Source: Xestospongia bergquistia (Eukaryota; Porifera; Demospongiae; Haplosclerida; Petrosiidae). Taken from it: DNA of 64,000 nucleotides. The position numbers and the translations under genes were made by a program. The stretch spans positions 1,552,501 to 1,616,500 of the forward strand of contig OZ014412.1 in the NCBI GenBank assembly GCA_963965975.1, read 5' to 3'. The notes under the pieces were generated by a model. That model was not told where the DNA came from, made no database searches, and worked only from the letters and a program-made list of their open reading frames with translations. Position 1 is the first letter of the stretch; every line of letters begins with the position of its first letter. This document shows, one piece after another, positions 1 through 64,000 of the stretch.

Positions 1-376
1 TTAGCTAAATATTGTCTTTTGTTTATACTCTCAACAAAAGGATTATAATAATATTCTGTGTTATTATACAGCCACTTTAAACTGCCACATATACTCTGAC
101 ATTGAAAGTCCAATGTTGTATCTACTACAACTTTAAGTTGATAGTTGTTGCTTGGGATAGTAACAATAGCTGTGAAAAGAAGTTTAAAATGAAGATGTTA
201 TTATATTAAGTTCTCTACTATGTAAACAAGCTAATGTTATTATACTAACCTGCATCTCTAAACTTTTCCATATTATAACGACACTCATCCATATTAATTT
301 TAGTAGCAGACATCAGAGAACATTTGATAAGAGCAACCAGCAACAAAAGTGATCTACTAAACTTGATTAAAGCCAT
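1..376 (-). CDS. Receptor gene A1, 5' part (runs off the window)
   Basis: This is the 5' part of an A-type receptor. Exon 1 is 250-376: it starts with an ATG in a good context and encodes a hydrophobic signal peptide (residues MALIKFSRSLLLLVALIKC) and a short mature N-terminus, then ends at a GTTAGT donor in phase 1. Exon 2 starts at 169 after a TTCACAG acceptor and runs off the left edge partway through the Ig-like domain (FQC and KWLYNNTEY visible). Intron 1 is 80 nt. Function is unknown; the family looks like a cell-surface Ig receptor. The TATA box seen upstream of A3, A4, A6 and A7 is absent, and a transposon begins about 300 bp upstream, so expression may differ from that of its siblings. 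Confidence 0.7.
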
Positions 377-673
377 GATTAGTGGAGTTGGTCTTCACTT
401 CTATCTGTTTACAAAACAGCCTTAGAAAATATTAAACATAAACTATACACATCAACTTACTACTTATTAAGTATTCTATTATGTTATATTATACTGTTGT
501 TCCAATTTCCTGCATTGTCAACATTCTCTTCATAACTATATAGTAATTTGTAATTATTGTAGCTAATCTGATTGTCCATATCAAAGAATTCTAAAAGGTC
601 ACAAATTTTCCAAAAATATGAGCTGTTCATATTAATTTTACTTTATGAAATAAAACTATAATGTGTATATATA
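377..673. other. 5' flank of A1
   Basis: This stretch aligns with the upstream flank of A2 (13543-13850), including the TCTATCTGTTTACAAAAC segment where A3 and A4 have a TATA box. I see no coding sequence. It ends at the TA where the transposon inserted. Confidence 0.5.
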
Positions 674-1073
674 GAGTAAATTACACAAGATCGGGCGGAT
701 CACTTTCGGCCGCCTCCCACAGGACAAACGTGCGAAAGAACGAACTTCTTTACCCTGCTACCATAAAGTATAATCCTTTACTTGTTTATTCTGATACCTT
801 TGATAATTTCTTATCTTTACTGTGCGGAGCAACAAAGTTTATAAAAAATATTTCGGGCACATGCGTAGGCGGACAACAATAATGTCAATTCGTACGAGTG
901 GCAAAACTCTTCTCACGATCAAGCAAACTGAGAAAGCTATGGCTGGCAGGATTGATTGATGACTGAACTACAACGCCATAGCCAAACCATTTCTTTCAGC
1001 AAGGAGTTTACGTCTCCAAAGAGCAAAAGATCTGAATGGGTGTGGACATGAGTATTCGGACACACCTTCATCA
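674..1073 (+). repeat. Left terminal inverted repeat
   Basis: About 400 bp matching the reverse complement of 5549-5950 with only a few differences, from GAGTAAATTACACAAGATCG to the ACACCTTCATCA end. It is more GC-rich than the surrounding DNA. A 73-residue open frame at 661-882 is an accident of the TIR, because the same frame appears at the other end. Confidence 0.9.
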
Positions 1074-1295
1074 ATGATGGTCTAGCTCTATAATTATTCA
1101 ACTGGTACGTTTATAGTCGTAATGGACACAACTGTCTTCTAATGGCTTTTGAAATGTAGAACTTTATACATCAAATAATTTAGAGTTTGCATGCAGTGCG
1201 CTGTGGTGTTAGAGATGGTGTATCTCAGTGATGTATGCAAGTTGAATGCAATGCTTGTCATTTGAGACTGCAGTCAAAAACCATTAATACAAAAA

Positions 1296-1558
1296 TTAAC
1301 AGTTTTCACAAACATAATTAAAGTCTTTTCTCTTGGCAACAGTGTATAATACATTGACACAACTGCAATGGTACCACTGCAGGCAATTTGAACAATTCAC
1401 CCAAGTGGTTGCCCTTGGATGAGCACAAGTTTTATGTAGGCAATTACTAACTAGAATAGAAACTATTAATGATAACTGGCCAATAAAATTCATTTCACCT
1501 CTAACACTTTTCTCCATTTCCTTAGATGTAGCTTTAAGAGTACAAGTGCCATAAGTGC
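1296..1558 (-). CDS. Last exon of the transposase: PHD-like zinc finger
   Basis: The exon begins after ATCTAG at 1559-1560 and first reads a mini-exon-like peptide (GTYGTCTLKATSKE). This shows that the terminal exon derives from the same repeat fused to a longer coding tail. It then encodes C-x4-C, C-x2-C, x4-H, x2-C and a final C-x2-C, the order expected of a PHD finger, and stops at 1296. The frame matches the mini-exons. PHD fingers usually read histone H3 tails; here it could guide chromatin targeting of the transposase (inference). Confidence 0.65.
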
Positions 1559-4500
1559 CTAGATAGTAATAGCAATTTGTGACAAAAACACTGACAAGTT
1601 AACATACCTGTTGATGAAGGTTCAGCAGTAGCTTTAGCACGTGTGAGACTACAAGTGCTATTAGTGCCTAGATAGTAATACCAACTTGTGACAGGAACAC
1701 TGACAACTTAACATACCTGTTGTTGAAGCTGTAGCTTTAGCACGAGTGAGACTACGAGTGCTATTAGTGCCTAGATAGTAATACCAATTTGTGACAGGAA
1801 CACTGACAACTTAACATACCTGTTGTTGAAGCTGTAGCTTTAGCATGAGTGAGACTACGAGTGCTATAAGTGCCTAGATAGTAATACCAATTTGTGACAG
1901 GAACACTGACAACTTAACATACCTGTTGTTGAAGCTGTAGCTTTAGCACGAGTGAGACTACGAGTGCTATAAGTGCCTAGATAGTAATACCAATTTGTGA
2001 CAGGAACACTGACAACTTAACATACCTGTTGTTGAAGCTGTAGCTTTAGCACGAGTGAGACTACGAGTGCTATTAGTGCCTAGATAGTAATACCAATTTG
2101 TGACAGAAACACTGACAAGTTAACATACCTGTTGATGAAGGTTCAGCAGTAGCTTTAGCACGTGTGAGACTACAAGTGCTATCAGTGCCTAGATAGTAAT
2201 ACCAATTTGTGACAGGAACACTAACAACTTAACATACCTGTTGTTGAAGCAGTAGCTTTAGCACGTGTGAGACTACGAGTGCTATTAGTGCCTAGATAGT
2301 AATACCAATTTGTGACAGAAACACTGACAAGTTAACATACCTGCTGATGAAGGTTCAGCAGTAGCTTTAGGACGTGTGAGACTACGAGTGCTATTAGTGC
2401 CTAGATAGTAATACCAATTTGTGACAGGAACACTGACAACTTAACATACCTGTTGTTGAAGCTGTAGCTTTAGCACGAGTGAGACTACGAGTGCTATAAG
2501 TGCCTAGATAGTAATACCAATTTGTGACAGAAGCACTGACAAGTTAACATACCTGTTGATGAAGGTTCAGCAGTAGCTTTAGGACGTGTGAGACTACGAG
2601 TGCTATCAGTGCCTAGATAGTAATACCAATTTGTGACAGAAACACTGACAAGTTAATATATTGTACCTGTTAAAGAAGAAGGTTCGGCAACAGCTTCAGC
2701 ACATGTGAGAGTAGTGGTAAATATATCAGAAAAAGTAGATTGGTAAAAACCTACAAGTGCAACTTTCCAGTACATGATTATTTATATAATACCGTAAATC
2801 TGGAATATTTCATGTTGAAAAATATTCACGTATTAAATTTTTTCTTTGATTTATTTTCGTATATTCCATTGTTCCACCATATTGCACATGCGCATAAATT
2901 AATATTTGCTTAAATAATTTTTGTACATCATCACAAGTACAAAAAATTACGTAATGACGAAATTCTCCTGATTTACGGTACCTTCATTAGAAATGTTTCC
3001 CAGTGATTGATTATCTCCAAAGATAGGAAGAAGCAAGCTACATGTACCAGTGCATGTTGTATGGTGTTACTTGACACTCACAATGCTTACCATCATCAAA
3101 GCTAGAATGCAATTGAGAACCTCTTCTACATGTTGAAGACTTTTCAAGGGGTGCACTTCCTATTATTAATAATACTAACACAAAAGGTCCTTTTTCTTAC
3201 GTTTATTCAATTTTTTAATCCTGGCTTGATCTAATGAGATATAAATGCGATTACATGTATTGGGATATCAACAATCTTACTTCTCTTCTCCTTTCGTTCA
3301 TCCCTTTTTCTCAGTTCTTCCTGCTTCTTCCTTTCCTTTTCTTCTATAGCTCTGAGATTCTCTTCACTAGTCAAAACTTTTCCACTATGTTTTGGTGGTA
3401 TAACTGGAAGTTTACAAAAGGGTACAGGTCTTTCTTCATTTATGACTTTTGAAAGAGTAGACGATCGTTGGAGATTGGCAGGGTGTTCAAATTGTTTTGG
3501 AGGAACATAGAGAAATGGAAGCATAGTATAGTCATTGCAAATACTCTTTTGAGACTGACAATTGAATACAGGTACCACTACTTGAAATGTATCGGGAGTG
3601 CAGGATGGATACATGTAAGGATTAAATGCAGGAACCAATGAATGTGTAGCCATATCACTGTTAACAAGTGTGATATCATGTGACAAAGGAGAACCTAGAT
3701 TGGCCTCTGGATTAACATCATTAGATGACTGATGCATTTCTTTCCATGAATTGTAACGATTATCAGAATCTATATCATAACCTTCTTCAAATCTTCTCTG
3801 AAAACGTAACTCTTCTTCCTGTGTGAATTCAGGAACAGCAGATCTGCGTTGTTGCCGCACAGGGCTATACAGTGGTATAAACTTCAACCCAGTGCGCTGT
3901 GCAAGAGTACTGGTGGTTGTATCTTTCACCAGTGGAACAATCATATCCCTCTTCAAGGGGTAAATCCCTGTACACTTGAAACCAGCCTGAATATTTTTTA
4001 AAGTCATTGAATGCATCCATGCTTCACCAAACAATTTGGAAAACGTGAACCTGCTAACAACCTTCCCAGGATTGTCAGCCAAAAACTTCCGACACACTTC
4101 CTTCCAAGAGGTTTTTAATGGACCAAATGGGCCCTTATCTAGTGGTTGTGTTTCATGTGATGAATGAGGTGGTAGACAGAAAATTATCACTTTCTCCTCA
4201 GCAGCTTTACTGATAACTGAAGGATTGTAATGTGATGAGTGGCCATCTAGTAATAGGAGTAGAGGACGAGCAGCAGGAGCATGAGGCAAAAAGTGATGTA
4301 CAAACCATAAATCAAATAATTCACTAGTTATCCACCCTGAATCTGAGAGACCATACATAGTCCCAGGGACCTCACCATCACACATTGCTGGTCTAAGACA
4401 TTTCCTGTCAAACAGCACAAAAGGTGGCAAACAATATCCAGCAGCATTACAACAAGCAAGGACAGTCATCTGGGTTTTATTTCCCGTTGTTACTGCTCTC

Positions 4501-5310
4501 GGATGTTTGATACCTTTAGCCACTATGCCCTTTGGAAACTTTGGATTGAGAGGCATTCCCGTTTCGTCGCAATTAAATATCTGATTAGGTTTTGAAACAA
4601 GGTCATTATCCAGAACTGTCTGCTCTAGTAAATCAAAGTAATTACTTAATACATCAAGAGTGCATGCTGCTGCACGATTATTGGCAAGTTGCTCAGTGGT
4701 CCGAAGTGAAATTTCGGAATGCCGCTTCTTAAAACCTTCCCACCACCCACTGGACACTGTTACATTTTTGCCTTTTTGGTTAACTGCAATTTGAACTAAT
4801 GACAAGACTTCCTTTCTTGTTCGTGGGAATCCAATCTTTGCTGTTTCCAAAATAAAGGATACCAACTCTTCTTCTTCACTTTCTGTCAAATACCTTTGAC
4901 CACTTTTACTACCACTTATTACCTTTCCGGACACGTGATCTTGTAGCGTAGATTTGGGTATTTGGTACTCCTCTGCTGCTTGTCTAATAGATATGCCATC
5001 TTTAACAGCACTGCATGCAAATTCTAAATCGCTTAATGTCCAAGTCCTATATTTTGTAGGCCGAGTAGAAGACGATGGAATAATAGATGTTGAGCAAAAT
5101 ATACGTTCACATAAGGGAAGTGTTTTGTCCTTTACGACTAGATAAAATAATTATAATAACACAAACATTGACAAGTTAACATACTTGTTGATGAAGAAGT
5201 AACTTTAGCATGAGTGAGACTATGAATGCTACTAGTATCTAGATAATAATTAATAGTAACATAAACACTAGTAAGTTAAACATACCTGTTAATGTATAAC
5301 CTTCAGCCAT
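1296..5310 (-). CDS. DDE transposase with tandem-exon linker and PHD finger
   Basis: Modelled exons, all joined in phase 1: 5286-5310 (start MAEGYTLT), 5185-5238, 3281-5137 (main), candidates 3091-3159 and 2982-3014, 2667-2750, ten mini-exons between 2612 and 1608, and 1296-1558. The sum is 2949 nt, about 982 aa. Domains: a psq-type HTH at about residues 58-95 (TWTLSDLEFACSAV, RQAAEEYQIPKSTLQDH); a CENP-B-type HTH following (YLTESEEEELVSFILE); and a DDE nuclease with Asp in NCDETG (about 217), LLLLDGHSSH (about 324) and ETQPLDKGPF (about 360). The last exon encodes a Cys4-His-Cys3 PHD-like finger (VNCSNCLQWYHCSC ... VCENC). The main exon alone stays open to a stop at 3231, but a GTAAGA donor at 3280 in the same phase as all other junctions favours splicing onward. 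The main exon's frame is open upstream of the GTG at 4934 and continues to an ATCTAG acceptor at 5138. Transposase identity is firm; the spliced C-terminus is inferred. Confidence 0.8.
1608..2612 (-). repeat. Tandem array of ten frame-preserving mini-exons
   Basis: Ten copies of a 103- or 109-bp repeat. Each contains a CTATCTAG acceptor, a mini-exon and a CAG|GTATGTTAA donor. Exons are 2553-2612, 2341-2400, 2129-2188, 1608-1667 (60 nt) and 2450-2503, 2238-2291, 2026-2079, 1923-1976, 1820-1873, 1717-1770 (54 nt). Every intron between them is exactly 49 nt. Read in phase 1 each exon is open and encodes an 18- or 20-residue Ser/Thr/Ala-rich repeat of the type GTNSTRSLTRAKATASTT or GTNSTCSLTRAKATAEPSST. 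They lie between the catalytic exon and the PHD-finger exon of the transposase gene, so they would form a flexible linker. A related 54-nt exon sits near the gene's start (5185-5238). Confidence 0.85.
2667..2750 (-). CDS. Probable diverged 84-nt exon before the mini-exon array
   Basis: This segment is bounded by a CTTGTAG acceptor and an ACAG|GTACAA donor and is open in phase 1. Its 3' half is recognisably a relative of the 60-nt mini-exon (AEAVAEPSSLT against AKATAEPSST). It is the likely first member of the array. Two further phase-1 candidates upstream (3091-3159, 69 nt; 2982-3014, 33 nt) have weaker support. Confidence 0.5.
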
Positions 5311-5340
5311 AGCTTTAGAGAGTGACCACATTAAGAGACC

Positions 5341-5535
5341 ACGTTGACAGCAAAGGCTAGCAAAGGCCACAATGAGAGCAACAACCACGTTGAGAGCAAA
5401 TGCCACAATGAGAGTGAACACGTTGAGAGTAAAGACCACAATGACGTTGAGAGCAAAGTTAAAGGTGAGAATGAGAGCAATAATGAGAGCAATAGCCAAT
5501 TTGAGAGCAAAGTGCAAACACGTTGAGCCACGTTG
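5341..5535. repeat. Minisatellite near the transposase start
   Basis: Irregular repeats of a 9-18 bp core such as GTTGAGAGCAAA and AATGAGAGCAA lie between the right TIR and the first transposase exon. In the transposase frame this tract stays open upstream to 5586 and would encode a hydrophobic Leu/Ala-rich peptide. I prefer the start at 5310 because the upstream part is low-complexity repeat. Confidence 0.6.
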
Positions 5536-5548
5536 AGGCACGCTACAC

Positions 5549-5950
5549 TGATGAAGGTGTGTCCGAATACTCATGTCCACACCCATTCAGATCTTTTGCT
5601 CTTTGGAGACGTAAACTCCTTGCTGAAAGAAATGGTTTGGCTATGGTGTTGTAGTTCAGTCATCAATCAATCCTGCCAGCCATAGCTTTCTCAGTTTGCT
5701 TGATCGTGAGAAGAGTTTTGCCACTCGTACGAATTGACATTATTGTTGTCCGCCTACGCATGTGCCCGAAATATTTTTTATATAAACTTTGTTGTTCCGC
5801 ACAGTAAAGATAAGAAATTATCAAAGGTATCAGAATAAACAAGTAAAGGATTATACTTTATGGTAGCAGGGTAAAGAAGTTCGTTCTTTCGCACGTTTGT
5901 CCTGTGGGAGGCGGCCGAAAGTGATCCGCCCGATCTTGTGTAATTTACTC
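5549..5950 (-). repeat. Right terminal inverted repeat
   Basis: Inverted partner of 674-1073. It lies immediately upstream of the transposase start and so probably carries the transposase promoter as well as the transposase binding sites, which is the usual arrangement in such elements (inference). Confidence 0.9.
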
Positions 5951-6345
5951 TATGTATGTATGTATACCTATAAGTATGATAGTATGCTACTTGCATGTGT
6001 ATCGTCATTGTATTATGGATGTTTGGGTATATCGATCAATTACTACATGACAAAGGAAATTATATATATATATGTAATATCAATGTATAGAATGAGGAAA
6101 TAATATTTTAATAATTATGTGTATGAAATATAGATTGAATCTTTTAGAGAACATAAATATATGATTTATATCTGTGACTAATAGATACATACAAATATAT
6201 TGTAACTAGCTAATATTAACATGATCATGGAAAGTTGAGTAAGATGATTAACTGTACAAAGTCTAAGTATGTAAAATATGATAATAATTTAGCAGGTTAT
6301 GAGAAATACAAATTTAATTAGGTGTGGTTATTGTTTGTAGTATCC

Positions 6346-6346
6346 A

Positions 6347-6382
<36 letters not shown>

Positions 6383-6410
6383 ACGCACACACACACACAC
6401 ACACACACAC
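6346..6410. repeat. CA microsatellite
   Basis: A nearly pure CA repeat of about 65 bp. The homologous place in the next unit (14297-14392) also has a CA tract. Units 3 and 4 have only CACATATACTAAAG there (25374, 36780), so the repeat was gained or lost after duplication. Confidence 0.95.
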
Positions 6411-9283
6411 TGAAGTGACAAGAAAGAAAGATAAAATAGTTTGTAAGAAGTCGGAAGTTGGCCATCATGTAATAATAAAATCAGGTCTCGACTATCATAG
6501 ATGTATGTCTACAGAATGATGGGAAAACCCTATTATTTCAGTATTAATTGAGTACTCCTATCATTACTACATTATTATGACTTAATATTGACTTATTTTG
6601 GACTTTACATTTCTCCTGTAACACCTATCAGTATGTCAAGAATGCCTCATTGAATGGTCTTATTCTCTTAACTATTAAATCTCTTAATAAACCACTTTAC
6701 ACTGATATGGTAGATATATGAGGACCTATAGCTTGAACAATAACCTGCTGTTATCAGTAAAGATGTTAAATATATACTGTCATATCAATTTGTTTGTCCA
6801 TTCATCTCTTGCCTATCCATCTATCTATTTATACATCCAATATTTTCATGCTTGACAAAACAATAGCTTTGGTTGACATAGCAATTTACTCCAAATATTA
6901 TATCAACTGCCTCTATAGCACATTCCTTATAATTACAATTTGCTAACAATTACTATGACATCATTTTGACATAATTGATAATTTTAATAACTATATCATA
7001 AACCTATTCCATCTTATGCTGACAAATGTCATCTGTTGACTTCATTATCCATATCTGTATACAAGATGTGATCTATTAGTAAGTCAAACTATAATATTAG
7101 ATTAATTAACATACCAGTGAGTAGATAAATACAGCTGTTCTTATGTAAATAATATATAAGCCATTTAAATGCCTGAAGTGAACAATTAATTAGTGACAGT
7201 GTTTACTTCCTGTTCTGTTGTAGTTCTAATATCCTATAAATGAGAACTGTGGAAATTACATTAATTGATGGCTGTGATATATGACACATACCAATACTGA
7301 ATGGATAGTCAAGAAATTAAGTCATATATTAAAAACTGAGCATCAAATGATACATGGCAACTCTGACATGCTCATCTTTGTCAGTCACACATGCTAAACA
7401 TAGTTAATTAGTCTTATCAGTTAATTTGTCTATCTTTGTAATATTATCACACCTTAAAACGAATACAACATTTTAATCGAGTAGAAAAATTACATGGTAA
7501 TGTCAACAATTTTAACAAAAATTTTAAATAAAATTGAGTTAGTACATGATCCAATTATTAATTTTTTTACTTGTTATCTAATTATCCATTTAATTCTTAT
7601 TGCATTTTTTTATGAATAATGATGTTATCATTATTCATATGAAGTATTTGAGGCCTTAATATACAGGAAATAGGCAAGGCTATTGGATAAGAGGTATAGG
7701 GACTTCTACAAATAAGAGGCCCCTGAGCCCATGTAATATGAACATATGTAATATTGAAGATAGTGACATTAATAACAGACTTACATAACAAACGATAATA
7801 ATAATCCTAAAAAATAGTATGGTTCAGCAGACACTGGAGAACACCACTAACATAGCAATTTCTAGCTGTGTTGGTGATGTAAGGAGGCTGTAATATTATG
7901 TAAAAAAGCATGGCTATAATTTTATTCCAACGAATAGATGTGTATAGTCTGCCATTATAGAAACAGATATTCTTATAGTATTTTGCTATCTTTTTTAGTT
8001 TGATTACATATTATACATATATCATATTTTCTGATTGATTCAAAATATATTAACTGTTCTGTTGTAGTTCTAATATCCTATAAATGAGGACTGTGGAAAT
8101 TAAATTAATTGATGGTCATGGAATACAACACATACCAATAGTGTTAACTTGAATGGACACTCAAAAAATTAAGTCATATATTAAAAACTGAGCATCAAAT
8201 GATACATGGCAACTCTGACATGCTCATCTTTGTCAGTCATACATGCTAAACATAGTTAATTAGTTTTATCATTTGAATTGTAATAGTATCATGCCTCAAA
8301 AACAAAGACAACATTTCTCTTGAATAGAAACAATTTTAACGAAAATTAGTTAGTACATGACCTAAGTATCCATTTATTTACTTGTTATCTAATTGTCCAT
8401 GTATATTAATTCTTATTATATCTGTTTATGAACAGAGATATCATCATTTATATCAAGTAAAATTGATATGTGTGGCTTAACGTACAGAAAAAATAGGTAG
8501 GAGTGTTGACAAGAGCTCCAAGCCCAAGTGTCCTGAACAATATGGATGCTAGAGGGATTATTTTTGATTTACAAAATCCATTATCTTAATTGTTGTTTTA
8601 TTGGAATATGTATCAAAGTCAATTTATTACAACATACTTCTTTCAGTAGTAAGTACATACAATGTGTTGTACTACTAAAACTACCTCAGTGAAATGCTGT
8701 ACTGGGATCCCTACTAGACTGTGAACATATTGCCATATATCACTGTAAGAATTGATTGGTTGATTAGACAATATAATTATAGTTATTGAGATTACATATA
8801 AAGTAAACAAAGTACTGTTTTTATTCCTAACATACTATTAGATTGGGTAAATAGTTAATATAATGATATGTTAGGAATATGTATTCATTCTTTTAGTAAA
8901 TCAACCAATCCATTTGTACAATGATATACATATATATATAACAAGTTAGACTTAAGTGCATGTTAGGACTTATGACTTAAAGTTTTAAATTTTACTTGCA
9001 TGTTCTTATTTTATGTACATTTTGTGTTAGTCTTATTAACAGACAATCATCATTTTCTAAAATTATTTATTTTTACTTAGCGGCCCTTTCCATGTATATT
9101 TTATTATTATATGTTATTATTAAAAGCATCAAAGATTAATTTCATATTGTAAATATAATTGTTATATTAAAAACTACCTAAAGAGGTCATGATTAGTGAC
9201 ATTGTTGACAGTAAAATAGTATCATTAACTTAATAGATTGTAATAATTATTATTATACAAAGTACAAACTAATTGAAATCATA

Positions 9284-9287
<4 letters not shown>

Positions 9288-9345
<58 letters not shown>
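9288..9345. repeat. TA microsatellite
   Basis: An uninterrupted run of nearly 30 TA dinucleotides, the longest simple repeat in the window. Confidence 0.95.
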
Positions 9346-9346
<1 letters not shown>

Positions 9347-9639
9347 GTATTACAAATAACATATATTATGTGTTTATATTATTATATTACAAGTTTGAGT
9401 GCATGCAAATAACATATACAGAACAAAACATAATCACTTACAAATTGTACAATTGATAGGACTACCATTAAAAATAAAATACCATTACATTTGATCTGTA
9501 TATGCTACAATTAACAGTTGAGTCAGTCATATTATGAATGGATCTGTTGAAAATCAATCTGATAATTTCTCGTAGTTTGACAAACACTACTTACATGTAC
9601 TAGTAATTTATGTATAGCATTACCTATGGAAGTAGTAGT

Positions 9640-10936
9640 ATTCAGCAATGTAGCACTAGATATGATGCACTCATATCAACTTAAGAGGTAGGATTGTTGA
9701 TTTTGAGAGTTGTTGTAACGGTAACTATCAAATTAGAACAAAGCCCTGAATTGAGATTAGTTGCAAAAGATAAATGAGTATATGTACAAAGAAGTAAATG
9801 ATAGACAATCATTGTCTGGTTTAAGATTTATAATATTGTTAACTGGACATTGTAACACTTTGTATGTTGATACTTAGAGGTTGTTGTACTAGTTGTGAGT
9901 ATTTAAACAGAGAAACTTGGCTGATCATGACTCTGATTGTAGTAAAGTTAGTAGTTAGTAGTCAATAGAAAAATAGCAATAACAGTAAAACCAATAGATA
10001 CTATAACTTCCAGTAAAGTAGTAGTACAACTATCATTGTGTACTTGAGCTTGTATACTAAATGTTTTGATTCTTATTATAGTAGAAGTTTAGTAGTTAGT
10101 AATCAATAGAACAATAGCACAATAGCATATAAATAGTCAATTTTGATAATTTCATCTACTGAAGTAGAAATAATTGCTATAAAATCAACACTTGTACTAT
10201 ATGTAGTTGTAGTAGGCTTGGCAAAAATACTTGAGGTAAGAGTGTTGGTTACAGAGAGCTGTGGTGACAATTAATTGTCAAACTAGAACAAGAGGAATTG
10301 TTAGTCTAGGGAGATGGAATAGGAGAAGAGCTCATTACATTTGATGTTATATCAAGAAGATGAAGATGAGATAAATAGATATGATGGTAGAAAGAATAAT
10401 AGGGAGGGAAAAAGACAATAATGATAAAGTAATGGAAGATATGTGGGAGACTGAAAAGGTGATGGAGAGGGTAATGTACAATTACTGTTTGGTTCTAAAA
10501 GGTTTAATAAAGTCATAAAAGTATCCAAGCTACTTCAACACCATTTGATCGAAAACATTCCTAAAGTGAAGCAGATGCTGTGGATCTACAAGTTGCATTG
10601 AGCATCTATCATCATATACATGATGATGTCAGTGGAAGGCAATGCAGTGTTTGTCACTTGTCTAAATATTTTACCTGCAAAAAGTGCTATAATTTGTCGT
10701 TGATATATTTTTAACAGTAACTATAATCATGATTTCAATTATGTAAGTATCATCTGTTAATAAACAGATGCAGTGAAATAGTTAGTTGTGGTTAATTTTG
10801 TCACTACTACTCAAGTTCACAGAAGTCTTCTTTCCTTATTATTGTTTCAAGAAGAAGCCCACTAACATATATCTATCATAAGATTTACCACATCCTATTC
10901 ACAGTGTAGTAATGAAGGTAGCTAGAATAGGCCCAT
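9640..10936 (-). pseudogene. Receptor gene B2, degraded
   Basis: Decayed B-type gene. Exon 1 (from 10936) reads MGLF and then hits TAG inside the signal peptide. The Ig-like exon (about 10570-10690) keeps the sequence around the cysteine and PGD-equivalent region but has lost its second half. Stalk and transmembrane pieces are present twice: stalk-like at about 9640-9780 and 10150-10340, and transmembrane-exon-like at about 9940-10070 with a fragment at about 10080-10130. This indicates an internal duplication followed by decay. It is unlikely to encode a protein. Confidence 0.75.
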
Positions 10937-11509
10937 AGTTTTCTTTATTATTCCAAAGTCTGGACTAATTTCCACTGACATCATCTCTTTATATATACAT
11001 GATGGTTCTCTTCTAAGTTTATTTACTGATAAACAGGCTCAGAAAAGTAAGGAAATTTTTCCCATATGTCCTTGCATATAGACTTAGGCTGAGAAAGCTA
11101 CAGCTGATTTATGCACAAATGCAAACAGCTTATCCTAGAGTATATATAGACACTCTAATAATAAGTGTTACCTAATTAACCAATATTATGTAGTTATGTT
11201 GATGATGTTTTATGATTGTTTTTAGATAATTGGTTTATCTCAAATGTGTTAGTATGAGTGATGACAAGGGGATTATAGTGCAAGGATAATAACAAAACAC
11301 ATCAGCATATAAGAGTGTATTATAAATAACAATAAACCATTTAGAGTGAGCTAGTCATCTCTTGTTTGTTCTCGGGAATGCTGTAATCTGTTACGCAAGT
11401 ATTGGCAATGAATCCACTGTCATCTGTCTCAGCTGAGATTAGACTAGTGATTAAAGAGAATAATGTTGAATTAATATAGAGAGAATTATAGCCATTGTGA
11501 TGGACTCTC

Positions 11510-13542
11510 TTACCTATTGTCATTGTGTGTCCTGCCAGGGTGTTCATTTAACTTAATAATAGATTGGTAGTGTTTTTTGATATGCCACTGCATCAAACAG
11601 AAGCCCCACCCAAAGACAGCAAACAAAATCATTACTGTTAGTAAGACCACTAGTATAGAGACAGTAGCCTTCACTTTGAGAGATTCAAAAGGTTTAATAG
11701 TTGGCATAACATTGTCTATATAGAGAAGGAAACATGTTATTAATGTTAATGTGGTATTATATATATAAGTCAGCTAGGTGGCTATTAGCTGTATAGTAGT
11801 ATTCTATACACTGTCCTACAAAACAATTGATGTCTTGTAGAGTTCCCTGTAATAACAACACCAAATAGCTAGATATATAAGCCACATCAAATTGGTCTGA
11901 TAAAATAAGCATATAATAGAAGTAACCATGACAACAGTTATTGGTTATCCACTTTGTCATACATAGACAATTACCTGTTGTTGTAGAGCTGGTGATGGCA
12001 AAAGAATGAGTTAGAACAGTTGTTATTAGAAGTGTTGATGTAACTGTTAGAGTATTAAGTGAAGTAATGTTATCAGTTGCTAAGGATGAGGTAGAGCTAT
12101 ATACAAATGTTGATGAAGTACTCTTAGAACTGTCTGTGAAATGTGATGATGTACCTATACTACTAGACAATAGCTTGTTGCTAAGTGTGAAAGATTGTGA
12201 AAGAGACAGTAAGGTTGACTGTGAGGAAAACAATAAGAGAGACTGTGAGGGAGACAGTGAAGGAGACAGTAAGACAGATTGTGAAGGAGACAATGAGGAA
12301 GACTTTGAGGGAGATGGTATAGAAGACTGTGAGAAGGTTGGTGAAGGAGATGGAGAGGAAATTGCTGGTTCTTCTGTGGATTAGAAAAGAGACTACTATA
12401 TCAGTTGATCATGAACTGGAAGTAAAAACAATATCTGTAAGAATACTATATATTGTAAGAGTAGATTAACTACAATACAAATTAAAGGTACAAATCTTGC
12501 CAGCTGTTTTAAACCACATATTGCTATTAATATAACGTGTAGATAATGTTAAATAAAATTCCCATAAATTGTTAAAGGACTTCCTAGCATGTATGAATAG
12601 TGTTATTTAACAATTATATTAAGAATATTTCATGACTTGTAGTCATTTTCTAGTCAAAAACTGTGCTTTGACTTTTTATTGATACAAGATACAAGTCTTG
12701 TCAGACATTTTAAACCACTATTGAAAGGGCTTCCTAGTATGTATGAGTAGTATTTCTTACATAATAATTATATTGAGATATTTCATTACTTTTATTCATT
12801 GTCTAGTCAGAAACTGTACCTTGAATTTTTATTGCAAGCATTTGTTATTAAATATTAATGATAGATGGACAGATAGGTAAATGGAGTTATTGATGAATAA
12901 ATGATACATGAATGGATGAATGAATATATAAAATAGATTTCTAACCTTTCACAACTTCTATCATTATGGCTTCGCTGTACACTTCAAAGACTTGCTTAAA
13001 ATTCCATAAAGAATTCTCCTCTCCTTGCAGTTCTGATTTACATTGGAACACGTACATACCAACTTTATGAAATGTAACAGTCAAATTATAAACAATAGGA
13101 CCTTTTAAGATACTGTCCTCATCATTGCATTGAATCAAACTTAGACAATTAGTGGTACAAGAATCGTTAGCTAAATATTGTCTTTTGTTTACACTCTCAA
13201 CAAAAGGATTATTAGAATATTCTGTGTTATTATACAGCCACTTTAAACTGCCACATATACTCTGACATTGAAAGTCCAATGTTGTATCTACTACAACTTT
13301 GAGTTGATAGTTGTTGCTTGGGATAGTAACAATAGCTGTGAAAAGAAGTTTAAAATGAAGATGTTATTATATTAAGTTCTTTACTATGTAAACAAACTAA
13401 TGCTATTATACTAACCTGCATCTCCAAACTTTAACATATTATTACGACACACATCAATATTAATATCAGTAGCAGAGGGCATAGAACATTTGATAAGAGC
13501 AACCAGCAACAAAAGTGATCTCCTAAACTTGATTGAAGCCAT
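11510..13542 (-). CDS. Receptor gene A2 (frameshifted short tail)
   Basis: Exons 13416-13542 (signal peptide), 12946-13335 (Ig-like), 11975-12373 (stalk) and 11510-11715 (membrane and tail) give about 373 aa. The Ig-like exon has FQC, KWLYNN and the distal GMYVFQC, plus three further cysteines. The stalk is 399 nt, the longest of the A genes, dominated by Ser, Pro, Leu and Thr. The membrane helix is SILVVLLTVMILFAVFGWGF followed by HIKKH. An indel shifts the tail frame, so it ends at TAA (11510). The sibling tail frame remains open from 11547 to 11341 (GYNSLY in place of GYNPLY), a relic of the longer tail. The upstream TATA box of the other copies is missing. B2 just downstream is dead. Confidence 0.72.
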
Positions 13543-14296
13543 GATTAGTGGAGTTTGTATTAACTTCTATCTGTTTACAAAACACCCATAGAAAATACTA
13601 AACATGAATTATACACAGCAACTTACTACCTATTGAGTATTCTATTATGTTATATTATACTGTTGTTCTGATTTCCTGCATTGTCTAAACATTCTCTTCA
13701 TAATTATGTAGCTATTTGTAATTATTTGTAACTAGTCTGTTGTCTATAGCAAAGAATTCTAAAAAGGTCTCAAATTTTTCCCAAACTAACAGCTGTTCAA
13801 ATAAATTTTACTTTACAAAAAAAAACAATTAATAAAGTGTCTATGATATTATACTATCTCTATGTGTATGATAATAACAAACTATATTATGAATATATGG
13901 TGATATCGTATATAATAGATCAATCTGATTAATACTGTATGAAATGTCCTTATGAGTTTAACATATGAATGAAAGAGAAATAGATGAGATATAAGATGAG
14001 AGAAATAGATGAGATGAAGATGAATATATCAATGTATGGAATGAGGAAATAATATTTTAATAATTATGTGTATGAAATATAGATTGAATCTTTTAGAGAA
14101 CATAAATATATGATTTATATCTGTGACTAATAGATACATACAAATATATTGTAACTAGCTAATATTAACATGATCATGGAAGTTGAGTAAGATGATTAAT
14201 TGTACAAAGTCTAAGTATGTAAAATATGATAATAATTTAACAGGTCATGAGAAATACAAATTTAATTAGGTGTGGTTATTGTTTGTAGTATCCACC

Positions 14297-14348
14297 AAAC
14301 ACAGACACAGACACACAGACACACAGACACACACACAGACACACACAG

Positions 14349-14392
<44 letters not shown>
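14297..14392. repeat. CA/CAGA microsatellite
   Basis: An imperfect CACAGA tract passes into a pure CA tract at the same place as the CA repeat of the preceding spacer. The open frame across it is only low-complexity repeat. Confidence 0.95.
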
Positions 14393-14394
<2 letters not shown>

Positions 14395-16460
14395 AAGTGA
14401 CAAGAAGGAAAGATAAAATAGTTTGTAAGAAGTCGGTAGTCAGCCATCATGTAATAATAAAATCAGCTCTCGACTAGATGTATGTTTACAGAATGATGGG
14501 AAAACCCTATTATTTCAGTATTAATTGAGTATTCTTATCATTACTACATTATTATGACTTAATATTGACTTATTTTGGACTTTACATTTCTCCTACAACA
14601 CCTATCAGTATGTCAACAATGCCTCATTGAATTGTCTTATTCTCTTGAGAACATTATTAAATATCTTAATAAACCACTTTACACTGATATGGTAGATATA
14701 TGAGGACCTATAGCTAGAACAGTAACCAGCTGTTATCATTAAAGATATTAAACATATACTGTCATATCAATTTGTTTGTCCATTCATCTCTTGCCTATCC
14801 ATCTATCTATCCATCCAATATTTTCATTCTTGACAAAACAATAGCTTTGGTTGACATAGCAATTTACTCCAAATATTATATCAACTGCCTCTATAGCACA
14901 TTCCTTATAATTACAATTTGCTAACAATTACTATGACATCATTTTGACATAATTGATAATTTTAATAACTATATCATAAACCTATTCCATCTTATGCTGA
15001 CAAATGTCATCTGTTGATACTTCATTATCCATATGTTTTTACAAGATGTGATCTATTAGTAAGTCAAACTATAATATTAGATTAATTAACATACCAGTGA
15101 GTAGATAAATACAGCTGTTCTTATGTAAATAATATATAAGCCATTTAAATGCCTGAAGTGAACAATTAATTAGTGACAATATTTACTTCCTGCTCTGTTG
15201 TAGTCCTAATATCCTATAAATGAGGACAGTGGAAATTACATTAATTGATGGTTATGATATATGACACATACCAATACTGTTAACTGGAATGGATAGTCAA
15301 AAAATTAAGTCATATATTAAAAACTGAGCATCAAATGATACATGGCAACTCTGAGATGCCCATCTTTATAAGTCACACATACTAAACATAGTCAATTAGT
15401 CTTATCAGTTGATTTGTCCATCTTTGTAATATTATCACACCTTAAAATGAATACATTTCTATTGAGTAGAAATATTACATGGTAAAGTCAACAATTTTAA
15501 CAAAACATTTAAATAAAGTTGAGTTAATACATGATCCAATTATTAATTTTTTACTTGTTATTTAATTGTCTATTTAATTCGTATTGCATCTGTTTATAAA
15601 CAAAAGGTGTCATTATTGACATAAAGTAAATTGATATGCGAGGCCTTAACATACAGGACATAGTCACGACTGTTGATAGGGATGAGAGAGAGTAAGAGGT
15701 CCAAATTACCAAATCTCCTAACAAATAAGAGGCCCCTGAGCCAAAGAGTCCTAAATATTATGGACCTTTTGAAGCTAGAAGGATTATTTTTGACTTATAA
15801 AGATCCATTATTTTAAATTTGCAATTATTTACGTTATCAAAATCAAGCTATTTCAACATGCATGTATCAGTAAGTAGATATGTTATACTATTAATAAAAC
15901 TATCATATCAGACCTCAGTGAAATTTTGTATTGGGGTCTTTACTAAGCTGTGAACATATAAGGCCATATCACTGCAAAAATAGATTTGTTGATTTAGCCT
16001 ATATGATTATAGATATACAGGTTAAAGACTATTTTTCTGAAATTATATTTGTGATTTTAATTGTTAAACATCTATCAAACAAATGTGTGTAGTAGCTAGA
16101 TGAATAAGTTGAGAGTTAATTTCACTCTGTTCATTATTCAATCTTCTTCCTCCATTATTGTTTCCAAACTTACATTTGCCCTGACTTGACAAACAAATTA
16201 TATTCTATACTCAGTGCACTATTGAAAATAATGACATGGAGTAGACTCATCCTTTTCTTAAGCTTTCCAAAGTTGACTGCAGTATCAGTCAGTCAGTAGT
16301 AGTACTACCTATAATGAAATGGCATGATGTTTCTTCTTTCCTTCTTACATTTACGCCATTATATAACTATAAAACTAGAATAATTTTAACAATTATTTTT
16401 ACACCAAAGAATATGAATTTACGTAAAGAATTTGCTTCTAGGTGTTTTATTTCGAGCTCT

Positions 16461-16520
16461 TTAACAAAAATAAGTAGTGATTTTACAGAGCTTAGAATTT
16501 GCCTCTTTAGTAGACGCCAT
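16461..16520 (-). other. Short conserved frame starting AAAATGGCGTCT
   Basis: A 19-codon frame (MASTKEANSKLCKITTYFC) with a strong start context recurs in four spacers, with starts at 16520, 28142, 39132 and 48120. The copy at 28142 has a deletion and a stop. It may be the relic of a first exon of a transposable element or a decayed gene; it could equally be neutral spacer shared by duplication. No downstream partner found. Confidence 0.25.
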
Positions 16521-19500
16521 TTTATTTACTTTGAATTAATTAATTTTTATTACTTGTAAGTAATTCATGAAGGAATTCAATAAAATGGAGTCTATGAATA
16601 TGTCTTTTTTAAATGTCTGCTTCTTCAGCAATCAAATATCTTAAGAAAATCAGATTTGTCTTAGCTTCTGCCATTTAATAAACAGGTATGCTTATAGTAT
16701 ATTGCTATAATTTTCTAGCTTAACTACACATTTATACATAAATCGTATTTCTGATTGATTTAAAATATATTAATAGTAATCAGTAAATATTATAACATAG
16801 CTGAGTACATTCATGCATACAATCTACAATAATAAAGAAAATAGATATTTTTAACATAATATTCATTTAATTTATATTCACATTTAAATGACACAAATAA
16901 GTAAATAAAAATTTCTAAAAATCATTTAATGTAGGGATGGCAGTAAAACATCTCAAACTAGCTCAAAGTAAGAATATCAATATGAAAATTTCTACATAAT
17001 AACCGAACAAAAGTACTTGAACACAATATTCATATTGCTATGTTGTGAGTGCTTTCCTAAACAAAATCCTAACTCTTTATTTTACTTAACAGCCTTTTAT
17101 TTTTGCCTCAAAATACTGCTACAACTATTATTATTTGACTGAATAAAACTTATGCTCTTGTTATTGTTCTATATAGTTGAGGTGGAAAAATAATATGCAT
17201 TCATTCTCTTTTAATTATCTTGAATGAGTGTTGCTATCCACTAAGTAGCTATATCATTTATAGATGTCATTTAATTAAATATTTACTATAATTAACCAAA
17301 TGTAATAAATGTTATAATATCTTCAGTCTAACAAGTGTAATAATGTATATAGTTAATTGAATATATAAATCATAACAATACCAGGAAAGATGTCTGCATA
17401 AATGTGTTAGCCTTTACACTAGCAAGGGTACTATTTATAAACACCGCCAACTCTTATTGCATCTGTTTATTAACACATAGAATATTAAGATATGATCATT
17501 GATATAAAGAATTAACACTTTAATATATTGATATGTAAGAAATATAGGTCTTAAGGAATGGAACTATAAAAATGTATTGAGTATTTTTTAATATGTTAAT
17601 CCAATTAAAGATAGTATTGATAATGTGGACTGTATCGAGCATCCATCTGATTTAATAGTATTTAGTCCTCTCATATAGCACAAGTGATACCTACTGGTAA
17701 TACTTTGAATATTATATCCTAAAGATATGATAGTTTAAACTTTAGTTTCTCCCCAGACCTCCATTTTCTAAATACAGAAATGATTTTATCAAGCATCATA
17801 TTTCCATATATATTTATAAATGTTATGTCTACATGCAAAATTAACAATTGATGAGTAATGATCTATTTTAATCTAAAATATTAACAGTAAATTTTTAACA
17901 AATGTAAACATCATATGTTTGTAAACAGATGATATAAAGTAGGTGATTTGTGATTAACTTTGACATTACTACTGCAGCCTTCCTTCCTACATACCTGACT
18001 TGACATCCCCTCCCTAGTCTATTCAATTATGCCATGATTGTCTGTTGGAAAATATTCAGACTTCTAACATACTTGTGTATAAATCTTATAGGGTGAGAGA
18101 GCAATATCTAGCTTAAGTTAATATATAAACATAGACAAATCTGACCCAAACTCATATTTAAAACTATTGATATTTTAGATAGTAGTCTAAAAATGATCAG
18201 ATGGAGAACAGGTTGTGATGGCATATGTTTTCTTATTGCTAGTAAGATATTTTAAATGTACATAATACTGTCACTGACCCTCACCTTTAGTGCTTCACAT
18301 TTGTAAGTTTATTTACTATTAAAAGTACTATGAGTATCATACAATAACATAAATTGATCATCTGCTATGCCAATTCATTAAATGAGTGTTGATATAGGAA
18401 GTAGTATAGACATTGACCAAGTAGACAATAATTAAGTTATTTTTAATATCATTTTGTAGAGGATGTTTACCAAATTATTTGCAGACTAGATAATAATTAT
18501 TTATCGAATTGTATTACTATGACTAATTAGCCGGATACTAAATTTGATAATCATCCTGTACAAGACAGTAGTGTTATATAGCAATTCCATTTATACGTAC
18601 ATTTGTTTGAAATTCTTCACCACAAAATGACCAGTTTCTTCAATTACAACTTAATATTTAAAAATTAAAAAAACTAAATGTAATTGATATGCTTGAGAGA
18701 TACAGAATGTTAATTATAATGTAGAGGATTGTAGTGGATATAAAGCTTAATTATTATATATGACAGACATCTTAATATGGATTACTCAATAGATAAGGAA
18801 ATACAAATGTTATCACAATTATTTATAATTATGATAGATTATACTAGGTGGTTCTTTTTTGAACAAGTTTTTCAGTGCTAACTGTTTTTATTACAAAGGT
18901 ACAATAATGTTTACAATGTCATACTTTAAATGTATTGTTGTATTTAAGATATACTTCCTATGACCGATACACTCATTGTGTTATACTGTTAAATATTAAA
19001 TATTTATTCCCTACTTATGTATGTGGTTAACTACTAAATCACAATGAACTGAACACATAATCATGTAATAAACACCATAGCCCTTACACTGGTCAAAAGC
19101 ACTACTAATTCATCTGTTTATACACATACAATATATTTGAATAGATACAGAAAACACTTAATAATATATGTATGTATGTTGGTGTACATAATGAGGATGC
19201 CAAATATACTGTAGTAATATAATTATTATTTTATTAAAGATGTCTGGAGCCTAGTACATTAATAGAGATTCTTTCTCCTTTAATGGCCTTGTTTGTGAGT
19301 TGCTATCTAATAAGTATGATATATAGATGTGATTGAATGTATTTATCATTGCCAAATGTATACGTACGTAATAAATGTTACTATAACTTCTAGCTTGATA
19401 AGATGATGAGAAGATGTATAAAATTAAATGGTCGGATGACTTTACATGAGAGTAATTATTCACTACGTAGCCATATCGTTTATAGACATCATTTAATTAA

Positions 19501-20264
19501 ATATTTATTATCATTACCAAATGTAATAATTGTTATATCTTCAGTCTAGTGTACGTATACTAGTTTGATAAAATCATGAGAAGATATATAAAATTAAAAG
19601 TTAAAGGATCACATGACATTAGTCTGGTATAGTTTACTTGAGATTTGGTACATTATACATGCATAGACAGGTAGTGATACAGAAATTGTCTTATTATATA
19701 GTATATATTGAAATATATGATATTAACATTACTTTTCTTATTGAACTGAGTTGACCACATCATGATAATAATAGGAAGAAGACAGCAATAAACATGTTGG
19801 CACTTTCACGTGAAGGAATGAGAAGTACTGCCAACTCTAGCTCTTCCATTTGTAAACAGTCTTGAATAATCAATACACAAAGTAGTGTTGATATGTGAGG
19901 AATGTAATTGTACTTATCAATATCTATACTACTTTTTACACTATACTATCTTAATGATCAGTTTATGTTATCGTATGTATGATGTACATAGTAAGTTTAA
20001 TAGTAAATAAAACTTACCAATGTGAATCACTAAAAGTGAGGGTCAATGATATCATCATTATTTGCAAAGAGTATATTTAATTCCTTCTATATTAGAATAA
20101 TTTTTTATATGCCGTTAAAATATCATACTAGCAATAAGCTAGTTAAAATTATAATATAGAGTTATAATGTGTTATAAATAACAGTAATGATTGTTATATG
20201 TACATAATACATACTTGAACACATGTATTATATGTACAAATTGTGTGCATAAAGTGCATACGCA

Positions 20265-20330
20265 GGAATCATGAATCAATCATAAATCAATTATGAGTCA
20301 ATCACGAATCAATCATGAAATCACTCAATC
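20265..20330. repeat. ATCAATCATAAATCA minisatellite beside B3
   Basis: Short imperfect repeats of a 12-14 bp core (AATCATAAATCA, AATCAATCATGA). The same tract lies just 3' of every intact B gene: about 31705-31790 (B4), 43175-43290 (B5, expanded) and 51635-51715 (B6). Confidence 0.8.
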
Positions 20331-20367
20331 AGCTACTTCCTTTGTTAGCCACAACTTAATCTGTATA

Positions 20368-21655
20368 CTAAAATAATTTACTAATATAACCAAAAAATGT
20401 TTCATCACAAACCTTAGTTCTTCTATCTGGACATTTTTTGACTGCTACTACTATACAAAGTATAGCAGTAATCAATAAAACAAAAGCAATAACTGTACAA
20501 CCAATAGGTACTACAACTTCCAGTAAAGTAGTAGTACAACTATCATCACGTACTTGAGCTTGTACTAAATGTTTTGATTGAATATGTAAATAGTCAATTT
20601 TGATAATTTAACAAACTCACTTGTATTTACTGAAGTAGAAGTAGTTGTTATAAAACCAACACTAGTACTAGATGTAGTTGTAGTAGGTTCAGTATAAATA
20701 CTTGAGGTAGGAGTGACAGTTACAATAACTGTTGTGAAAGTTGTTGTGACAGTTATTGTCAAATTAGAATAAGAGGAATTGTTAGTCAAGGGAGATGGAA
20801 GAGGAGATGAGGTCATCATATTTGATGTCATCAATGGAGGTGAAGACAAGGGAAATAAAGATGATTGTGGAAGGGATGACAGAGAAGGAGAGGGTGATTT
20901 TGAGGATAATGATGATAAAGTAGTGGAAGATGAAAGATATGTGGGAGACTGAGAAAGTGAAGGAGAGGAAGTGGGTGATGTACAATTATTGTCTGGCTCT
21001 AAAAGATTTAATAAAGTTATACAATAGTAACTATTAAATTATACCTTGTATATTGATTACTACTGGTTGACTATATTGTATTGTATAATCATTGAAATCA
21101 ATAGTGGAACACAGAACAATTAATGGTTCTGTAATTGTTTGAAATATATCAACACAAGTCTCTGTTCCAGTGTTACAGACTGCTGGTGTATAAGTGGACT
21201 TTGATAATTCTTCAGAACCATTTTTATAAAAAGCTTTCCAAAGTGGACTAGATGATGTGCATCCACAAGTTGCATTGAACGTGTCTCCTGGTGACATATA
21301 TATGATCATGTCAGCAGTGTCAGGCCATGGAGTGTTTGTCCCTTGTTTAAATATTCTACCTGTAAAAGTGTAATAGTTGTAATAATTTGTCATTGATATA
21401 TTTTAAACAGTAACAGTAATCATGATTTCAATTATATAAGTATCATCTGTTATTAAACAGATACAGTAGAAAAGTTAGTTGTGGTTAATTTTGTCACTAC
21501 TACTGCAGTTCACTGTGGTCTTCCTTCCTTCCTTCCTTAATTATTATTTTCAATAAATAAAACAAGAAGCTCACAAACTTACATCTGTCGTTTTTACCAG
21601 ATAGACCACATCCTATACACAGTGTAATAATGAAGACAACTTGAAGTAAGCCCAT
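20368..21655 (-). CDS. Receptor gene B3
   Basis: Exons 21583-21655 (signal peptide, MGLLQVVFIITLCIGCG), 21045-21359 (Ig-like), 20621-20998 (stalk) and 20368-20564 (membrane and tail) give about 320 aa; all junctions are phase 1. The Ig-like exon starts at the split Cys codon (C|RIFKQGTNTPW) and has SPGDTFNATCGC, the core Trp in LWKAF and the distal LIVLCSTI. Introns 2 and 3 are only 46 and 56 nt. The stalk is Ser/Thr/Pro-rich. The helix VVVPIGCTVIAFVLLITAIL precedes a short basic tail with KKCPDRRTK. An AAG|GTTTGT donor-like site in the tail could allow further 3' exons. A TATA box (21713-21722) lies 58 bp upstream. Ligand and function unknown. Confidence 0.75.
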
Positions 21656-21712
21656 TCTTTTCTTTATTTTTCCAAAGTCAATTGAAAACTAGACTGTTTT
21701 TCACTGAGATCA

Positions 21713-21722
21713 CCTTTTTATA
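21713..21722 (-). promoter_or_regulatory. TATA box of B3
   Basis: Minus-strand TATAAAAAGG, about 60 bp upstream of the B3 start codon. The same box is kept before B4, B5, B6 and B7. Confidence 0.6.
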
Positions 21723-22232
21723 CTTACATGATGAAATGACGGTTCTCTCCCCAGTTTATTTACTGACAAACATGCTCTAAAATTAGGGAAATTTCTCTCG
21801 TATGTCCTTGCATATAGATTAGCTGAGAAAGCTATACCTGATTCGTGCAAGAATGCAAACAGCTTGTCCTAAGGTATATATAGTCACTCTAATAATAAGT
21901 GTTAACCTAATTACCAATTAATGTGTAGTTTTGTTGATGATGTTTTATGATGTCATTGTTTTTAGATAATTGGTTTATCCCAGGCGTGTTATTATGAGTG
22001 GATGACAAGGGGATTATTTCGCAGTGACAATAGCAAAATACGTCAGAATATAGGAGTGTATTATGACTAACAATAAACTATGTTTATTAAATAAAACATT
22101 GTATTATATAACAGCATAATTGATTGATAATATCTGAAACAATTACTAAGTTTATTGTTTTAATTTTAGACACAGAACAAGTGATCTAGCACAATAGCCA
22201 AAGAGGATGGAGGGGATTGACAACGGGACCAT

Positions 22233-24480
22233 CTAGAATGAGTTAGCCATCTCTTGTCTGTTCTCAAGACTGTTACAGTCTATTACATAAGTATTGGTAA
22301 TCACTCCATTGTTGGCTGTCTCAGCTGTGATTGGACTGGTGATTAAAAGGAATGATGGTGAATTAATATAGAGAGGATTATAGCCGTGTGGATGGACTCT
22401 CTTACCCTTTGTCATTGTATTCGTTGATGTCCTGCTGGAGTCAGAGATTGCATCTGAGTCACTGCATTGGTTGTGTTTTTTGATACGCCACTGCAAAAAA
22501 CAGAAGCCCCACCCAAAGACAGCAAACAAAGTCATTACTGTTAGTAAGACCACTAGTATAGAGACAGTAACCTTCACTTGGGGAGACTCAAAAGGTTGAA
22601 TAGTTGGCATAACATTGTCTATATAGAGAAGGAACAAGTTATTGAAAATAATGTGGTATTATATACTCTAGCTACTAATTCATCTAATTATAATTAGGGC
22701 TGTGTAAAATGATATTGTAAGGTTTAAGTTGTAATTTTGGTTTCTCATATGTAGTAAGTAAAGTGACAAATATATATTATGTACATTGAGTTACAAACAA
22801 TACATATAATATGGTATATTGTTAATACATATAAGCCATTCAATAGTGTACACAACATAGTTCTAAGCCACAGAAAAGCAAATGTAATATATATGTGTTT
22901 ACAATAATCAAGATGTGTGTTAATGTTTACAAATTCTAGATGTCTTCAAAATATTGGCATGTAGGCCATCTAGGTGGCTATTAGCTCCACAATACACACT
23001 GTCTATAAACAATTGATGCTTTGTAGAGTTTCCTATATAACCACACCAATATAGCTAGTTGAGATATATATGCCACATCAAAGTGGTCTGATAATACAAG
23101 TATACATTAGATGTAACCATGACAACAGTTATTGGTTATCCACTTTGTCATACATAGACAATTACCTGTTATTGTAGAGCATGGGATGGTAGGAGAATGA
23201 GTTAGAACAATTGTTTTTAAAAGTGTTCTTGTAACAGTATTAAGTGAAATAATGTCATTAGTTGCTAAGGATGAGGTGAACAAAGGACTCTTCAATCCAT
23301 CTGTGAAATGTGATGTGTCTATACTACTAGATGATAGCTTGTTGGTATGTGTCAGAGACTGTGAGGGAGACAGTGAGGGAGAAAGTGAGGGAGAAAGTGA
23401 AGGAGATTGTGAGGGAGACAATGAAGGAGACTGCGAGGAGGTTGGTGAAGGAGATGGAGAGGAGATTGCTGGTTCATCTGTGAATGACAAAAGAGACTAT
23501 AGTAGATCAGTTGATCATGAGCTGAAATTCTTGAAAGTAGTAATAATATCTGCGAGAATACTATACATTGTAAGAGTGGATTGACTACAATACAAAGTAA
23601 AGGTACAAATCTTGTCAGCTGTTTTAAACCACATATTGCTATTAATATAAAGTGTGTGTTCTATTACATAAAATTCCCATGTGTTATGAAAGAGCTTCCT
23701 TGTAAGTGTGACTAGTATTTCTCACATAATAATTATATCAAAGATATTTCATTACTTGTGTTCACTGTCTAGTCAGAAACTATACCTTGACTTTTTATTT
23801 CATGCATTTGCTATTAAATAATGGTAGATGTACAAACATGCAGATGGAGTTATGGATAATGAATGTATAAAATAGATTTCTAACCTTTCACAACTTCTAT
23901 CATTATGGCTTTGCTGTACACTTCAAAGACTTGATTAAAATTCCATAAAGAATTCTCCTCTCCTTGCATTTCTGATTTACATTGGAACATGTACATACCA
24001 ACTTTGTGAAATGTAACAGTCAAATTATAAATGATAGGACCTTTTAAGATACTGTTCTCATCATTGCATTGAAGCAAGCTTGGACAATTAGTGGTACAAG
24101 GATCATTAGCTAAATATTGTCTTTTGTTTACACTCTCAACAAAAGGATTATTGGAATATTCTGTGTTATTGTACAGCCACTTTAAACTACCACATACACT
24201 CTGACATTGAAAGTCCAAAGTTGTATTTACTACAACTTTAAGTTGATAGTTGTTGCTTGGGATAGTAACAATAGCTGTGAAAAGAAGTTAAAATGAAGAT
24301 ATTATTATATTAAGTTCTCTACTATGTAATCAAACTAATGTTATTATACTAACCTGCATCTCTAAACTTTTCTATATTATTACGACACACATCAATATTA
24401 ATATCAGTAGCAGAGGTCATAGAACATTTGATAAGAGCAACCAGCAACAAAAGTGATCTCCTAAACTTGATTGAAGGCAT
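22233..24480 (-). CDS. Receptor gene A3 (full-length, long tail)
   Basis: Exons 24354-24480 (signal peptide), 23885-24274 (Ig-like, 130 codons), 23166-23477 (stalk, 104 codons) and 22233-22618 (membrane and tail) give about 404 aa. The Ig-like exon shows the core Cys (LDFQCQSVC), Trp (LKWLYNN) and distal GMYMFQC, with three extra Cys (DPCTTNC, LQCND). The stalk is almost entirely Ser, Pro and Thr (repeats of SLSPSQSP). The helix SILVVLLTVMTLFAVFGWGF is followed by basic RIKKH and a tail of about 80 residues with GYNPLYIN, which contains an NPxY motif of the kind that binds PTB domains or acts in endocytosis. A TATA box at 24517-24526 and an AATAAA (22151-22156, reverse strand) about 80 bp after the stop support a complete gene. 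This and A7 are the best A models. Confidence 0.8.
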
Positions 24481-24516
24481 GATTGGTGGAATTGGTTTTC
24501 CTCTCAACACTTACCT

Positions 24517-24526
24517 GTTTTTATAT
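24517..24526 (-). promoter_or_regulatory. TATA box of A3
   Basis: Minus-strand TATATAAAAA, about 40 bp upstream of the ATG, so the 5' UTR would be very short. Conserved before A4, A6 and A7, absent before A1 and A2. Confidence 0.6.
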
Positions 24527-24530
24527 AGTA

Positions 24531-27500
24531 CCTTGCTCTCCCTGAGCGCAGCACATAGAAAGCAGTCACAGTTACTATATGTTTGGGCAGTGCCTATACG
24601 TCTGACAGGAAGTCCATACTTTGTTATGTATTCAACTAATCTCCACCCTCTAAACCGTAAACATTAAAAACAACAAAGCGTGACTTCCAAACTGACACTA
24701 CCTACTGTTTCAAATATCCTGTTATATATTACTGCTGTATAGGTTTCCTACATTATTGAAACATCTTCTTCATAACTAATTATGTAGTTATCCATAGTTA
24801 TTTGTAGCTAGACTGAACGTCTACAACAAAGAATCCTTACAAAGGTCTCAAATTTTTCCCAAATAACCCAAACTTGCCAGCTGTTAAAATAAATTTGACT
24901 TTTAAAATAAGCCTGTAAAGTGTCTATGATATACTACCTGTATGTGTATGGTATTTGTGTTATGGATATATGAGGTATTGATCAATGACAACAGGAAATT
25001 GTGTATATATATATAATATATTAATGTGATTAATAGTGTATGAAATGTGTGTATGAATGTAACATATGAATAAAAGAGAAATAGATGAGAAATAAATGAG
25101 ATATAGATGAACATATTAATGAATGGAATGAGGAATTAATATTTTAATAATTATGTGTATGAAATATATATTGGATGTATTAAAGAACATAAATATATGA
25201 TTTATATCTGTGACTAATAGATATAGACAAATATATTATAATTTGCTAATATTAACATGATCATGGAAAGTTGAGTAAGAAGATAACTGCACAAAGTCTT
25301 AGTATGTAATATATGATCATAATTTAGCAATTCATGAGTAAATACAAATTTAATTGTTTGTAGTATCCACCTCACATATACTAAAGTGAAAGAAGGAAAG
25401 ACAAAATAGTTTACAAGAAGTTAAACAGCTCAATTGAACACCAGTGTATAATAAGAGAATACTTAAATAGTAGCTAGTGTCAGGAGGCAGTATAAAGTTA
25501 TTGTATAGGAAGTGAGATATCAGTTTAATACATGTAATAATAAAATCAGGTTTAGAGTATACATAACTTAAATGAAACAATCTGATAGGTTAGTTTCAAG
25601 TTCATAAATTACATAGAAAATGTTCGCCAATACTTAGAACATGTCTGCTTCCTTGGGTTAGTAAATCAAATAAATCACTGTGTCTAACTACTATATAGAT
25701 GTCTACAGAATGATGGGAAAACCCATTCATTCAGTATTGATTCAGTTAGTTTATCATTACTACATTATTATGACCTGATATTGCCTTATTTTGGACTTTA
25801 TACCTCTTTCACAAGACCTATGTCAACCCTCAGTGTCTAACTACTATATAGATGTCTAATTCAGTATAGTTTATCATTACTACATTATTATGACTTGGAT
25901 ATTGCCTATTTTGGACTTTATACATCTTTTACAACACCTATGTCAACCCACTGTTATGTTAATTGCTGTGGGTTGACATAAGTGTTGTAAAAGACGTATA
26001 AAGTCCAAAATAGGCAAAATATCAAGTCATAATAATGTAGTAACGATAAACTAACTCAATCAATACTAAAAAAATGGGTTTTCCCATCATTCTGTAGACA
26101 TCTACATAGTAGTTAGACACTCAGTGTCTAACTAATATATAGATGCCTACAGAATGATGGGAAAACCCATTCTTTCAGTATTGGTTTATCGTAACTATAT
26201 TATCATGACTTGATATTGCCTTATTTTGGACCTTACACCTCTTTTACAACACCTATGTCAACCCACTGGTATGTTAATTAATCTAATATTACTGTTTGAC
26301 TTACTAATAGATCACACCTTGTATACAGATATGGATAATGGCGTATCAATAGATGACATTTGTCAGCACTGATGTCATGCAATGTGCTTATGACAGTTAT
26401 TAAAATTATGTCAAAATGATGTCATAGTAATTATTAGCAAATTGTGTCATTATAAGGAATGTGCTATAGCAGTTGATATAATTTTGGAATAAATGGAAAT
26501 ATGACTAAATTATTTTAGGGAACAGTTTATGATACTTGTCTCTGTTAACTAGAGCTATTATTGGTTAACAAAGATTAAAACATTGGATCAAAAGATGAAT
26601 AGATAGGCAATAGATGATTGGACAAACATATCAATATGACAGTATATATTAAATGTATTTACTAATAATAGTTGGTTACTGTCCTAGCTATAGGTCCTCC
26701 AATGTCTTCATGTCAGTATAGCCAATCCAAAGTCGTTGGTTAACAGTGTTCTCAAGAGCAAATTCAATTAGACAGTATTGATTGTACAGCTGTCTTATGT
26801 AAATAAGACATAAGCCATTTAAGTGTCTGAAGTGATATAATTAATTAGTGACACTGTTTACTTCCTGTTCTGTTATATCCTATAAATGAGGACAGTGGAA
26901 ATTAAGTTAATTGATGGTCGGGATATACCAATACTGTTAACTGTATGAACACTCAAAAAATTAAGTCATATATTAAAAACCGAGCATCAAATGATATATG
27001 ACAACTCTGACATGCTTGTCTTTGTAAGTCACACATACTAAACATAGTCAAATAGTCCTATCAGTTGATTTGCCCATCTTTTTAACATTATCATATCTTA
27101 AAATGAATACAACATTTCTATTGAGTTGAAAACTTACATGGTAAAGTCAACAATTTTAACAAAAAATTGTAAATATAAATTAAAATTATACATAATCTAA
27201 TTTATTTACTTGTTATTTAATTGTCCATTTAATACTTGTAGCATCTGTTTATAAACAAAAGGCGTCATTATTGACATAAAGTAAAAAGGAGTGGGGTGAG
27301 GGGTAAGAGGTACAAATTACCAGGTCTCCTAACAAATAAAAGGTCCCTGAATCCAAGGATCCTGAGCATTATGGATCCTTTGAAGCTAGAAGGATTAATT
27401 TTGACTTACAAAGATCCAAAGATCCATTCTTGTAATTGTTTTATTAAAACATTATGTTATCAAAGTCAATTTATTTCAACATACATTTTTCAGTAGTAAG

Positions 27501-30500
27501 TGGATATAATGTGTTGTACTATTACTACTACTAAAACTAGTATATCAGACCTTAGAGAAACGTTGTATTGGGGCTCCTACTAGGTTGTGAACATATAGTC
27601 CTATATCACTGTAAAAATTGATTGCTTGATTTAGCCAATAGAATTATAGTTATACAGATTACATATGAAAGTCTGAAATATATTTGTGATTTTAATTGTT
27701 AAACATCTATCAAACAAATGTGTGCAGTAGCTAGATGAATTAGTTGAAGTTAATTTCACTCTGTTCATTGTTCAATCTTCTTCCTCTATTATTGTTTCCA
27801 AAGTTACATTTGCCCTGACTTGACATACAAACTACATTCTATACTCAGTGGACTAGTGAAAATAATGACATGGGGAGTAGACTCATCCTTTTCTTAAGCT
27901 TTCCAAAGTTGACTGCAGTATCAGTCAGTCAGTAGTAGTACTACCTATAATGAATAGCATGATGTTTCTTCTTCTTTCCTTCTTCCATTTATGCCATTAT
28001 ATAACTATAAAACTTTTAACAATTATTTTTATGCAAAAAATTATGACTTTACGTAAGGAATTTGCTTCTAGGAAATTTATTTTGAGCCCTTTAACAAAAA
28101 TAAGTAGTGATTTTACAGAGCTGCCTCTTTCGGAGACGCCATTCCATTTACTTTGAATGAACTTATAGAGTCTATATATGACTCGTAAGTAATTCATGAA
28201 GAAATTAAATAATGGAGGCTATGAGTATGTCTGTTCTAAATGGACCTGCTTCTTCAGGAATTATTTCATCAAATATCTTAAGAAGATCAGATTTGTCTTG
28301 TCTTCTGCCATTGAAGAAACAGGTATACTTATAGTGTATTGCTATCTTTTTATGATTACACATTATACATAAATTATATTTTCTGATTGATTCAAAATAT
28401 ATTAATAGAAATCAGTAGCAATGCTCAGTACATTCATCCATACAACTTGAAATAATAAAGAAAATAGATATTGTCAACATAACATTTAGTTAATTTATAT
28501 TCACATCGAAATAACATAAATAAGTAAATAAAAATTTCTAAAAAATCATTTGATGTAGGGATGGCAGTAAAAACATCTCAAACTAGCTCAAAGTAGGAAT
28601 GACAATATGGACATCCCTACATAATAACCACATGAAGTACTTGAACACAATATTCATATTGCTGCTATGTTGTGAGTTCCTTTCCTAAAAATCTTAACTT
28701 TCTGTTTCAATTAACAAGCTTTTATTTTTGCCTTAGAATACTGCTACAACTATTATTATTTGACAGATATAAAACATATGCCCTCGTTTTTGTGGTTACT
28801 ATATAGTTGAGATGCAACGATCATATATACTCATTCTCCTTTAATCATTTTAAATGAGAGTCACTATCCACTAAGTAGCTATATCATTTATACATGTCAT
28901 TTCATTAAATATTTATTATAATTACCAAATGTAATTAATGTTATTATATCTTCAGTCTAATAAATGTAATAATTATTTAGTTAATTGAATATATGAATCA
29001 TAACAATACCAGGAAAGAAGTCTGCATAAATATGTTAGCGCTTACACTTGTGAGGGTACTAGTTGATAACACTACCAACATCTGTTTATTAATACATAGA
29101 ATATTAAGATAGAATTGTCAATATAAAGAATCAAGATATTAAGTTAATATATTATAATGTAAGGAATATAGACCTTAGGTTTTGGAACTATTAAAATGTA
29201 TTGAGTATTGTGTAATATGTTAGTTCAATTGAAGATAGTATTGATAGTGTGGACTGTATAATGCGTTCATCTGATTTAATAGTATTCAGTCCTCCCATCT
29301 AACACAAGTGATACTTACTGGTAATACTTTGAGTATTTCATACAAAAGATGTTATAATTTAAACTTTAGCTATTAAGTATAGTTTCTCTCCAGACCTCCA
29401 TTGTCTGAATACAGAATCATCATATTTCCATGTAAATTTATAAATGTTATGTCTACATGCATGATTAACAATTGATGAGTAATGATCTATTTTAATCTAT
29501 AATATTAACAGTAAATTTTTAACAATGTAAACATCACATGTTTGTAAACAAATGATATAAAACAGGTTATTTGCAATTAATTTTGTTACTACTACTGCAG
29601 TCTTTCTTCCTACATACCTGACTTGACATCCACTCCCTAGTTTATCCAATTTGGCCATGATTGTCTATGGGAAAATTTTCAGACTTCTAACTTACTTGTA
29701 TATAACTCTTAGGGTAGAGACCTATATCTAGTTTAAGCTAATATATAAACATAGACACGTTTAAAAATATGATAATTTATATAGTACTCTAAAAATGTTC
29801 AGATGGAAAAGTAAGGTTTGTGATGACATATGTTTTCTTGTTGTAGTAAGATATTTTAAAGGTAAATTTTACTCTCTGCCAATAATGATATCGTCATTGA
29901 CCCTCACCTTTAGTCCTTCATATTTGTAAGTTTTATTTACTATTAAAATGCATCATACAATAACATAAATTGATCATTTGCTATACCGATTCATTAAATG
30001 AATGTTGGTGTAGGAAGTAGTATAGACATCAACCACAGAGACCATAATTAAGTTATTTTTAATGTCATTTTGTAGAGGATGTTTACCAAATTTGTACGCA
30101 AGAATACCTATCATTAGACTAGATAGTAATTATTTTAACAAAATATATTATCTATGACTAATAGGCTAGATACCAAATTTGATAATCATCCTGTACAAGA
30201 TGACATTTTATAGCAATTGCATTTATACGAGCATTTGTTTGACATTCTTCACCACAAAATGACCAGTTTATTCAATTACAACTTAATATTTAAAAAAGAA
30301 AAAACTAAATGTAATTGATGTACTTGAGAGATACAGAATATTAATTATAATGTAGAGGATTGTAGTGGATATAAAAATTAATTATTATATATGACAGACA
30401 TCTTAATATGGATTACTCAATAGATAAGGAAATACAAATGTTATCACAATTATTTATAATTATGATAGATTATACTAGTTTGTTCTTTTTTGAACAAGTT

Positions 30501-31778
30501 TTTCAGTGCTAACTGTTTTTATTACAAAGGTACAATAATTTTTACAATGTCATACTTTAAATGTATTGTTGTATTTAAGATATACTTCCTATGACCGATA
30601 CACTCATTGTGTTATACTGTTAAATATTAAATATTTATTTCCTACTTATGTATGTGGTTAACTACTAAATCACAATGATCTCAACACATAATCATGTAAT
30701 AAACACCATAGCCCTTACACTGGTCAAAAGCACTACTAATTCATCTGTTTATACACATACAATATATTTGAATAGATACAGAAAACACTTAATAATATAT
30801 GTATGTATGTTGGTGTACATAATGAGGATGCCAAATATACTGTAGTAATATAATTATTATTTTATTAAAGATGTCTGGAGCCTAGTACATTAATAGAGAT
30901 TCTTTCTCCTTTAATGGCCTTGTTTGGGAGTTGCTATCTAATAAGTATGATACATAGATGTGATTGAATGTATTTATCATTGCCAAATGTAATAAATGTT
31001 ACTATAACTTCTAGTTTGATAAGATAATGAGAAAATGTATAAAATTAAAGGGTCGCACATGAGAGTAATTATCCACTAAGTAGCCATGTCATTTATAGAC
31101 ATCATTTAATTAAATATTTATTATCATTCCCAAATGTAATAAATGTTGTTATAACTTTAGTCCAGTGTACATATACTAGTTTGATAAGATGACAAGAAGA
31201 TACATAGAAATAAACCTTAAAGGATCACATGACATTAGTCTGGTATAGTTCACTTGAGATTTGGCACATCCATAAACAGGTAGTGATACAGAAAGTGTCT
31301 TATTATATAGTATATATTGAAATATATGATATTAACATTACTTTTCTCATTACACTGAGTTCAACACATCATGATAATAATAGGAAGAATTTATGTTATT
31401 GTATGTAAGATGTACATAGTAAATTTAGTAGTAAATAAAACTTACCAATGTGAATCACTAAAGGTAAGGGTCAGGGATATCATAATTATTGGCAGAGTTA
31501 TATTTACTTCCTTTTTTATTAGAATAATTTTTTATGTGCCATTAAAATATTGTACTAGCAATAAGCTTGTTAAAATTATAATATAATAATGTGTTATAAA
31601 TAACAGTAATGATTATAATAATAATACATGTTTAAACACATGGTTATATGTATATAATACATGCTTGAACACATGTATTATATGTACAAATTGTGTGCAT
31701 AAAGTGCATACACAGGAATCATAAATCAATCATAAATCAATTATGATTCAATCACGAATCAATCATGAAATCACTCAA
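24531..31778. other. Spacer between A3 and B4
   Basis: No supported gene in 7.2 kb. It holds the A3 5' flank, a cluster of four MITE-like copies (25677-26272), a long stretch similar to the other spacers (26280-31400), another copy of the conserved ATGGCGTCT frame (ending 28142), and an inverted partial copy of the B 3' end (about 29790-29940, plus orientation). The B4-side minisatellite is at about 31705-31790. Confidence 0.6.
25677..26272. mobile_element. Cluster of MITE-like repeats, one inverted
   Basis: A segment of about 150 bp begins near GTGTCTAACTACTATATAGA, passes through GATGGGAAAACCCATT and TATTTTGGACTTTA, and ends near CACCTATGTCAACCC. Copies: about 25677-25831, 25833-25953 (partial), 25966-26120 (inverted) and 26122-26272. 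Single copies lie at about 37033-37182 and, inverted, at about 60266-60428; diverged ones are at about 6500-6640 and 14480-14620. I see no coding capacity. A nonautonomous transposable element is the likeliest reading, but clean target duplications were not identified. Confidence 0.55.
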
Positions 31779-33159
31779 TCAGCTACTTCCTTTGTTAGCC
31801 ACGTCATCTGTATACTGAAATAATTTACTAATATAACAAAAAAATGTGTCATCACAAACCTTAGTTCTTCTATCTGGACATTTCTTGACTGCTACTACTA
31901 TACAAAGTATAGCAGTAACCAGTAGGACAAGAGCAATAACTGTACAACCAATAGGTACTACAACTGCCAGTAAAGTAGTAGTACAACTATCATCATGTAC
32001 TTGATCTTGTACTAAATGTTTTGATTGAATATGTAAATAATCAATTTTGATAATTTAACAAACTCACTTGTGTCTACTGAAGTAGTTATGAAATCACCAT
32101 AAATACTAGATGTCGTTGCAGCACTAGATGTAGTTTTAGTGCTTGATTTAATTGCAGTACTAGATATAATCTCAGTACTAGATGTAGTTGTAGTAGGTTC
32201 AGTATGGATACTTGAGGTAGGAGTGACAGTTACAATAACTGTTGTGAATGTTGTTGTGACAGTTATTGTCAAATTAGAACAAGAGGAATTGTTAGTCAAA
32301 GGAGATGGAACAGGAGATGAAGTCATCATATTTGATGTCATCAACGGAGGTGAAGACAAGGGATATAGATATGATTGTGGAAGGGATGACAGAGAAGGGG
32401 AGGGTGATTTTGAGGGTAATGTTGATAAAGTAGTGGGAGGTGAAAGATATGTGGGAGACTGAGAAGGCAATGGAGAGGGAGAGTTTGATGTACAATTATT
32501 ATCTGGTTCTAAAAGATGTAATGAAGCTATATAATAATTACTATCAAATAATACCTTGTATATTGATTACTACTGGTCGACTATATTGTGTTATACTATC
32601 ATGGAAATCAATAGTGGAACACAGAACAATTAATGGTTCTGTAATTGTTTGAAATATATCATTACAGGTGTTCGTTCCAGTGTTACAGACATTTGGAATA
32701 TGTGTGGAAGTGTCTACTTTAACACCATATTTATCAAAAGCTTTCCAATATGAAGGAATTTGATGTCCTTTGCATCCACAAGTTGCATTGAACATGTCTC
32801 CTGGTGACATATACACTATCATATCAGTGAAAGGCCATGGAGTGTTTGTCCCTTGTTTAAATATTTTACCTGAAAAAGTGTAATAGTTGTAATAATTTGT
32901 CATTGATTTATTATTAACAGTAACAGTAATCATGATTTCAATTATGTAAGTATCATCTGTTAATAAACAGATGTAGTACAACAGTTTGTTGTGGTTAATT
33001 TTGACACTACTACTGCAGTTCACTGCAGTCTTCTTTCCTTCCTTCCTTAATTATTTTTTTCAATAAATAAAACAAGAAGCTTACTAACTTACATCTCTCA
33101 CCAGATAGACCACATCCTATACACAGTGTAGTAATCAAGACAACTTGGAGTAAGCCCAT
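31779..33159 (-). CDS. Receptor gene B4
   Basis: Exons 33093-33159 (signal peptide), 32555-32869 (Ig-like), 32068-32508 (stalk) and 31779-32011 (membrane and tail) give about 351 aa. The Ig-like exon has SPGDMFNATCGC, SYWKAF and EPLIVLCSTI. The stalk is 441 nt, the longest of the B genes, and includes repeated TTSS/ISSTxIKSSTKTTSS units. The tail continues past KKCPDRRTK to a TGA at 31779, 12 residues longer than in B3 and B6, because their TAG is CAG here. Intron 1 (223 nt) is open and in frame with exon 2 over most of its length, so a longer N-terminal form is possible. TATA box at 33217-33225. Confidence 0.75.
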
Positions 33160-33216
33160 TCTTTTCTTTATTTTTCCAAAGTCAATTGAAAACTGGACTG
33201 TTTTCCACCGAGATCA

Positions 33217-33225
33217 CCTTTTATA
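33217..33225 (-). promoter_or_regulatory. TATA box of B4
   Basis: Minus-strand TATAAAAGG, about 60 bp upstream of the B4 ATG. Confidence 0.6.
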
Positions 33226-33923
33226 CTTGCATGATGAAATGACGGTTCTTCCCCAGTTATTTACTGATAAACAGACTCTAAAATTGGGGAAATTTCTCTT
33301 GTATGTCCTTGTATATAGATTAGCTGAGAAAGCAATACCTGAATTGTGCAAGAATGCAAACAGCTTATCCTAAAGTATATATAGTCATTTTAATAATAAG
33401 TGTTACCTAATTAACCATTATTGTGTAGTTATGTTGATAATGTTTATGATGTCATTGTTTTTAGATAATTGAGTTTATCCCAGGTGTGTTATTATAAGTG
33501 ACGACAAAGGGATTATTGCACAGTGACAACAGCAAAATACGTCAGCATATGTTTATTAAGCAAAACATTGTATTATATAACAACATGATTGATGACATTT
33601 GAAACAATTACTAAGTTTATTGTTTTAATTTTAGACACAGGACAAGTGATCTAGCACAATAGCCAGAGAGGATGGAGGGGATCGACAATGGAACCATCTA
33701 AAGTGAGCTAGCCATCTCTTGTCTGTTCTCAGGGCTGTTGCAGTCTATTACATAAGTATTGGTAATCACTCCATTGTTGGCCGTCTCAACTGAGATTGGA
33801 CTGGTGATTAAAGGGGATGATGGTGAATTAATATAGAGAGATTATAGCCATGTGGATGGACTCTCTTACCTTTTGTCATTGTATCTGTTGATGTGAGTGA
33901 GAGACTCCATTTGATTCATTGCT

Positions 33924-35935
33924 TTAGTTGCATTTTTTGATACGCCACTGCAAAAAACAGAAGCCCCACCCAAAGACAGCAAACAAAGTCATTACTGTTA
34001 GTAAGACCACTAGTATAAAGACAGTAGCCTTCACTTGGGGATATTCAAAAGGTTGAATAGTTGACATAACATTGTCTATATAGAGAAGGAACAAGTTATT
34101 AAAAATAATGTGGTATCATATACTCTAGCTACTAATTCATCTAATTATAATTAGGGCTGTGTAAAATGATATTGTAAGGTTTAAGTTGTAATTTTGGTTC
34201 TTCATATGTAGTAAGTAAAGTGACAAATATATATTATGTACATTGAGTTACAAACAGTACATATAAAATGGTATATTGTTAATACATATAAGCCATTCAA
34301 TAGTGTACACAACATAGTTCTAAGCCACAGAAAAGCAAATGTAATATATATGTGTTTACAATAATCAAGATGTGTGTTAATGTATACAAATTCTAGATGT
34401 CTTCAAAATATTAGCATGTAGGCCAGCAAGGTGGCTATTAGCTGCACAATACATACTATACTAATGATGCTTTGTAGAGTTTCCTATAATAACTACACCG
34501 ATATAGCTAGTTGAGATATATATGCCACATCAAAGTGGTCTGATAATACAATTATACATTAGAAGTAACCATGACAACAGTTATTGGTTATCCACTTTGT
34601 CACACATAGACAATTACCTGTTATTATAGAACATGGGATGGTAGGAGAACGAGTTAGAACAATTGTTTTAAAAAGTGTTCTTGTAACAGTATTAAGTGAA
34701 ATAATGTCATTAGTTGCTAAGGATGAGGTGAACAAAGTACTCTTTGATTCATCTGTGAAATGTAATGTGTCTATACTACTAGATGATAGCTTGTTGGTAT
34801 GTGTGAGAGACTGCGAGAGAGACAGTAAGGAAGGCTGTGAGGGAGAAAGTGAAGGAGATTGTGAGGGAGACAGTGATGGAGACTTCGAGGAGGTTGGTGA
34901 AGGAGATGGAGAGGGAATTGCTGGTTCATCTGTGAATGACAAAAGAGACTAGTAGATCAGTTGATCATGAGCTGTAATTCTTGGAAGTAGAAAATAATAT
35001 CTGTGAGAATACTATACATTGTAAGAGTGGATTGACTACAATACAAATTAAAGGTACAAAGGCTTGTCAGCTATTTTAAACCAAGTATTGCTATTAATAT
35101 AAAATATGTATTATATTACATAAAATTCCCATGTGTTATGAAAGGGCTTCCTTGTAAGCATGACTAGTATTTCTCACATAATAATTAAATCAAAGATATT
35201 TCATTACTTGTGTTCACTGTCTAGTCAGAAACTGTACCTTGACCTTAATTTCATGCATTTACTATTAAATATTAATGGTAGATGGACAAACATGCAGATT
35301 GAGTTATGGATAATGAATGTATAAAATAGATTTCTAACCTTTCACAACTTCTATCATTATGGCTTTGCTGTACACTTCAAAGACTTTATTAAAATTCCAT
35401 AAAGAATTCTCCTCTCCTTGCATTTCTGATTTACATTGGAACACATACATACCAACTTTATGAAATGTAACTGTCAAATTGTAAATGATAGGACCTTTTA
35501 AGATACTGTTCTCATCATTGCATTGAATCAAACTTGGACAATTAGTGGTACAAGGATCATTAGCTAAATATTGTCTTTTGTTTACACTCTCAACAAAAGG
35601 ATTATTGGAATATTCTGTGTTATTATGCAGCCACTTTAAACTGCCACATATACTCTGACATTGAAAGTCCAATGTTGTATCTACTACAACTTTAAGTTGA
35701 TAGTTGTTGCTTGGGATAGTAACAATAGCTGTGAAAAGAAGTTTAAAATGAAGATGTTATTATATTAAGTTCTTTACTATGTAAACAAACTAATGTTCTT
35801 GTACTAACCTGCATCTCCAAACTTTTCTATATTATTACGACACACATCAATATTAATATCAGTAGCAGAGGTTAGAGAACATTTGATAAGAGCAACCAGC
35901 AACAAAAGTGATCTCCTAAACTTGATTGAAGACAT
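33924..35935 (-). CDS. Receptor gene A4 (tail-less form)
   Basis: Exons 35809-35935, 35339-35728, 34618-34929 and 33924-34075 give about 326 aa. Signal peptide, Ig-like domain and stalk are intact and very close to A3. After the helix the reading frame ends RIKKCN and then TAA, where A3 and A7 read through Gln. A 7-nt deletion and a 1-nt deletion further on in the former tail (the latter inside the NPLY codons) show that it is no longer under coding constraint. A TATA box is at 35973-35982 and AATAAA lies downstream. The product would be a receptor or decoy without a signalling tail (inference). Confidence 0.75.
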
Positions 35936-35972
35936 GTTTGGTGGAATTGGTTTGCCTGTCAACACTTACCTG

Positions 35973-35982
35973 TTTTTATATA
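35973..35982 (-). promoter_or_regulatory. TATA box of A4
   Basis: Minus-strand TATATAAAAA about 40 bp upstream of the A4 ATG, identical to that of A3. Confidence 0.6.
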
Positions 35983-38900
35983 GTACCTGGCTCTCCCTGA
36001 GGGCAGCCATAGAAGCAGTCACAGTTAATAATTGGCTATATGTTTGGGCAGTGCCTATACGTCTGACAGGAAGTCCATACTTTGCAACTAATCTCCACCC
36101 TCTAAACCGTAAACATTAACTATATACAACATTCCAGGCTGACACTGCCTACTGTTTCAAATATCCTGTTATATATTACTGCTGTATAGGTTTCCTACAT
36201 TGTTGAAACATTTTCTTCATAACTAATTATGTAGTTATCCATAGTTATTTGTAACTATACTGAAAGTCTACAACAAAGAATCCTTACAAATGTCCCAAAT
36301 TTTCCCCAAATAACCCAAACTTACCAGCTGTTAAATAAATTTGACTTTTAAAGCAAGCCAATAAAGTGTCTATGATATACTACTACCTGTATGTATATGG
36401 TATTTGTATTATACAGGGATGTTGATCAGGAAATTATATATACATATATATAATATATTGTTGTAATTAATAGTGTATGAATGTAACATATGAATGAAAG
36501 AGAAATAAATGAGATATAGTTGAATATATCAATGAATGGAATGAGGAATTAATATTCTATAATTATGTGTGTAAATATATATTGGATCTGTTAAATATAT
36601 GATTTATATCTGTGACTAATAGATACATACAAATATATTGTAACTAGCTAATATTAACATGATCATGGAAAGTTGAGTAAGGTGATTAATCTAATCTAGA
36701 TTAGTCTTAGTATGTAAAATATGATCATAATTTAGCAATTCATGAGGAAATACAAATTTACTTGTTTGTAGTATCCACCTCACATATACTAAAGTCAAAG
36801 AAGAAATACAAAATAGTTTGTAAGAATTCGAACAGCAGTGTATTATAGCAGACTGTTAAAATAGTAGCAAGTATCAGGCAGCTGTATAAAATCAGGTTTA
36901 CAGTATACATAACTTAAATTAAATAAACTGATTGGTTAGTTTCAAGTTCATAAATTACATAGAAAATGTTCGCCAATACTTAGAACATGTCTGCTTCCTT
37001 GGGTTAGCAAATCAAATAAATCACTGACTTCAGTGTCTAACTACTATATAGATATCTACATAACGATGGGAAAACCCATTCTTTCAGTATTGATTGAGTT
37101 AGCTTATCATTACTACATTATTATGACTTGATATTGCCTTATTTTGGACTTTACACCTCTTTTACAACACCTATGTCAACCCACTGGTATGTTAATTAAT
37201 CTAATATTGTTGTTTGACTTACTACTAGATCACACCTTGTATACAGATATGGATAATGGAGTATCAACAGATGACATTTGTCAGCACTGATGTCATAAGA
37301 TGCAATGTGCTTATGACAGTTATTAAAATTATGTCAAAATGATGTCATAGTAATTATTAGCAAATTGTGTAATTATAAGGAATGTGCTATAGCAGTTGAT
37401 ATAATTTTAGAATAAATGGAAATATGACTAAATTATTTTAGGGAACAGTTTATGATATTTGTCTCTGTTAACTAGAGCTATTATTGGTTAACAAACATTA
37501 AAACATTGGATCAAAAGATGAATAGATAGGCAATAGATGAATGGACAAACATATCAATATGACAGTATATATTTAATATCTTTACTGATAATAGTTGGTT
37601 ACTGTTCTAGCTATAAGTCTTCCTATGTCTTCATGTCATTATAGCCAGTGTAAAGTGGTCGGTTAACAGTGTTCTCAAGAGAAAAAGGCAAATTCAATTA
37701 GACAGTATGGATATGTACAAGCTGTTCTTATGTAAATAATACATAAGCCATTTAAGTGCCTGAACTGATACAATTAATTAGTGACAATATTTACTTCCTG
37801 TTCTGTTGTAGTTCTAATATCCTATAATGAGGACTGTGGAAATTACATTAATTGATGGTTGTGATATATGACACATACCAATACTGTTAACTGGAATGGA
37901 CACTCAAAAATTAAGTCATATATTATAAACTGAGCATCAAATGATACATGACAACTCTGACATGCCCATCTTTATAAGTCACACATACTAAACATAATCA
38001 ATTAGTCTTATCAGTTAATTTGTCCATCTTTATAACATTATCACACCTTAAAATGAATACAACATTTCTATTGAGTAGAAAACTTACATGGTAATGTCAA
38101 CAATTTTAACAAAACATTGTAAATATAAATTAAAATTATACATAATCTAATTATTCATTTATTTACTTGTTATTTAATTGTCCATTTAATACTTATTGCA
38201 TCTGTTTATAAACAAAAGGTGTCGTTGTTGACATAAAGTAAAATTGATATGTGAGGGCTTAACATACAGGACTTAGGCATGGCTGTTGACAGGGGTGAGG
38301 TGAGGGGTAAGAGGTACAAATTCTCAGGTCTCCTAACAAATAAAAGGCCCCTGAATCCAAAGATCCTGACCGTTATGGACTCTTTGAAGCTAGAAGGATT
38401 AATTTTGACTTACATAGATCAAAAACCATTCTTGTAATTGTTTTATTTAAAAATTATGTTATCAAAGTCAATTTGTTTCAACATACATTTTTCAGTAGTA
38501 AGTGGATACAATGTGCTGTACTATTACTATATCAGATCTCAGATAAATGTTGTATTGGGGCTCCTACTAGGTTGTGAACATATAGTCCTATATCACTGTA
38601 AAATTGGTTGCTTGATTTAGCCAATATAATTATATTTATACAGGTTGCATATGGAAGTGCTATTTTTCCGAAATATATTTGTGATTTTAATTGTTAAGCG
38701 TCTATCAAACAAATGTATGTAGTAGCTAGATGAATTAGTTGAAGTAATTTCACTCTGTTCATTGTTCAATCTTCATCCTCCATTATTGTTTCCAAACTTA
38801 CATTTGTCCTGACTTGACAAACAAATTATATTCTTTACTCAGTGCACTAGTGAAAATAATGACATAGAGTAGACTCATCCTTTTCTTAAGCTTTCCAAAG

Positions 38901-40612
38901 TTAACTGCAGTATCAGTCAGGCGGCAGTAGTACTACCTATAATGAAATGGCATGATGTTTCTTCTTTCATTCTTCTAACTATAAAACTAGAATAATTTTA
39001 ACAATTATTTATACACCCAAAATTATGACTTTACGTAAAGAATTTGCTTCTAGGTGTTTTATTTCGAGCTGTTTAACAAAAATAAGTAGTGATTTTACAG
39101 AGCTTAGAATATGCCTCTTTAGTAGACGCCATTTTATTTACTCTGAATTAACTTATATGACTTGTAAGTAATTCGTGAGAAATTAAATAAAATGGAGGCT
39201 ATGAGTATGTCTGTTCTAAATGGACCTGGAATTATTTATCAAATATCTTAAGAAGATCAGATTAATCTTGTGTTGATTGTTTATTGTTTTGTTGAACTTT
39301 GTACCTTAGCGTGTAGTATAAATAGAAGCTATTAAAATGTATTGAGTATTGTGTAATATGTTAGTTCAATTGAAGATAGTATTGATAGTGTGGACTGTAT
39401 CGTGTGTTCATCTGATTTAATAGTATTCAGTCATCTCATCTAACACAAGTGATACTTACTGGTAATACTTTGAGTATTTCATACAAAAGATGTTATAATT
39501 TAAACTTTAGCTATTAAGTATAGTTTCTCTCCCAGACCTCCATTGTCTGAATACAGAATCATCATATTTCCATGTAAATTTATAAATGTTATGTCTACAT
39601 GCAAAATTAACAATTGATGAGTAATGATCTATTTTAATCTATAATATTAACAGTAAATTTTTAACAATGTAAACATCACATGTTTGTAAACAAATGATAT
39701 AAAACAGGTTATTTGCAATTAATTTTGTTATTACTACTGCAGTCTTTCTTCCTACATACCTGACTTGACATCCACTCCCTAGTTTATCCAATTTGGCCAT
39801 GATTGTCTATGGGAAAATTTTCAGACTTCTAACATACTTGTATATAACTCTTAGGATAGAGACCTATACCTAGTTTAAGCTAATATATAAACATAGACAC
39901 ATTTAAAACTATGATAATTTATATAGTACTATATATATAAATGTTCAGATGGAAAAGTAAGGTTTGTGATGACATATGTTTTCTTGTTGTAGTAAGATAT
40001 TTTAAAGGTAAATTTTACTCTCTGCTGATAATGATACCTTTAGTGCTTCATATTTGTAAGTTTTATTTACTAATTACTATGAGCATCATACAATAACATA
40101 AATTGATTATCTGCTATACCGAATCATTAAATGAGTGTTGGTATAGGAAGTAGTATAGACATCAACCACAGAGACCATAATTAAGTTGTTTTTAATGTCA
40201 TTTTGTAGAGGATGTTTACCAAATTTGTACGCAAGATAACCTATCATTAGACTAGATAGTAATCATTTTAACGAAATGTATTATCTATGACTAATAAGCT
40301 AGATACCAAATTTGATAATCATTCTGTACAAGATGACATTATATAGCAATTCCATATATATGAGCATTTGTTTGAAATCCTTCACCACAAAATGACCAGT
40401 TTCTTCAAATTTAGCCACAATTACAACTTAATATTTAAAAAAGAAAAAACTAAATATAATTGATGTACTTGAGAGATACAGAATATTAATTATAATGTAG
40501 AGGATTGTAGTGGATATAAAGCTATATATGACAGACATCTTAATATGGATTACTCAATAGATAAGGAAATGAAATGTTATCACAATAAACATGCTCATTT
40601 ATTTATAATTAT

Positions 40613-41208
40613 ATTAAAAAATACTTTTTTTGCATAAATGAAATCTTTGACATGTCCAATTCACCCTAAAAATATTTCAATAATTTTTAAAAATTGTTAT
40701 CACTGTTAAAAGCAAGCTTCTTTTCGAAGCGCTTTCAAGGCTTCTTCTGCAATTGCAAAGTTCTTCCTATTAGGGTGGGGCTCCCTTGTGACGTCACAAG
40801 GGGAACGATGCTAGGTGCAAAGTAATGGCTGAAGACTTTCAAAGCGATCTATCTAGTCGGTATTCCAGCACATTAAGCCTCTCCTACTCTTCTTCTTCCT
40901 TCAATATGACAGAAAGCAGTGACCCTGCGCCATGTGTGGAATCTAACCTCGAGAAAGGCTCTGAGAACATAGTTGTTCCATATCAGAGGAAAGTGGCTCT
41001 AAGTCAGAATCTTCATATGACGAGTCTCAGAATGACGAGAGGTTACTAAATACTGAATGGTTAGTCTCTTGTGTCTGTTAGTCAGCTATAATAATGAATA
41101 AGAATTAAGAAGGCTACATGAGCTATCTGAGCTAACTTCAAAATATTGTGTTGTGTTATAAACACTATTATATTTACCTGTAAGTGTAAGTGTGGACATT
41201 GTATATAG
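40613..41208 (+). mobile_element. Inserted segment carrying a foreign first exon
   Basis: About 0.6 kb with no counterpart in the sibling spacers; it replaces some 270 bp between TTTATAATTAT and the shared TAGCCCTTACACTGGTC. It is less AT-rich than its surroundings and contains a perfect CTTGTGACGTCACAAG palindrome (a CRE-like TGACGTCA) at about 40792-40807, just before a coding exon. The origin is probably a captured or transposed gene fragment. Confidence 0.6.
40825..41060 (+). pseudogene. Broken first exon, P2X7-C-terminal-like family (tentative)
   Basis: An ATG (MAEDFQSDLSSRYSST) opens a Ser/Glu-rich acidic frame. After VVPYQ the original frame continues to a stop at 41049, but the neighbouring frame carries the more convincing continuation (ESGSKSESSYDES, then NDERLLNTEW) up to a G|GTTAGT donor. 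One small indel has therefore broken it. The PY-x-acidic-Ser stretch followed by an R-L-x-N-T-x-W ending resembles, from memory, the N-terminal part of invertebrate proteins related to the P2X7 cytoplasmic domain. No downstream exon follows here. It is an isolated exon and not functional. Confidence 0.4.
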
Positions 41209-42089
41209 AGTAGCCCTTACACTGGTCAAAAGCACTACTAATTCATCTGTTTATACACATACAATATATTTGAATAGATACTGAAAACACTTAATAATAT
41301 ATGTATGTATGTTGGTGTACATAATGAGGATGCCAAATATACTGTAGTAATATAATTATTATTTTATTAAAGATGTCTGGAGCCTAGTACATTAATAGAG
41401 ATTCTTTCTCCTTTAAGAGTTGGTATCTAATAAGCATGATATATAGATGTGATTGAATGTATTTATCATTGCCAAATGTAATAAATGTTACTATAACTTC
41501 TAGTTTGATAAGATGATGAGAAGATGTATAAAATTAAAGGGTCAGATGACTTTACATGAAAATAATTATCCACTATGTAGCTATATCGTTTATAGACGTC
41601 ATTTAATTAAATATTTATTATCATTACCAAATGTAGTAATGTTGTTATATCTTCAGTCTAGTGTACATATACTAGCTTGATAAAATCATGAGAAGATACG
41701 TAAAATTAAAAATCCATTTGTAAACAGTCATTGAATAATTAATACACAAAGTAATGTTGATATGTGAGGAATGTAATTGTACTTATCAATATCTATACTA
41801 CTTTTTACACTATACTATCTTAATGATCAGTTAATGTTATTGTATGTATGATGTACATAGTAAGTTAATATAAACTGACCAATGTGAATCACTAAAGGTG
41901 AGGGTCAGTGATATCATCATTATTGGCAAAGAGTTACAGTATATTTACTTCCTTCTTTGTTAGAATATCTTTTTTTTTAAAAGCCATTAAAATATTGTAC
42001 TAGCAATAAGCTAGTTAAAATTATTATATACATAATTAGAATAGACCAATCAAATTGCAGAATTACGGGTTCATTATTTTACTTATAAT

Positions 42090-42150
42090 ACCTACCGGGC
42101 AGTCCGGGCTCACTTATGATACCTACCGGGTAGTCCGGCGGGAGATAATG
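42090..42150. repeat. Two direct ATACCTACCGGGnAGTCCGG repeats
   Basis: Two copies about 34 bp apart of a GC-rich 20-mer next to the foldback element. They are absent from sibling spacers, so they belong to the same insertion of about 1 kb (about 42028-43044). Confidence 0.6.
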
Positions 42151-42210
42151 TAATTATCAGTAGTTGTTGATAATTTTATTCAAATAATGATAAAATATGA
42201 AATAAAATAT

Positions 42211-43044
42211 AAATATAGGTTATATACTGTTTATGAGGTTTATATGCGTATTTATAAACTTGAGGAAACCTATATAGCAACCGAGCGCGAAGAGCGAGGT
42301 TGCTATGGGTTTCCAAGGGTTTATAAATACGCATATAAACCGAATAAACAATATCTAAGGTATTTATTATATTAAAAAAATCACAATAGCAACTAGCCTA
42401 GATACAGTGCGTCCATAGCAACTAGCCTAGAAACATTGCGTCGTCTGCAGAATTAAGAATTTCAGAATTAAGAATGGAAGAGAATCATTTGACGACATTT
42501 TCTCAGATTTGAACACATGTTGCCCCTCCCCACGACGACGACTTCTACTACAAGATACGCCCTTCCCAAATCTGACGAAGATGTTGTCCGTGCAAGAGAA
42601 AGTTCTGTGCCAGCGTCTACGAAACACGACACCAACTACTGCTTAAAAACATATTTTATATTTTATTTCATATTTTATAAGAAATAAAGGGCGTATCTTG
42701 TAGTAGAAGTCGTCGTCGTGGGGAGGGGGCAACATGTGTTCAAATCTGAGAAAATGTCGTCAAATGATTCTCTTCCATTCTTAATTCTGAAATTCTTAAT
42801 TCTGCAGACGACGCAATGTTTCTAGGCTAGTTGCTATGGACGCATTGTATCTAGGCTAGTTGCTATTGTGAGTTTTTTATTTATTTAATAAATACCTTAT
42901 ATACTGTTTATTCGGTTTATATGCGTATTTATAAACCCTTGGAAACCCATAGCAACCTCGCGCTTCGCGCTCGGTTGCTATATAGGTTTCCTCGAGTTTA
43001 TAAATACGCATATAAACCTCATAAACAGTATATAACCTATATTT
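42211..43044. mobile_element. Foldback element with nested hairpins
   Basis: Two inverted arms of about 355 bp (42211-42563 and 42688-43044) flank a loop of about 125 bp. Each arm contains its own smaller palindrome: GGTTTATATGCGTATTTATA at about 42238 pairs with its complement at about 42322-42341, and its stem ends in a GCAACC...GGTTGC hairpin with a GAGCGCGAAGAGCG tip. Sibling units lack this sequence, so it is an insertion. The short open frames across it are palindrome artefacts. It looks like a nonautonomous foldback or hairpin transposon. Confidence 0.75.
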
Positions 43045-43174
43045 ATAATGTGTTATAAATAACAGTAATGATTATAATAATAATTCATGTTTAAACACAT
43101 GGTTATATGTATATAATACATGCTTGAACACATGTATTATATGTACAAATTGTGTGCATAAAGTGCATACACAG

Positions 43175-43290
43175 GAATCATGGATCAATCATAAATCAAT
43201 CATAAATCAATTATGAGTCAATCACAAATCAATCATAAATCAATTATGAGTCAATCACAAATCAATCATGAAATCACTCAATCAGCTACT
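43175..43290. repeat. Expanded ATCAATCATAAATCA minisatellite beside B5
   Basis: Same minisatellite as beside the other B genes, but roughly 40 bp longer, with the motif TCAATTATGAGTCAATCAC duplicated. This shows copy-number change since unit duplication. Confidence 0.8.
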
Positions 43291-43336
43291 TCCTTTGTTA
43301 GCCACATCATCTGTATACTGAAATAATTTACTAATA

Positions 43337-44651
43337 TTATAAACAAAAAAACGTGTTATCACAAACCTTAGTTCTTCTATCTGGACATTTCTTGACTGCT
43401 ACTACTATACAAAGTATAGCAGTAACCAGTAGAACAAAAGCAATAACTGTACAACCAATAGGTACAACAACTGCCAGTAAAGTAGTAGTACAACTATCAT
43501 CATGTACTTGAGCTTGTACTAAATGTTTTGATTGAATATGTAAATGATCAATATTTTGATAATTTTATGAACTCACTTGTATTTACTGAAGTAGAAGTAG
43601 TTGTTATAAGACCAACAGTAATACTAGATGTAGTTGTAGTACTAGATGTAGTTATAGTACTAGATGTAGTTATAGTACTAGATGTAGTTGTAGTAGGTTC
43701 AGTATGGATATTTGAGGTAGGAGTGCCAGTTACAATAACTGTTGTGAAAGTTGTTGTGACAGTTATTGTCAAATTAGAATAAGAGGAATTGTTTGTCAAA
43801 GGAGATGGAACAGGAGATGAAGTCATTACATTTGATGTCATCAACGGAGGTGAAGACAAGGGAAATAGAGATGATGGTGAAAGAGATGAAAGGGAATGGG
43901 AGGGTGATTTTGAGGAGAAAAACAGTGATGATAGTAAAGTAGTAGAAGGTAAAAGATAGGTGGGAGGCAGAGAAGGTGATGGAGAGGGTGATGGACAATT
44001 ATTGTCTGGTTCTATAAAATGTAAATATTATTAATAGTAGCTATCAAATAATACCTTGTATATTGATAACTACTGGTAGGCTATATTGGAATACACTAGT
44101 ATGGATAGTAAAACACAAAACAATTAATGGTTCTGTAATTGTTTGAAATATATTAGTACAGGACTCTGTTTCAGTATTACAGTCAGAAGAGGTGGACAGT
44201 GATGGTACTACAGTACCATTTTTATAAAAACCTCTCCAATGTGAAGTAGATGCCATACATCCACAAGTCGCATTGAGCATGTCTCCTGGTGACATATACA
44301 TGATCATGTCAGTGTCAGGCCATGGAGTGTTTGTATCTTGTTTAAATATTCTACCTGTAAAAGTGTAATAGTTGTAATAATTTGTCATTGATATATTTTT
44401 AACAATAACAATAATCATGATTTCAATTATATAAGTATTATCTGTTAACAAACAGATGTAGTACAACAGTTAGTTGTGGTTAATTTTGTCACTAGTACTG
44501 CAGTTCACTGCAGTCTTCCTTCCTTCCTTCCTTATTTATTATTTTCAATAAATAAAAACAAGAAGCTCACAAACTTACATATGTCATTTTTACCAGATAG
44601 ACCACATCCTATACACAGTGCAGTAATCAAGACAACTTGGAGTAAGCCCAT
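43337..44651 (-). CDS. Receptor gene B5
   Basis: Exons 44579-44651 (signal peptide), 44055-44354 (Ig-like, 100 codons, five fewer than the siblings), 43577-44011 (stalk) and 43337-43518 (membrane and tail) give about 329 aa. The Ig-like exon differs most from the other B genes: SHWRGF replaces SYWKAF and the loop after it is re-written (TVVPSLSTSSDC). The stalk has tandem ITTSST repeats. The tail ends early at TAA (43337), a few residues after KKCPDRRTK. TATA box (CTCTTTATA on the plus strand) at 44709-44717. Its A partner upstream (A5) is deleted. Confidence 0.72.
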
Positions 44652-44708
44652 TCTTTTCTTTATTTTACTGAAGTCAATTGAAAACTGAACTGTTTTCCAC
44701 TAGGTCAC

Positions 44709-44717
44709 CTCTTTATA
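44709..44717 (-). promoter_or_regulatory. TATA box of B5
   Basis: Minus-strand TATAAAGAG, about 60 bp upstream of the B5 ATG, slightly diverged from the TATAAAAGG of B4 and B6. Confidence 0.5.
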
Positions 44718-45191
44718 CTTACATGAGGAAATGATGTGCAAGAATGCAAACAGCTTGTACTAGTGTATATATAGTCACTCTAAATAATAAGTGTTACCTA
44801 ATTAACCATTATTGTGTAGTTATGTTCGTGATGTTTTATGATGTCATTGTTTTTAGATAATTGAGTTTATCCCAGGTGTGTTATTATAAGTGACAACAAA
44901 GGGATTATTGGGCAGGGACAACAGAAAAATACTTCAGCATATTTGAGTGTATTATAATTAACAATAAACTATGTTTATTATACAAAACATTGTATTATAT
45001 AACAACATAATTGATTGATGACATCTGAAACAATTATTAAGTTTATTGTTTTAACTTTACACAAAGGACAAGTGATCTAGCACAATAGCCAGAGAGGATG
45101 GAGGGGATCAACAATTGGACCACCTAGAGTGAGCTAGCCATCCCTTGTCTGTTCTCAGGGCTGTTGCAGTCTATTACATAAGTATTAGTAA

Positions 45192-46323
45192 TCACTCCAT
45201 TGTTGGCTGTCTCAGCTGAGATTGGACTGGTGAATTAATATAGAGAGGATTATAGCTGTGTAGATGGACTCTCTTACCCTTTGTCATTATATCCGTTGAT
45301 GTCCTGCTGGAGTCAGAGATTGCATCTGAGTCATTGCATTGGATGCTTTTTTTGATATGCCACTGCAAAAAACAAAAGCCCTACCCAAAGACAGCAAACA
45401 AAGTCATTACTGTTAGTAAGACCACTAGTATAGAGACAGTAACCTTCACTTGGGGAGACTCAAAAGGTTGAATAGTTGGCATAACATTGTCTATATAGAG
45501 AAGGAACAAGTTATTGAAAATAATGTGGTATACTCTAGCTACTAATTCATCTAATTATAATTAGGGCTGTGTAAAATGATATTGTAAGGTTTAAGTTGTA
45601 ATTTTGGTTTCTCATATGTAGTAAGTAAAGTGACAAATATATATTATGTACATTGAGTTACAAACAGTACATATAATATGTTATATTGTTAATACATATA
45701 AGCCATTCAATAGTGTACAAAACATAGTTCTAAGCCACAGTAAAGCAAATGTAATATATATGTGTTTACAGTAATCAAGATTGTGTTAATGTTTATAAAT
45801 GCTAGTTCTCTTCAAAATATTAGCATGTAGGCCAGCTAGGTGGCTATAATACATACTGTCCTATAAAACAATTGATGCTTTGTAGAGTTTCCTATATAAC
45901 CACACCAATATAGCTAGTTGAGATATATATGCCACATCAAAGTGGTCTGATAATACAAGTATACATTAAAAGTAACCATGACAACAGTTATTGGTTATCC
46001 ATTTGTCATACATAGACAATTACCTGTTATTATAGAGCATGGGATGGTAGGAGAATGAGTTAGAACAATTGTTTTTAAAAGTGTACTTGTAACAGTATTA
46101 AGTGAAATAATGTCATTAGTTGCTAAGGATGAGGTGAACAAAGTACTCTTCAATTCATCTGTGAAATGTGATGTGTCTATATTACTAGATGATAGCTTGT
46201 TGGTATGTGTGAGAGACTGTGAGGGAGATATTGAGGGAGAAAGCGAAGGAGGTTGTGAGGGAGACAGTGAAGGAGACTGTGAGGAGGTTGGTGAAAGAGA
46301 TGGAGAGGAAATTGATGGTTCAT
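45192..46323 (-). pseudogene. Receptor gene A5, lacks signal and Ig-like exons
   Basis: Only the stalk exon (46024-46323, 300 nt, open) and the membrane/tail exon (45192-45490) remain. The tail keeps HSYNPLYINS, but a deletion then shifts the frame to an early TGA. Beyond the stalk exon, sequence similar to intron 2 of the siblings stops near 46415 and is joined to spacer sequence (ACAAGATCACACCTTGTATACAG), so exons 1 and 2 and the promoter are deleted. There is no start codon in a signal-peptide context, so it is probably silent, although the two exons themselves look well preserved. Confidence 0.75.
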
Positions 46324-46415
46324 CTGTGGATGAGAAAAGAGACTAGTAGATCAGTTGATCATGAGCTGAAATTCTTGGAAGTAGTAATAATATGTGTGAG
46401 AATACTATACATACA

Positions 46416-49400
46416 AGATCACACCTTGTATACAGATAATGGTGTATCAACAGATGACATTTGTCAGCAATGATGCCATAAAGATGTAATGTGTTTATGA
46501 CATAGTTATTAAAATTATGTCAAAATGATGTCATAGTAATTATTAGCAAATTGTGTAATTATAAGGAATGTGCTGTAGAAGCAGTTGATATAATTTTGGA
46601 ATAAATGGAAATATGAGTAAATTATTTTAGGGAACAGTTTATGATATTTTCTCTGTTAATCAGAATTATCATTGATTATAAATATTAGATCAAAAGATGG
46701 ATGGATAGGCAATAGATGATTAGACAAACATATCAATATGACAGTATATATTTAACATCTTTACTGATAATAGTTGGTTACTGTTCTAGCTATAGGTCTT
46801 CCTATGTCTTCATGTCATTATATAGCCAGTGTAAAGTGGTTGGTTAACAGTGTTCTCAAGAGAATAAGGCAAATTCAATTAAATAGTATGGATATGTACA
46901 AGCTGTTCTTACGTAAATAATACATAAGCCATTTAAGTGCCTGAACTGATACAATTAATTAGTGACACTGTTTACTTCCTGTTCTGTTGTAGTTCTAATA
47001 TCCTATAAATGAGGACTGTGGAAATTAATTTAATTGATGGTTGTGATATATGACACATACCAATACTGTTAACTGGAATGGACACTCAAAAATTAAGTCA
47101 TATATTAAAAACTGAGCATCAAATGATACATGGCAACTCTGACATGCCCATCTTTATAAGTCACACATACTAAACATAGTCAATTAGTCTTATCAGTTGA
47201 TTTGTCCATCTTTGTAACATTATCACACCTTAAAATGAATACAACATTTCTATTGAGTAGAAAGTTTACATGGTAAAGTCAACAATTTTAACAAAACATT
47301 GTAAATATAAATTAAAATTATACATAATCTAATTATTCATTTATATACTTGTTATTTAATTGTCCATTTAATACTTATTGCATCTGTTTATAAAAAAAAG
47401 GATCATTGTTGACATAAAGTAAAATTGATATGCGAGGGCTTAACATACAGGACTTAGGCATGGCTGTTGACAGGGGTGAGGTGAGGGATAAGAGGTACAA
47501 ATTCTCAGGTCTCCTAACAAATAAAAGGCCCCTGAATCCAAGGATCCTGACTGTTATGGACCCTTTGAAGCTAGAAGGATTAATTTTGACTTACATAGAT
47601 CAAAAACCATTCTTGTAATTGTTTTATTTAAAAATTATGTTATCAAAGTCAATTTGTTTCAACATACATTTTTTAGTAGTAATTAAGTGGATACAATGTG
47701 TTATACTATTACTACTACTAAAATTAGTATATCAGATCTCAGATAAATGTTGTATTGGGGCTCCTACTAGGTTGTGAACATATAGTCCTATATCACTGTA
47801 AAATTGATTGCTTGATTTAGCCAATAATAATTATATTTATACAGGTTGCATATGAAATGTTATTTTTCTGAAATATATTTTGATTTTAATTGTTAAGTAT
47901 CTATCAATATAATGAAATGGCATGATGTTTCTTCTTCCCTTCTTTCATTTTTCTGTCATGATGTAACTATAAAACTAGAATAATTTTAATAATTATTTAT
48001 ACACCCAAAATTATGACTTTACGTTAGGAATTTGCTTCTAGATGTTTTATTTCGAGTTCTTTAACAAAAATAAGTAGTGATTTTACAGAGCTTAGAATTT
48101 GCCCCTTTCGTAGACGCCATTTTATTTACTTTGAATTAACTTATACGCTTGTAAGTAATTCATGACAAAATTAAATAAAATGGAGGCTATGAGTATGTCT
48201 GTTCTAAACGGACCTGAAATTATTTATCAAATATCTTAAGAAGATCAGATTAATCTTGTTTTCTGCCATTTAATAAACAGGTATACTTATAGTACATTGC
48301 TATCTTTTTCTAGCTTGATTATACATTATACATAAAACATATTTTCTGATTGATTCAAAATATATTAATAGTAATCAGTAAATATCATTGCTGAGTACAT
48401 TCATCCATACAACTTGAAATAATAAAGAAGATAGATATTTTGAACATAATATTCATTTAATTTATATTCACATTTAAATGACACAAATAAGTAAATAAAA
48501 ATTTCTAAAAAATCATTTAATGTGGGTATGGCAGTAAAACGTCTCAAACTAGCTCAAAGTATGAATGGCAATATGAACATCCCTACATAATAACCACACA
48601 AAGTACTTAAACACAATATTCATATTGCTATGTTGCAAGTTGCTTTCCTAAAAATCCTAACTTTCTGTTTCACTTAACAACCGTTTATTTTTGCCTCAGA
48701 ATACTGCTACAGCTATTATTATTTGACTAAATAAAACATATGCCCTTGTTATCATGGTTACTATATAGTTGAGGTACAACAACAATATAGACTCATTCTC
48801 CTTTAATCGTCTTGAATGAGAGTTGCTATCCACTAAGTAGCTATATCATTTATAGACGTCATTTCATTAAATATTTATTATAATTACCAAATGTAGTAAA
48901 TGTTATTATATCTTCAGTCTAATAAATGTAATAATGTATTTAGTTAATTGAATATATGAATCATAATAATACCAGGAAAGAAGTCTGCATAAATGTGTTA
49001 GCCCTTACACTTGTGAGGGTACTAGTTGATAACACTACCAACATCTGTTTATTAACACATAGAATATTAAGATAGAATTGTCGATATAAAGAATCAAGAT
49101 ATTAAATTAATATATTATAATGTAAGGAATATAGGCCTTAGGTTTTGGAACTATTAAAATGTATTGAGTATTATGTAATATTTTAGTTCAATTGAAGATA
49201 GTATTGATAGTGTGGACTGTATCATGCGTTCATCTGATTTAATAGTATTCAGTCCTCCCATCTAACACAAGTGATACTTACTGGTAATACTTTGAGTATT
49301 TCATACAAAAGATGTTATAATTTAAACTTTAGCTGTTAAGTATAGTTTCTCCCCAGACCTCCATTGTCCATTCCATGTAAATTTATAAATGTTATGTCTA

Positions 49401-51748
49401 CATGCAAAATTAACAATTGATGAGTAATGATCTATTTTAATCTATAATATTAACAGTAAATTTTTAACAAATGTAAACATCACATGTTTGTAAACAAATG
49501 ATATAAAACAGGTTATTTGCAATTAATTTTGTTACTACTACTAATGCAGTCTTTCTTCCTACATACCTGACTTGACATCCACTCCCTAGTTTATTCAATT
49601 TGGCCATGGTTGTCTATGGGAAAATTTTTAGACTTCTAACTTACTTGTACATAACTCTTAGGGTAGAGACCTATATCTAGTTTAAGCTAATATATAAACA
49701 TAGACATGTTTAAAATTATGATAATTTATATAGTACTCTAAAAATGTTCAGATGGAAAAGTAAGGTTTGTGATGATATATGTTTTCTTGTTGTAGTAAGA
49801 TATTTTAAAGGTAAATTTTACTCTCTGCCAATAATGATACTGTTATTGACCCTCACCTTTAGTGCTTCATATTTGTAAGTTTTATTTACTGTTAAAATTA
49901 CTATGAGCATTATACAATAACATAAATTGATCATTTGCTATACCGATTCATTAAATGAGTGTTGGTGTAGGAAGTAGTATAGACATTGACCACAGAGACC
50001 ATAATTAAGTTATTTTTAATGTCATATTGTAGAGGTTGTTTACCAAATTTGTACGCAAGATAACCAATCATTAGACTAGATAGTAATTATTTTAACGAAA
50101 TGTATTATCTATGACTAATAGGCTAGATACCAAATTTGATAATCATCCTGTACAAGATGACATTATATAGCAATTGCATTTATACGAGCATTTGTTTGAA
50201 ATTCTTCACCACAAAATGGCCAGTTTATTCAAATTTGGTCACAGTTACAACTTAATATTTAAAAAAGAAAAAATTAAATGTAATTGGCGTACTTGAGAGT
50301 ACAGAATATTAATTATAATGTAGAGGATTGTAGTGGATATAAAGCTATATATGACAGACATCTTAATATGGATTACTCAATAGATAAAGAAATACAAATG
50401 TTATCACAATTATTTATAATTATGATAGATTTTGAACAAGTTTTTCATTGCTAACTGTTTTTATTACAAAGGTACAATAATGTTTACAATGTCATACATT
50501 AAATGTATGGTAGTATTTAAGGTATACTTCCTATGACCGATACACTCATTGTGTTATACTGTTAAATATTAAATATTTATTTCCTACTTATGTATGTGGT
50601 TAACTACTAAATCACAATAAACTGAACACATAAATCATGTATTAAACAGCACAGCCCTTACACTGGTCAAAAGCACTACTAATTCATCTGTTTATACACA
50701 TACAATATATTTGAATAGATACATAAAACACTTAATAATATATGTATGTCGGTGTACATAATGAGGATGCCAAATGTACTGTAGTAATATAATTATTTTA
50801 TTAAAGATGTCTGGAGCCTAGTACATTAATAGAGATTCTTTCTCTTTTCATGAACTTGTTTGTGAGTTGCTATCTAATATGTATGATATATAGATGTGAT
50901 TGAATGTATTTATCATTGCCAAATGTAATAAATGTTACTATAACTTCTAGTTTGATAAAATGATGAGAAGATGTATAAAATTAAAGGGTCACACTAAGTA
51001 GCTATGTCATTTATAGACATCATTTAATTAAATATTTATTATCATTCCCAAATGTAATAAATGTTGTTATAACTTTAGTCCAGTGTACGTATACTAGTTT
51101 GATAAGATGATGAGAAGATACATAGAAATAAACCTTAAAGGATCACATGACATTGGTCTGATATAGTCCACTTGAAAGTTTATATATTATACATGTATAG
51201 ACAGGTAGTGATACAGAAATTGTCTTATTATATAGTATATATTGAAATATATGATATTAACATTACTATTACACTGAGTTCAACTCATCATGACAATAAC
51301 AGGAAGAATTTATGTTATCGTATGTATGATGTACATAGTAAATTTAATAGTAAATAAAACTTACCAATGTGAATCACTAAAGGTGAGGGTCAGGGATATC
51401 ATAATTATTGGCAAAGAGTATATTTACTTCCTTCTTTATTACAGTAATTTTTTAAATGCCATTAAAATATTGTACTAGCAATAAGCTTGTTAAAATTATA
51501 ATATAATAATGTGTTATAAATAACAGTAATGATTATAATAATAATACATGTTTAAACACATGGTTATATGTATATAATACATGCTTGAACACATGTATTA
51601 TATGTACAAATTGTGTGCATAAAGTGCATACACAGGAATTGTGAATCAATCATAAATCAATTATAAATCAATTATGAGTCAATCACAAATCAATCATGAA
51701 ATCACTCAATCAGCTACTTCCTTTGTTAGCCACAACGTCATCTGTATA
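46416..51748. other. Spacer between the A5 remnant and B6
   Basis: No supported gene. It aligns over its length with the spacer of unit 4 (37220 onward) and 26300-31700, including the conserved ATGGCGTCT frame ending at 48120 and an inverted piece of the B 3' end near 49740-49900. It ends with the B-side minisatellite (51635-51715). Confidence 0.6.
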
Positions 51749-53084
51749 CTAAAATAATTTACTAATATAACAAAAAAATGTGTCATCACAAACCTTAGTT
51801 CTTCTATCTGGACATTTCTTGACTGCTACTACTATACAAAGTATAGCAGTAACAAGTAGAACAATAGCAATAACTGTACAACCAATAGGTACTACAACTG
51901 CCAGTAAAGTAGTAGTACAACTATCATCATGTACTTGAGCTTGTACTAAATTTTTTGATTGAATATGTAAATAGTCAATTTTGATAATTTAATGAACTCA
52001 CTTGTATTTACTGAAGTAGAAATAGTTGTTATGAAATCACCATAAATACTGGATGTCGTTGCAGCACTAGATGTAGTTTTAGTGCTAGATATAATTGCAG
52101 TACTAGATGTAGTTGTAATAGGTTCAGTATGGATACTTGAGGTAGGAGTGACAGTTACAATAACTGTTGTGAAAGTTGTTGTGACAGTTATTGTCAAATT
52201 AGAACAAGAGGAATTGTTAGTCAAGGGAGATGGAAGAGGAGACGAGGTCATTATATTTGATGTCATCGACGGAGGTGAAGACAAGGGATATAGAGATGAT
52301 GGTGGAAGGGATGACAGAGAAGGGGAGGGTGATTTTGAGGGTAATGATGATAAAGTAGTGGAAGATGAAAGATATGTGGGAGACTGAGAAGGCAATGGAG
52401 AGGGAGAGTTTGATGTACAATTATTGTCTTGTTCTAAAAGATTTAATAAAGTTATACAATAGTAACTATCAAATAATACCTTGTATATTGATTACTACTG
52501 GTCGACTATAATGCATAGTACTATCATGGAAATCAATAGTGGAACACAGAACAATTAATGGTTCTGTAATTGTTTGAAATATATCATTACAGGTGTTCGT
52601 TCCAGTGTTACAGACATTTGGAATATGTGTGGAAGTGTCTACTTCAACACCATCTTTATCAAAAGCTTTCCAATATGAAGGAATTTGATGTCCTTTGCAT
52701 CCACAAGTTGCATTGAACATATCTCCTGGTGACATATACACTATCATATCAGTGAAAGGCCATGGAGTGTTTGTCCCTTGTTTAAATATTTTACCTGAAA
52801 AAGTGTAATAGTTGTAATAATTTGTTATTGACTTATTATTAACAGTAACAGTAATCATGATTTCAATTATATAAGTATCATCTGTTATTAAACAGATGTA
52901 GTACAAACGTTTGTTGTGGTTAATTTTGACACTACTACTGCAGTTCATTGCAGTCTTCCTTCCTTCCTTCCTTAATTATTGTTTTCAATAAATAAAATAA
53001 GAAGCTTACTAACTTACATCTCTCACCAGATAGACCACATCCTATACACAGTGTAGTAATCAAGACAACTTGGAGTAAACCCAT
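51749..53084 (-). CDS. Receptor gene B6
   Basis: Exons 53018-53084 (signal peptide MGLLQVVLITTLCIGCG), 52480-52794 (Ig-like), 52002-52433 (stalk) and 51749-51945 (membrane and tail) give about 336 aa. The Ig-like exon is nearly the same as in B4 (KAFDKDGVEVDTSTHIPNVC against KAFDKYGVKVDTSTHIPNVC). The clustering of differences around the loop after the core Trp may be worth testing. Intron 1 is open in frame with exon 2, as in B4. TATA box at 53141-53150. Confidence 0.76.
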
Positions 53085-53140
53085 TCTTTTCTTTATTTTT
53101 CCAAAGTCAATTGAAAACTGGACTGTTTTCCACTGAGATC

Positions 53141-53150
53141 ACCTTTTATA
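53141..53150 (-). promoter_or_regulatory. TATA box of B6
   Basis: Minus-strand TATAAAAGGT about 60 bp upstream of the B6 ATG. Confidence 0.6.
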
Positions 53151-53874
53151 CTTACATGATGAAATGACGGTTCTTCCCCAGTTATTTACTGATAAACAGA
53201 CTCTAAAATTAGGGAAATTTCTCCTGTATGTCCTTGCATATAGATTAGCTGAGAAAGCTATACCTGATTTGTGCAAGAATGCAAACAGCTTATCCTAAAG
53301 TATATATAGTCATTTTAATAATAAGTGTTACCTAATTAACCATTATTGTGTAGTTATGTTGATGATGTCATTGTTTTTAGATAATTGGTTTATCCCAGGC
53401 ATGTTATTATAAGTGACAACAAAGGGATTATTGCACAGTGACAATAGCAAAATACGTCAGCATATAGGAGTGTATTATGACTAACAATAAACTATGTTTA
53501 TTAAACAAAACATTGTATTATATACGACATGATTGATGACATTTGAAACAAATACTAAGTTTATTGCTTAACTTTACACATAGGACAAGTGATCTAGCAC
53601 AATAGCCAAAGAGGATAAAGGGGATTGACAACGGGACCATCTAGAATGAGCTAGCCATCTCTTGTCTGTTCTCAGGGCTGTTGCAGTCTATTACATAAGT
53701 ATTGGTAATCACTCCATTGTTGGCCATCTCGACTGAGATTGGACTGGTGATTAAAGGGGATGATGGTGAATTAATATAGAGAGGATTATAGCCGTGTGGA
53801 TGGACTCTCTTAGCTTTTGTCATTGTATCTGTTGATGTCCTGCTGGAATGAGAGACTGCATCCGAGTCACTGCT

Positions 53875-55884
53875 TTAGTTGTGTTTTTTGATACGCCACT
53901 GCAAAAAACAGAAGCCCCACCCAAAGATAGCAAACAAAGTCATTACTGTTAGTAAGACCACTAGTATAGAGACAGTAACCTTCACTTGGGGAGACTCAAA
54001 AGGTTGAATAGTTGGCATAACATTGTCTATATAGAGAAGGAACAAGTTATTGAAAATAATGTGGTATCATATACTCTAGCTACTAATTCATCTAATTATA
54101 ATTAGGGCTGTGTAAAATGATATTGTAAGGTTTAAGTTGTAATTTTGGTTTCTCATATGTAGTAAGTAAAGTTACAAATATATATTATGTACATTGTGTT
54201 ACAAACAGTACATATAATATGATATATTGTTAATACATATAAGCCATTCAATAGTGTACAAAACATAGTTCTAAGCCACAGAAAAGCAAATATAATATAT
54301 ATGTGTTTACAATAATCAAGGTGTGTGTCAATGTTTACGAGTGCTAGATGTCTCCAAAATATTGGCATGTAAGCCAGCTAGGTGGCTATTAGCTACACAA
54401 TACATACTGTCCTATGATGCTTTGTAGAGTTTCCTATATAACCACACCAATATAGCTAGTTGAGATATATATGCCACATCAAAGTGGTCTGATAATACAA
54501 GTATACATTTGATGTAACCATGACAACAGTTATTGGTTATCTACTTTGTCATACATAGACAATTACCTGTTATTATAGAACATGAGATGGTAGAAGTATG
54601 AGTTAGAACAATTTTTTTTAAAAGTGTTGTTGTAACAGTATTAAGTGAAATAATATCATTAGTTGCTAAGGATGAGGTGAACAAAGGATTCTTTGATCCA
54701 TCTGTGAAATGTAATGTGTCTATACTACTAGATGATGGCTTGTTGGTATGTGTGAGAGACTGCGAGGGAGACAGTGAGGAAAGCTGTGAGGGAGAAAGTG
54801 AAGGAGATTGTGAGGGAGACAGTGATGGAGACTTCGAGGAGGTTGGTGAAGGAGATGGAGAGGGAATTGCTGGTTCATCTGTGGATTAGAAAAGAGACTA
54901 GTGATCAGTTGATCATATGCTGAAATACTTGGAAGTAGAAAATAATATCTGTGAGAATACTATACATTGTAAGAGTGGATTGACTACAATACAAAGTAAA
55001 GGTACAAAGGCTTGTCAGCTATTTTAAACCACATATTGCTATTAATATAAAGTGTGTATTATATTACATAAAATTCCCATGTGTTATGAAAGGGCTTCCT
55101 TGTAAGTGTGACTAGTATTTCTCACATGATAATTATATCAAAGATATTTCATTACATGTCTTCACTGTCTCGTCAGAAACTGTACCTTGATCTTTTATTT
55201 CATGCATTTACTATTAAATATTAATGGTAGATGGACAAACATGTAGATGGAGTTATGGATAATTAATGCATAAAATAGATTTCTAACCTTTCACAACTTC
55301 TATCAATATGGGTTTGCTGTATACTTCAAAGACTCTATCAAAATTCCATAAAGAATTCTCCTCTCCTTGCATTTCTGATTTACATTGGAACATATACATA
55401 CCAACTTTATGAAATGTAACAGTCAAATTGTAAATGATAGGACCTTTTAAGATACTGTCCTCATCATTGCATTGAATCAAACTTGGACAATTAGTGGTAC
55501 AAGGATCATTAGCTAAATATTGTCTTTTGTTTACACTCTCAACAAAAGGATTATTGGAATATTCTGTATTATTATGCAGCCACTTTAAACTACCACATAC
55601 ACTCTGACATTGAAAGTCCAATGTTGTATCTACTACAACTTTAAGTTGATAGTTGTTGCTTGGGATAGTAACAATAGCTGTGAAAAGAAGTTTAAAATGA
55701 AGATGTTATTATATTAAGTTCTTTACTATGTAAACAAACTAATGTTCTTGTACTAACCTGCATCTCCAAACTTTTCTATATTATTACGACACACATCAAT
55801 ATTAATATTAGTAGCAGAGGTCAGAGAACATTTGATAAGAGCAACCAGCAACAAAAGTGATCTGCTAAACATGATTAAAGGCAT
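53875..55884 (-). CDS. Receptor gene A6 (tail-less form)
   Basis: Exons 55758-55884, 55288-55677, 54567-54878 and 53875-54026 give about 326 aa, the same length as A4. The reading frame ends RIKKHN and then TAA at exactly the A4 position (both read AACTAAAGCA where the long-tail genes read AACCAATGCA). The old tail frame downstream is still open with GYNPLYIN, so here the stop is the main lesion. The donor-like GGTAAGAG found in the other tails is GCTAAGAG here. A TATA box (55924-55933) and a downstream AATAAA are present. Confidence 0.75.
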
Positions 55885-55923
55885 GTTTGGTGGAGTTGGT
55901 CTTCCTCTCATTACTTCTATCTG

Positions 55924-55933
55924 TTTATATATA
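55924..55933 (-). promoter_or_regulatory. TATA box of A6
   Basis: Minus-strand TATATATAAA about 40 bp upstream of the A6 ATG. Confidence 0.6.
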
Positions 55934-55939
55934 GTACCT

Positions 55940-58900
55940 GGCCCTCACTAAGGGCAGCCATAGAAAGACGTCACACTTTGATATTTGCCTTAATATTTAG
56001 GTAGTGCTTACTTTGCTATGTGTTAATCTCCACCCCCTAAACGTAAGCATCAACCAAAGCGTTCCAGGCTGACACTGCCTACTGTTTCAAGTATCCTGTT
56101 ATATATTACTGCTGTATAGATTTCCTACATTATTGAAACATCTTCTTCATAGCTAATTATGTAGTTATCCATAGTTATTTGTAGCTAGACTGAATGTCTA
56201 CAACAAAGAATGCTTACAAAGGTCCATAAAAACCCAAACTCGCCAGCTGTTAAACTTTAAAATAACCCTATAAAGTGTGTATGATATACTACCTGTATGT
56301 GTATGGTATTTGTGTTATGGATATATGGGGTATTGATCAATGACAACAGGAATTTATGTATATATATAATATATTAATGTGATTAATAGTGTGTGAATGT
56401 AACACATGAATAAAAGAGAAATAGATGAGAAATAAGATGAGTTATAGATGAACATATTAATGAATGGAATGAGGAATCAATATTTTAATAATTGTGTGTG
56501 TGAAATATATATTGGATTTATTAGAGAACATAAAAATATGATTTATATCTGTGACTAATAGATACAGACAAATATATTGTATCTAGCTAATATTAACATG
56601 ATCATGGAAAGTTGAGTAAGACAATTATTTGTATGTAAAATGTCTAAGTATGTAAAATATGATCATATCTTAACAGTTCACGAGGAAATACAAATTTATT
56701 CATGAGTAAATACAAATTTAATTAGATGTGGTTATTAATTGTTTGTGGTATCTACCTCACATATACTAAAATGACAAGAAGAAAAGACAAATAGTTTGTG
56801 AAAAAAGGAATAGCTCAATTGAACAGCAATGTATTATAACAGAATGCTAAAATAGTAGCAAGTATCAGACAGTTATTGTATAGGAAGTGGAATATCAGTT
56901 TAATACATGTAATAATAAAATCAGGTTTAGAGTATACATAACTTAAATGAAATAATCTGATTGGTTAGTTTCAAGTTTATAAATTACATAGAAAATCTTT
57001 GCCAATACTTACACTGGACTAAAGTTATAACAACATTTATTACATTTGCTAATGATAATAAATGTTTAATTAAATGATGTCTATAAACGATATGGCTACT
57101 AAGTGGATAATTATTCTCATGTAAAAGTCATTTGACCCTTTAATTTTATACATTTCATCATCTTATCAACTAGTACATGTACACTAAACTGAAGTTATAC
57201 TAATATTTATTACATTTGGCAATGATAAATACATTCAATCATACTTATTACATAGTGACTAACAAAAAAGGCCATTAAAGGAGAAAGAATCTTTATCATT
57301 GTACTAGGTTCCAGACATGTTTAATAAAATAATAATTATATTACTACAGTACATTTGGCATCCTCATTATGTACACCAACATACATACATATATTATTAA
57401 GTGTTTTCTGTATTTATTCAAATATATTGTATGTGTATAAACAGATGAATTAGTAGTGCTTTTGACCAGTGTAAGGGCTACTCTGTTTAATACATGATGT
57501 ATGTGTTCAGTTCATTGTGATTTAGTAGTTAACCACATAGAGAAGTAGGAAATAAATATTTAATATTAAGCAATATAACACACTGTATGTATGGGTAACA
57601 GGAAGTATACCTTAAATACTACCATACATTTAAAGTATGACATTCTAAACACTACTATACCTTTGTAATAAAAACAGTTAGCACTGAAATACTTGTTCAA
57701 AAAATAACCACCTTGTATACATAATTATAAATAAATGAGCATGTTTATTGTGATAACATTTCATTTCCTTATCTATTGAGTAATTCATATTAAGATGTCT
57801 GTCATATATAATAATTAAGTTGTATATCCACTACAATCCTCTACATCATAATTAATATCATTTAGTTTTTTCTTTTTTAAATATTAAGTTGTAATTGTGT
57901 CCAAATTTGAAGAAACCGTCATTTTGTGGTGAAGAATTTCAAACAAATGCTCAAATAAATGGAATTGCTATATAACACTGTCTTGTACAGGATGTTTATC
58001 AAATTTAGTATCAGGCTTAGTAGTCATAGATAATACATTTTGTTAAAATAATTACTATTTAGTCTAATGATATGTCTTCTTGTGTATAATTTGGTAAACA
58101 TTCTCTACAAAATGGCATTAAAAATAAAATGTCTATACTACTTCTTATACCAACATTCAATTGATGTTGTAGATGATCAATTTGTGTTATTGTATGTATA
58201 ATGTACATTTTAAGTTTAATAGTAAATAAAAACTGACCAACGTGAATCACTAAAGGTGAGGGTCAGTGATATCATCATTGTTGGCAAAGAGTTATATTTA
58301 CTTCTTTCTTTATTAGAATAATTATGTACCTTTAAAATGTCTTACTAGCAATAAGAAAACATATGTTATCACAAACCTTAGTTCTTCATCTGAACATTTT
58401 TAGACTACTATCTAAAGTGTCATAGTTTTAAATGTGAGTTTGGGTCAGATTTGTCTATGTTTGTATTTATAAGAATATATTCTGACTGTTTCCAAATTTG
58501 CTCACTTACTATATGCTTCAGTAAAATAGGCAAAAAAGAACATCATGCCAGTTACAAAAGTTGACTCAATGTATTATAGCTTTTTGAAGATTACATTTAC
58601 TAAAGCTGCGTCCACTTACAATTAATAGCTAGCTTCAGAATGATTTATTACAAAAAATTCTAAAATTTCCTGAAATATCTAAATCATTACTTGAATATCA
58701 TAATTATCTGTATAGATTGATTCAACTAAGTTTGTTTTCATCCATCTTTAATTATGATTGGATTAACTTGTCAATTTAACAAAACATTTTATACTTTTTA
58801 ATAGACATGAACATAATCTATCATAACAATTACAAATATTTAACTTCTTACTACAATCATTAGTAGCCCTAACATTCCTTGACATCAACAACAGCACAGT

Positions 58901-60677
58901 AACTAATCCAAAATATAGTATACTACGTGAACAAAGCATTCTTTTACTACAAATATCTCAATTCTCTAAATAATAACTTTGTTAATTTAACAGCTTGTCT
59001 TATAGTAATACAATACATTATCAGTATGTATAAATGTAATGCCTTTCCTTAATTGTCACGTGCACATTATGTACACATCATGTCCGACTGATGTACAGTG
59101 TAGTAGACATGATATAAATGTACTACTGATATAGTTAATATGAAGTCCTTTATGTTATCATGTTGTGTGTGTAGTACCGCTCTCTTCTTCAAAGCTGAGT
59201 ACTTAGCAATGTTGATTATAGTGCTATATTTGTGGGTGGGATATAATAATTATAATGATTACTTAAGCTAAGCCAAAAACCAATAAATGCTAAAAGTTGG
59301 TAGAGTAATTGATATAACATTTGGCATCTGTAGTTATTCTTCTTTATAAATAGCAGTATTCAATTCACTGTATAAACTAGCTGGTTGTTATTTGTAACTT
59401 ATGAATCAATGTAATATCAACTGTGCTTATGAGTGATTTGTCTGAATTAATGGTCAAGCAGTTACTACTACTAGTTGACTATGTTTAGTACATGTGACTG
59501 ACAAAGATGGGCATGTCAGAGTTGCCACGTATCATTTGATGCTCAGTTTTTAATATATAACTTAATTTTTTGAGTGTCCATTCCAGTTAGCAGTATTTGT
59601 ATGTGTCATATATCACAGCCAACAATTAACTTAATTTCCACAGTCCTTATTTATAGGATATTAGAACTACAACAGAACAGGAAGTAAACAGTGTCACTAA
59701 TTAATTGTTTCACTTCAGACACTTAAATGGCTTATGTATTATTTACATAAGAACAGCTGTACATATCCGTACTGTTTAATTGAATTTGCCTTATGCTCTT
59801 GAGAACACTGTTAACCAACCACTTTACACTGGCTATATAATGACATGAAGACATAGGAAGACCTATAGCTAGAACAGTAATCAACTATTATCAGTAAAGA
59901 TATTAAATATATACTGTCATATTGATATGTTTGTCCATTCATCTATTGCCTATCATATTTATCTATCATCATTTATCAATCTATCATCTTTTGGTCTAAT
60001 ATTTTCATCTTTGATAATCAATAATAGCTTTGATTAACAGAGAAAAATATCATAAACTGTTCCCTAAAATAATTTACTTATATTTCCATTTATTCCAAAT
60101 ATGCTATCAACTGTTTTTACAGCACATTCCTTATAATTACACAATTTGCTAATAATTAGTATGACATCATTTTGCATCTTAAGACATCATTGGTGACCAT
60201 CTGTTGATACTCCATTATCCATATCTCCATATAAGGTGTGATCTAGTAGTAAGTCAAACAGCAATATTGGGTTGACATAGGTGTTGTAAAAGAGGTGTAA
60301 AGTCCAAAATAAGGCAATATCAAGTCATAATAATGTAGTAATGATAAGCTAACTCAACAATACTGAAAGAATGGGTTTTCCCATTGTTATGTAGATATCT
60401 ATATAGTAGTTAGACACTGAGGTCAGTGATTTATTTGATTTACTAACCCAAGGAAGCAGACGTGTTCTAAGTATTGGCGAACATTTTCTATGTAATTTAT
60501 GAACTTGAAATTAACCAATCAGATTGTTTCATTTAAGTTATGTATACTCTAAATCTGATTTTATTATTACATGTATTAACCTGATATCCTACTTCCTAAA
60601 AAAACTTTATACAGCTGCCTGACATCTATATAGTAGTTAGACACAGAGGCAAGTGATTTATTTCATTCATTAACCCA
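55940..60677. other. Spacer between A6 and B7, largely inverted
   Basis: No supported gene. The first kilobase is the normal A 5' flank. From about 57010 to 58420 the sequence is the reverse complement of spacer sequence seen at about 18200-19650 and 40100-41580 (for example CTACTAAGTGGATAATTATT). From about 59440 to 60660 it is the reverse complement of sequence like 36900-37950. Between them, about 58430-59430, I find no match to the other units and no gene. Confidence 0.6.
57010..60660 (-). repeat. Inverted spacer block
   Basis: Two long stretches here match the other units only as reverse complement, while A6 on one side and B7 and A7 on the other keep the common minus orientation. One inversion of about 3.6 kb, or insertion of an inverted copy, explains this. 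The left breakpoint is near 57005, where the A-flank phrase GCCAATACTTA is followed by ACACTGGACTAAAG. The right breakpoint is near 60660-60680, where B7 is also cut. Confidence 0.7.
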
Positions 60678-60993
60678 TGAGTGTTTGTCCCTTGTTTAAA
60701 TATTCTATCTGTAAAAGTGTAATAGTTGTGATAATTTGTCATTGATTTTTTAAACATTAACAGTACTAATAATCATGATTTCAATTATGTAAGTATCATC
60801 TGTTAATAAACAGATGCAGTAGAAAAGTTAGTTGTGGTTAATTTTGACACTACTACTGCAGTTCACTGTAGTCTTCTTTCCTTCCTTCCTTAATTATTGT
60901 TTTCAATAAATAAAATAAGAAGTTCACTAACTTACATCTCTCACCACATCCTATACACAATGTAGTAATCAAGACAACTTGGAGTAAGCCCAT
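60678..60993 (-). pseudogene. Receptor gene B7, truncated
   Basis: Only exon 1 (60936-60993) and about 30 nt of the Ig-like exon remain. Exon 1 lacks three codons (GCGER instead of GCGLSGER). The split cysteine codon at the exon 2 junction would become Tyr because the exon now begins AT instead of GT. The rest of exon 2, the stalk and the membrane exons are gone at the edge of the inverted block. TATA box retained at 61051-61060. Not functional. Confidence 0.75.
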
Positions 60994-61050
60994 TCTTTTC
61001 TTTATTTTTCCAAAGTCAATTGAAAACTAGACTGTTTTTCACTGAGATCA

Positions 61051-61060
61051 CCTTTTTATA
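61051..61060 (-). promoter_or_regulatory. TATA box of the B7 remnant
   Basis: Minus-strand TATAAAAAGG, as at B3. It could still initiate transcription into the inverted spacer. Confidence 0.5.
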
Positions 61061-61546
61061 CTTACATGATGAAATGACGGTTCTCTCCCCAGTTTATTTA
61101 CTGATAAACAGGCTCTAAAATTAGGGAAATTTCTCCCGTATGTCCTTGCATATAGATTAGCTGAGAAAGCTATACCTGATTTGTGCAAGAGCTTGTCCTA
61201 GTGTATATATAGTCACTTTGATAATAAGTGTTACCTAATTAACCATTATTGTGTAGTTATGTTGATGTTTTATGATTGTTTTTAGATAATTGATTTATCC
61301 CAGGTGTGTTATAATGAGCGATGACAAAGGGATTATTGCACAGTGACAATAGCAAAATACGTCAGTATATAGGAGTGTATTATGACTAACAATAAACTAT
61401 GTTTATTAAACAAAACATTGTATTATATAACAACATGATTGATGACATTTGAAACAAATACTAAGTTTATTGCTTAATTTTACACACAGGACAAGTGATC
61501 TAGCACAATAGCCAGAGAGGATGGAGGGGATTGACAACGGGACCAT

Positions 61547-63720
61547 CTAGAGTGAGCTAGCCATCTCTTGTCTGTTCTCAGGGCTGTTACAGTCTATTAC
61601 ATAAGTATTGGTAATCACTCCATTGTTGGTCGTCTCGACTGAGATTGGACTGGTGATTAAAGGGGATGATGGTGAATTAATATAGAGAGGATTATAGCCG
61701 TGTGGATGGACTCTCTTACCCTTTGTCATTGTATCCATTGATGTCCTGCTGGAATGAGAGACTGCATCTGAGTCATTGCATTGGTTGTGTTTTTTGATAC
61801 GCCACTGCAAAAAACAGAAGCCCCACCCAAAGACAGCAAACAAAGTCATTACTGTTAGTAAGACCACTAGTATAGAGACAGTAACCTTCACTTGGGGAGA
61901 CTCAAAAGGTTGAATAGTTGGCATAACATTGTCTATATAGAGAAGGAACAAGTTATTAAAAATAATGTGGTATCATATACTCTAGCTACTAATTCATCTA
62001 ATTATAATTAGGGCTGTATAAAATGATATTGTAAGGTTTAAGTTGTAATTTTGGTTTCTCATATGTAGTAAGTAAAGTGACAAATATATATATATATTAT
62101 GTACATTGAGTTACAAACAGTACATATAATATGGTATATTGTAAATACATATAAGCCATTCAATAGCGTAGTTCTAAGCCACAGTAAAGCAAATGTAATA
62201 TATATGTGTTTACAATAATCAAGATGTGTGTCAAATGCTAGATCTCTTCAAAATATTGGCATGTAGGCCAGCTAGGTGGCTATTAGCTGCACAATACATA
62301 CTGTCCTATAAAACAATTGATGCTTTGTAGAGTTTCTTATATAACCACACCAATATAGCTAGTTGAGATATATATGCCACATCAAAGTGGTCTGATAATA
62401 CAAGTATACATTAGAAGTAACCATGACAACAGTTATTGGTTATCCACTTTGTCATACATAGACAATTACCTGTTATTATAGAACATGGGATGGTAGGAGA
62501 ATGAGTTAGAACAATTGTTTTTAAAAGTGTTCTTGCAACAGTATTAAGTGAAATAATGTCATTAGTTGCTAAGGATGAGGTGAACAAAGGACTCTTCAAT
62601 TCATCTGTGAAATGTAATGTGTCTATATTACTAGATGATAGCTTGTTGGTATGTGTGAGAGACTGCGAGGGAGATATTGAGGGAGAAAGCGAAGGAGATT
62701 GTGAGGGAGACAGTGAAGTAGACTGCGAGGAGGTTGGTGAAAGAGATGGAGAGGAAATTAATGGTTCATCTGTGAATGACAAAAGAGACTAGTAGATCAG
62801 TTGATCATGAGCTGAAATTCTTGGAAGTAGTAATAATATCTGTGAGAATACTATACATTGTAAGAATGGATTGACCACAATACAAACTAAAGGTACAAAT
62901 CTTGTTAGCTGTTTTAAACCACTATTAATATAAAGTGGATACATAAAATTCCCATGTGTTATGAAAGGGCTTCCTTGTAAGTGTTTCATTACTTGTGTTC
63001 ACTGTCTAGTCAGAAACTGTACCTTGACCTTAATTTCATGCATTTGCTATTAAATATTAATAGTAGATGTACAAACATGCAGATTGAGTTATGGATAATG
63101 AATGTATAAAATAGATTTCTAACCTTTCACAACTTCTATCATTATGGGTTTGCTGTACACTTCAAAGACTTTATTAAAATTCCATAAAGAATTCTCCTCT
63201 CCTTGCATTTCTGATTTACATTGGAACACGTACATACCAACTTTATGAAATGTAACAGTCAAATTATAAACGATAGGACCTTTTAAGATACTGTCCTCAT
63301 CATTGCATTGAATCAAACTTAGACAATTAGTGGTACAAGGATCATTAGCTAAATATTGTCTTTTGTTTACACTCTCAACAAAAGGATTATTATAATATTC
63401 TGTGTTATTATACAGCCACTTTAAACTACCACATACACTCTGACATTGAAAGTCCAATGTTGTATCTACTACAACTTTAAGTTGATAGTTGTTGTTTGGG
63501 ATAGTAACAATAGCTGTGAAAAGAAGTTTAAAATAAAGATGTTATTATATTAAGTTCTTTACTATGTAAACAAACTAATGTTATTATACTAACCTGCATC
63601 TCCAAACTTCTTGATATTATTACGACACATATCAATATTAATATTAGTAGCAGAGATCAGAGAACATTTGATAAGAGCAACTAACAACAAAAGTGATCTG
63701 CTAAACATGATTGAAGGCAT
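61547..63720 (-). CDS. Receptor gene A7 (full-length, long tail)
   Basis: Exons 63594-63720 (signal peptide MPSIMFSRSLLLLVALIKC), 63124-63513 (Ig-like), 62470-62769 (stalk, 100 codons) and 61547-61932 (membrane and tail) give about 400 aa. Introns are 80, 354 and 537 nt. The Ig-like exon has six cysteines, the core Trp (LKWLYNN) and distal GMYVFQC. The stalk is Ser/Pro-rich. The helix SILVVLLTVMTLFAVFGWGF is followed by RIKKH and a tail with GYNPLYIN and a second tyrosine in TYVIDC. A TATA box is at 63751-63761 and AATAAA (61466-61471, reverse strand) lies about 75 bp past the stop. The tail lacks the premature stop of A4 and A6. Predicted plasma-membrane receptor; ligand unknown. Confidence 0.8.
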
Positions 63721-63750
63721 GTTTGGTGGAGTTGGTCTTCCTCTCAACGC

Positions 63751-63761
63751 TTTTATATATA
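63751..63761 (-). promoter_or_regulatory. TATA box of A7
   Basis: Minus-strand TATATATAAAA about 35 bp upstream of the A7 ATG. Confidence 0.6.
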
Positions 63762-64000
63762 CCTCAGCCAGTCACATTAATCCCCACCCCCTAAACGTAA
63801 GCATTAACCAAAGCGTGACTCCAAGCTGCTAACCATCCTGTTATATATTACTGCTGTATAGGTTTCCTACATTGTTGAAACATTTTCTTCATAACCAATT
63901 ATGTAGTTATCCGTACTTATTTGTAGCTAGACTGAAAGTCTACAACAAGAATGCTTACAAAGGTTCCAAATTTTCCCCAAATAACCCAAACTTGCCAGCT
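63762..64000. other. 5' flank of A7 to window end
   Basis: Aligns with the flanks of A3 (24540-24890), A4 and A6. No coding sequence seen; the spacer continues beyond the window. Confidence 0.5.

Follow-up and report, generated by a model that had tools for sequence, protein, structure and literature searches.

What is a tandem array of ten short exons, each repeated together with an intron, doing inside the transposase gene of a DNA transposon? The question arises from the window, by which we mean the whole 64-kb stretch of DNA analysed, where an earlier note had read the repeats at 1608–2612 as frame-preserving mini-exons. We conclude that the locus probably encodes a pogo-type transposase joined to a PHD finger through a linker made up of mini-exons that are symmetric (phase 1-1) and predicted to be spliced, and that the array is best read as a frame-proof, fast-turnover flexible linker holding a histone-reader-like finger to the transposase.

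The element occupies positions 674–5950 on the minus strand (5277 bp). It is flanked by a TA target-site duplication (672–673 and 5951–5952) and is bounded by terminal inverted repeats of ~400 bp (left, 674–1076; right, 5546–5950), which were located by a repeat search and by comparison of copies. The catalytic exon matches DDE_1 of Pfam (E 5e-21), HTH_psq (30.5 bits, against a cut-off of 20.4) and HTH_Tnp_Tc5 (23 against 22.2). Its catalytic triad, with positions chosen by motif, is D, D, D with spacings of 106 and 35 residues (DD35D). Judged by the DDE_1 nuclease, the HTH domains, the TA duplication and the inverted repeats, the element is of the pogo type. The DDE_1 and HTH domains, the TA duplication and DD35D are common to it and to the pogo superfamily (IS630-Tc1-mariner), whereas the ~400-bp inverted repeats, the 15 exons, the PHD finger and the mini-exon array set it apart. 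Fifteen copies of this family, called family A here, are present in the genome, including the window copy. TA is found at both ends in 12 of the 15; one end departs from TA in L045 and in L052, and for L043 no right end could be located. In a nested pair (L048/L049, C1:3806608–3817132), one copy is inserted into the other at TA, so that the target duplication is directly visible. To judge by its near-identical copies, the transposon seems to have been active recently. A search for relatives in viral contigs gave 21 pattern matches, none of which was confirmed.

The predicted gene model of the window copy has 15 exons on the minus strand and a frame of 2847 nt (948 aa plus the stop) free of internal stops, with all internal junctions in phase 1 and all introns of the GT-AG class. 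In addition to the parts described in the earlier note, the model contains an exon with the ATG (exon 1, 5286–5310), a 54-nt unit-like mini-exon 5′ of the catalytic exon (exon 2, 5185–5238) and a diverged exon that opens the linker (exon 4, 2667–2750). A 92-nt stretch around exon 2 is 83% like an array unit. The catalytic exon (exon 3, 3281–5137), identified by Pfam, the gene model and dN/dS, carries both HTH domains, DDE_1 and DD35D and ends at 3281, with a GT donor at 3280–3279. The last exon (1296–1558), identified by Pfam and by matches to solved structures, starts at 1558 and carries a PHD-like finger and the stop. Both of these junctions are in phase 1.

Between the catalytic exon and the finger, TRF reports a tandem repeat at 1537–2660, with a period of 103 (10.7 copies) or 212 (5.3 copies). 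Repeat parsing and the gene model resolve the region 1608–2612 into ten minus-strand exons, four of 60 nt and six of 54 nt. In the order of transcription, these are mini-exons 1 (2553–2612, 60 nt), 2 (2450–2503, 54 nt), 3 (2341–2400, 60 nt), 4 (2238–2291, 54 nt), 5 (2129–2188, 60 nt), 6 (2026–2079, 54 nt), 7 (1923–1976, 54 nt), 8 (1820–1873, 54 nt), 9 (1717–1770, 54 nt) and 10 (1608–1667, 60 nt). The nine introns between them are each exactly 49 nt, with the acceptor CTATCTAG and the donor GTATGTTA. The ten exon-plus-intron units proposed in the earlier note are therefore real, and the phase 1-1 symmetry that it had claimed for them, shared with the catalytic donor and the PHD acceptor, holds in the gene model. 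Because the units are whole-codon in length and all junctions are in phase 1, a unit can be lost, gained, skipped or exchanged without a frame shift. The peptides encoded by the mini-exons contain 20–50% Ser plus Thr, compared with 15% in the catalytic exon, carry a net positive charge in eight of the ten cases and have fewer hydrophobic residues than the catalytic exon. Composition, Pfam and structure matches thus agree with a variable Ser/Thr-rich linker between nuclease and PHD-like finger, as had been suggested. No array of similar period was found elsewhere in the 64-kb window, the longest period outside the element being 60.

The copies of family A reveal that unit number differs between insertions by whole units. 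Specifically, there are 12 units in L047, 11 in each of L039, L040, L041, L042 and L043, ten in the window copy, L044, L045, L046, L050 and both members of the nested pair, nine in L051 and six in L052. Over the 15 copies, after removal of three stray matches outside the arrays (74, 51 and 51 nt), we counted 152 array exons (86 of 54 nt and 66 of 60 nt) with no stop and no frameshift, and all 137 introns are 49 nt. Frame-breaking indels are absent from the exons and the introns of these arrays alike. Gene models are fully open, with 9–12 units, in 10 of the 14 copies that make up the model set, from which the outer nested copy was left out; L043, the 5′ part of which was not located, could not be modelled. 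In L046, L050 and L052, the catalytic exon differs in length by an amount that changes the frame, whereas the lengths of the array exons are preserved. The earlier expectation that units could be gained, lost or skipped without breaking the protein is borne out as regards unit number, with the frame unbroken in every array exon at 6, 9, 10, 11 and 12 units; its other half, the joining of exons by splicing, found no convincing spliced copy in six junction searches. In the search for spliced copies of family A (up to two mismatches), two exon-junction matches were obtained, about the chance level by our own arithmetic, and searches with the junctions of families B, C, D, F and G (up to three mismatches) gave none. 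Spliced retrocopies were accordingly dropped as a proof of splicing.

Arrays of this kind extend beyond family A. A transposase search yielded 88 matches, the least similar with 47% identity, from 69 of the 648 candidates scored, and a finger search yielded 102 matches in the genome; the other families described here are a sample of these matches. In families other than A, TRF was run on 29 linker stretches and detected a tandem array in 27; many of the 29 are copies of a single family. TRF found no array in L029 and L031, nor in L054, which lies outside the 29 and consists largely of a C copy's catalytic region. Eight further array types (B–I) sit at the same place as the family A array and are built of different units, which takes the array reading further than the earlier note had done. 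In family B, the exon is mostly 66 nt and the intron mostly 49 nt; in C they are 72 and 54 nt, in E 60 and 50 nt, and in F 57 and 46–49 nt. The 248-nt unit of family D comprises a pair of exons, mostly of 90 and 51 nt, and introns of 52 and 55 nt. In family G, exons of 57 or 81 nt go with introns of 43 or 45 nt; in its array (L056), the 57/81-nt exons and the 45/43-nt introns are intermixed, forming a 226-nt higher-order pattern. Two types have a thin basis, namely H (exon 54 nt, intron 42 nt), with 3.7 units by TRF and three parsed, one of them with a stop, and I (exon 93 nt, intron 44 nt), which is defined by a TRF consensus only.

Array exons are readable in phase 1 in all families A–I. We parsed 324 exons of families A–H, from 15 copies of A, three loci of B (without L064 and L066), five of C (without L024), seven of D (without L065), one of the four of F and single loci of E, G and H; the D patterns used for this count were stricter than in an earlier parse of D, and some units were missed. 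Seven of the 324 are out of frame (six in C and one in D), and six of whole-codon length contain a stop (three in B and one each in C, D and H). In 313, phase 1 is free of stops, and every family has at least one alternative frame that no unit leaves open.

To place the exons independently of the frame, we took one TRF consensus unit per family and picked the best-scoring intron of 40–60 nt per unit, frame-blind. The splice-site weights were general background values, the 40–60 nt range was set after family A had been seen, and the strand was taken from the gene. A whole-codon exon open in phase 1 resulted in eight of the nine families, in D with both exons; family C failed. In 2000 first-order resamplings per unit, carried out for eight families with the two-intron family D left out, the rate of success was 13% for A, 12% for B, 2% for C, 4% for E, 6% for F, 4% for G, 9% for H and 3% for I. 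The product of the rates of the seven tested successes is about 5 or 6 in a billion if the families are independent, which is doubtful because of their common descent. The exon-like layout of the arrays is more than chance.

The strongest rival holds that a neutral minisatellite captured an exon, that slippage changes its size harmlessly since the exons are symmetric, and that its length has no function. It bears directly on selection. Between families A and B, the catalytic exon has a dN/dS of 0.13 and similarity extends as far as the residues encoded at the phase-1 donor; by this ratio, the exon is constrained between the two families. The corresponding pN/pS is 0.71 among nine intact family A copies, which differ little, and is 0.62 between two B fingers. 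Within the arrays, the dN/dS test suggested in the earlier note gave no sign of amino-acid constraint. Values of pN/pS between units are mostly near or above 1. This is so for B (1.2), C (0.98), E (1.35), F (1.1) and G (4 or undefined); A is split between 0.63 for its 54-nt and 8.5 for its 60-nt exons, and the two D exons give 0.54 and 0. In a wrong-frame control, the true frame had the lowest pN/pS in only one of ten exon sets (D, 51 nt). Purifying selection within the arrays was thus not found in most families, the wrong-frame ratios being as low or lower. Nor, F apart, are the measured introns more variable than the exons: variability is equal in A, lower in the introns of B and C, far lower in those of E and G, and mixed in F. 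The arrays thus hold to the frame but only loosely to the amino-acid sequence, a pattern that speaks against a sequence-specific role and that either a flexible tether or neutral filler would be expected to show.

Further points in favour of a neutral array are that unit number ranges freely from 6 to 12 within family A, and that blastn finds no match between the units of A and those of B, while the units of the remaining families look unlike by eye. Against it, arrays recur at one and the same position, being present in 27 of the 29 stretches examined beyond family A, with the qualification that these are related by descent and many belong to one family. A neutral origin must also explain why linkers have repeatedly been cut into repeated symmetric exons in the sampled families. 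We regard neutral expansion as a serious contender, with something approaching an even chance of being correct.

A second rival supposes that the mini-exons are normally skipped or act as regulatory decoys, the product being either a direct catalytic–PHD join or a short isoform that ends at 3231. Full skipping would be in frame, as the catalytic donor and the PHD acceptor are both in phase 1, and the catalytic reading frame, if left unspliced, does continue to a stop at 3231. Yet exons that are never translated should not stay open, as 313 of the 324 do in phase 1 with another frame closed everywhere, and the sequences of A and B, alike before the donor, are unlike by eye past it. We therefore consider this rival unlikely. 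That the array is instead a cis element of transposase-binding or enhancer repeats, its exon look being coincidental, is very improbable: internal tandem repeats are common in transposons and the introns of some arrays are strongly homogenised, but the frame-blind test is positive in nearly all families, the units differ between families with no shared motif evident (by inspection, as distinct from a motif search), and the array lies between coding exons.

Under the preferred reading, in which the array is a translated linker, the mini-exons would encode a flexible, Ser/Thr-rich and mostly basic tether of variable length that runs from the nuclease to the finger. Unequal exchange or slippage during copying may remove, add or swap units, gap repair after transposition being one possible occasion for it.

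The finger at the far end of this putative tether falls just short of the Pfam PHD cut-off of 24 in A (22.5); the fingers of B (21.1 and 20.4), F (23.2) and G (19) also score below it, and only that of D (26.3) scores above. The best solved match of the family A finger is BPTF (E 1e-4), followed by KDM5B (3e-4) and then by ARID4, DIDO and KDM5A. Several of these fingers are known readers of methylated H3K4. By analogy with them, the PHD finger probably binds histone H3 tails; by reading these tails, it may bring the transposase to open chromatin. The family B finger (L055:1435–1605) is of a different subtype, with ING, YNG and their kin making up the best 20 of 29 solved matches (ING1, E 1.7e-16). 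The transposases of the sister families A and B are 67–69% identical, while their fingers are BPTF-like (window 1296–1559) and ING-like, respectively. A plausible acceptor, picked with the frame known, makes the finger exon readable in phase 1 in families A, D, E, F and G, and the same holds for three of four B copies. In the E copy a stop interrupts the finger, and the finger pattern had no match in three C loci or in one I locus. In a chimeric element (L064/L068, C4:2491900–2497000), the catalytic region is ~44–51% like those of A and B, and the 3′ part, including the linker array, is of the B type, with 87% DNA identity to family B. This chimera suggests that 3′ modules are exchanged at times.

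A broader proposal is that this group of transposons uses intronised, frame-proof exon arrays to tether the nuclease to a histone reader, with both the length and the splicing of the tether adjustable, that each family renews its own array by amplification, and that uniform phase-1 introns let linker and PHD modules swap between families, which would adjust the choice of targets or the evasion of host control. We put this forward tentatively, and lean towards doubting it in this full form.

PHD fingers have been described in other DNA transposons. Ginger1 (PMC2836005) likewise encodes one, and the RAG2-like protein of TransibVDJ (PMC4411706) likewise has a PHD finger from a DNA transposon; from the accessible parts of these papers, both belong to superfamilies other than that of the pogo-type element. 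Ginger1 has 0–4 introns, and the accessible part of PMC2836005 does not mention a tandem exon array. In the main text of a 2020 paper on pogo elements (PMC7386202), as far as accessible, the words PHD, intron, exon, tandem, sponge and Amphimedon do not occur. Among the matches listed in our literature search, the scope of which left subscription papers and Repbase reports mostly outside, there was no report of tandem exon arrays in a transposase, or of a pogo element or transposase with a PHD finger.

The tandem exon-plus-intron layout as such is not new and is known from host genes. The accessible text of PMC2576457 describes tandem exon-plus-intron arrays with concerted evolution in SmPoMuc mucins of Schistosoma, SOWgp of Coccidioides and spider silk genes, where, as here, an exon and its flanking intron form one head-to-tail unit in variable number. 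In the window array, too, exon and intron are repeated head to tail in symmetric phase. As in families E and G, introns of spider silk genes are more homogenised than the exons, according to the same text. The systems differ in that SmPoMuc, SOWgp and the silks are host genes, as that text presents them, whereas the arrays here belong to a transposon's own transposase in several families, and in that the units here are ~96–248 nt, compared with the ~1-kb repeats given there for SmPoMuc. A layout known from mucin and silk host genes thus recurs in a selfish element, in several families of one genome. Schistosome micro-exons can be skipped without harming the frame and are not known to form a homogenised tandem array. 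According to the accessible part of a paper on them (PMC10526429), micro-exon genes also have short exons, of 3–81 bp, but have long introns and encode secreted proteins, whereas the array introns here are 49 nt and the product is a transposase.

With their differing unit numbers, the copies of the element amount to natural replicas, which makes the effect of linker length and exon number on a transposase directly testable; the same copies make the growth and shrinkage of exon arrays testable as directly. If the ING-like and BPTF-like fingers were swapped in, exon shuffling would have been caught in the act within a transposon group.

Three observations of other repeats were made along the way. 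In family H, beside the exon array, a 30-nt in-frame repeat encoding GLDDTEIDNV lies upstream of the PHD finger (L059:1438–1557) and is intronless. Copies placed in family D on the basis of their finger reappear on a single strand in steps of mostly ~65–225 kb, and such serial D-like copies extend over long stretches of the seven contigs C4, C5, C6, C7, C10, C13 and C15, as though the element belonged to large segmental repeats arranged in tandem, possibly centromeric. In the window itself, a 12/24-nt GAGACAGTGAGG repeat is found at 12197–12314, 23355–23468, 34807–34884, 46213–46290, 54752–54839 and 62659–62730, at a spacing of 8–11 kb, and other short repeats recur at ~31.7, 43.2 and 51.6 kb; the stretch that bears the GAGACAGTGAGG repeats looks like a tandemly duplicated gene cluster.
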